In this document: piece after piece, positions 1-35,949 of the stretch | How positions within the stretch are numbered: position 1 is the first letter of the stretch | Layout: the number at the start of each line of letters is the position of its first letter | Source: Acidobacteriota bacterium | Lineage (GTDB): Bacteria; Acidobacteriota; Terriglobia; Acidiferrales; UBA7541 | Reading direction: 5' to 3' | DNA length: 35,949 nucleotides | Assembly (NCBI GenBank): GCA_016201215.1 | Contig: JACQDH010000154.1 | Location: 1 to 35,949 of the forward strand | The notes under the pieces: generated by a model | What the model saw: only the letters and a program-made list of their open reading frames with translations | Told to the model about the DNA's origin: nothing | Database searches by the model: none | Position numbers and translations under genes: made by a program

Positions 1-1533
1 GTACCGATGATGGCGCTGCTGCCGGTGCTGGCGGCGCCGGGCGCGGCCCAGGCGCTGCGAATTATGACGGCGCTGGTAAAGTCGCTGGCGGTGGTGGGCA
101 GCATCCTGCTGGGAGCGCGTTACCTGTTCCCGCGGTTGCTGCGCGCGATTGTGCTGCTGCGCAGCCGCGAACTGTTCGTGATCGCCGCGATCTTCTTTGC
201 CCTGGGCACGGCCTGGGGCGCCGCGCAACTTGGGCTCTCGCTGGCGCTGGGGGCATTTCTCGCCGGGATCGTGCTTTCCGAATCCGAGTACGGCCACCAG
301 TTGATGGCCGAGATTTTGCCGTTCCGCGACAGCTTCAACAGCCTGTTTTTCATCGCCGTGGGCATGCTGATCGATGTGCGCTTCGTTGCCGCGCACGCCG
401 GGCTGCTGGCCGCCATCGCCGGCGGTATTGTCGTCGGCAAACTGCTCACTGCGGGCGGGCCGGTGCGCGCACTGGGTTTCCCATTGCGCATCGCCACCCT
501 GGTGGCGCTGGCGCTGGCGCAGGTGGGCGAGTTTGCTTTTGTGCTGCTGCGCGAAGGGGAACGCCTGGGCATCGTGCCGCCTTATCGCTATCAGCTCTTT
601 TTGGCCGCCGCGGTGCTCACGATGATGGCCACCCCGGCCATGATTGCCATCGCCCCGCGCATCTCCCGGCGGTTGGGTCACAGGGAAGTGCACCGGGGCA
701 GCCGCCTGGCCCTGGACCATGAAACCGAGCGTCTGGCCGACCACGTGATCATCTGCGGCTATGGCATGAACGGGCGCCGCATGGCTCGCCTGCTGCGGGG
801 AAACGAGCTTCCTTACGTGGTGGTGGAGATGAACCCGCGGGCGGTCCGCGCGGCCCGCGCCGAGGGCGAACCCATCTATTTCGGCGATGTGGGCAGCCCC
901 GAAATCCTCCGGCGCGCCGGCGCGATGCACGCCCGCGCGATCGTTTTTGCCATCTCCGACCCGGCCGTGCTGCCGCGCGCCATCTCCCACGCGCGCCTGC
1001 TGAACCCAGACGTCCCTATCATTGCGCGCATCAAGCGCATTGACGACGCGCGCGAGCTGCGCCTGGCCGGCGCCACCGACGTCATCGCCGAGGAGCTGGA
1101 AGCCTGGATGGAGATCGCCGTGCGCGTGCTGAGGCTCTACGGCATGCCGCGCGAGGCCGTCGCCGGGCAGATGGCCGCGCTACGCGAGGAAGACTACGAA
1201 ATGCTGCGCATCCTGCCCATCCCTGGCCAGCCGCTGCCCCACCTGTGGCACCTGCTGCCGCAGGTGGGCCTGGAACTGTTCGTGGTGGCGGCGGGCGCGC
1301 CGCTGGAAGGGGTGGAGCTGCGCGAACTCGATCTTCGGGTGCGCACCGGCGTGGCCGTGCTGGCCGTGGTGCGCGGCACGCAGGTGCTTCACAATCCGGA
1401 CGCAAGCCTTCGATTCGGAGCAGGTGATCAGGTGCTGCTGATCGGTTCGCGCGAGGAACTGGCGGTGGCCCACCGGCTGCTTAATGATCCCGAGCTAAAA
1501 ACGCGCCGCGCGGACGCCGGCCGCTCGAGCTAG
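1..1533 (+). CDS. KefB/YbaL-type cation:proton antiporter with TrkA domains (5' truncated)
   Basis: Probable K+/monovalent cation:H+ antiporter of the CPA2 family in the inner membrane. The reading frame is open at base 1, so the gene begins outside the window and only about 510 C-terminal residues are visible. The first ~215 residues are hydrophobic transmembrane segments and include the family signature LFFIAVGMLID with a preceding FRDSFNS loop. A TrkA-N Rossmann domain follows, with HVIICGYGMNGR as the nucleotide-binding glycine loop, then a TrkA-C-like domain near the end (LRFGAGDQVLLIG). The RCK domains suggest gating by nucleotide or ligand. No partner gene such as kefF is seen downstream. 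The substrate ion cannot be decided from sequence. Confidence 0.9.
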   Translation, partial: VPMMALLPVLAAPGAAQALRIMTALVKSLAVVGSILLGARYLFPRLLRAIVLLRSRELFVIAAIFFALGTAWGAAQLGLSLALGAFLAGIVLSESEYGHQLMAEILPFRDSFNSLFFIAVGMLIDVRFVAAHAGLLAAIAGGIVVGKLLTAGGPVRALGFPLRIATLVALALAQVGEFAFVLLREGERLGIVPPYRYQLFLAAAVLTMMATPAMIAIAPRISRRLGHREVHRGSRLALDHETERLADHVIICGYGMNGRRMARLLRGNELPYVVVEMNPRAVRAARAEGEPIYFGDVGSPEILRRAGAMHARAIVFAISDPAVLPRAISHARLLNPDVPIIARIKRIDDARELRLAGATDVIAEELEAWMEIAVRVLRLYGMPREAVAGQMAALREEDYEMLRILPIPGQPLPHLWHLLPQVGLELFVVAAGAPLEGVELRELDLRVRTGVAVLAVVRGTQVLHNPDASLRFGAGDQVLLIGSREELAVAHRLLNDPELKTRRADAGRSS

Positions 1534-1755
1534 GCCAATCCTCGGGCCCGGCATTGGACAGGAGCTTGCGGGGAGCAGGTGTCAACCCTCTGCGTACCGG
1601 CCGGAGCAACCCGCCGGCGCCGCCGGACGCTCCGGGCGGCTGGCGGGACTATTGTCCTTTAAGACATGGGGCGAGCGGCCTGAATTGACGCGCCAGGCAG
1701 CGCGGGCGATATTGAGCGCAGCAGCGCCAGGAGCGTTTGGATTGAGGGGAATACC
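1534..1755. other. intergenic region before the PilZ gene
   Basis: No gene is supported here. The stretch is GC-rich and holds a short hairpin-capable sequence (CCGGACGCTCCGG, about 1622-1634) without a T-run. A GAGGGGAA-like ribosome binding site lies just ahead of the PilZ start at 1756. No convincing -35/-10 pair was found. Confidence 0.4.
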
Positions 1756-2283
1756 ATGCGCGCTGCTCGCGACCCAAAGCCGGCCAAGCCCGGCGAATCC
1801 CACCCCACTGAATCGGATGCCCTGCGAGATGCGTCCGGCCGCGGACCGCTTGTATGGGATGAAGCGACCCGGCGGGTGACGCCCGCCAAGCCCCGCGGGT
1901 TTCCGCGGGTGCCGACGCATGTGGTTGGCGCGGTGCACGAGCGGCGGCTCTACCCGCGCGCAGCGCTGCGCCTGCCCCTGCGTCTGAAACGCGTGGCCGG
2001 GCAGCGGGAGCCCGCGCCGGTGACCTTGCTCACCAAGAACATCAGCTCGAGCGGAGTCTATTTTCTGTGTCCGCGGTGGATCGAACCGGGCACGCCGATT
2101 GAGCTCGAGGTGGGCTTGGTGGAGCGGCCGCTGGGAAAGGGTAGCGTGCGCATGACCACCGCGGCGCACATCGTGCGCGTCGAGCCCACCGACACACCCG
2201 GGTGGCACGGCCTGGCGGCGAGCTTCGACGACATCAGCTTCCAGCGCGACGAGGCCATTCCCCCGCGCTTCCAGAAATCCTGA
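1756..2283 (+). CDS. PilZ domain protein (c-di-GMP binding)
   Basis: 175-residue soluble protein with a single PilZ domain at about residues 55-170. Both c-di-GMP-binding signatures are visible: the basic RRxxxR-type motif in ERRLYPRAALRLPL and the (D/N)xSxxG motif in NISSSGVYF. The first ~50 residues are proline- and arginine-rich and look disordered. The ATG at 1756 has a purine-rich GAGGGGAA upstream. PilZ proteins read out cyclic di-GMP to control motility, exopolysaccharide or transcription, but nothing nearby identifies the target. The gene ends 186 bases before the TonB receptor, with a GC hairpin between, so it is probably a separate transcript. Confidence 0.88.
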   Translation: MRAARDPKPAKPGESHPTESDALRDASGRGPLVWDEATRRVTPAKPRGFPRVPTHVVGAVHERRLYPRAALRLPLRLKRVAGQREPAPVTLLTKNISSSGVYFLCPRWIEPGTPIELEVGLVERPLGKGSVRMTTAAHIVRVEPTDTPGWHGLAASFDDISFQRDEAIPPRFQKS

Positions 2284-2289
2284 ACGGCC

Positions 2290-2313
2290 GGGCGGCAGCC
2301 GAGTGCGCCGCCC
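2290..2313 (+). terminator. GC-rich hairpin after the PilZ gene
   Basis: A perfect 7-bp stem GGGCGGC/GCCGCCC with a 10-base loop begins 6 bases after the PilZ stop codon. There is no T-run after it, so it may attenuate or protect the 3' end rather than act as a classical intrinsic terminator. Confidence 0.35.
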
Positions 2314-2410
2314 TCGGCCTCGCTGAGAATTTCCACATCGCGATTGATTTCCGTTGCTTTTCGGGCTTTTCCGGCGATAGACTCCCGCCTGCTTCTAGGT
2401 GGGGGTACGG

Positions 2411-2444
2411 ACCTTGAAGTGGTACGTCCTACCGGTACGTCTGC
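2411..2444 (+). promoter_or_regulatory. direct repeat ahead of TonB receptor gene
   Basis: The octamer GGTACGTC occurs twice with a 13-base period, 30-50 bases before the TonB receptor start. A TTGAAG hexamer lies just upstream. This could be an operator or promoter region, but no clear -10 box could be assigned. Confidence 0.25.
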
Positions 2445-2469
2445 TGCAATCCTATCACGGAGGACTCTC

Positions 2470-5400
2470 ATGAAGACGCTGTTGGGTGTCGTATTTATTG
2501 TGGCGTTTAGCCTGGCGCTGGCTAGCTCAGCCTGGGCACAGTCGCAGATCACCACCGGCACGATCCAGGGGGAAGTGCTGGACGAAAAGGGCGGCTCGGT
2601 GCCCGATGCGAAGGTCGAAATCCGAAATCTCGACACCAACTATACCAAGACGGAGACGACCGGCTCGGACGGGCGGTTCGTTTTCCTGCTCTTGCCTTCG
2701 GGGCGCTACACGCTGAAGGTCGCGAAGACCGGTTTCGCCACCATCGTGCAGGAAAATGTGAACCTGACGGTCGGGCAGTCGATTTCGCTGCCGTTTAGGA
2801 TGAAGATCTCTGCGGTGGAGCAGACGATCACCGTGACCGACACGCCGACGGTGGAAGTGGCGAAGACGGAATCGAGCAGCACGCTGAGCCAAATCACCGT
2901 GGGCAATACGCCGGTGCTGGGGAGAAAGTTTGAGGACCTGCTGACGCTGACGCCCGGAGTCAGCATCGTCCAGGGACCCGATGGCGACGAGATCACCTTC
3001 AACGGGCAGCGCGGCATCTTCAACAACATCAGCCTAGACGGCGGCGACTACAACAACGGCTTCTTCGGCGAGCAGATGGGCGGGCAGCGCGCCGCCATCG
3101 ACATTCCGCTGGATGCGGTCAAAGAGTTTCAGGTGGTGGCCAGCGGCGCCAGCGCCGAGTTCGGGCGCACCGGGGGCGGCGTCGTCAACGTCATCACCAA
3201 GTCGGGCACCAACGAACTGCACGGCAGCGGCTTCGGGTTCTTCCGAACCGAGGGCTTGTCCTCGAACACCTCGGACGGCAAGCCGCTCAAGGATTTCAGC
3301 CGCGAGCAGTTCGGCGGCTCCATCGGCGGCCCCATCATCAAGGATAAGGTGTTCTTCTTTGGCGCCTTTGAGCAGATTATCTCCAACCTGACGCGGGACA
3401 ACTTGAGCGCGCCGCTCGGCCCAACGTGCTCAGTGGCGACCCCGGTGGTTGGCGTCAACGACGCGGTGATTGCCGGCAGCGCGGAATGCCAGCGGGTGGC
3501 GCTGCTGAACTTCTTCAAGACCAATCGCAACCAGACGGAGGGCGACCCAGTCAAACACCCCATCCGCAATTCGGCGGCGCTGGGGCGGTTCGACTGGAAC
3601 CTCACGCCTGCCAACCAGTTCTCCGCCTCGTACAACTTTGACTACTCGAAGAACACGAACCAGACGTTTGACGTGGCCACTTACGGCAACTCGGCCAACG
3701 GCATCGAGGGCCCGTCCAAGATCCACGTGCTCAACTTCAACCTGAACAGCAGCCTGTCCGCGACGAAGCTGAACGAGGCGCACTTCACCTATCAGCGTGA
3801 GCTGCGACCGCGCTCCGCAGCGCAGTCGACCGTGCCCGCAGACACGGCCATGGGTTTCGCCACTACGTTCCGGTTCGGGGCTCCGTTCTTCCTGGAGCCC
3901 AACATTGATGAGCTGATCTGGCGGACCCAGGTGCGCGACAACTTCTCCCTCCTGCGGGGGAAGCACAACGTCAAGTTCGGCGGTGATTGGATTCACACCC
4001 TCAACGACCAAGTGTTCCGCGGGTTCTTCACCGGGCGCTACATCTTTGACGGTGTGGTGGGCTTTTTGCGCTACGCCTCGCCGGCGGGGCCCGGGGGATT
4101 TGGGCCACAGGTGCAGGAATGCTCCGATCCCACCTTCGCGACGGTCGTGTATGTGACCCCGCCTACGACGTGTCCCGGAGGTACCAGCTTCAACGGGGGA
4201 CCGCTCTTGTTCTATCTCCAGGACGGGGTGCCTACGGGCTTGGTGAGCATTCCCCCCGGCGCCTCAAACATCAAGAACGAGGATTTCGCGCTGTTCATTC
4301 AGGACAAGTGGCAGATCCGACCGAACTTCACCTTCAACTATGGGTTGCGCTGGGAGGCGCAGATCTTCCCGGACCCGGTTGTGGCGCCGAGCCAGACGGC
4401 GTACGGCATCTTCCTGAGCAACTCGGCGTTTCCCTCCGACGGCACGCTGCACAACCAGAAGAAGGAATTCCAGCCCAGGATCGGATTCGCCTGGGATCTA
4501 TTTAGCAACCATAAGTCCGTCCTGCGGGCGAGCTGGGGGATCTACAACGCGCGGCAGAACATGCTGACGCAGGTGGGTTCGATCACCACCAACGGCGCCC
4601 AGCAGCGGACGATCTTCTCAAATTCAACATTCGGCGGAGGCCCGATCTGGCCGAACGCTTTCCCGGTCACTCCAGGGAATGTGTCCTGCCCAGGGCCGCC
4701 GGTCAATCCCTTCCCCTGCTTCACCGGCGTGCGGGTGTTCAGCAAGGACTATGCCAACCCGCGCATCTACACGACCAACGTGGCCTACGAGCAGGAGCTG
4801 GCTCCGAGCTGGGCTGTTTATGGCGATTTCACCCTGAGCAAGGGCGTGCACCTGACGCGCTTTATTAATGTCAATCGGAGCGGTGTTTTTGCACCTCAGT
4901 TGGACGAAGTGATGACGGCCAAGAGCGCCGGCCAGTCGCTCTACCGCGGTTTCACTCTGGGCGTGCGCAAGCGGTTCAGCCAGCGCTTCCATATGGAAGC
5001 GAACTACACGCTCTCCAAAGACCTGGACGACGATTCTAACGAACGTGACCCGTTCACCGACCGCTCCTTCGACCCCAACAACCTCCCATTGGATTACGCC
5101 CTGTCGGACCGCGACGAGAAGCACAAGTTCAACTTCTATACGTACGCAGAGTTACCCTGGGGCTTTCAGGCTGACGTGCGCATGCAGGCCCATTCGGCCC
5201 AGCCGATCACGCCCGCTGTGCGCACCGCGACCAACCGTAATACCTTGCGCAAGGACAATGGATTCTTCTCCTTCGATTGGCGGGTGCAGCGGCCGATCAA
5301 GATTGGCGAGCGGTTCCAGTTGATCCCGATCATCGAGATGTTCAACACGTTCAACAACAAGAACAACATCAACCCGCTGACGACGCCAGCGCTGTTCAAC

Positions 5401-5472
5401 TTCGATGGCTTCCTGCGGCAGGGCGTGGGCGATCCGCGGCAGGCCCAGTTCGCGATTAAGGTCACGTTCTAA
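2470..5472 (+). CDS. TonB-dependent receptor, Oar-like, with carboxypeptidase regulatory-like domain
   Basis: Outer-membrane transporter of 1000 residues. The ATG at 2470 is chosen because GGAGGA lies 5 bases upstream and a clean signal peptide follows (MKTLLGVVFIVAFSLALAS, cleavage near AWAQ). Residues ~30-110 form a carboxypeptidase-regulatory-like beta-sandwich (TTGTIQGEVLDEKGG...). The plug domain follows (FNGQRGIFNNISLDGGDYNN; EFGRTGGGVVNVITKSGTNE) and then a long beta-barrel ending in the aromatic terminus IKVTF. This architecture is very abundant in Acidobacteria, where it is assumed to import large substrates such as glycans or chelates, usually with unknown specificity. No substrate-binding or degradation genes lie next to it. 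Confidence 0.93.
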   Translation: MKTLLGVVFIVAFSLALASSAWAQSQITTGTIQGEVLDEKGGSVPDAKVEIRNLDTNYTKTETTGSDGRFVFLLLPSGRYTLKVAKTGFATIVQENVNLTVGQSISLPFRMKISAVEQTITVTDTPTVEVAKTESSSTLSQITVGNTPVLGRKFEDLLTLTPGVSIVQGPDGDEITFNGQRGIFNNISLDGGDYNNGFFGEQMGGQRAAIDIPLDAVKEFQVVASGASAEFGRTGGGVVNVITKSGTNELHGSGFGFFRTEGLSSNTSDGKPLKDFSREQFGGSIGGPIIKDKVFFFGAFEQIISNLTRDNLSAPLGPTCSVATPVVGVNDAVIAGSAECQRVALLNFFKTNRNQTEGDPVKHPIRNSAALGRFDWNLTPANQFSASYNFDYSKNTNQTFDVATYGNSANGIEGPSKIHVLNFNLNSSLSATKLNEAHFTYQRELRPRSAAQSTVPADTAMGFATTFRFGAPFFLEPNIDELIWRTQVRDNFSLLRGKHNVKFGGDWIHTLNDQVFRGFFTGRYIFDGVVGFLRYASPAGPGGFGPQVQECSDPTFATVVYVTPPTTCPGGTSFNGGPLLFYLQDGVPTGLVSIPPGASNIKNEDFALFIQDKWQIRPNFTFNYGLRWEAQIFPDPVVAPSQTAYGIFLSNSAFPSDGTLHNQKKEFQPRIGFAWDLFSNHKSVLRASWGIYNARQNMLTQVGSITTNGAQQRTIFSNSTFGGGPIWPNAFPVTPGNVSCPGPPVNPFPCFTGVRVFSKDYANPRIYTTNVAYEQELAPSWAVYGDFTLSKGVHLTRFINVNRSGVFAPQLDEVMTAKSAGQSLYRGFTLGVRKRFSQRFHMEANYTLSKDLDDDSNERDPFTDRSFDPNNLPLDYALSDRDEKHKFNFYTYAELPWGFQADVRMQAHSAQPITPAVRTATNRNTLRKDNGFFSFDWRVQRPIKIGERFQLIPIIEMFNTFNNKNNINPLTTPALFNFDGFLRQGVGDPRQAQFAIKVTF

Positions 5473-5502
5473 TCGGAACAGCTAAACCTTTGACTCGCTT
5501 TC

Positions 5503-5548
5503 ATCCCGGTGACCGGGCGCCGCGGCGCCCCACTGGGATTCTTTCTTG
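5503..5548 (+). terminator. strong hairpin after TonB receptor gene
   Basis: A 9-bp outer stem (ATCCCGGTG with CACTGGGAT, one G-T pair) encloses a perfect 16-base palindrome, GGGCGCCGCGGCGCCC, at 5515-5530. It is followed by TTCTTTCTTG. It begins about 30 bases after the receptor stop and could serve as its transcription terminator, although the T-run is interrupted. Confidence 0.5.
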
Positions 5549-5577
5549 AAATCTGTTCGGTTACCCGGATGATCGAT

Positions 5578-5648
5578 GTCATTCCGAGCGAAGCGGGGAA
5601 TCCCGCACAGAGATGCCTCAGTCGCCCCGGCGACTTCGGCATGACAGC
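5578..5648 (+). repeat. dispersed repeat, copy 1
   Basis: About 70-base element beginning GTCATTCCGAGCGAAGCG and ending CTTCGGCATGACAGC. Its ends are imperfect inverted repeats (GTCATTCCGAG / GCATGAC). It matches the elements at 11307-11379 (inverted) and 15879-15963 in both its ends and its GAATCyC...GAGATGCyTC core. It lies in the gap before the HAD gene. Confidence 0.75.
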
Positions 5649-5739
5649 ACGCGGCAAGGCCGTCCGAGGTTTTGAGAGAGTTTCGAGCGCGTGAGATCCT
5701 TGCGGCCTGGCTTTCCTTGTTAGGATCGGAGTTGCCACG

Positions 5740-6383
5740 ATGCGCGCTGCAAGTTCTCTCCAGGGCGTCCTGTTCGATTGGGACGGGACACTGCTCGATT
5801 CCCATCACGCGGACACGCAGGCTTACCTGGAGATGTTTCGTGCGCTGGGCATCGACTGGGGTGTGCAAGAGCTGATGCGGCATTACTCCCCCGACTGGCA
5901 CCGCGTCTATCGCGCCGCGCGCCTGCCACGAGCCCGCTGGGAGGAGGCCGACCGTCTGTGGGAGCGCTTCTACCGGCAACAGAAGCCCGCGCTACTGCCC
6001 GGCGCTCGAAGCGTAGTGCGCGCGCTGGCGCGGCGTTTCACGCTGGGCCTGGTCACCAGCGGGAGTCGCGCGCGGGTCCACCGGCAGCTCCGCCGCTTCG
6101 GCTTCCTCGAGCTGTTTGCTGCGCGCGTCTGCAGCGAAGACTCGCCGCGCCGCAAGCCGCATCCCGCGCCCCTCCTACTGGCGCTGGCCGGCTGGGCCTG
6201 GCGCCGGATGTTTGTGTCTATGTCGGCGACTCGCCGGAGGACATGGAGATGGCGCGCCGCGCCGGTGTCCGCGCGATCGCCGTGCCGGGCCCCTGGGCCA
6301 CGCCCCAGCGGCTGCGTGCGGCGCGCCCGGATGCAGTGCTGCCCTCCATCGGCCAGTTGCCGCGCCTGCTGAAATCCTCCTAA
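5740..6383 (+). pseudogene. HAD-family hydrolase (phosphoglycolate phosphatase-like), frameshifted
   Basis: A HAD-superfamily phosphatase is split between two frames. The first part (from ATG 5740) carries the nucleophile motif I FDWDGTLLDS, motif II TSGS and the motif III lysine region RRKPHPAP. The acidic motif IV (VGDSPEDMEMARRAG) and the C-terminus lie in the next frame, ending at TAA 6381-6383. Reading across 6186-6194, one extra C would restore ALARLGLAPDVCVYVGDSPE, so a single-base deletion near 6189-6191 explains the break. The restored protein would be about 214 residues, the normal length for the family. Either the gene is recently inactivated or the base is an assembly error. Its stop overlaps the stop of the convergent gene by a CTAA. 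Confidence 0.8.
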
Positions 6384-7252
6384 GGTTTGGGTTCGTTCTG
6401 CGGTGGGCGCGGCGGCGTAGCAGCAGGGGTCGCGGCGGCGCCGGCCAGCGGCTTGTAATCGGTCCAGCGGATGATCAGGCGGATGTGCAGCTCCCCGGCT
6501 TTCTGGTGCAGATAATCGTCCGAGCGCGTATAGGTGGGGAACCAGTATTTCCCGTCGATGTTCTCGCGATAGGTTTCATACATGGTGAAGGGCAATTCCG
6601 GAGTGGAGACGTCGCCGACTTCGGTCACCCACTTGCCATAGGTCTTCACCACCTGTAGGTCGCGGTCGTCCACCCAAAGCAAACCCTCGAAGTAGGCGTG
6701 GGTGCGCTCGAGTAGCCGCGGCCGGACGCGGAACATGTAGGTGCCGATCTCGTCCACCAACTGCTTTCCCGCGTAGGTCAGCTCGTACTTGCTGAGCTGT
6801 TCGGAGGTCACCGGGAACAGCGGAATGCGCGCCAGAATCTCCAGATCCTCGGGCGCGAGCGGTATGCGCCGAAGCGTCGAGGGGGGCTGCTCGACGATCT
6901 TCTCATAGCGCCGGCCGTCGGACGCGAGTGCGGGTTCGGTGGTGATTTGGAACTCGCCGGAGACTTTCCCGTCGTCGCCAAATTCCTGCACGCGCATGGT
7001 TTTCCTGTAGGTGTAACCGGCACGCGCGCGCAGGAACTCGTCTTCCTTCTGCGTGAAGCGTCGGATGATCTCTTCAGCGGGAACCGGCGGCGCTTCGGCG
7101 GCTTTTTCGGCCGGTATGCGAACCACCTCGCGGCTGGGCGGAGGCGTGAGCGGGCCGGTTTTCGGCTCCTGCGCCAGGGCGTGGCCGGCGATTCCCCAGA
7201 GGATACCGGCCAGCGCGAATGCCGCCACGGAAATGAGGCTCTTGCGGTTCAT
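6380..7252 (-). CDS. secreted hypothetical protein, possibly LolA/RseB-fold
   Basis: 290-residue exported protein of unknown function. It has a signal peptide (MNRKSLISVAAFALAGILWG...ALAQ), a proline-rich linker, then a beta-rich body with alternating strands (YTYRKTMRVQEF, YMFRVRPRLLERTHAYFEGLLWVDDRDLQVVKTYG). The WVDDRDLQVVK stretch resembles the outer-membrane-lipoprotein-sorting-like fold seen in LolA/RseB-type proteins, but this is a fold impression only. The C-terminus is proline/alanine-rich. The gene faces the HAD gene tail to tail with a 4-base stop overlap. The large GH35-like gene ends 91 bases from it on the other side, on its own strand. Confidence 0.7.
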   Translation of the reverse strand: MNRKSLISVAAFALAGILWGIAGHALAQEPKTGPLTPPPSREVVRIPAEKAAEAPPVPAEEIIRRFTQKEDEFLRARAGYTYRKTMRVQEFGDDGKVSGEFQITTEPALASDGRRYEKIVEQPPSTLRRIPLAPEDLEILARIPLFPVTSEQLSKYELTYAGKQLVDEIGTYMFRVRPRLLERTHAYFEGLLWVDDRDLQVVKTYGKWVTEVGDVSTPELPFTMYETYRENIDGKYWFPTYTRSDDYLHQKAGELHIRLIIRWTDYKPLAGAAATPAATPPRPPQNEPKP

Positions 7253-7343
7253 CCTCCTCGTTGGCCTACTCGATTAGATGCGGCGGGTGCCGCGGGGGTC
7301 CGATGCCTTGCAGTGCCGGACTGTTCCACGGCGTGATGGATTG

Positions 7344-10300
7344 TTACTCGGCCGCGATCACAGTGTACCGCACCTGGTACTTTCCGGGCTCGCCGCCGGT
7401 CCCGGGAGTCGCGGAGAGCGAAGGAAACTGCAACCGCAGCAGCGCCGAAAAATTTTTCATCTCGACCGTCATGCGGCCGGTCTTCCATTCGAGTGCCAGG
7501 CCCGCGCGTCCCGGCGTGCGCACCTCGATCCGCTGGACACCTTCGGGCACTTCGATGATCCCGCCGCCCGGGGCAAAGTTCTCACAGTGTCCAGGGGTGG
7601 CAGGCCCTTCTTTGGAATCCTTCGTTGGCGAGACCGCAGATTGCGCTTCGGAGGGAGCATTCCAGCAGAAGTGCGTGGTGAGCTCTCCGTTCTTCCGCGC
7701 GGGAACCGAGTTCGTAGCCACGAACGACTGCGGCGGGAAGCCTTGCCGCGCAGGGGCCGAGGAGGCCTCGAGCGTCACGCGATAGTCCACTTCCACGCTT
7801 TGCGTCCCAGCGAGTTGCACGGTCTTCTCGATGCGCGCGCCTCCCGGATGTCCTTCGCGGATCTCGGACGGCGGCAATAGGTAGCTGAGCCGCACGGCCG
7901 GGGCGTCGGGCGCGTGGTCTTGCGCCTGCTTCTCTGCGTCTTTGGGCTCGTGAACCCACTCGGCGCGATAGGCCCGGTTGAACGTGGCGTCGCGCTTGCC
8001 CGGAACGTACGCCAGGGAGCCCTGCGCGGTGCTGCCTTCGGACGGAATGCTCGCGGAGACGAACAGGTCGCGCAGAGCGCCCACGGTGGTGGTCAGGTTC
8101 ATTCCAGTGGGCTTGTCCACCAGGGCGATGGCGCGGCCGCCGGCCTCGGGCGAGAGGACCAGGCGCAGGCGCTCGTTCTCGAGCACCCATTCGGTGGCGG
8201 CGTCGCGGTCGAAGTCCGCCTGGTAGTGGGCCGTCGCGCCCTTGCCCACCACGGCAAACAGAATTGGCAAGCCGCGATCGATGTGGCCGGAGCGGGCCCG
8301 GAGTTCCCCGCGGAGCAGGCCATCGGGGTGCGCGCGGGCCGCCTCGGCCAAGGAGGATTTTGCCGGGGTCAGGCCGATCCGCACCATGCGGGTTTCCTTG
8401 GGGTCCAGCATCAGGTGGCCCGAACCGTGGACCGCGCCTTCGATCCCGACGCTGAGGCTGCGGCCCATCGCGTCGTAGTTTTCAGCGCCAAACAGCAGCT
8501 CGCCCTTGTGTTCCTGGTTGAGGAGAATCAGAGGCGGAAAGGTCGGCAGGGAGATGTCCTCGCTGAGCGGCAGGCGCACGGAGTCCATCACCGCAACGTC
8601 CAGATCACGGCGGGCGCGCTTGTGCGGGTCGGGTTTGGGCGGCACGCGGGGCGTGTAGTGGAGGTGGATTTTCAGCACGCGCAGGAAGTCCGGCGAAGCC
8701 CCGCGCGGCAGGGAGACCTCGAGGAGGTGCTGGTCCGGGGACCACTTCCCCTGGAGGTTCATCTCCTGGAGCGCGATTTTGCCGGCCGCCTCCTGCAGCT
8801 TGAGCAGGAGAGTGGCGCGCGCCGGGGTGTAGAAGGTGAGTTCCAGCGTCTTGCCATCGCGTTCGACGCGGAGGAGTTCCGCGCCGGCCCCGACGATTTC
8901 GTCGTTGCATTTCTCGCTTGCCGCGGCTTCCGAGCAGAGCGAGAAGTGGAGCGGCAGGAGCAGGGATTCGCGCGGGGGCACCAGAAGCGCCAGCGGGATG
9001 TAGTCGTCGCCTCGGCCCCTGGCATCGGCACGCGGCGAGAGGACGGCGAGCAATTCTTCCGCCGGGTCGTCATAACTGAGGTTGGTCACGCTCAGCAGGC
9101 CCGAGCCGCAGAGCGTTGCCGGGGCGCAGGCGCGCCGGCGCGCCCCGAGGGCACCGGTGCCTTCGTTGGCCGCCAGTTGCGCAACCACCAGTTCGCCGGA
9201 AACCGACCGGCCCGCTGGGGGGAGCACGGCCGGGCGCACGCCATTCTGCATGAGGATTTCCTGGAGCGCCTGTGTGGCCCAGGCAGCCGGAGGCCGCGAA
9301 CGGTTCTCTTTCATACTTTCGTCCAGCGCGACCCAGGAATGGAAATCCTTCGTCCACTCGGCTGCGCGGCCCTTTCCAGGCCCGGTGTCTGCGTCAACCA
9401 GGGAGACCGGCGCCGGCTTCCAGAGCTGCTCGATCCATCTCCCTGCGGGCAGCGAGGGGAAACAGATCAGGGTGCCGCCCCGGCGCACGTACTCCACCAG
9501 GGTTTTCTGCGCTTTCTCGGAGAGCCGGAATTTATCCTCCCCCGGGTCGAAGACCGGGAGCAAAACCACGGCGTGGCGCAACAACTGCTCGACCGGCTGG
9601 GATACCGGGTCGAGGAACTCCTCCGACAGGCTCGCGAGCTGCGCTACGCGCTGGACCTGCATCAGCGTGTGCGAGATGCGGAGAACGTCGGCGCGCTCGA
9701 TCCGCTCCGCGGGATAAGAGCCCCGGGGGTCCACCAGGCCGAAGTCGGCGCGCTTGTGCGAAGCGGCGAGCAGCTCGCTCCAGGTTTCGAGTAACTGGCC
9801 GTTGCGGGCGACGCTGTGCGCCCGGGGATGCTTGTTACCGGCGAGGTCCAGCGCAGCGTCCCAGCGATAGTAGCGATTGGCTTCGGACGTTTCGTAGCCG
9901 GCCGGGGAGAGCGTGTCCTGCAACGGAGAGTAGGCCAGGCCGTGCAGGCCGTGGGCGAGCAGAAGCCGCGAGCTCAGCAGGGTGTTCGCGGGCGCGCTTT
10001 CGGGCGGCCGGACGTCGTCTGCAGGTGCATGCCATCCTGCCTGGTAGTCGCTGAACATCGGCGGGAAGCTGGGCTGGGTCTTCAGGGTCTCAACTAGGAA
10101 GCCGAGAGTCGCGGCGTCCTGCGCCGTGATTCTCTGCACGCCGGAGGAGGCTTCGCGCTGCGGGTTGAGAAACCACTGGCCGGTTACGCCGATCGGCAGG
10201 TCATTCAGCCGGCCGGGCGCCGCGAGGGCACGAATGGCCCAGCGAGGCCCGGAATCGCGCAGCCCCACCGGATTGACCGTGTAGAGTGCGTCCACGCCGC

Positions 10301-11183
10301 CGGCCACGAGCACGCCGCGCAGCTCCTCGAGGTAACGCCGTACATGTGGATGACCCGGAGATGGCGGGTCCGCGTTGCAGGCATCGAACGCCGGGCTGTC
10401 GTCGAGTTGCACGAACAGCAGCGGGCCGCTGATTTCCTGCTCCTTCTTTTCGCCATTGCGCGAAGCAGGCAGGGCGACCGGGAGCTTCCGGCGCGCAGTG
10501 TAAGGGGCGAGTTCGCGCGCCACTGCGTCGAGCCACTTGCGCACGGCGGCTATGTGCGTGGCGTTTTCCAGCCAGCCCTGGGCCGCCGCCTCGGCATCGC
10601 GCGCCGCGAGTTCGGCGAGCGGCGGGTATTCACCAGCGAGACGATCCACCGCGTCCATGTTGTATTCGGGGCGCGCCAGCAGCCACTCCGGATAGCCGCC
10701 GTGGCGCCAGCGGGCGCCGATGACCGGCCCCGGGCGGACGGTCAGCTTGAAGCCTTTTTCGGCGATCAGCTTCAGCAGGCCGCGGAGGTCGCGGCGGGGG
10801 TTGGTGTGGCCGTCGAAATCCAGTTCGCCTTCGCGCGGCTCGTGCCAGTTCCAGGGGATGGGGAGGTCGATGGTGTTGATGCCGAGGTCGCCATAGCGCT
10901 CGAGCGAGGTTTCCCAGAGGTCACGCGGGATGCGGAAGTAGAAAAACACGGCGGAGTGGACGAAGAACGGCTCGCCATCCACGCGCAACTCCGGGTAGCC
11001 TCCGTGCTGAGCGACCTCGACCCCGGCGTCCCCGAGCGGTGACTCGGAGCCGCGTGTGGCAAGCCCGGGCGGATCATCCGGTGCAGACGCGGCAAACAGC
11101 CCTAGCGTGGCTGCGGCGGCAAGCAAGAAGCCCAGCAACCCGGTGAAGAGTACCTTGAATGAGCCCGCGTTCGTCCGCCGCAC
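7344..11183 (-). CDS. GH35 beta-galactosidase-like exported protein with substituted active site
   Basis: 1279-residue protein with an N-terminal signal or anchor (VLFTGLLGFLLAAAATLGLF). Residues ~65-400 match the GH35 barrel: FYFRIPRDLW, GINTIDLPIPWNWHEP, LTVRPGPVIGARWRHGGYPEWL. GH35 normally has its acid/base Glu in V-ENEYG; the equivalent here is QLDDSPA (261-265), with Ser263 at the Glu position. The nucleophile Glu of SEFYxGW is Asp379 in SDYQAGW. Residues ~540-610 look like a glutamine-amidotransferase-type flavodoxin fold (HAVVLLPVFDPGEDKF, VRRGGTLICFPSLPAG). The C-terminal ~250 residues form a beta-sandwich like those of glycosidases (LENERLRLVLSPEAGGRAIA). The start is GTG 11183 and lacks a good ribosome site. 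It probably acts on or binds glycans outside the cytoplasm; catalysis is doubtful. Confidence 0.8.
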   Translation of the reverse strand: MRRTNAGSFKVLFTGLLGFLLAAAATLGLFAASAPDDPPGLATRGSESPLGDAGVEVAQHGGYPELRVDGEPFFVHSAVFFYFRIPRDLWETSLERYGDLGINTIDLPIPWNWHEPREGELDFDGHTNPRRDLRGLLKLIAEKGFKLTVRPGPVIGARWRHGGYPEWLLARPEYNMDAVDRLAGEYPPLAELAARDAEAAAQGWLENATHIAAVRKWLDAVARELAPYTARRKLPVALPASRNGEKKEQEISGPLLFVQLDDSPAFDACNADPPSPGHPHVRRYLEELRGVLVAGGVDALYTVNPVGLRDSGPRWAIRALAAPGRLNDLPIGVTGQWFLNPQREASSGVQRITAQDAATLGFLVETLKTQPSFPPMFSDYQAGWHAPADDVRPPESAPANTLLSSRLLLAHGLHGLAYSPLQDTLSPAGYETSEANRYYRWDAALDLAGNKHPRAHSVARNGQLLETWSELLAASHKRADFGLVDPRGSYPAERIERADVLRISHTLMQVQRVAQLASLSEEFLDPVSQPVEQLLRHAVVLLPVFDPGEDKFRLSEKAQKTLVEYVRRGGTLICFPSLPAGRWIEQLWKPAPVSLVDADTGPGKGRAAEWTKDFHSWVALDESMKENRSRPPAAWATQALQEILMQNGVRPAVLPPAGRSVSGELVVAQLAANEGTGALGARRRACAPATLCGSGLLSVTNLSYDDPAEELLAVLSPRADARGRGDDYIPLALLVPPRESLLLPLHFSLCSEAAASEKCNDEIVGAGAELLRVERDGKTLELTFYTPARATLLLKLQEAAGKIALQEMNLQGKWSPDQHLLEVSLPRGASPDFLRVLKIHLHYTPRVPPKPDPHKRARRDLDVAVMDSVRLPLSEDISLPTFPPLILLNQEHKGELLFGAENYDAMGRSLSVGIEGAVHGSGHLMLDPKETRMVRIGLTPAKSSLAEAARAHPDGLLRGELRARSGHIDRGLPILFAVVGKGATAHYQADFDRDAATEWVLENERLRLVLSPEAGGRAIALVDKPTGMNLTTTVGALRDLFVSASIPSEGSTAQGSLAYVPGKRDATFNRAYRAEWVHEPKDAEKQAQDHAPDAPAVRLSYLLPPSEIREGHPGGARIEKTVQLAGTQSVEVDYRVTLEASSAPARQGFPPQSFVATNSVPARKNGELTTHFCWNAPSEAQSAVSPTKDSKEGPATPGHCENFAPGGGIIEVPEGVQRIEVRTPGRAGLALEWKTGRMTVEMKNFSALLRLQFPSLSATPGTGGEPGKYQVRYTVIAAE

Positions 11184-11306
11184 AGGGGAGAAATCTTACA
11201 CGACGGCGGGGGACATTTCGACCTCCCCTGGCAATCTGAGCGAGAGGCGAGCGCCATTCCCGCCGAGGGATGGGAGATGACGTGGTACCGCCATACTCCG
11301 AAGGTA

Positions 11307-11379
11307 TCCTGCCGAACGAAGTGAGGCATCTCTTAGAGAGATTCCTCGCCCCGACTTCGTCGGGGCTCGGAATGACAGC
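11307..11379 (-). repeat. dispersed repeat, copy 2
   Basis: Read on the minus strand it begins GTCATTCCGAGC and continues CGAGGAATCTC and AGAGATGCCTCACTTCG, matching copies 1 and 3. It contains an internal hairpin CCCCGACGAAGTCGGGG at about 11350-11366 that copy 3 shares in variant form. It sits between the GH35-like gene and the acylphosphatase gene. Confidence 0.75.
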
Positions 11380-11429
11380 GGTTCCAAAGGCCTCTTTATG
11401 ATTGGCGATCCCACTACGGGGAATTCCTC

Positions 11430-11438
11430 TGGTAGAAT
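11430..11438 (+). promoter_or_regulatory. possible extended -10 promoter for acyP-apt
   Basis: TGG directly precedes TAGAAT (11433-11438), the pattern of an extended -10 box. The GTG start at 11451 follows only 12 bases later, and no Shine-Dalgarno is visible between. The transcript may therefore be leaderless or nearly so. No -35 hexamer was found. Confidence 0.35.
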
Positions 11439-11450
11439 CGCGCCTCGGCT

Positions 11451-11750
11451 GTGCCTCAGACACTTCAGGCCAAGCGGTTCACGGTCTCCGGAATGGTGCA
11501 GGGCGTCGGATATCGCTTCTTCGCCCAGCGCGTGGCCGAGGGCCTGGGCGTTGCCGGATACGTCAAGAACCTGCGCGATGGCCGCGTCGAGGTCTATGCC
11601 ATCGGCACGCCCGAGCAACTCGGCGAACTGCGCGGCGAACTGGAGCGCGGGCCGCGGCACGCCAGTGTCTCCAGCGTCAGCGAGGAAGATGCGGAAGTGC
11701 TTTCGCGCTGGGCCGACGGCTTCACGATTGCGCACGACTGGTCATTCTGA
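11451..11750 (+). CDS. acyP: acylphosphatase
   Basis: 99-residue cytoplasmic enzyme that hydrolyses acyl phosphates. The substrate-binding loop VQGVGYRFF supplies the catalytic Arg, and the catalytic Asn is in YVKNLRDGRVEV. Length is normal for the family. The GTG at 11451 keeps the first beta-strand (KRFTVSGMVQGVG); an ATG at 11493 would remove it. It is followed 21 bases later by apt on the same strand, so the two are probably cotranscribed. Confidence 0.93.
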   Translation: MPQTLQAKRFTVSGMVQGVGYRFFAQRVAEGLGVAGYVKNLRDGRVEVYAIGTPEQLGELRGELERGPRHASVSSVSEEDAEVLSRWADGFTIAHDWSF

Positions 11751-11771
11751 GATTCCAGGGGAGCGAAGCGA

Positions 11772-12293
11772 ATGGACGAACTCAAGAAGCTGATCCGGGA
11801 GATCCCCGACTATCCGAAGCCCGGCATCCTGTTCTACGACCTGACCACGCTGCTCAAGGATAAGAACGGCTTGCGTACTCTGATTGACCAACTCTATGCG
11901 CATTACGCCGGGAAGCCGGTGGACCTGGTCGCCGGCATCGAGGCGCGCGGGTTCATTTTCGCGCCGGCGCTGGCCTACCGGCTCGGAGCCGGGTTCGTGC
12001 CCGTGCGCAAGCCCTCGAAGCTGCCGGCGAAGACCGCGCAGGTGTCCTATCAGCTCGAGTACGGCACCGACACGCTTGAAATCCACGAGGATGCCGTGCG
12101 CGCGGGCCAGCGCGTGCTGGTCTGCGATGACCTACTGGCCACCGGCGGCACCGCCGCAGCCACCGTCAAGCTGGTGCGACAGTTGGGCGGCGAGGTGACC
12201 GGCGCGGCCTTCGCGGTGGAGTTGAGTTTTCTCAACGGCCGCGCTAAGCTCCCTGGCCTCGACGTCTTCTCCCTGATCCAGTACGACAAGTAA
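11772..12293 (+). CDS. apt: adenine phosphoribosyltransferase
   Basis: 173-residue purine salvage enzyme making AMP from adenine and PRPP. The family start [18 protein letters not shown] and the adenine/PRPP loop [10 protein letters not shown] are present. The PRPP-binding signature [16 protein letters not shown] follows. Length is typical. A purine-rich AGGGGAG lies ahead of ATG 11772. The gene lies between acyP and the OsmC-family gene, all on the plus strand, with a 53-base gap before the latter. Confidence 0.96.
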
Positions 12294-12346
12294 AACGCCG
12301 CATCGTTTGGGCCGCGGCGGTCATCTAAGCAGTGCGGAGGTGGCGG

Positions 12347-12811
12347 ATGGGCGAAATAGTTCACACAGCGAAGATCAGGATTGTTCAGAAGCAGAGGCCG
12401 CTGCGCGAGGCGCACATCGAAGGTTTCCCGGAGCCGTTGCGCTTTGGCATGCATGGCGGTTACGCCGCGTTTTACAAGCTGGAGCCCAAGGAAATCCTGC
12501 CTACGACCGTTGACCACCTGCTGGCCGCACTCGGCGGTTGACTGACCGGCACGCTGGCCGGCGCGCTGGAAGCGCGCGGAATCCCTGCGCAGGATAACCT
12601 TGTCGCCGACGTCGAAGGCCGCATCGAAGGTGAAGAGAAACTGTTTCGCATTACCGCCGTCCAGCTACGGTATCGCTTCAAGATCCCGAAGGGCAAGCGC
12701 GCCGAGAGCGACCGCGCGCTCGAAATCCACGAGCGCTACTGCCCGATCCGGCAGAGCCTCCAACGGGGGTTTGCGGTAACCTGGTTCGCTGACATCGCAG
12801 AGGCAGAATAG
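12347..12811 (+). CDS. OsmC-family peroxiredoxin, predicted selenoprotein (in-frame TGA at 12539)
   Basis: OsmC/Ohr-family thiol peroxidase gene of 155 codons with one in-frame TGA at 12539-12541 and a final TAG at 12809-12811. The ATG at 12347 has a near-perfect GGAGGT five bases upstream. Before the TGA the protein reads PTTVDHLLAALGG; after it, LTGTLAGALEARGI and then RYRFKIPKGKR and YCPIRQSL. In OsmC proteins the residue after ALGG is the peroxidatic Cys, and the resolving Cys lies in CPxxxxL, which is intact here. Sec at residue 65 would restore a normal 154-residue protein. A SECIS-like hairpin follows, and selA is present at 33382. OsmC proteins detoxify organic hydroperoxides in the cytoplasm. 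The alternative is a nonsense mutation or a sequencing error (TGC or TGT to TGA). Confidence 0.85.
12542..12577 (+). promoter_or_regulatory. putative bacterial SECIS element
   Basis: Two GC hairpins follow the in-frame TGA. The first is CCGGC/GCCGG (12546-12550 with 12557-12561, loop ACGCTG). The second is GCGCGC/GCGCGC (12561-12566 with 12572-12577, loop TGGAA). The second puts its apical loop 25 bases after the TGA with G at the second loop position, which fits the general bacterial SECIS model as I recall it (loop about 16-37 nt from UGA, a G in the first two loop bases). The stems share base 12561, so they compete by one pair only. Both lie inside coding sequence, as bacterial SECIS elements do. 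Confidence 0.65.
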
Positions 12812-12877
12812 AGTACGAGGTCGCTGGCAGCGCTGCTTGCTCCGCCTTGGCGTACCGTTGGGTCCCGTCGGCTCCTG

Positions 12878-12903
12878 AAAAAACCGCCGCCGGGACGGCG
12901 GCG
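12878..12903 (-). terminator. intrinsic terminator for the rlmB operon
   Basis: On the minus strand a perfect 7-bp stem CGCCGCC/GGCGGCG with loop GTCCC is followed by one G and TTTTTT. This is a classical Rho-independent terminator, placed 60 bases after the rlmB stop and facing the OsmC gene. Confidence 0.82.
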
Positions 12904-12962
12904 CTACAAGAGAAGGGCTAGCTGCATCCCCGCATGCGCTCACGTACGCAAGTGTCAAGCTG

Positions 12963-13721
12963 CTACGCGTCTTGCCTCTTCCGCTCTTTGTTGTTCCTCT
13001 GGCGGACGGCTTCAAACAGCACAATGCCGGTGGCCACGGAGACGTTCAACGAGCGCACCGGGCCGGTGGTCGGGATGGACACCAGGAAATCGCAGCGCTT
13101 GCGCACAAGTTCGTGCAGGCCCGTGCCTTCACTGCCCAGGACGATGCCGAGCGGGCCGGTAAGGTCCACGTCGGTGTAAGTTTTCTGCGCGCGCTCGTCG
13201 AGACCCACCAGCCAGTAGCCCGCCTCTTTCATCTCTTCCATGGCCCGCGCCAGGTTGGTGACGCGCGCCACGGGCAGATGCGCCAAAGCTCCGGCGGAGG
13301 CGCGCGCGACGCTTTCGGTGAGGCCCGCGGCGCGCCGCTCGGGAATCACAACGCCGTCGGCGCCGGCGGCGAGCGCCGTGCGGATGACGGCTCCGAGATT
13401 TTGCGGGTCTTCGACGCCGTCGAGCAGAACGAGCAGCCCTTTGTGTGTGCGCTGCTCGCCGGCACCCTTGAGTAAATCCTCGAGGCCGAGCGGCTGCTTG
13501 GCCGCGGCCAGGGCCACGACGCCCTGGTGTTCGCGTGTGCCGGCGAGGCGATCTACCTGTGCGCGGTCCTCAAAGCGCAGGGGCACGCCGCGGCGGCGCG
13601 CGAGTTGCACGAGCTCCTCGATTCGTTCGCCATGGCGCCCGCTGGCAACCACGATGCGCTCGAGCGGCCGGCCTGCTTTGAGCGCTTCCTCGACTGCGTG
13701 AAGCCCTGTTAGTCGGTCCAC
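12963..13721 (-). CDS. rlmB: 23S rRNA 2'-O-ribose methyltransferase, TrmH/SpoU family (RlmB-like)
   Basis: 252-residue SPOUT methyltransferase, most like RlmB, which methylates the ribose of G2251 in 23S rRNA. The N-terminal substrate-binding domain begins GLHAVEEALKAGRPLERI. The three knot motifs are visible: LDGVEDPQNLGAVIRTA, GIVLGSEGTGL and SLNVSVATGIVLFE. The start is GTG 13721, three bases after the upstream gene's stop, indicating translational coupling. The order PIN/TRAM-ispD-ispF-orf-rlmB supports the assignment. The exact target nucleotide is inferred from family only. Confidence 0.92.
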   Translation of the reverse strand: MDRLTGLHAVEEALKAGRPLERIVVASGRHGERIEELVQLARRRGVPLRFEDRAQVDRLAGTREHQGVVALAAAKQPLGLEDLLKGAGEQRTHKGLLVLLDGVEDPQNLGAVIRTALAAGADGVVIPERRAAGLTESVARASAGALAHLPVARVTNLARAMEEMKEAGYWLVGLDERAQKTYTDVDLTGPLGIVLGSEGTGLHELVRKRCDFLVSIPTTGPVRSLNVSVATGIVLFEAVRQRNNKERKRQDA

Positions 13722-13724
13722 GAA

Positions 13725-14333
13725 TTATTCCAATGCCGCGCAGAATTCGAGCATGCGCTGTCGCGTGCCCTTCACAGGCGCCGCAAAGGGCAGCCGCGCC
13801 GCGCGATCCAGCAGTAGGATGACGCGGTCGAGTTCGCCTTCCCCGGCGCGCCCGGCCAATGCCAACCGGATCGGATGGAAAAGCTCGCGGCCGCGGAACG
13901 CGAGTCTGTCCTTGAGCGCGGTCACAATCTCCTTGAACCGGTCGGAATCGATGCCCGGGCCGTCGAGCACGGCGTGCGCCAGCTCGCGGATGACTTCTCG
14001 CGCGCCTTCGCGCGCGAGCACAATGTGGCTTTCCAGTGCCTGCAGAATGGCCTGCGCATTGTACGCGAAGATCAGATTCAGCAGCCTGGCCAGAGCGTCG
14101 CGGTCGGTGGCGTGCGGGCCGAGTAGCGCCGCGGCATCGGCCAGCCAGGCCTCCAGCTCCTGCGAGGGTGCAACGTCGGGCAACCAGCCGCGCTCGTGCA
14201 GGATGGCGGTCACGTCCGCAGCGGTGAACTGATTCGCGGGTGCGGTATCTTTACGCCCTTGCTCGGGGCTCTGCCCAGCGGGCGAGGGTGCGAATCCTTC
14301 TGCTGTTGATTCGGTAGAGTTGTTGAAAACCAT
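13725..14333 (-). CDS. stand-alone protein resembling the C-terminal domain of glutamyl-tRNA synthetase
   Basis: 202 residues with no catalytic Rossmann domain. Residues ~1-35 are low-complexity. The rest is helical: FTAADVTAILHERGW, LEAWLADAAALLG, and near the end VTALKDRLAFRGRELFHPIRLALAGRAGEGELDRVI. The FRGRELFHPIRLALAGR stretch closely resembles the anticodon-binding part of bacterial GluRS (GKxLFMPLRxALTG). The gene lies between ispF and rlmB, where Firmicutes carry gltX and cysS. It may be a reduced gltX remnant or a tRNA-binding accessory protein; function unknown. No HIGH or KMSKS motif is present, so it cannot aminoacylate. Confidence 0.7.
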   Translation of the reverse strand: MVFNNSTESTAEGFAPSPAGQSPEQGRKDTAPANQFTAADVTAILHERGWLPDVAPSQELEAWLADAAALLGPHATDRDALARLLNLIFAYNAQAILQALESHIVLAREGAREVIRELAHAVLDGPGIDSDRFKEIVTALKDRLAFRGRELFHPIRLALAGRAGEGELDRVILLLDRAARLPFAAPVKGTRQRMLEFCAALE

Positions 14334-14553
14334 CCTGGCAGGATTCTACCCCAGTGGCGGCTTCAAAATCCTCGTGCGGGGATGGCGGGCTGAATCCCGC
14401 GGCTGCAGCACATAAGGCGAAACCCGCCTCCAAGGTGGCGGCGCCCATCACGGATGAATCGTGTAGCGGCGCCCGGAACGTGTCCCGACGAAGTGGGGAG
14501 GGCGCCACGTCACCCTGAGACGTGAGGGATTGGCGACCCTCGATTCTTGGGGT
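14334..14553. other. intergenic region with degenerate repeat traces
   Basis: No gene is supported. At about 14482-14535 the sequence TCCCGACGAAGTGGGG followed by GTCACCCTGAGACG resembles decayed parts of the dispersed repeat family. A short inverted repeat, CACGGATGAATCGTG, lies at about 14449-14463 between two GGCGGCGCC-like blocks. Confidence 0.3.
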
Positions 14554-15027
14554 TTAGACTTCGAGCGTGGCGATGGCGTGGGCGGCGATGGCCTCGCCGC
14601 GGCCGATGGCGTCCACGCCTTCGTTGGTCTTGGCCTTCAGGTTGATCTGCTCTGGCTCAATGCCCAACGCCTTCCCCAAGGCCTCGCGCATGGCAGGGAA
14701 GTGCGGGCCCAGCTTCGGTTTCTCGGTGATCACGATGGCATCAATGTGCGCGATTCGCAGGTTGCGCTCGTTGAGCAGCTTGCGTGTGTGCTCGAGGAAC
14801 AGCAGGCTGGAGACTCCCTTCCATTTCGGGTCGCTGTCGGGGAAGTGCGTGCCGATGTCGCCCAGGCCCGCGGCGCCGAGCAGCGCGTCGCAGATCGCAT
14901 GGGCGAGCACATCGCCGTCCGAGTGGCCGACGGGGCCTTTGTCGAAGGGCAGCTCCACCCCGCCGACAATCAGCTTGCGGCCTTCGGAAAGCCGGTGAAG
15001 GTCGTATCCAATGCCGCTGCGCGTCAT
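14554..15027 (-). CDS. ispF: 2-C-methyl-D-erythritol 2,4-cyclodiphosphate synthase
   Basis: 157-residue MEP-pathway enzyme that cyclises CDP-ME-2-phosphate to MEcPP. Zinc ligands are in GIGYDLHRL (Asp8, His10) and at the His in GHSDGDVLAHAICDALLGAA. GDIGTHFPDSD and the C-terminal KAKTNEGVDAIGRGEAIAA signature are complete. Length is standard. It lies 31 bases downstream of ispD on the same strand, the usual ispD-ispF pair. ispE is elsewhere in this window. Confidence 0.97.
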   Translation of the reverse strand: MTRSGIGYDLHRLSEGRKLIVGGVELPFDKGPVGHSDGDVLAHAICDALLGAAGLGDIGTHFPDSDPKWKGVSSLLFLEHTRKLLNERNLRIAHIDAIVITEKPKLGPHFPAMREALGKALGIEPEQINLKAKTNEGVDAIGRGEAIAAHAIATLEV

Positions 15028-15058
15028 GTGAGCGAAACTCGGGTCTTGGAGACCAGGC

Positions 15059-15775
15059 TCATCTCGCGCGGCGTTCCTGGTCGAGGTAGAAGCGGGCGAG
15101 GTCCATGTCGGCGGGGCGGGTGATTTTGAGGTTGCGCTCGGAGCCGAGCACGACGTGGACGTCGTGGCCGAGGCGCTCGACCAGCCCGGCTTCGTCTGAG
15201 GCGGTCACGCCGTCCTGCTGGGCTCTGGCGAAAGCTTCCTTCAGCAGCGCGTAGGAGAAGGCCTGCGGGGTCTGCGCCAGCACGACGCGCTCGCGCGGGA
15301 TGGTAGCGGTGATGAGGGCGACGTCTTCAGGCAGGCACGCGCGCTTCACTTCTTTGACGGTGTCCATCGCCGGGATGCCCAGGATGGCGGCGCGACACTT
15401 GCGCGCCTCGGCGATCACCTGTTCGATCTGCTCGCGAGTGACGAACGGCCGCACGGCGTCGTGCACCAGCACGATTTCCGTGTCCGGAGGCACCTCGGCC
15501 AGGGCATTAGCCACCGATTCCTGCCGCGTGCCGCCGCCGCGCACCACGCGCACCGGACGGCCCAGCTTCTGCTGCGCCACGCGCTCGGCGAGCGAGGTGA
15601 CGTCCTCGGCGCGCGTGGCGATGATGAATTCGGCGATGGCCTCACACGCGGCCAGCCGCCGCAAGGTGAACATCACCAGCGGTACACCATCGAGTTCGAG
15701 GAACTGCTTGGGCGTTTCGGCGCCCATGCGGGTGCCCAGCCCGGCGGCGGGGACGATGGCAGCGATGCGGCTCAT
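15059..15775 (-). CDS. ispD: 2-C-methyl-D-erythritol 4-phosphate cytidylyltransferase
   Basis: 238-residue enzyme transferring CMP from CTP to MEP in isoprenoid precursor synthesis. The nucleotide-binding loop PAAGLGTRMGAETPKQF, the VHDAVRPFV motif and TASDEAGLVE are in place, with NLKITRPADM near the C-terminus. The ATG at 15775 gives the conventional start IAAIVPAAG. It is upstream of ispF and downstream of the PIN/TRAM gene, separated from the latter by a 210-base gap that holds a dispersed repeat. Confidence 0.96.
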   Translation of the reverse strand: MSRIAAIVPAAGLGTRMGAETPKQFLELDGVPLVMFTLRRLAACEAIAEFIIATRAEDVTSLAERVAQQKLGRPVRVVRGGGTRQESVANALAEVPPDTEIVLVHDAVRPFVTREQIEQVIAEARKCRAAILGIPAMDTVKEVKRACLPEDVALITATIPRERVVLAQTPQAFSYALLKEAFARAQQDGVTASDEAGLVERLGHDVHVVLGSERNLKITRPADMDLARFYLDQERRAR

Positions 15776-15878
15776 GGTTCTCTGACCAGGGTGCTGGTCA
15801 AGGGGGCCGAGAGTTTACACCAAGAGGGAGCGTAGATAAACACAGATGAAAACGGAATGCTCGCCCGGCAAGTGATTG

Positions 15879-15963
15879 TGTCATTCTGAGCGGAGTCCCG
15901 ACGAATTCGGGACGTAGCGGAGAATCTCAAGTTGAGATGCTTCGCTGCGCTCAGCATGACAGC
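15879..15963 (+). repeat. dispersed repeat, copy 3
   Basis: 85-base element with near-perfect terminal inverted repeats: GTCATTCTGAGCG at the left end pairs with CGCTCAGCATGAC at the right end with one mismatch. An internal hairpin TCCCGACGAATTCGGGA lies at about 15896-15912. It occupies the gap between ispD and the PIN/TRAM gene. An ATAAACACAGATGAAAAC stretch lies just to its left. Confidence 0.8.
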
Positions 15964-15985
15964 GCGCCATTCTGGTCAGGGCGCG

Positions 15986-17245
15986 CTATTCGCGCTCCGG
16001 GACCACAGGCCGTGGCGGGCGTTCGCCGCCGGGCTGCGCTTCGCCGCTGCGTCCGGATGGTTCGGTGCGAGGCGATTCGGGCGCCAGTGGGCGCGTGCCA
16101 TTGGCCTCAGTAGTGGCCTGCACGGCATGGCGGGCTTGCTGCTCGGCGCGCTCGTCATAGCGGCCGAAGATCATCTTCCCAGCGGTGGTCTGGTGCACGG
16201 AGGTCACCGCGATGTCGATGGTCTTGTTGATCATGCGGCGCGCGCCATCCACGACGACCATGGTGCCGTCGTCGAGGTAGGCCACGCCCTGGTTGTATTC
16301 CTTGCCCTCGCGCAGGATAAAAACCCGCATGGCCTCGCCGGGCAGCACGACCGGCTTCAGGGCGTTGGCCAACTGGTTGACGTTGAGCACCTCGATGCCC
16401 TGCAGAGTGGCCACCTTGTTCAGGTTGTAGTCGTTGGTGACAATCTTCCCGTCGTAGCGCTTGGCCAGCTCGATCAGCTTCATGTCCACGTCGGGGATGT
16501 GCGGGAAATCGTCCTCGGCGATCTCCACGTCGAGGTGCCCCATTTTTTGGATGCGCTGCAGCACCTCGAGCCCCCGGCGGCCGCGCTGCCGCTTGAGCGG
16601 GTCGGCCGAGTCGGCCACCAGTTGCAGCTCGCGCAGGACGAATTGCGGGACGACCAGGGTGCCGTCGAGGAAATAGGCCTCGCAGATATCCGCCACGCGC
16701 CCGTCAATGATCACGCTGGTGTCAACCACCTTGTACATCCGCCGGGAGCTGCGCTCGCTGCCGAACAGCCCGCCCAGCGCCTGCAGGTTCAGCATGTCGC
16801 CCTTATTGGCCCCCACGATCAGACCGACGTAGGTCATTACCAGCATCACGCCCACTCCCAGGAACGACCGCGAACCCTCGGGGATCGAGGTGTGCGACAG
16901 GACCAGATTCATCAGGTAGGCGCCCAGAATTCCCAGGATAGACCCGATCGCGGCGCCGATCAGTCGACGCAGACTGGCGCGCCGCAGCCGGATTTCAAAC
17001 AGGATGACAACGATGGAAGATGCCAGACCCACCATGGCGGCATTCCGCGCGCTGAGGCCGAAGGGGCGGAAGTAGTAACAGGCAGCGGCGCAGACGGCCG
17101 CAAAAATCCCGCGCACCAGCAGCAGGTCCCACCAATTGCCCACCTGGGAGTTGAGCAGCGGGCTCAGGTCAGGAGGTTTCCGCGGGGAGGATTCGCTCGG
17201 GCCCGATCCGCTTGCCCGGACAGGGCGGGTAGAAGTGCGTGCCAT
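15986..17245 (-). CDS. YacL-type membrane protein with PIN and TRAM domains
   Basis: 419 residues. Four transmembrane segments occupy about residues 40-155 (LLLVRGIFAAVCAAACYYF, SSIVVILFEI, IGSILGILGAYLMNLVL, VGVMLVMTYVGLIVGA). The PIN nuclease domain follows, with its first acidic motif in KVVDTSVIIDGRVADI, an acidic residue in LRELQ, and KIVTNDYNLNKVA. The TRAM domain (VFILREGKEYNQGVAYLDDGTMVVV) comes next, then a disordered proline/glutamate-rich tail. Bacillus YacL has this architecture and also precedes ispD. It is probably a membrane-tethered ribonuclease; substrate unknown. Confidence 0.9.
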   Translation of the reverse strand: MARTSTRPVRASGSGPSESSPRKPPDLSPLLNSQVGNWWDLLLVRGIFAAVCAAACYYFRPFGLSARNAAMVGLASSIVVILFEIRLRRASLRRLIGAAIGSILGILGAYLMNLVLSHTSIPEGSRSFLGVGVMLVMTYVGLIVGANKGDMLNLQALGGLFGSERSSRRMYKVVDTSVIIDGRVADICEAYFLDGTLVVPQFVLRELQLVADSADPLKRQRGRRGLEVLQRIQKMGHLDVEIAEDDFPHIPDVDMKLIELAKRYDGKIVTNDYNLNKVATLQGIEVLNVNQLANALKPVVLPGEAMRVFILREGKEYNQGVAYLDDGTMVVVDGARRMINKTIDIAVTSVHQTTAGKMIFGRYDERAEQQARHAVQATTEANGTRPLAPESPRTEPSGRSGEAQPGGERPPRPVVPERE

Positions 17246-17255
17246 ATGAGCCTCG

Positions 17256-17347
17256 TATGAAACATTCAGTCTTATGAAACGGCCGCCTAAGAAAAATATG
17301 AACGTTTCCCGGGGGTATGAATCCGTGTCTGGAAAGCCCGGGATGAA
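17256..17347 (-). promoter_or_regulatory. cluster of GTTTCATA-like motifs upstream of the PIN/TRAM gene
   Basis: The hexamer TATGAA (plus strand; TTCATA on the coding strand) occurs at 17256, 17273, 17297 and 17316, with a variant GATGAA at 17342. Three of the five extend to GTTTCAT. All lie within 105 bases upstream of the PIN/TRAM start. They could be binding sites for a regulator or RNA-level elements in the leader. Confidence 0.35.
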
Positions 17348-17417
17348 ACACCAAGCCTAAGATACCAGATTGTGTCTGCCGGCAGTATAGCACTAGCTGT
17401 AATAATTAACGAGTGGG

Positions 17418-18656
17418 TTAAGGCAGGTAGAAACGGGGCACGCGCTTGCCCAGGGCGCAGAGCACGTCCGAGGTGACGGTGCCCAGGGCGCAGGCGACAT
17501 CGGAGGCATACTGTTCGGCCTGGCCCTCGGCGCCGTAGATCGTGGCCACGTCGCCCAGGGCCACGCCCTCGAGGCCGGTGACATCCACCATGGCCAGGTC
17601 CATGGAGACGATTCCCACCAGCGGGGCGAAGCTACCGTGGAGGATCACGCGGCCGCGGTTACCGAGCCCGCGCAGCAACCCGTCGGCATAGCCTGCGGCG
17701 ATCACCGCGACGCGCGAGGGGCGGCGGGAAACGAAGCGGGAGTTGTAGCCCACGCCTTGCCCGGCGGCAACGTCGCGCAGGGAGATGACCCGCGCGCGGA
17801 AGGCCAGTGCGGGGCTCAGCGGCAGCTTCACTTCGACTTCCGCCTTGCGCCCGGGCGGATCATAGAACTGGTGATAGCCGTAGAGCACGGCGCCGGGGCG
17901 CACCATGTCCGCCCAGGTGGTGGGCCGCGCGGCGACCGCAGCGCTGTTGGCCATGTGTACGATTCCCCGGGGGACGCCCTGCTCGGCCAAGCGCGCCAGC
18001 GCGCCGGCAAAGAGCCTTTCCTGCTGCTCAGTCTGCTCGGTGGTGAAGACCTCGGACGAGGCGAAATGCGTGAAGATGCCTTCCAGGCGCAGGTGCGGGC
18101 AATCGGCCAATTCACGCGCAAAGCGGTCCAGATCGGCGGGCGGGATCCCCAGCCGGTTCATTCCCGTGTCGATTTTCAGATGGAAACCGACCGGGCCGCG
18201 CGGGCTGCGTTTCGCGCGCGCGGCCGTGCGCTCGAGGTAGCGCAACTGCTCGCAACTGGTGATGGCCGGCGTCAGGCGCAGTTCCAGCAGGCGCTGCTCT
18301 TCGCCAGCCCAAAAGCCGGTGAGCACCAGAATGGGCTGGCGGATGCCTGATTCGCGCAGCTCCGCGCCTTCCGCGGTGCAGGTCACGCCGAACCAGTCCG
18401 CTCCGGCCTTCGCGAACGCCCTGGCCACCGGCACCGCGCCGTGCCCGTAGGCGTTGGCCTTGACCACGGCCAGGACTTTGCGTTTCTGTCCGCTGCGGGT
18501 GGGCTGCGAGTTGATGTGCTGCTTGACGAGGCGGAGGTTGTGTGCCAGCGCGCTCATGCGCACCTCAGCCCACACCGGCCGACCGTCGAATTTTACGGCG
18601 GTTTTCCGGGCCGATCCCGGCAGCGTGGCTTGGGGCGATCTCTGTGCGGTGGCCAT
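17418..18656 (-). CDS. alr: alanine racemase
   Basis: 412-residue PLP enzyme that converts L- to D-alanine for peptidoglycan. The PLP lysine is in VLAVVKANAYGHGAV. The substrate region FHLKIDTGMNRLGI and the catalytic Tyr region GQGVGYNSRFVS are present, with DLAMVDVTGL near the end. The first ~25 residues are a variable extension before RPVWAEVRMSALAHNL. It reads away from the next gene at 19024 and is probably monocistronic, with 172 bases between its stop and the PIN/TRAM gene. Confidence 0.96.
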   Translation of the reverse strand: MATAQRSPQATLPGSARKTAVKFDGRPVWAEVRMSALAHNLRLVKQHINSQPTRSGQKRKVLAVVKANAYGHGAVPVARAFAKAGADWFGVTCTAEGAELRESGIRQPILVLTGFWAGEEQRLLELRLTPAITSCEQLRYLERTAARAKRSPRGPVGFHLKIDTGMNRLGIPPADLDRFARELADCPHLRLEGIFTHFASSEVFTTEQTEQQERLFAGALARLAEQGVPRGIVHMANSAAVAARPTTWADMVRPGAVLYGYHQFYDPPGRKAEVEVKLPLSPALAFRARVISLRDVAAGQGVGYNSRFVSRRPSRVAVIAAGYADGLLRGLGNRGRVILHGSFAPLVGIVSMDLAMVDVTGLEGVALGDVATIYGAEGQAEQYASDVACALGTVTSDVLCALGKRVPRFYLP

Positions 18657-19023
18657 CAGATCCAGGATTCCAGCCTAGTCCAAAACGCCGCCCCGGAACA
18701 TGGGGAAGAGCGCGGCTTGCTCCGTTTAGTAAACCCAGCCCGCGGCTGGAGAGAGCAGCTTGGCTGCCACATCCCGGGCCTCGCGCGGCAGCCGCTTTTT
18801 CCCCGCAACCGACTGAGCCCGCAAGAGTAGCCTGCCTGGTGCGCTCGCCGGTTAGGGCCGGGCGCAGGCAAATTCGAGCGCTTCGCGGCAGACTCTACAC
18901 ACCTGTTGGCTGGAAAGGACACCTACCCATATCACCCGCCTGCCAGCGGGGATGGAAACGGGCCGAAGCACCGTGGGAGTATACTCTCCTGCGAGCCGAA
19001 TCCGGCAGGGCGGAGTCAGCACC
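18657..19023. other. intergenic region between divergent alr and secreted-protein genes
   Basis: 367 bases without a convincing gene; the frames that cross it lack family features. It should hold divergent promoters. The only plausible -10 box is TATACT at 18980-18985, inside an imperfect palindrome GGGAGTATACTCTCC, about 40 bases before the start at 19024. No matching -35 box is evident. Confidence 0.35.
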
Positions 19024-19740
19024 ATGAGCATGATTCAAAGAGGAGTTTCGCGTTTGTTCTTGAGCGCGTCCTTGTTGTTGTTCTTGTGTGGCGGCGCTTA
19101 CATTTTCGCGACTCGGAAAGCCCCGCCTGCGGCGCCACCCAGCGCCGCTTCCGCACAACCGGCGATTTTCCCTGCGGCTCCGGTTTCCGCGGCAGCTCCG
19201 GGTGGCGCCGTTCAGCCGGCTTCGTCTCCGCGTAACGCCGGACCAGCGCCGGGTCAGCAAGGCGGAAAGAAGCCTGCGCGCCGGTGGAAGATCTCCGGCA
19301 AGGTGGTCCAGACCAGCGAGTACTGCGGCGGGGCGAACCCTTCAGACGAGATCCTCGAAGCGCTGCGTAAGGAGAAGGCCTTCCCCAACAAGCAACTGTT
19401 TGTTCGCATAGGAACCGTGAACAAGGTCGCGAGGCCGATCCTGCAGTCCTTCACGACCGATGCGGAGGGCCATTTTGAGACCTCGCTGCCGCCGGGTGAC
19501 TACTGCGTGATCGAGGAGCACAAGAAGAATCAGCTCAAGATCCCGGACTTCACCAAGGAGAACGAAAAACTCCCCGCTTCTGATGCCTACCGGCTGACCG
19601 GCGAAGATTGCCTGCGCGTGTGGTGGAAAGCTTGCGACAAGACGCTAAGCGTGAAACGGGCGAACCTCAAAGGCGTGGTCATCAAGTTCCACCTCGAGTG
19701 TCACCCGCCCTGCGTCACTGGCGGTCCACCCCCCATCTAG
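19024..19740 (+). CDS. conserved secreted or anchored protein with cysteine-rich C-terminal domain, function unknown
   Basis: 239 residues. An N-terminal membrane segment (LFLSASLLLFLCGGAYIFA) precedes an alanine/proline-rich linker (~33-85). A globular domain of about 150 residues follows. Its visible signatures are TSEYCGGANPSDE, FTTDAEGHFETSLPPGDYCVIEE, DCLRVWWKACD and FHLECHPPCVTGGPPP. The middle part resembles a carboxypeptidase-regulatory or prealbumin-like beta-sandwich, and six or so cysteines suggest disulfides outside the cytoplasm. I recall similar domains in Bacteroidetes, but no function is established. The ATG at 19024 is preceded by GGCGGAG. It stands alone between alr and dnaB. 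Confidence 0.7.
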   Translation: MSMIQRGVSRLFLSASLLLFLCGGAYIFATRKAPPAAPPSAASAQPAIFPAAPVSAAAPGGAVQPASSPRNAGPAPGQQGGKKPARRWKISGKVVQTSEYCGGANPSDEILEALRKEKAFPNKQLFVRIGTVNKVARPILQSFTTDAEGHFETSLPPGDYCVIEEHKKNQLKIPDFTKENEKLPASDAYRLTGEDCLRVWWKACDKTLSVKRANLKGVVIKFHLECHPPCVTGGPPPI

Positions 19741-19795
19741 ATCGCGTCCGCGCCATCCGTGCTTGTCCGGCGTGGAGCGTCCCAGCGGAGGATGC

Positions 19796-21151
19796 TTATT
19801 CCACTGGCGCCCAGGACTCCGGCGCGGCTTCTTCAAAGCGGGTAAAGGTATTCAGGAAAACAAACTGGATGCGGTCGGTGGGGCCGTTGCGCTGCTTGGC
19901 GATGATGATTTCCGCCTCGGCGCGCTCCTCCGGGGTCTGGTCCGGTTTGTACATGTTGGTCCGGTAGATGAACAGGACCACGTCGGCGTCCTGCTCGATG
20001 GCGCCGGATTCGCGCAGGTCGGCGAGTTGCGGCGCACGCTCCTCGCGTTCCGGCGCGCGGGTCAACTGGCTGAGGACCAGCACGGGCACTTTCAGCTCCT
20101 TGGCCAGGCCCTTCAGCCCGCGGGTCATGCTGGAGACTTCTTCGTTGCGGTTGGAGAAGCGGCCGCGCGCGGCCACCAGTTGCAGGTAGTCCACAATCAC
20201 CAGCGAGAGTCCCTTGTCACGCTTCAGCCGCCGCGCCTTGGCACCCATCTCCATCACGGTCGCCGAGCCGGAGTCGTCAATCCACAGCGGCACCTCGGCT
20301 AATTCGCCGAGCGCCTGGGTCATCCGGCGCCCGTCCTCGCGGCTGAGATGGCCGGTGCGGAACTTGTGCGCGTCGATGCGCGCGTAGGCGGAGAGCAGCC
20401 GCACAAGCAGCGATTCCTTGGACATTTCCAGGCTGAATATGGCCACGGGCTCTTTGGCGCGCACGGCGACGTTTTCGGCGATGTTCAGCGCCAGGGCCGT
20501 CTTGCCCATCGAGGGCCGCGCCGCCAGGATCAGCAACTCGGAGGGCTGGAAGCCCGAGGTCAGGTTGTCGAGCTGCTGGTAACCGGTGGCCAGACCGGTG
20601 ATCTTCCTGCCTTCGGTGAGAATCTTCGACAGGCGGTCGAAGTTATCGCGCACCAGGTCCTTGACGCCGATGAAGCCGGCACGCACGCGGTCTTCGGCGA
20701 GCTGGAAGATCTCGGATTCGGCGCGGTCGAGAATGGCGTCGGCATCCTCGTCGGCCTCGAGCGCCTGCTGCTGGATGGCGTGGGTGGCGTGGATGAGGTT
20801 GCGCAGGATGGCCTTCTCTTTGACGATGCGCGCGTAGTGGTCCACGTTGGTCACGCGCGGCACGCCGTCCATGAGTTGCGCCAGGTAGGCGGCGCCGCCC
20901 GCGGCTTCGAGTTCGCCGCGCCGGTGGAGCTCATCGGTCAGGGTCACCAGGTCGATGGCCTGCTGCGCCTCGCCGAGCGCGATCATTTGCTGGAAGACGC
21001 GCCGGTGCTGGCCGAGAAAGAAGTCCTCGGGCTTGAGGCGTTCCAGGGCGGCGTTCAGGGCGTGGTTATCGAGCAGAACGGCGCCCAGGACACTGCGTTC
21101 AGCATCGAGGTTCTGGGGCAGCGGGCGTTCGAGAGCGAGATCGGTGGCCAT
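19796..21151 (-). CDS. dnaB: replicative DNA helicase DnaB
   Basis: 451-residue hexameric helicase of the replication fork. The ATG at 21151 begins MATDLALERPLPQNLDAERSVLG, the usual DnaB N-terminus; an upstream in-frame start at 21256 would add 35 unrelated residues. The N-terminal domain runs to ~150. The RecA-like core has Walker A ARPSMGKT (211-218) and Walker B LSLVIVDYLQL, followed by LKGLAKELKVPVLVLSQL and the DLRESGAIEQDADVV motif. It is the last gene of the rpsF-rplI-dnaB group, a widespread order. A 305-base gap separates it from rplI, so it may have its own promoter. Confidence 0.97.
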   Translation of the reverse strand: MATDLALERPLPQNLDAERSVLGAVLLDNHALNAALERLKPEDFFLGQHRRVFQQMIALGEAQQAIDLVTLTDELHRRGELEAAGGAAYLAQLMDGVPRVTNVDHYARIVKEKAILRNLIHATHAIQQQALEADEDADAILDRAESEIFQLAEDRVRAGFIGVKDLVRDNFDRLSKILTEGRKITGLATGYQQLDNLTSGFQPSELLILAARPSMGKTALALNIAENVAVRAKEPVAIFSLEMSKESLLVRLLSAYARIDAHKFRTGHLSREDGRRMTQALGELAEVPLWIDDSGSATVMEMGAKARRLKRDKGLSLVIVDYLQLVAARGRFSNRNEEVSSMTRGLKGLAKELKVPVLVLSQLTRAPEREERAPQLADLRESGAIEQDADVVLFIYRTNMYKPDQTPEERAEAEIIIAKQRNGPTDRIQFVFLNTFTRFEEAAPESWAPVE

Positions 21152-21456
21152 AGGGCGTTCGCTTTTTGTTCGCTGATTATCGCGCCGCCGGCCCGGCTGG
21201 GCAAGGCTTTTTTTGCCGGGGTCGCATGCGCCACCCCTTAAGACGGGCGAAGACAAGCATTGTGGGCACGCGTGGGCGCGGCGTCAACCTCTTGGGCGGG
21301 TTCGCTCTGTGTATGGTTGAGGAAGGCTGTGCGAACCGTGGAAATCGTGCGCTGTGCAAATCCTGTGGAGAAGCCTTCCAAGGCCGCGGAAAAAAGGAGC
21401 GGCGCCTTGAGGAGTCGGAGCGCTGCCCGGATTCCCTCAGATTCTCGGTTCCCCGA
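21152..21456. other. gap between rplI and dnaB
   Basis: 305 bases with no supported gene. On the minus strand a GC-rich stretch ending GCGCCGCTCC runs into TTTTTT (21395-21390), about 60 bases after the rplI stop. It could be a terminator, but I could not draw a clean stem. One DnaA-box-like nonamer, TTCTCCACA (minus strand, about 21364-21372), differs from TTATCCACA by one base and has no cluster around it. Confidence 0.3.
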
Positions 21457-21999
21457 TTAGCCCTCGCGCTGGACGATGACCTTGATCGCCGCGGCGACCT
21501 CGTGGTGGAGCTTGGCGGTCACCTGATATTCACCGATGAGTTTGATGGGCTCGGCGAGCTCCAGGCGACGCTTGTCCACGTGGTAGCCCTGCGCGGCGAG
21601 CGCTTCGGAGATGTCCGCGGAGGTCACCGAGCCGAACAATTGATCGTTCTCCCCGGCCTTGCGCGTCAGCGTGACGCGGACGGCGGCCAGCAACTCGGCG
21701 AGCTTCAGCGCGCTCTCCTTTTCGTTGGCGGTGCGCTTGGCCAGAGCACCGCGGATTTTCTCCAGGCGCTTCAGGTTGCCGGCCGAAGCCGGAATGGCCA
21801 GCTTGCGCGGCAGAAGAAAGTTGCGCGCGTAACCCGGCGCCACATCCACGACCTGGCCGCGCGTGCCCACTTTTTCGACGTCTTCCTGCAACTTCTTCTT
21901 GCGGAAATACTGCCGCTTGCCCTTGCGCGGGCCTCCCGCGGGCGCACCCTCGCGGCGGGGCGGGGGGCCGGACTGCTGTGGTCTGGGTTCTTCGGCCAT
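21457..21999 (-). CDS. rplI: ribosomal protein bL9 with bS18-like N-terminal extension
   Basis: 180 residues. From about residue 37 this is bL9: LQEDVEKVGTRGQVVDVAPG, YARNFLLPRKLAI, then the linker helix and C-terminal domain (VTSADISEALAAQGYHVDKRR). The normal start MxVIL is missing. Instead residues 1-36 are a disordered basic stretch ending KGKRQYFRKKK, which looks like the N-terminus of ribosomal protein bS18 (typically ...KYFRRKKVCKFC). The ATG at 21999 has AGGGAGA upstream and lies 14 bases after rpsF, where rpsR is normally found. An in-frame deletion joining rpsR codon ~36 to rplI codon ~5 would explain this. bL9 binds 23S rRNA at the L1-stalk base. Confidence 0.9.
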   Translation of the reverse strand: MAEEPRPQQSGPPPRREGAPAGGPRKGKRQYFRKKKLQEDVEKVGTRGQVVDVAPGYARNFLLPRKLAIPASAGNLKRLEKIRGALAKRTANEKESALKLAELLAAVRVTLTRKAGENDQLFGSVTSADISEALAAQGYHVDKRRLELAEPIKLIGEYQVTAKLHHEVAAAIKVIVQREG

Positions 22000-22013
22000 G
22001 ATTCTCCCTTTCG

Positions 22014-22412
22014 CTAGCTCGCCGCGGCGACTTGTTCGCCGGAGGCTGCGGACTTGCGCGGGCGCCGCGCCATCTTGCGCTCGCGCCGGCGGATCAGCTT
22101 CTGCTGGCGTTTGAGTTCCTCGTCCAGGCGGATGGTCTGGTACTTGATCACCGGGTCGGCCACCTTCAGGCGTCGCTCCAGCTCCTTGATCATCTCGCCC
22201 TGGGTGCTGCGCAGAAGCAGATAGACGTAGATGCCCTCGCGGTGCCTGGACACGCGGTAGGCCAGCTTGCGCGTGCCCCAGCGCTCGACTTTCTCCACCT
22301 TGCCGCCGCGCTCGGCGGCCGCCTGTTCGAGCGTGGCCACCATCTTGCTGATATCTTCTTCCGGCGTGGCGGGCCGGCAGATGAAGACTAGGTCGTACAA
22401 TCGTTCTTCCAT
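22014..22412 (-). CDS. rpsF: ribosomal protein bS6
   Basis: 132-residue 30S subunit protein that pairs with bS18. The opening LYDLVFICRPATPEEDI, the WGTRKLAYRVSRHREGIYVYL core and the helix MIKELERRLKVADPVIKYQTIRLDE are characteristic. The C-terminus is extended by a basic and alanine-rich tail (~105-132). It is preceded by pth (24 bases) and followed by the bL9 gene (14 bases) on the same strand. ssb and an intact rpsR, often found here, are absent. Confidence 0.96.
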   Translation of the reverse strand: MEERLYDLVFICRPATPEEDISKMVATLEQAAAERGGKVEKVERWGTRKLAYRVSRHREGIYVYLLLRSTQGEMIKELERRLKVADPVIKYQTIRLDEELKRQQKLIRRRERKMARRPRKSAASGEQVAAAS

Positions 22413-22436
22413 GTTCCCTCGATTCTTTTTCGTAAA

Positions 22437-23030
22437 CTAAATCAGAATCTCTCCGGATGGCGGCACGCGCTTGTTAAACCGGCTCATCGCGTGGTGCACG
22501 CCTTCTGCCAGAATCAACTCCACCGCGGTGGCGGCCTCCTCGATCATCTCTGCAGCCGATTCGAGTTCGGCCTTGCGCATGGGGTGCAGCACGTAGGCGG
22601 CGAGATCGTCGACCGGGTATTCGGGATGAACTCCCATGCGCACTCGAGCGAACTCGTCGGTCCCCAGGGCGCCGATGATGGACTTCAGCCCATTATGTCC
22701 GCCGGCGCTGCCGCGCTCGCGGATGCGAATCATGCCCCAGGGCAGCGCGACATCGTCGTAAACCACGATCAGCCCGGCAGCCGGATCGCACTCGAACCGC
22801 TTGGCCAGTTCCCAGACCGCCAGGCCACTGACGTTCATGTACGTCTGCGGCTTGGCCAGCAATACTTCCTGGCCGGCCAGTTGCCCACGGCCGATGTACG
22901 ACTTTGCTTCCGGCCGCTCGACGCTGATGCCGGCGCTTTCCGCCAGCTCGTCCACCACCAGAAAACCCAGGTTGTGGGGCGTCCAGGCGTATTCCGGGCC
23001 GGGGTTGCCGAGGCCAACGATCAGCCGCAT
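22437..23030 (-). CDS. pth: peptidyl-tRNA hydrolase
   Basis: 197-residue enzyme that releases peptides from prematurely dissociated peptidyl-tRNA. The ATG at 23030 starts MRLIVGLGNPGPEY, the canonical Pth opening; a GTG 12 bases upstream would add four residues. The catalytic His is in WTPHNLGFLVVD; KPQTYMNVSG, VVYDDVALPWG and RGSAGGHNGLKSI follow. It sits between rplY and rpsF, a common neighbourhood (rplY-pth). Confidence 0.96.
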   Translation of the reverse strand: MRLIVGLGNPGPEYAWTPHNLGFLVVDELAESAGISVERPEAKSYIGRGQLAGQEVLLAKPQTYMNVSGLAVWELAKRFECDPAAGLIVVYDDVALPWGMIRIRERGSAGGHNGLKSIIGALGTDEFARVRMGVHPEYPVDDLAAYVLHPMRKAELESAAEMIEEAATAVELILAEGVHHAMSRFNKRVPPSGEILI

Positions 23031-23093
23031 CCGCGTGTCCACCCGCGCGCGCCTCTTGGGCGGCTGGCCCAGAGGAGGCCCGCCGCCGCGGCG

Positions 23094-23807
23094 CTACTTT
23101 TCCTTCTCCTTGCCCTTGCTTTCGGCCTTGGTCTCGGCCTCGGGTTCTTCGCCCTCTGCGGCTTCCTTCTTGCCCTTCTTGATGACCTCGGGCTCGGCGG
23201 GCGCCGCTTCGGCCGCCACGGCGGCCTCAACCGGCTTCTCTTCCTCGACGCGCAGGGCCACCACGTGCGCGAGCACGCGCTGCGGGTCGCTCACCAACTT
23301 CATTTTCTGCGGGTCGAGCGGCAGGTCGCCCGCGCGGAGCTGCTTGCCGATCATCAACCCGCTGACGTCCACCTTGAATTCGCCGGGGATCTCGCCGGGC
23401 AAGCACTCGATTTCCACTTCGCGGGTCACCATTTCAAAGACGCCGCCCTGCAGCTTGACGCCCTGCGGTTCGCCGAAGGTGTGCACGGGCACCTTGACGC
23501 GCATGCGCACGTCCATGGCGATGCGAAGCATGTCCGCGTGGAGCAGCGAACCCTTCACCGGGTCCACCTGCCAGTCCTTCAGGATGACTTGGTGTTCGGC
23601 GCCGGGAATCTTGACGGTGAAGATGGTGTTGTGCCCAGACTCCGAGCGCAGGATACCGGCCACCTGCTTAGCGTTCACGGCCACGGCCTGCGGTTCGCCC
23701 TTGCCGCCGTAGAGCACGGCCGGGATCTGCCCGGCGCGGCGGATGCGGCGCGCCGCGTTCTTTCCGCGGTCCTCGCGGGGCGTCGCTTCGATGGTGATCT
23801 GCTGCAT
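23094..23807 (-). CDS. rplY: ribosomal protein bL25, CTC/TL5 type
   Basis: 237-residue general-stress form of the 5S rRNA-binding protein bL25. The N-terminal 5S-binding domain has REDRGKNAARRIRRAGQIPAVLYG and HNTIFTVKIPG. The C-terminal CTC beta domain (IECLPGEIPGEFKVDVSGLMIG, LRAGDLPLDPQKMKLV) is present. It ends in a lysine/glutamate-rich tail of about 45 residues. It lies 18 bases downstream of prs and 63 bases upstream of pth; prs-rplY-pth is a well-known cluster. Confidence 0.96.
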   Translation of the reverse strand: MQQITIEATPREDRGKNAARRIRRAGQIPAVLYGGKGEPQAVAVNAKQVAGILRSESGHNTIFTVKIPGAEHQVILKDWQVDPVKGSLLHADMLRIAMDVRMRVKVPVHTFGEPQGVKLQGGVFEMVTREVEIECLPGEIPGEFKVDVSGLMIGKQLRAGDLPLDPQKMKLVSDPQRVLAHVVALRVEEEKPVEAAVAAEAAPAEPEVIKKGKKEAAEGEEPEAETKAESKGKEKEK

Positions 23808-23825
23808 ACGTCCTTCCTTTAGTCG

Positions 23826-24770
23826 CTAGATAAAAAGTTCGCTGATCGACGTTTCTTCATGGATCGAGCGGATGCCGCGGGCGAGCAACTCGGCCACGGT
23901 GAGCACCTTGATCTTGCTGACCTTCTTGGCCTCGGCGCTGAGCGGTATCGAATCGGTCACCACGACTTCGTCGATGGGCGAGCGGCAGAGGCGCTCCACG
24001 GCAGGCCCGGAGAGCACTGGGTGCGTGCAGGCCGCATACACCTTCGTTGCGCCTTCCTTGAGCAAGGCCTCGGCGGTCTTGACCAGCGTGCCGGCCGTAT
24101 CCACGATGTCGTCCACGATCAGCGCCGGGCGTTGTTTCACTTCGCCGATCAGGTGCATCACTTCGCTGACGTCCACGTCCACGCGCCGCTTGTCCACGAT
24201 GGCCAGCGGGGCATCGAGCTTCTTGGCGAAAGCGCGCGCGCGCTCCACGCCGCCCGCATCGGGCGAAACCACGGTGATCGCCTTCAGCGCCTTCTTCTTG
24301 AAATACTCGACCAGCACCGGCGAGGCGTACAGGTGGTCCACCGGTACGTTGAAATACCCCTGGATCTGCGGCGCATGCAGGTCGAGTGTCAGCGCGCGGC
24401 TGGCCCCGGCCGTCTCCAGCAGATCGGCCACCAGCTTGGCGGAGATGGGCACGCGCGGCTTGTCCTTGCGGTCTTGCCGCGCGTAGCAGTAATACGGCAC
24501 CACTGCGGTGATGCGCCAGGCCGAGGCGCGCTTGAAGGCGTCAATCATCATCAGCAGCTCCATCAGGTGAAAGGCCACCGGATGGCAGCAGGGCTGCACG
24601 ACGAAGACGTCGGCGCCGCGCACGTTTTCCAGGATCTGGAAGTAGATCTCGCCGTCGCTGAACTTGCCAAGCGCCGCCTCTCCCGGCTGCGCGCCCAGGT
24701 AACGGCAGATTTCCTCGGCCAGCGGCGGATTTGCGCTTCCGCTGAAGATCTTGAACTTGTCGTCAACCAA
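23826..24770 (-). CDS. prs: ribose-phosphate pyrophosphokinase
   Basis: 314-residue PRPP synthase, supplying PRPP for nucleotide, His and Trp synthesis. FSGSANPPLAEEICRYLG, FSDGEIYFQILENVRG, YYCYARQDRKDKPR and the PRPP-binding loop ALIVDDIVDTAGTL are intact. The start codon is TTG at 24770. It is supported by AAGG six bases upstream, which lies within and just after the ispE stop, and by alignment of MVDDKFKIFSGSANP with the family. It is 10 bases from ispE, suggesting translational coupling. Confidence 0.96.
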   Translation of the reverse strand: MVDDKFKIFSGSANPPLAEEICRYLGAQPGEAALGKFSDGEIYFQILENVRGADVFVVQPCCHPVAFHLMELLMMIDAFKRASAWRITAVVPYYCYARQDRKDKPRVPISAKLVADLLETAGASRALTLDLHAPQIQGYFNVPVDHLYASPVLVEYFKKKALKAITVVSPDAGGVERARAFAKKLDAPLAIVDKRRVDVDVSEVMHLIGEVKQRPALIVDDIVDTAGTLVKTAEALLKEGATKVYAACTHPVLSGPAVERLCRSPIDEVVVTDSIPLSAEAKKVSKIKVLTVAELLARGIRSIHEETSISELFI

Positions 24771-24780
24771 TGAATTACCT

Positions 24781-25695
24781 TCAGGCGCCGGCCCGCATTT
24801 GCTGGGCTCGGCGGTATTGTTCCCGCGAAAGGGTCTCGCAGACGAAAATCTGGTCTTTCAGGAACCCCTCGGCAGCTCGGCGCGCCTGCGCTGGGTTTCG
24901 GAAAAGGGCGAACACCGCCGAACCGCTACCCGCCAGCGCGGCTTCCGCAGCTCCCTGCTCGAGCAAACCCCGCTTAATCCGGCCTAACCGGGGATGCCGC
25001 CGGAAGACCGGCGCCTCAAAATCATTGGAGACGTCGCCCCCCTGTGGGCTCCAGCACAGAGCGCAGAAACTCCATAGTCTAGGGGTTTGCCGGGGCTTTG
25101 TCAATCCAAGGCTGGAGGGTCGCTGTCCCAGCCAGCGGTAGGCGTCGCGCGTGGAGACCGCAATGTCGTACGGCGCGACCACGACAACTGTGCGGGCCGG
25201 CAGATCCGGCAACGGATAGATCTCATCACCCCGGCTGACGCCCAGCGCCCGGCCGCCGAAGAGGAAAAACGGCACGTCCGCACCCAGGCTGGCGGCGATT
25301 TCGATCAACCGAGCGGCGGGCAGCTTTCTCCCCGTGAGGCGTAGCATCCCCCGTAGCGCTGCCGCGGCGTCGCTCGAGCCGCCGCCCAGGCCGCGCCTGA
25401 CCGGGATTTGCTTTTCGAGCTCAATATGCACCCCAGAGCGGATGCGCAACTCCCGCCGCAGCGCAGCGAGCGCGCGATAGACCAGATTATCGCGTCCGGG
25501 CGTCGCCGCCAGCGCCGGGTCGCCGGTCACATCGAGCTCGATGCCCGGCCGGCGCTGCAACGTGAGAGTCAGCGTGTCGTGCAGCCCGATGCTCTGGAAG
25601 ATGGTGCGCAACTCGTGATAACCGTCCGGCCGTTTTCCCAACACCTCGAGACACAGGTTCACCTTGGCGAATGCCGGCAGACGCACCGAAGGCAT
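24781..25695 (-). CDS. ispE: 4-diphosphocytidyl-2-C-methyl-D-erythritol kinase
   Basis: 304-residue GHMP kinase phosphorylating CDP-ME in the MEP isoprenoid pathway. The catalytic Lys region PAFAKVNLCLEVLGKRPDGYH, the ATP loop PVRRGLGGGSSDAAAAL and the C-terminal LAGSGSAVFALF are all present. ispD and ispF lie about 10 kb away, so three consecutive pathway steps are encoded here. It is 11 bases after the TPR gene and 10 bases before prs. Confidence 0.96.
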   Translation of the reverse strand: MPSVRLPAFAKVNLCLEVLGKRPDGYHELRTIFQSIGLHDTLTLTLQRRPGIELDVTGDPALAATPGRDNLVYRALAALRRELRIRSGVHIELEKQIPVRRGLGGGSSDAAAALRGMLRLTGRKLPAARLIEIAASLGADVPFFLFGGRALGVSRGDEIYPLPDLPARTVVVVAPYDIAVSTRDAYRWLGQRPSSLGLTKPRQTPRLWSFCALCWSPQGGDVSNDFEAPVFRRHPRLGRIKRGLLEQGAAEAALAGSGSAVFALFRNPAQARRAAEGFLKDQIFVCETLSREQYRRAQQMRAGA

Positions 25696-25706
25696 AGGTG
25701 GGGATT

Positions 25707-27830
25707 CTACTGCGGCTTGGCTGCGCTTGCAGGTTTTTGCTGGGCCAGGCGGTGCTTCAGGTTGGAAAGCTTCTGTTCGAGAGCGGCCACCTTCTCCGCT
25801 TCATTTTCGGTGGGCAGAGCGCGGCGCCATTCTGCGAGCGCCCTTTCCCACTCGCTGGCGGCCAGATCGATCCTGCCGCTCTTGAAGTACACGTCGCCGA
25901 GGTGATCGCGGATGGTGGGATCGTGGGCGTTGCGCTCGACGGCCTTGCGCAGCGAGCCTTCGGCCTCGGCCAGGCGATTCTGCTTGAAGTAGGCCCAGCC
26001 CAAGCTGTCGAGGTAGGCGCCGTTGTAAGGCTCCTCGGCCAGGGCGCGCTTGACCAGCTCGGTGGCTTCGTCGAGCCGCGTGCCGAGATCGGCCAGCATG
26101 TAGCCGTAGTAATTGAGCGCGGGCGCGTTGCGCGGGTTGAGTTGCAGGACGCGTTTGAACTCGTTTTCCGCCAGATCATGTTTCTTCTGCCGCTCGAAAA
26201 TCGCGCCGAGCAGGAACCAGACCATTTCGTTTTCGGCGGGCCGTGCCGCCAGCTTCTCGGCGGCGCGGGCGGCGGCTTCCGCCTCGGCGTAGCGCCGGCC
26301 GCGCTCATAGACCTGTGCCAGGTCGAGAAAGATCTCGCGGTCCTCGGTGGCTCCAGCGAGCATCTCGCGGAGGAGCCGGGCAGCCTCGTCCGTGTCGCCC
26401 TTCTCTCCGAGCAGGAGCGCGGAGGTCACGCGGATGCTGCGGTCCTTGGGGTAGAGCTCGAGGGCCTTGCGCGAGGTTTCCAGGGCGCGGGGGAGGTCGC
26501 GGTTGGCGCGGTGGGTGTCGATGATCAGGACGCGGGCCCGGCGGTCCTCCTCCTCCCCGAGCTTCAGCATCTCCTGGAAGGTGTTGACCGCCGCGGAGTA
26601 GTTCTCAACGTCGCGGTAGAGCCGCCCCAACTGCTCGTAGAGGATGGCCAGGGTGCGGCGGCTGGTCGGCGAGACTCCGGACTGGGACTTGACTCCCACC
26701 ACGGCATCCGACAGCACGCGGATGGCGTCGCTGAACCGCCCCTGCGCCTCGTAGATCATGGCCTCGTAATAAATCACCTCCAGGCTTCCCGGAGCACGCT
26801 GCTTGGCGTGCAGGAGGTTCTCCTCGGCACGGTCAAGCTGGCGGAGTTGCCGGTAGATCTGCGCCAGGCGGAGGTAGTTGTCCGGGTCGTCGGGCTCGAG
26901 CTCGACGAGTTTCTTGTACTGTTCGAGCGCCGGCGCGTATTTTTCCTGAGCCAGCAGCGACTGAGCCAGCCCGCGGCGGTGGCTGGCTTCGGCAGGATCG
27001 AGTTCCACGGCCTTGCGATAGGCCTGCTCGGCGCGCGCGGAGTTGTGTACCTGCGTGTAGGCGTCGCCCAGCAGATCCAGCAGGCCGGGCGTGGGCGAGC
27101 GCTTCTCGATGCGTTCGAGCAGGGCGATGGCTTCCATCGACTTGCCCTGGTCGAGCAGGAGCTGCGTGAGCTGTTCGATGGCGGGTTCGTTTTCCGGCTC
27201 GCGCTCGAGCACGCCGCGCAGCGCCTTTTCCGCTTTTTCACGGTCGTTCTGCAGGCGGTGAAGGCGCGCCAGCCAGAGCGCGGCTTCGGTGTCGCTCGGG
27301 TCCACGCGCAGGATTTCGCGATACTGCTCAATGGCGCGCCCCACGGTCTCGCGCTGGCCCGCAGCGCCGCTCAAATCCCCGAGCGTGCGGACGTAGATCC
27401 GCGCCAGCAGCCGCCGTGCGGGCAGATTGTCCGCGTCGTGCTTGAGGATCTCCTGCGCTTCGAGCACGGCGTCGCGGATGCGCTGCGCCTTGAAATAGAT
27501 TTCCGCCAGATGCTCGCCGATCACCGGGCTCTTAGGGTCGAGCTCGTAGGCCTTCTTGTAGAACTCGATGGCCAGGTTGGCGTATTCGCTGTGGCTGGTG
27601 GCGTCGTAAAACTCCTCGTTGAGGTGACCCATGGTGAAGTTGGAGTAGGCCTCCGCACGCTTGGCTGGATCCGGCTGGGTGTAGCCCACTGGCGCGTCGG
27701 CGGTCGCCGCTGCACCGGAAGGCCGTGCCGGTGCCGCGGGGGACGCCTGGGGCGGGCCGGTGGCACCTGCCGCCACGGGTCCCGTCAAGATGAGCAGAGA
27801 AAAAGCAACCGACCAGAACAACGTTTTCAT
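25707..27830 (-). CDS. exported tetratricopeptide-repeat protein
   Basis: 707 residues. A signal peptide (MKTLFWSVAFSLLILTGPVAAG) is followed by an Ala/Pro linker and then about 15 TPR units from residue ~70 to 680, with the usual spacing of 34 and helices such as AIEFYKKAYELDPKSPVIGEHLAEIY and ALEQYKKLVELEPDDPDNYLRLAQIYRQ (split by loop turns at Pro). No enzymatic domain is seen. It is probably a periplasmic scaffold for an envelope assembly; a partner cannot be named. It is the first gene of the long minus-strand operon leading to ispE and prs, 11 bases from ispE. Confidence 0.88.
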   Translation of the reverse strand: MKTLFWSVAFSLLILTGPVAAGATGPPQASPAAPARPSGAAATADAPVGYTQPDPAKRAEAYSNFTMGHLNEEFYDATSHSEYANLAIEFYKKAYELDPKSPVIGEHLAEIYFKAQRIRDAVLEAQEILKHDADNLPARRLLARIYVRTLGDLSGAAGQRETVGRAIEQYREILRVDPSDTEAALWLARLHRLQNDREKAEKALRGVLEREPENEPAIEQLTQLLLDQGKSMEAIALLERIEKRSPTPGLLDLLGDAYTQVHNSARAEQAYRKAVELDPAEASHRRGLAQSLLAQEKYAPALEQYKKLVELEPDDPDNYLRLAQIYRQLRQLDRAEENLLHAKQRAPGSLEVIYYEAMIYEAQGRFSDAIRVLSDAVVGVKSQSGVSPTSRRTLAILYEQLGRLYRDVENYSAAVNTFQEMLKLGEEEDRRARVLIIDTHRANRDLPRALETSRKALELYPKDRSIRVTSALLLGEKGDTDEAARLLREMLAGATEDREIFLDLAQVYERGRRYAEAEAAARAAEKLAARPAENEMVWFLLGAIFERQKKHDLAENEFKRVLQLNPRNAPALNYYGYMLADLGTRLDEATELVKRALAEEPYNGAYLDSLGWAYFKQNRLAEAEGSLRKAVERNAHDPTIRDHLGDVYFKSGRIDLAASEWERALAEWRRALPTENEAEKVAALEQKLSNLKHRLAQQKPASAAKPQ

Positions 27831-27995
27831 GAGGCCACCAAATCACCCATTATCCTATACGCTCCCCCGGCGGTCAAAGGCTTGAGCCGGCCCGTTTCCA
27901 CTCCGGCACACTTCCTTCGATTCGATGCGGAAAAGACCGCCGGGGCAGCGCAGGCGCCGGAGGCCAAAGGGCAGAGAAGGGCGACGAAAAAAGGG

Positions 27996-28029
27996 TTGAC
28001 AGCGAGCTTATTTCGATTATACTAGAAAT
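27996..28029 (+). promoter_or_regulatory. arsR promoter with overlapping operator; leaderless start
   Basis: A consensus -35 TTGACA (27996-28001) and -10 TATACT (28018-28023) are separated by 16 bases. The expected transcription start coincides with the A of the arsR ATG at 28030, so the message is probably leaderless. No Shine-Dalgarno precedes the ATG. An imperfect 20-base palindrome with arms ATTTC and GAAAT (28010-28029) covers the -10 box and is a natural ArsR operator for autorepression. Confidence 0.75.
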
Positions 28030-28377
28030 ATGAAGGGGAGCCTTTCCAGCCACCCAGTGGCCCGCTACGCCGACATGCTGGCCGCTATGGGTGCCGAGCC
28101 CCGGCTGCGCATCATGCGCCTGCTGCTCTCGGCGCATCCAGAGGGGTTGGTCGTCGGCGACATCCAGGCCGAGCTGGAAATCCCCGGCTCGACGCTGTCG
28201 CACCATCTGGAAAAACTCAAGAACGAAGGCTTGGTGACGGTGCGTCGCGAGCGCCAGTATCTCTGGTACGCCGCCAATGCAGACGCCCTGCGGGAGCTGC
28301 TGACGTTTCTCTACGAGGAGTGCTGTTCGCGGAGCAAGGCCGTCAAGGCCCAAACTATTGTGCAGTTGAGCCAGTGA
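28030..28377 (+). CDS. arsR: ArsR-family arsenic-responsive repressor
   Basis: 115-residue winged-helix repressor. The recognition helix region is IPGSTLSHHLEKLKNEGLV and the wing VRRERQYLWY. Two adjacent cysteines near the C-terminus (Cys98-Cys99, YEECCSRS) probably bind As(III), as in ArsR types whose thiol site lies outside the alpha-3 helix. It heads the arsR-arsM-acr3-arsC cluster and should control it from the overlapping palindrome. It is transcribed divergently from the TPR gene. Confidence 0.93.
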   Translation: MKGSLSSHPVARYADMLAAMGAEPRLRIMRLLLSAHPEGLVVGDIQAELEIPGSTLSHHLEKLKNEGLVTVRRERQYLWYAANADALRELLTFLYEECCSRSKAVKAQTIVQLSQ

Positions 28378-28423
28378 GATCACAAACCGCCTGCGTTTCT
28401 GAGGCGTTGCCAAAGGAGGAGTT

Positions 28424-29245
28424 GTGAGTGAACGGGATATCCAGGAGATCGTGAAAGAGAAATACGGGCAGGCGGCGTTGCAGGTGACGCGCGGTGGCAG
28501 CGCCTGTTGCGGCGGCGCGGCCTCGACGGGCCAGTGCGACCCCGTCACCGCGAATCTTTACACCGCGAGCGAGACGGCGGAACTGCCTGCCGAGGCGCTG
28601 GCGGCCTCGCTGGGCTGCGGGAACCCGTCGGCCCTGGCGCAACTGCGTCCTGGGGAGACGGTTCTCGATCTCGGCTCGGGCGGCGGGATCGACGTCCTGC
28701 TATCTGCCCGCCGTGTGGGGCCCACGGGAAAAGCCTACGGCCTGGACATGACCGACGAGATGCTCGCACTGGCGCGCGAGAACCAGCGCAAGAGCGGCGT
28801 CGAGAATGTCGAGTTTGTGAAGGGCGCCATCGAAGCCATTCCTCTGCCGGACAACTCCGTGGACGTCATCATCTCCAACTGCGTGATCAACCTCTCAGCG
28901 GATAAGGACCGCGTGCTGGCCGAAGCCTTTCGCGTGCTCCGGCCGGGCGGGCGGCTGGCGGTTTCCGATGTGGTCGTTCGCGGCGAGATGCCGGCGGAGA
29001 TCCGGCGAAGCGTCGAACTGTGGATTGGCTGCGTTGCCGGCGCGCTCGAAGAGAACGAATATCGCGCCAAGCTGGCCCGCGCCGGCTTTGAGGACGTGGA
29101 GCTGGAGCCGACGCGGATCTATCGCGTGGAGGACGCGCGCGCTTTCCTTTCGCAGGCGGGCCTGGAGGTGAACGCCATTGCGCCGCTGGTGGACGAAAAA
29201 TTCATGAGCGCGTTTGTGCGCGCCCGCAAACCGCTGACGGTGTAG
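28424..29245 (+). CDS. arsM: arsenite S-adenosylmethionine methyltransferase
   Basis: 273-residue cytoplasmic enzyme that methylates As(III) to less toxic or volatile species. The SAM site [20 protein letters not shown] and the acidic GLDMTDEML are clear. The conserved arsenic-binding cysteines can be assigned to Cys65 (LGCGNP), Cys153 (ISNCVINL) and Cys203 (WIGCVAG); an additional SACCGG pair lies at 28-29. The GTG start at 28424 has a strong AAAGGAGGA. It is 46 bases after arsR. Confidence 0.95.
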
Positions 29246-29285
29246 CGGCAGTTCTCCGCAGAACGGGCGCGGAGGGAGCGAACCC

Positions 29286-30380
29286 CTGCAGGTAACACTT
29301 CCCGCGGTCTCCGCCGAAACAGCCGCCAACAGGCTGAACCTATTCGAGCGCTATTTGACCGTCTGGGTCACACTCTGCATGCTCGCTGGCGTGCTGCTCG
29401 GCAAATTCGCGCCGGGCGTCGTACAGGCACTACGCCAGGTGGAATTCGGACAAGGCAGCCAGGTCAACCTGCCGATCGCCGTGCTGATTTGGCTGATGAT
29501 CACCCCCATGATGATGAAGGTGGACTTCACCGCTATCCGCCACGTGGGGAAGCGCCCGAAGGGATTGCTGGTCACGCTGTTCGTCAACTGGCTGGTGAAG
29601 CCTTTTTCCATGGCGCTGTTGGCTTGGTTCTTTTTCCGGCACGTATTCGCGAACTGGATGGTGCCCGCGGAGGCAGACCAATACATCGCCGGGGCCATCA
29701 TTCTTGCCGCCGCACCATGCACGGCTATGGTTTTCGTCTGGAGCCACCTGACCGAGGGCGACCCAGCGTACACGCTCGTTCAGGTTTCGCTGAATGATTT
29801 GATCATGCTGCTTCTCTTCGCGCCCATCGTCCGCTTCCTGGTCAGCGGCGCGTCCTCACTCCGGGTGCCGTTTGGGGTGCTTCTCTACTCGGTGGTGGCC
29901 TTCATCGTCATCCCTCTGTCGTTGGGGGCTTCCTTGCGCGCCTGGTGGATCCGCCGCCGGGGAAAAGAGTGGTTTGAAAGCAGACTCCTTCCTGGGTTTG
30001 CTCCCGTGACCATCGCCGCGCTGCTGGCAACACTGGTTTTGATCTTTGCATTTCAGTCGGAGAACATCACGGCAAAGTACTTCCACGTTTTTCTGATCGC
30101 GATCCCCATTTCGCTGCAAGTCTATCTGAATGCTTCGCTGGCCTACGGGCTGATGTATTTTCTGAAAGTGCCGTACGCTGTGGCTGCGCCGGGAGCGCTG
30201 ATCGGCGCCAGCAATTTCTTTGAGCTGGCCGTGGCCACGGCCATCGTGCTGTTCGGGCCGGGATCAGGAGCGGCCCTGGCGACTGTGGTGGGTATTCTGG
30301 TGGAAGTGCCGGTGATGCTCTCGGTCTGCGCCGCTTGCAACCGGACCCGTCCGTGGTTCGCATCCTATGCCGACAGGTGA
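29286..30380 (+). CDS. acr3: ACR3-type arsenite efflux permease
   Basis: Inner-membrane As(III)/H+ antiporter with ten hydrophobic segments. The conserved cysteine region AAPCTAMVFVWSHLTEGDPAYTL is split here as AAPCTAMVFVW and LTEGDPAYTLVQVSLND; GASNFFELAVATAI is also typical. No ATG or GTG start exists in the frame, which opens at 29238. The first TTG (29355) would cut off the conserved LNLFERY segment. The CTG at 29286, with GGAGG ten bases upstream, keeps it and is preferred. The stop overlaps arsC by 14 bases. Confidence 0.92.
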   Translation: MQVTLPAVSAETAANRLNLFERYLTVWVTLCMLAGVLLGKFAPGVVQALRQVEFGQGSQVNLPIAVLIWLMITPMMMKVDFTAIRHVGKRPKGLLVTLFVNWLVKPFSMALLAWFFFRHVFANWMVPAEADQYIAGAIILAAAPCTAMVFVWSHLTEGDPAYTLVQVSLNDLIMLLLFAPIVRFLVSGASSLRVPFGVLLYSVVAFIVIPLSLGASLRAWWIRRRGKEWFESRLLPGFAPVTIAALLATLVLIFAFQSENITAKYFHVFLIAIPISLQVYLNASLAYGLMYFLKVPYAVAAPGALIGASNFFELAVATAIVLFGPGSGAALATVVGILVEVPVMLSVCAACNRTRPWFASYADR

Positions 30381-30810
30381 TCCCGCGGAGCAATGGAGGG
30401 TGCTGATTCTGTGCACGGGAAACTCCGCGCGCAGCCAGATGGCCGAAGGCATTCTTCGCACGCTGTCGCAGGGCACGATCGAGGTGCACAGCGCCGGAAC
30501 GCATCCCGCCGGCGTCCATCCGCTCGCCGTGGAAGTGATGAGGGAGATCAACATCGACATTTCCGGCCAGCGCTCCAAGTCAGTCGCCGAGTTCGAGCAA
30601 CAGCAATTCGATACGGTCATCACCGTCTGCGACAAAGCCGCCGAGAGCTGCCCGGTGTTTCCCGGGTCACCGGAGAGAATTCATTTCAGTTTTGAGGATC
30701 CGGCTGCGGTGGAAGGGTCTCGAGAGGAGAGGCTTCGCGCCTTCTGCCGCGTGCGCGACGATTTGACCGAGCGCCTGCGGCTGTTCCTCAAAACGCGCCG
30801 CCCTCAATAG
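30367..30810 (+). CDS. arsC: arsenate reductase, thioredoxin-coupled LMW-phosphatase type
   Basis: 147-residue enzyme reducing As(V) to As(III) for export by ACR3 or methylation by ArsM. The phosphatase loop LCTGNSARSQMAEG gives the nucleophile Cys16. The redox pair is Cys88 and Cys95 in VITVCDKAAESCPVFPG, as in Staphylococcus pI258 ArsC. FEDPAA carries the general-acid Asp. It overlaps the acr3 3' end by 14 bases and so is translationally coupled. It closes the operon. Confidence 0.95.
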   Translation: MPTGDPAEQWRVLILCTGNSARSQMAEGILRTLSQGTIEVHSAGTHPAGVHPLAVEVMREINIDISGQRSKSVAEFEQQQFDTVITVCDKAAESCPVFPGSPERIHFSFEDPAAVEGSREERLRAFCRVRDDLTERLRLFLKTRRPQ

Positions 30811-30811
30811 C

Positions 30812-30846
30812 CGCGCGCTCCGGGCGTGCGCGATTCTTCGTTTTTC
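30812..30846 (+). terminator. probable terminator of the ars operon
   Basis: A 7-bp stem (CGCGCGC with GTGCGCG including one G-T pair, 7-base loop) starts a base after the arsC stop region. It is followed by ATTCTTCGTTTTTC. The main T-run is several bases away from the stem, so efficiency is uncertain. Confidence 0.5.
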
Positions 30847-30847
30847 G

Positions 30848-30876
30848 TTCTCTGTGCCCTCTGTATCTCTGTGGCG
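30848..30876 (-). repeat. CACAGAG-type intergenic repeat, copy 1
   Basis: On the minus strand the sequence reads CGCCACAGAGATACAGAG followed by GGCACAGAGAA. It is made of CACAGAG-like units and matches the element at 35856-35894 in reverse orientation. It lies between the convergent arsC and purH genes. Confidence 0.5.
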
Positions 30877-30890
30877 AGTCCTGAAATGCC

Positions 30891-32459
30891 CTAGTGCCGG
30901 AAATGGCGGATGCCGGTGAAGACCATGGCCAGGCCCAGCTTGTTGGCCATGGCGATCACTTCGGCGTCGCGCACCGATCCTCCCGGCTGGATCACCGCTT
31001 TAGCTCCCGCGCGCGCCGCTTCCTCGACGCCGTCGGGGAAGGGGAAAAACGCGTCGGAGGCCACGACGCTCCCGGCCAGCGGCACCTGCGCCTTCATCAC
31101 CGCAATTTTCACCGAATCCACGCGGCTCATCTGCCCGGCGCCCACGCCGAGTATCTGCCCGGCGCGGGCAAAGACGATGGCGTTGGACTTGACGTGTTTG
31201 GCGACCTTCCACGCAAACAGCAACGCGTCGATCTCCTCCCGCGTCGGCGCGCGCTCGGTGACAGTTTTCAACTCGCTGGCCGCGAGCTCGTGACGGTCCG
31301 GCTCCTGCACGAGCACGCCGCCGGAAATGCGTTTCAGCTCGAGTTCGGCGGGCGCGGCGCCGCTCGCCGTCAGCTCCATGAGCCGGAGATTCTTCTTGGG
31401 AGCGAACGTGGCGCGGGCCGGTGCGTCGTAGCCCGGGGCGGCAATGCACTCGACGAAAAGTTTCCCGACCTCCTCTGCTGTCGCGGCGTCCACCGGCCGG
31501 TTGAACGCAATCACCCCGCCGTAGGCCGAGACCGGGTCACAGGCCAGGGCCTTCCGGTAGGCCTCCACGAGCGTTTCCTGCTCGGCTGCGCCGCAGGGGT
31601 TGGTGTGCTTGATGATCGCCGCCGCGGGCCGCGCGAACTCCTGCACGAGCGACCACGCGGCGTCCAGGTCCACCAGGTTGTTGTAGGAAAGTTCCTTGCC
31701 TTGAAGTTGCCGCGCGCCGGCCAGGCCCGCAGCCGGACGTCCCGCCGGAACGTAAAGCGCCGCGAGCTGGTGCGGGTTTTCGCCGTAGCGCATGGTCTGC
31801 TGCCGGACGAGCGCCACGTGCAGCCGCTCGGGCAGCGCAGCCCGGTCGTCGAGTCGAACCGTGCTGTCAGCGGCGGTGAGTCGCTCGAGCTCGGTGGCGA
31901 TCAGGCCGTCGTACCGCGCCGTGACTGCAAAGGCCTTGCGTGCGAATTCCAGGCGCGTCGCCAGGCTCAGCTCGCGTTTTGTCGAAAGCTCGCCGGCGAC
32001 GCGCGGGTAGTCAGCCGGGTCGGTCACCACCGCCACGCTCTCGAAATTCTTCGCCGCCGAGCGCACCATCGTCGGCCCGCCGATGTCGATGTTTTCGATG
32101 AGCTCCTCGGCGGTGAGGCCGGCCTTGGCGGCCGTGGCCTCGAATGGGTAGAGATTCACCACGACCAGATCGATGGGAGCGATGCCATGCTCGGCCGCCT
32201 GGCGGCGGTCGTCGGGGCTGCCGCGGCGAAACAAAATGCCGCAGTGGACCTTGGGGTGAAGGGTCTTGACGCGCCCGCCCAGCATCTCCGGCCAGCCGGT
32301 GAGCTCGGCGACGTCGCGCACGGGAACCCCGCCCTCACGCAGCAGTTTCGCCGTGCCGCCGGTGGAAACGATTTCGATGCGCAGCGCGGCCAGTTGACGC
32401 GCGAAGTCCAGCACGCCGGTCTTGTCATACACGCTGATGAGTGCTCGTTCGATGGACAC
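30891..32459 (-). CDS. purH: bifunctional AICAR transformylase/IMP cyclohydrolase
   Basis: 522-residue enzyme for the last two steps of IMP synthesis. The start is GTG 32459 (VSIERALISVYDKTGVLDFA), with GGAGG seven bases upstream; an in-frame ATG at 32546 would add 29 unrelated residues. The N-terminal cyclohydrolase (MGS-like) domain covers about 1-195 (IVSTGGTAKLLREGG, LHPKVHCGIL). The AICAR transformylase follows (AAIIKHTNPCGAAE; FFPFPDGVEEAARAG, VFTGIRHFRH). Both active sites look complete. It is convergent with the ars operon. Confidence 0.96.
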   Translation of the reverse strand: MSIERALISVYDKTGVLDFARQLAALRIEIVSTGGTAKLLREGGVPVRDVAELTGWPEMLGGRVKTLHPKVHCGILFRRGSPDDRRQAAEHGIAPIDLVVVNLYPFEATAAKAGLTAEELIENIDIGGPTMVRSAAKNFESVAVVTDPADYPRVAGELSTKRELSLATRLEFARKAFAVTARYDGLIATELERLTAADSTVRLDDRAALPERLHVALVRQQTMRYGENPHQLAALYVPAGRPAAGLAGARQLQGKELSYNNLVDLDAAWSLVQEFARPAAAIIKHTNPCGAAEQETLVEAYRKALACDPVSAYGGVIAFNRPVDAATAEEVGKLFVECIAAPGYDAPARATFAPKKNLRLMELTASGAAPAELELKRISGGVLVQEPDRHELAASELKTVTERAPTREEIDALLFAWKVAKHVKSNAIVFARAGQILGVGAGQMSRVDSVKIAVMKAQVPLAGSVVASDAFFPFPDGVEEAARAGAKAVIQPGGSVRDAEVIAMANKLGLAMVFTGIRHFRH

Positions 32460-32595
32460 ACACGCCTCCAGCGCAATAAAAAAGCTGGTTATTGTATGTG
32501 GGTGCGGGGGATTAAGAAAGGAGCTTTTCGGAAGGCTGGCGGCCAAAAACCGACGACGTCCTGGAGTGTTCCGTTCTTCGAGTGCCCTCCTGGGG

Positions 32596-33201
32596 CTATT
32601 GCTTCACGCGCGCCTTGAGCCGCACTTGGCCGCCCTCCATCGCGACGACGTACTCCACCTGCTCGCAGCTTTTCTGCTTTTTCAATTGCTGCGTTTTCTT
32701 GCGCACGAATTCCAGAAAATGTTCCGGCTTGAGCTGCGCCGTATTTTCGCCGGCATTTTGTTTGGCCTCCCGGAAGGCCGCGTAGAGCTGCTCGACCTTT
32801 TCGCTCTCGCGGTCCGGGTCCGAAAAGGCCACGGTGAAGAGAGCTGCAGGCTCGGAGCGTGCCCCGGCCTTCGCACGGTGGCGGCGCGCGCGCTCGGCCT
32901 CAATCGCTTTTGCCGCCGCGCCGAAGTGCCGCTGCACCGTGCCTTCCTCTTTCTGTTTCATCCGTTTGCGGAAGATTTCCCGGTACTTGGCGTAGGTCTG
33001 TGCCAGATTGTTGTAGCGGAAGCGTTGCCCGAAGCTGATCTCCGCGGTGCGGTCGGCGTAGCGCTTGATGATCTGCTCAATGCGCCATTCGGTGTCCGAG
33101 GGCGGCCGGGTCCTGCCGCCGCCGAAGTACTGTTCGTACTCGATCTTGAGCGCGCGAATGTCTCGTTCGAGCTGGCTTAACTCTTCGTCGGTTGTGGTCA
33201 T
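32596..33201 (-). CDS. coiled-coil protein resembling the MXAN_5187 C-terminal domain
   Basis: 201-residue soluble, charged, largely helical protein. LKIEYEQYFGGGRTRPPSD, the IIKRYAD stretch and FRYNNLAQTYAKYREIFRKR followed by KQKEEGT match my memory of the MXAN_5187 C-terminal domain of myxobacteria and acidobacteria. The second half (LFTVAFSDPDRESEKVEQLY, LKPEHFLEFVRKKTQQLKKQ) is also helical. Function is not known. It is 136 bases upstream of purH on the same strand and divergent from selA. Confidence 0.65.
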   Translation of the reverse strand: MTTTDEELSQLERDIRALKIEYEQYFGGGRTRPPSDTEWRIEQIIKRYADRTAEISFGQRFRYNNLAQTYAKYREIFRKRMKQKEEGTVQRHFGAAAKAIEAERARRHRAKAGARSEPAALFTVAFSDPDRESEKVEQLYAAFREAKQNAGENTAQLKPEHFLEFVRKKTQQLKKQKSCEQVEYVVAMEGGQVRLKARVKQ

Positions 33202-33381
33202 AAGTATGCAGGGAAACGCCAGGCAAAAATGCTAGTGCCGGCGCCGGTGGGCGTCAACGGCAAGCGGCCGACGAGGTGCGGAACCGCCAACGCGGAGGAT
33301 TCTGGCCGCAAGGTTCCCGTTCCTGCGGGGCCTCGGCGGCGGTTGCTCTGCCGCCGCGCCTGTGCTGAAATAGCGGGCACC

Positions 33382-34821
33382 ATGAAACCTTCAGCCGAGC
33401 GTTCTCCCGATCCGGCCGCGGATCCGCGCGCCGCGCTGCTTCGACAGATTCCCGCGGTGGATGAGCTGCTGGGCCGGCCGCATCTGGTGAGGCTGCTCGA
33501 ACGGGTGGACCGCACCGTGGTGGTGGAGATCGCCCGGGGGGTGCTGGCTGACCTGCGCAGCCTGATCGCGCGCGACCCGGAGGCGGCTGTTGATGCGCTC
33601 GCACCTGCGCAGCTCAACGAGCGCATCGCCGCCGAAGTCGAGCGCGCTCTCGCGTTTTCGCTGCGCCCGGTGATCAACGCCACCGGCGTGATCCTGCACA
33701 CCAACCTCGGCCGCGCGCCGCTGGCGACCGCCGCGATCGAGCACCTCCGCAAGACAACGACGCAATACTCGAACCTCGAATACGACCTCGCCGCCGGCGC
33801 CCGCGGCAAGCGTGACGTCCACACCGCGCGGTTGCTGGCCCGCCTGGTCGGCGCCGAGGCCGCCATTGTCGTCAACAACTGTGCCGCCGCTGTCTTCCTG
33901 GTACTGAACTCGCTGGCCAAAGGCGGCGAGGTGATCGTCTCCCGCGGCGAGCTGATCGAAATCGGCGACGGCTTCCGCATCCCCGACATCATGGCGGAAA
34001 GCGGCGCGATGCTGCGCGAGGTAGGCACCACGAACCGCACGCGCCTGGCCGATTACGAGCGTGCCGTCTCCGAGCGCACGCGGCTGCTGCTGCGCGTGCA
34101 CCCGTCGAATTTCCGCGTCGTCGGCTTCACCGAGAGGCCCTCGCTTGCGGAGTTGGTCGAGCTGGGCCGGCGCGCTTCGCTGCCGGTCTTCGAGGATCTG
34201 GGCTCTGGGTGCCTGGTGGACCTCTCCGCATACGGCATCGAAGAGCCGGTGGCCCGGGCAAGCCTCGCTGCGGGCGCCTCGCTGGTGTCTTTCAGCGGCG
34301 ATAAGATGCTGGGCGGGCCACAGGCAGGGCTGATTGCCGGCAAGAAGGAGCTTGTCGAGCGCATCCGGCGGAACCCGATGTTCCGCGCGCTGCGCGTGGA
34401 CAAGCTGACCATCGCCGTGCTGGAAGCGACGCTCAACGCCTGCTGGCGCGGCGTGCTGGATGAAATCCCCGCACTGCGGATGATCCGTCTCGCGCCGGAG
34501 GAAATCGAACGCCGGTCGCAAGCCTTTCTCAATGTGCTGCGGCCGCAGGTCCCGCCGGGCGCCGCGGAGATCGAGATTCGTCCCGGGGAGTCGGTGATCG
34601 GCGGGGGCTCGACGCCGGCCGAGCACCTTCCGACACATCTGATCACCGTGGAGAGCTCGCGCCATTCGGCGACGCAGCTTGAAGCGCGTCTGCGCCGGGC
34701 CACCGACGGCGCGCCGGTGCTCGCCCGTGTCGAAGACGAACGCTTGGTGCTCGACCTTCGCACCGTCTTTCCAGAGCAGGAGCCTGCACTCGCCGCGGCC
34801 CTGGCCGCCGCCCTGCGGTGA
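33382..34821 (+). CDS. selA: L-seryl-tRNA(Sec) selenium transferase
   Basis: 479-residue PLP enzyme converting Ser-tRNA(Sec) to Sec-tRNA(Sec) with selenophosphate. The ATG at 33382 begins MKPSAERSP. The N-terminal domain has LLRQIPAVDELLGRP; the core has VINATGVILHTNLGRAPL, YSNLEYDLAAGARGKRD, VVNNCAAAVFLVLN and the PLP lysine Lys308 in SFSGDKMLGGPQAG. Length is normal. selB, selC and selD are not in this window. Its presence shows that the organism probably makes selenoproteins, which bears directly on the TGA in the OsmC gene at 12347. Confidence 0.97.
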   Translation: MKPSAERSPDPAADPRAALLRQIPAVDELLGRPHLVRLLERVDRTVVVEIARGVLADLRSLIARDPEAAVDALAPAQLNERIAAEVERALAFSLRPVINATGVILHTNLGRAPLATAAIEHLRKTTTQYSNLEYDLAAGARGKRDVHTARLLARLVGAEAAIVVNNCAAAVFLVLNSLAKGGEVIVSRGELIEIGDGFRIPDIMAESGAMLREVGTTNRTRLADYERAVSERTRLLLRVHPSNFRVVGFTERPSLAELVELGRRASLPVFEDLGSGCLVDLSAYGIEEPVARASLAAGASLVSFSGDKMLGGPQAGLIAGKKELVERIRRNPMFRALRVDKLTIAVLEATLNACWRGVLDEIPALRMIRLAPEEIERRSQAFLNVLRPQVPPGAAEIEIRPGESVIGGGSTPAEHLPTHLITVESSRHSATQLEARLRRATDGAPVLARVEDERLVLDLRTVFPEQEPALAAALAAALR

Positions 34822-34828
34822 TCCTCCC

Positions 34829-35842
34829 ATGCTTTCCTTCGTCGTCCGCAACGGGCGCCTCAAGCCCCGGCAGAAACCCGTGCCGCGCCTCCGGCCGGGC
34901 TGGGCGCTGGTGCGCGTGCGCCTGGCCGGAATCTGTAATACCGACCTCGAGATTCTTCGCGGCTACCACAACTTCCGCGGTACGCCCGGCCATGAATTTG
35001 TCGGCGAGGTTGTCCGCGTGGGCAGCCGAACCGGCAAGGAACGGCGGAAGTGGCTTGGCCGGCGCGTGGTCGGCGAGATCAATATCGCCTGTGCCGGGCT
35101 CGGCCGCGCACGCGCACGGAAGCAGTGCAGCTATTGCCGCCGCGGGGTCCCCACGCATTGCCTGCGGCGGCGTGTGCTGGGGATCGTGGCGCATGACGGC
35201 GCGTTTGCGGAGTACCTGAGCCTGCCGCTCTGCAATCTTCGCGTCGTGCCTGGCGCGATTTCCGACGAGCAGGCCGTGTTCACCGAGCCGCTCGCCGCGG
35301 CCTGCGAGATTCTGGAGCAGGTGCGCGTCATGCAGCACAGCGAAGCCGCGGTGCTGGGCGATGGCAAGTTGGCCCAACTAATTGCGCGGGTGCTGTGCTC
35401 CGCCGGCCTCGGCGTGGTGATGTTCGGCAAGCACGCTGGGAAGCTGGCTCGCGCGCGCCAGGCAGGCGTGGCCACACAGCTCGTCTCATCCGTCCGGCGA
35501 AACTCGCGCTCGCCCCGGCAGAGTTATTCGCTCGTCGTCGAGGCCACCGGCTCGCCTTCTGGCCTCACGTTGGCCCAGCAGCTCGCCGCGCCGCGCGGAA
35601 CGCTGGTGCTGAAGTCCACGTTCCACGGCGCGGCGCCGGTGGAGACTTGGCCCGTCGTGGTGAAGGAACTTACGGTGATCGGCTCACGCTGCGGGCCGTT
35701 TCGGCGCGCTTTGAAGCTGCTGCGCTCAGGAAAGGTGGATCCGCGCCCGCTCGTCGCGCGCGTTTTTCCTCTGCGTGAAGCGCCCGCGGCCATGCGCTTC
35801 GCGCAGCGGCCCGGTGTCCTCAAGGTGCTTCTGAAACCGTAA
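34829..35842 (+). CDS. zinc-type MDR alcohol dehydrogenase family protein
   Basis: 337-residue medium-chain dehydrogenase/reductase. The catalytic zinc site is recognisable in AGICNTDLEI (Cys) and TPGHEFVGEV (His, Glu). Structural zinc cysteines appear as C-x11-C-x2-C-x7-C in IACAGLG and KQCSYCRRGVPTHC, with an insertion after the first Cys. The nucleotide-binding loop AVLGDGKLAQLIARVL has GxGxxx altered to GDGKLA. The ATG at 34829 is seven bases after the selA stop with no clear ribosome site, so translation is probably coupled to selA. Substrate unknown; overall similar to BchC- or threonine-dehydrogenase-like members. Confidence 0.88.
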   Translation: MLSFVVRNGRLKPRQKPVPRLRPGWALVRVRLAGICNTDLEILRGYHNFRGTPGHEFVGEVVRVGSRTGKERRKWLGRRVVGEINIACAGLGRARARKQCSYCRRGVPTHCLRRRVLGIVAHDGAFAEYLSLPLCNLRVVPGAISDEQAVFTEPLAAACEILEQVRVMQHSEAAVLGDGKLAQLIARVLCSAGLGVVMFGKHAGKLARARQAGVATQLVSSVRRNSRSPRQSYSLVVEATGSPSGLTLAQQLAAPRGTLVLKSTFHGAAPVETWPVVVKELTVIGSRCGPFRRALKLLRSGKVDPRPLVARVFPLREAPAAMRFAQRPGVLKVLLKP

Positions 35843-35855
35843 GAGAAAAGACTTC

Positions 35856-35894
35856 AACACAGAGGACGCAAAGGTACAGAGAGCACAGAAAAAA
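35856..35894 (+). repeat. CACAGAG-type intergenic repeat, copy 2
   Basis: AACACAGAGGACGCAAAGG and TACAGAGAGCACAG are joined here, ending in an A-run. The element repeats CACAGAG-like units and matches the inverted copy at 30848-30876. The last bases of the window (TCTGCGGATCTCCGTG) look like the start of the complementary arm, so the unit may be a long inverted repeat continuing outside. Confidence 0.5.
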
Positions 35895-35949
35895 ACCTGA
35901 ATGCAAGAGACCTTCCTTTTGCCTTGTGGTGTGTCTGCGGATCTCCGTG

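Follow-up and report, generated by a model that had tools for sequence, protein, structure and literature searches.

An OsmC-superfamily gene with an in-frame TGA in an acidobacterial contig predicts a new selenoprotein subfamily in two phyla

The window, the whole 35,949-nucleotide stretch of DNA analyzed here, carries an OsmC-family gene at 12347–12811 (+) that is predicted to encode a selenoprotein of 154 residues with selenocysteine (Sec) at residue 65 and TAG as its stop. Direct reading gives 64 codons from the ATG, a TGA, 89 codons and TAG, in agreement with the original prediction of a single 155-codon frame whose sole interruption is the TGA at 12539–12541 (+). The Shine-Dalgarno sequence GGAGGT that had been noticed before the ATG is located at 12336–12341 (+), 5 nt ahead of the start codon. 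Read through, the protein matches the Pfam OsmC model PF02566 over residues 52–145 (E 3.1e-15, 56.8 bits, gathering cut-off 27.5 bits); the homology thus spans the TGA, as the similarity reported on both of its sides had implied. The TGA, taken here as U65, had been placed at the peroxidatic cysteine, and in alignments with OsmC paralogues and homologues residue 65 indeed falls on the peroxidatic Cys column. The putative resolving cysteine, Cys132 (codon TGC at 12740–12742, +), lies in the context YCPIRQSL and was also correctly described as kept, since it is invariant in 89 of 89 relatives. Automatic annotation had been expected to truncate or misjudge the gene, and a table-11 listing of ORFs of at least 80 aa does miss it. 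Two further OsmC genes, both without internal stops, are found in the genome of the window (G000; 3.29 Mb assembly, 80.6% complete, 268 contigs).

Directly upstream, across a 53 bp gap, lies a phosphoribosyltransferase (apt-like) gene (11772–12293, +) that is a probable operon partner, and ahead of it an acylphosphatase gene, acyP (11451–11750, +), which is the first gene of a conserved acyP-apt-osmC(Sec) cluster. This gene order recurs in four related genomes (G022, G028, G012 and G040). The acyP/apt operon context gave no functional clue and nothing pointing to peroxides. Farther along the window, the ORF at 33229–34821 (+) encodes SelA, the L-seryl-tRNA(Sec) selenium transferase (TIGR00474, 555 bits, cut-off 268), as had been noted; the profile match begins at 33439 and the true start is probably near there. 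A few kb before selA, an arsenic cluster (28030–30810) encodes an ArsR-type regulator, the arsenite methyltransferase ArsM, an ACR3 efflux pump and a low-molecular-weight phosphatase family protein of the arsenate reductase type. An Rfam scan of the window returned no match at gathering scores, and a plasmid search found nothing.

Comparison with relatives bears most directly on the TGA. Among 89 full-length relatives from Acidobacteriota and Thermodesulfobacteriota, the codon at the residue 65 column is TGA in 75 and Cys in 14, Cys being the only alternative. D56, G68, T69 and C132 are invariant across these sequences, H36 joins D56, G68 and T69 as invariant or nearly so, and the motif following Sec is UxxGT in 75 of the 75 TGA sequences and never UxxT. 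Within 61 related genomes, the clade of the window gene has TGA in six (G022, G028, G012, G047, G040 and G055) and Cys in four, all of one genus, while a second clade at approximately 35% identity likewise has TGA; nearly all other OsmC genes in these genomes are without an internal stop. The family is present in 33 of 396 Acidobacteriota genomes, and all 33 matches covering the site contain exactly one TGA. A chance TGA is excluded by this regularity, given its near absence from other OsmC genes. In a sample of 395 genomes of Thermodesulfobacteriota, the phylum of a Syntrophobacteraceae MAG, one TGA was found in 35 of 36 near full-length matches and none in the remaining one. A scan of all species, which used a Cys-only pattern ('GC') and was expected to return only Cys forms, recovered these from Acidobacteriota, from Geobacteraceae and their relatives, and from Actinomycetota.

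A maximum-likelihood tree of 59 sequences needs only three changes of the Sec/Cys label. One genome, G005, has the Sec machinery and two copies of the gene, of which the one in the second clade has Sec and the one in the first clade has Cys. Two Acidobacteriota copies (L087 and L088, from G156 and G113) resemble the Thermodesulfobacteriota version and share its hairpin register, which suggests transfer between the phyla. Nei-Gojobori estimates over 15 pairs, one saturated comparison aside, gave dN/dS of 0.01–0.17 before the TGA and 0.07–0.19 after it. These values indicate purifying selection on either side of the TGA, and hence that the downstream part is maintained as protein. Decay of the gene in relatives was seen in one frameshifted copy only (L145, G011:C35:13400-16600), a member of the window family that is interrupted by a frameshift as well as a TAG in a genome that has tRNA-Sec; either the gene is decaying or the assembly is wrong at this point.

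We then looked for the machinery of Sec synthesis and insertion. In the genome of the window, a selB match scores 279 bits over the first 238 model positions, with 237 residues seen before the contig ends, and a tRNA-Sec with anticodon UCA is present. The selD gene has its own in-frame TGA (L147, G000:C182:6500-9800), so that SelD is probably a selenoprotein as well. With selA included, everything needed to make and insert Sec is present in the genome, except that selB is cut short. Across Acidobacteriota, selA is found in 30 of 33 family-bearing genomes and in 222 of the 363 others (p 0.00025, a value that overstates the association because related sequences are not independent), and each of the three family-bearing genomes lacking selA has tRNA-Sec. 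Each of the 17 Sec-bearing relatives that were checked has a tRNA-Sec or a SelB that scores above cut-off. Five of the six Cys-only Acidobacteriota genomes have neither, the sixth (G452) having SelB. The tRNA search found no tRNA-Sec in G007, G019, G040 and G008, the weak matches in the first three being tRNA-Ser; since SelB is present in all four, the tRNA is taken to have been missed or left unassembled.

A SECIS-like hairpin lies at 12560–12578 (+), with the stem GCGCGCU / AGCGCGC and an apical loop GGA that begins 29 nt after the first base of the UGA, both in the window and in Acidobacteriota generally. The RNA following the UGA folds more stably than its synonymous recodings do (mean z -0.96, n 76), whereas control segments elsewhere in the same genes are not (mean z about -0.08; difference p 2e-11, overstated for the same lack of independence) and the same region of Cys copies has a mean z of +0.31. 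The eight positions of the Acidobacteriota stem are paired in 87% of cells, compared to 21–61% when the register is slid by 1–3 nt. Compensatory changes in two pairs support the stem across Acidobacteriota: one pair is A-U instead of G-C in 9 sequences, and the other is U-A instead of C-G in 4. In some of these cases one arm has an Ala/Val replacement and the opposite arm a synonymous change. The stem of the Acidobacteriota Cys copies contains mismatches, and three genomes (G047, G055 and G157; L024, L026 and L089) form the consensus stem poorly. Thermodesulfobacteriota have a different stem, which, counted from the first base of the UGA, begins 15 nt downstream; its positions are paired in 91% of cells, and GG usually lies in or near the loop. 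Since the hairpins of the two phyla differ, RNAalifold found no common structure when all 75 Sec sequences were folded together; treating the phyla separately resolved this.

Folded alone, the window sequence is less clear. Pair probabilities of its hairpin are mostly 0.7–0.97 in folds of 42–48 nt and 0.6–0.8 at 75 nt, and fall near 0 at 54–60 nt, where a competing fold wins; single-sequence folding is thus not decisive, and the z-score is weak (-1.06). The downstream hairpin that had been proposed is therefore conserved and covarying at the level of the family, and ambiguous in the single sequence.

Taken together, these comparisons make us nearly certain that the window gene encodes a real selenoprotein. 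An error of sequencing or assembly, or a pseudogene with a nonsense mutation, might be suspected in an assembly that is 80.6% complete and in 268 contigs, and the broken G011 copy indicates that loss does occur. However, an identical TGA codon in 75 sequences of two phyla with no other stop, purifying selection downstream of it and Cys as the sole alternative at the column leave this explanation with almost no probability, and we reject both error and pseudogene as effectively refuted by the comparative data. Barely more probable is that UGA encodes another amino acid, such as Trp under a changed code, or that a 64-residue product is made with occasional readthrough. The frame would be open if the TGA were read as any residue, but several family copies use TGA as their real stop, the internal TGA alternates with Cys only, and a tRNA-Sec with SelA, SelB and SelD is present. 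These three observations led us to reject an alternative code. As to truncation, a product ending at residue 64 would be without the second Cys and without the greater part of the OsmC domain, on which selection acts.

We compared the window family to the known OsmC-like selenoproteins. The original prediction mentioned such proteins from genome and metagenome surveys, and these do exist: a family with the motif UxxT, from the Sargasso Sea/GOS surveys, was reported in 2005 and 2008 (PMC1088965, PMC2398784) and is still the one family, with that motif, in a 2026 listing (PMC13188914). We infer that this survey family corresponds to the NCBIfam model NF041052 (OsmC_like_Se, cut-off 95 bits). The window gene belongs to a different subfamily. 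Membership in the described family would be suggested by the shared superfamily and by Sec at the equivalent reactive Cys, with Cys homologues in both cases. It is nevertheless improbable: the window protein has no match to NF041052 even at E 1, the relatives L021 and L027 reach 19.1 and 27.6 bits, far below the cut-off, and ordinary Cys OsmC paralogues reach 25–35 bits, so the window family scores no better than these. These scores and the UxxGT motif led us to reject membership. A further distinction from the NF041052 family is the occurrence of the window family, as found here, in genomes of Acidobacteriota and Thermodesulfobacteriota. No description of it was found in the openly accessible papers searched, supplementary files aside. 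From the UxxGT motif, the absence of the OsmC/Ohr glutamate, scores of at most 28 bits to NF041052 and the lack of a description found, our verdict is that the sequences define a putative new selenoprotein subfamily, in two phyla, within a known superfamily.

A separate observation concerns a canonical OsmC gene of another subfamily (L144, G034:C5, 360–362), in which a TGA falls exactly at the peroxidatic Cys (NPEELLAAAHAG-U-FTMALSAQL). It is followed by a strong hairpin, CCGCCC-AGUU-GGGCGG, that is absent in four Cys relatives. It is either another case of Sec in OsmC, independent of the first, or a single-base error in that assembly.

The AlphaFold model of the window protein (pLDDT 84) has the OsmC fold. 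Its top Foldseek matches are the OsmC structures 1nye and 1qwi with probability 1.00, although they superpose only loosely (TM about 0.5). Known OsmC structures are dimers. The window family has the fold and the two redox positions in common with E. coli OsmC/Ohr (1nye, 1qwi, 1n2f; TIGR03562, TIGR03561) but differs in having Sec for Cys, no Glu at position -10 and an Asp at -9; the window protein scores 25.0 bits against TIGR03562 (cut-off 85.8). With YhfA-type OsmC proteins (1ml8; COG1765) it shares the two redox residues, the lack of an Ohr-type -10 Glu and an acidic residue at -9, whereas its N-terminal half is distinct (HTSxxRI...GPxRxAxIEGF...GVHGGIxxFYxV), it has Sec, and the fold comparison gave 18% identity. 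Bacterial Sec peroxiredoxins and other Sec thiol peroxidases would be expected to use similar chemistry, with a peroxidatic selenolate resolved by Cys, while their thioredoxin fold is unrelated to the OsmC fold.

In the two-Cys peroxidases Ohr and OsmC, for which lipoyl systems are the reductant, an Arg and a Glu are found beside the peroxidatic Cys; YhfA lacks these two residues, and the biochemistry of its group is unknown (PMC8945050). Across the 89 window-family sequences both redox residues, U/C65 and C132, are kept without exception. At residue 20, 78 of the 89 have R and 7 have K, and R20 might be the catalytic Arg of the Ohr/OsmC type. The Glu position (Cys-10, residue 55) is occupied by L, I or V, next to the invariant Asp56 at -9. 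The prediction of a Sec-containing peroxidase thus holds for Sec, through the 75 TGA and 14 Cys sequences, the machinery and the hairpin; the peroxidase part is an extrapolation, and the window family does not conserve the Ohr/OsmC catalytic Glu.

We favor, with good but not full confidence, an OsmC-superfamily selenoprotein with SelB-dependent insertion of Sec65 and a peroxidase-type cycle with Cys132. SelB carrying Sec-tRNA(Sec) would bind the hairpin just downstream of the UGA on the translated mRNA, and Sec would be inserted at residue 65 in place of termination. The Sec65 selenolate, replacing the peroxidatic thiolate, would attack a hydroperoxide or similar oxidized substrate to form a selenenic acid, which Cys132 would resolve to a selenenylsulfide; a thiol system of the cell, probably of the lipoyl or thioredoxin type, would then reduce this again. 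The sequence itself shows an intact gene, Sec and Cys alternating in a single column, the Sec machinery, a hairpin with covariation, an invariant Cys132 and, through a predicted model, the OsmC fold; Sec incorporation in the cell, the substrate, the catalytic cycle and the reductant are what we infer from these. Hydroperoxide reduction appears the likeliest activity, and we hold this with modest confidence; another thiol redox reaction is its main rival. The gene product could be a selenoprotein and no peroxidase, using Sec65 and Cys132 on, for example, a sulfenylated, persulfide or quinone-type substrate. This is the less probable course but a serious one: like the YhfA group, the family has no counterpart of the Glu that helps Ohr/OsmC to reduce peroxides, H36, D56, G68 and T69 define a different active-site environment, and ordinary Cys OsmC paralogues are kept in the same genomes. 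Against it, the two redox residues are retained at the OsmC positions, and those Ohr and OsmC proteins that have been characterized reduce hydroperoxides (PMC8945050).

The broader proposal, of an unrecognized family in which Sec prevails in both phyla, two hairpin registers are used, Cys occurs mostly where the machinery was lost and the redox reaction may be other than the classical reduction of organic hydroperoxides, is in our estimate evenly balanced. Standard gene calling ends the gene at residue 64, and the family is therefore likely missed or misannotated in many genomes. Its recognition would add a selenoprotein for about 8–10% of the sampled Acidobacteriota and Thermodesulfobacteriota genomes, and would provide one family with two alternative hairpin registers. 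Occurring in Sec and Cys forms, and in genomes that have or lack the machinery, the protein would also provide a natural comparison set for the benefit that selenium brings to a thiol redox enzyme.
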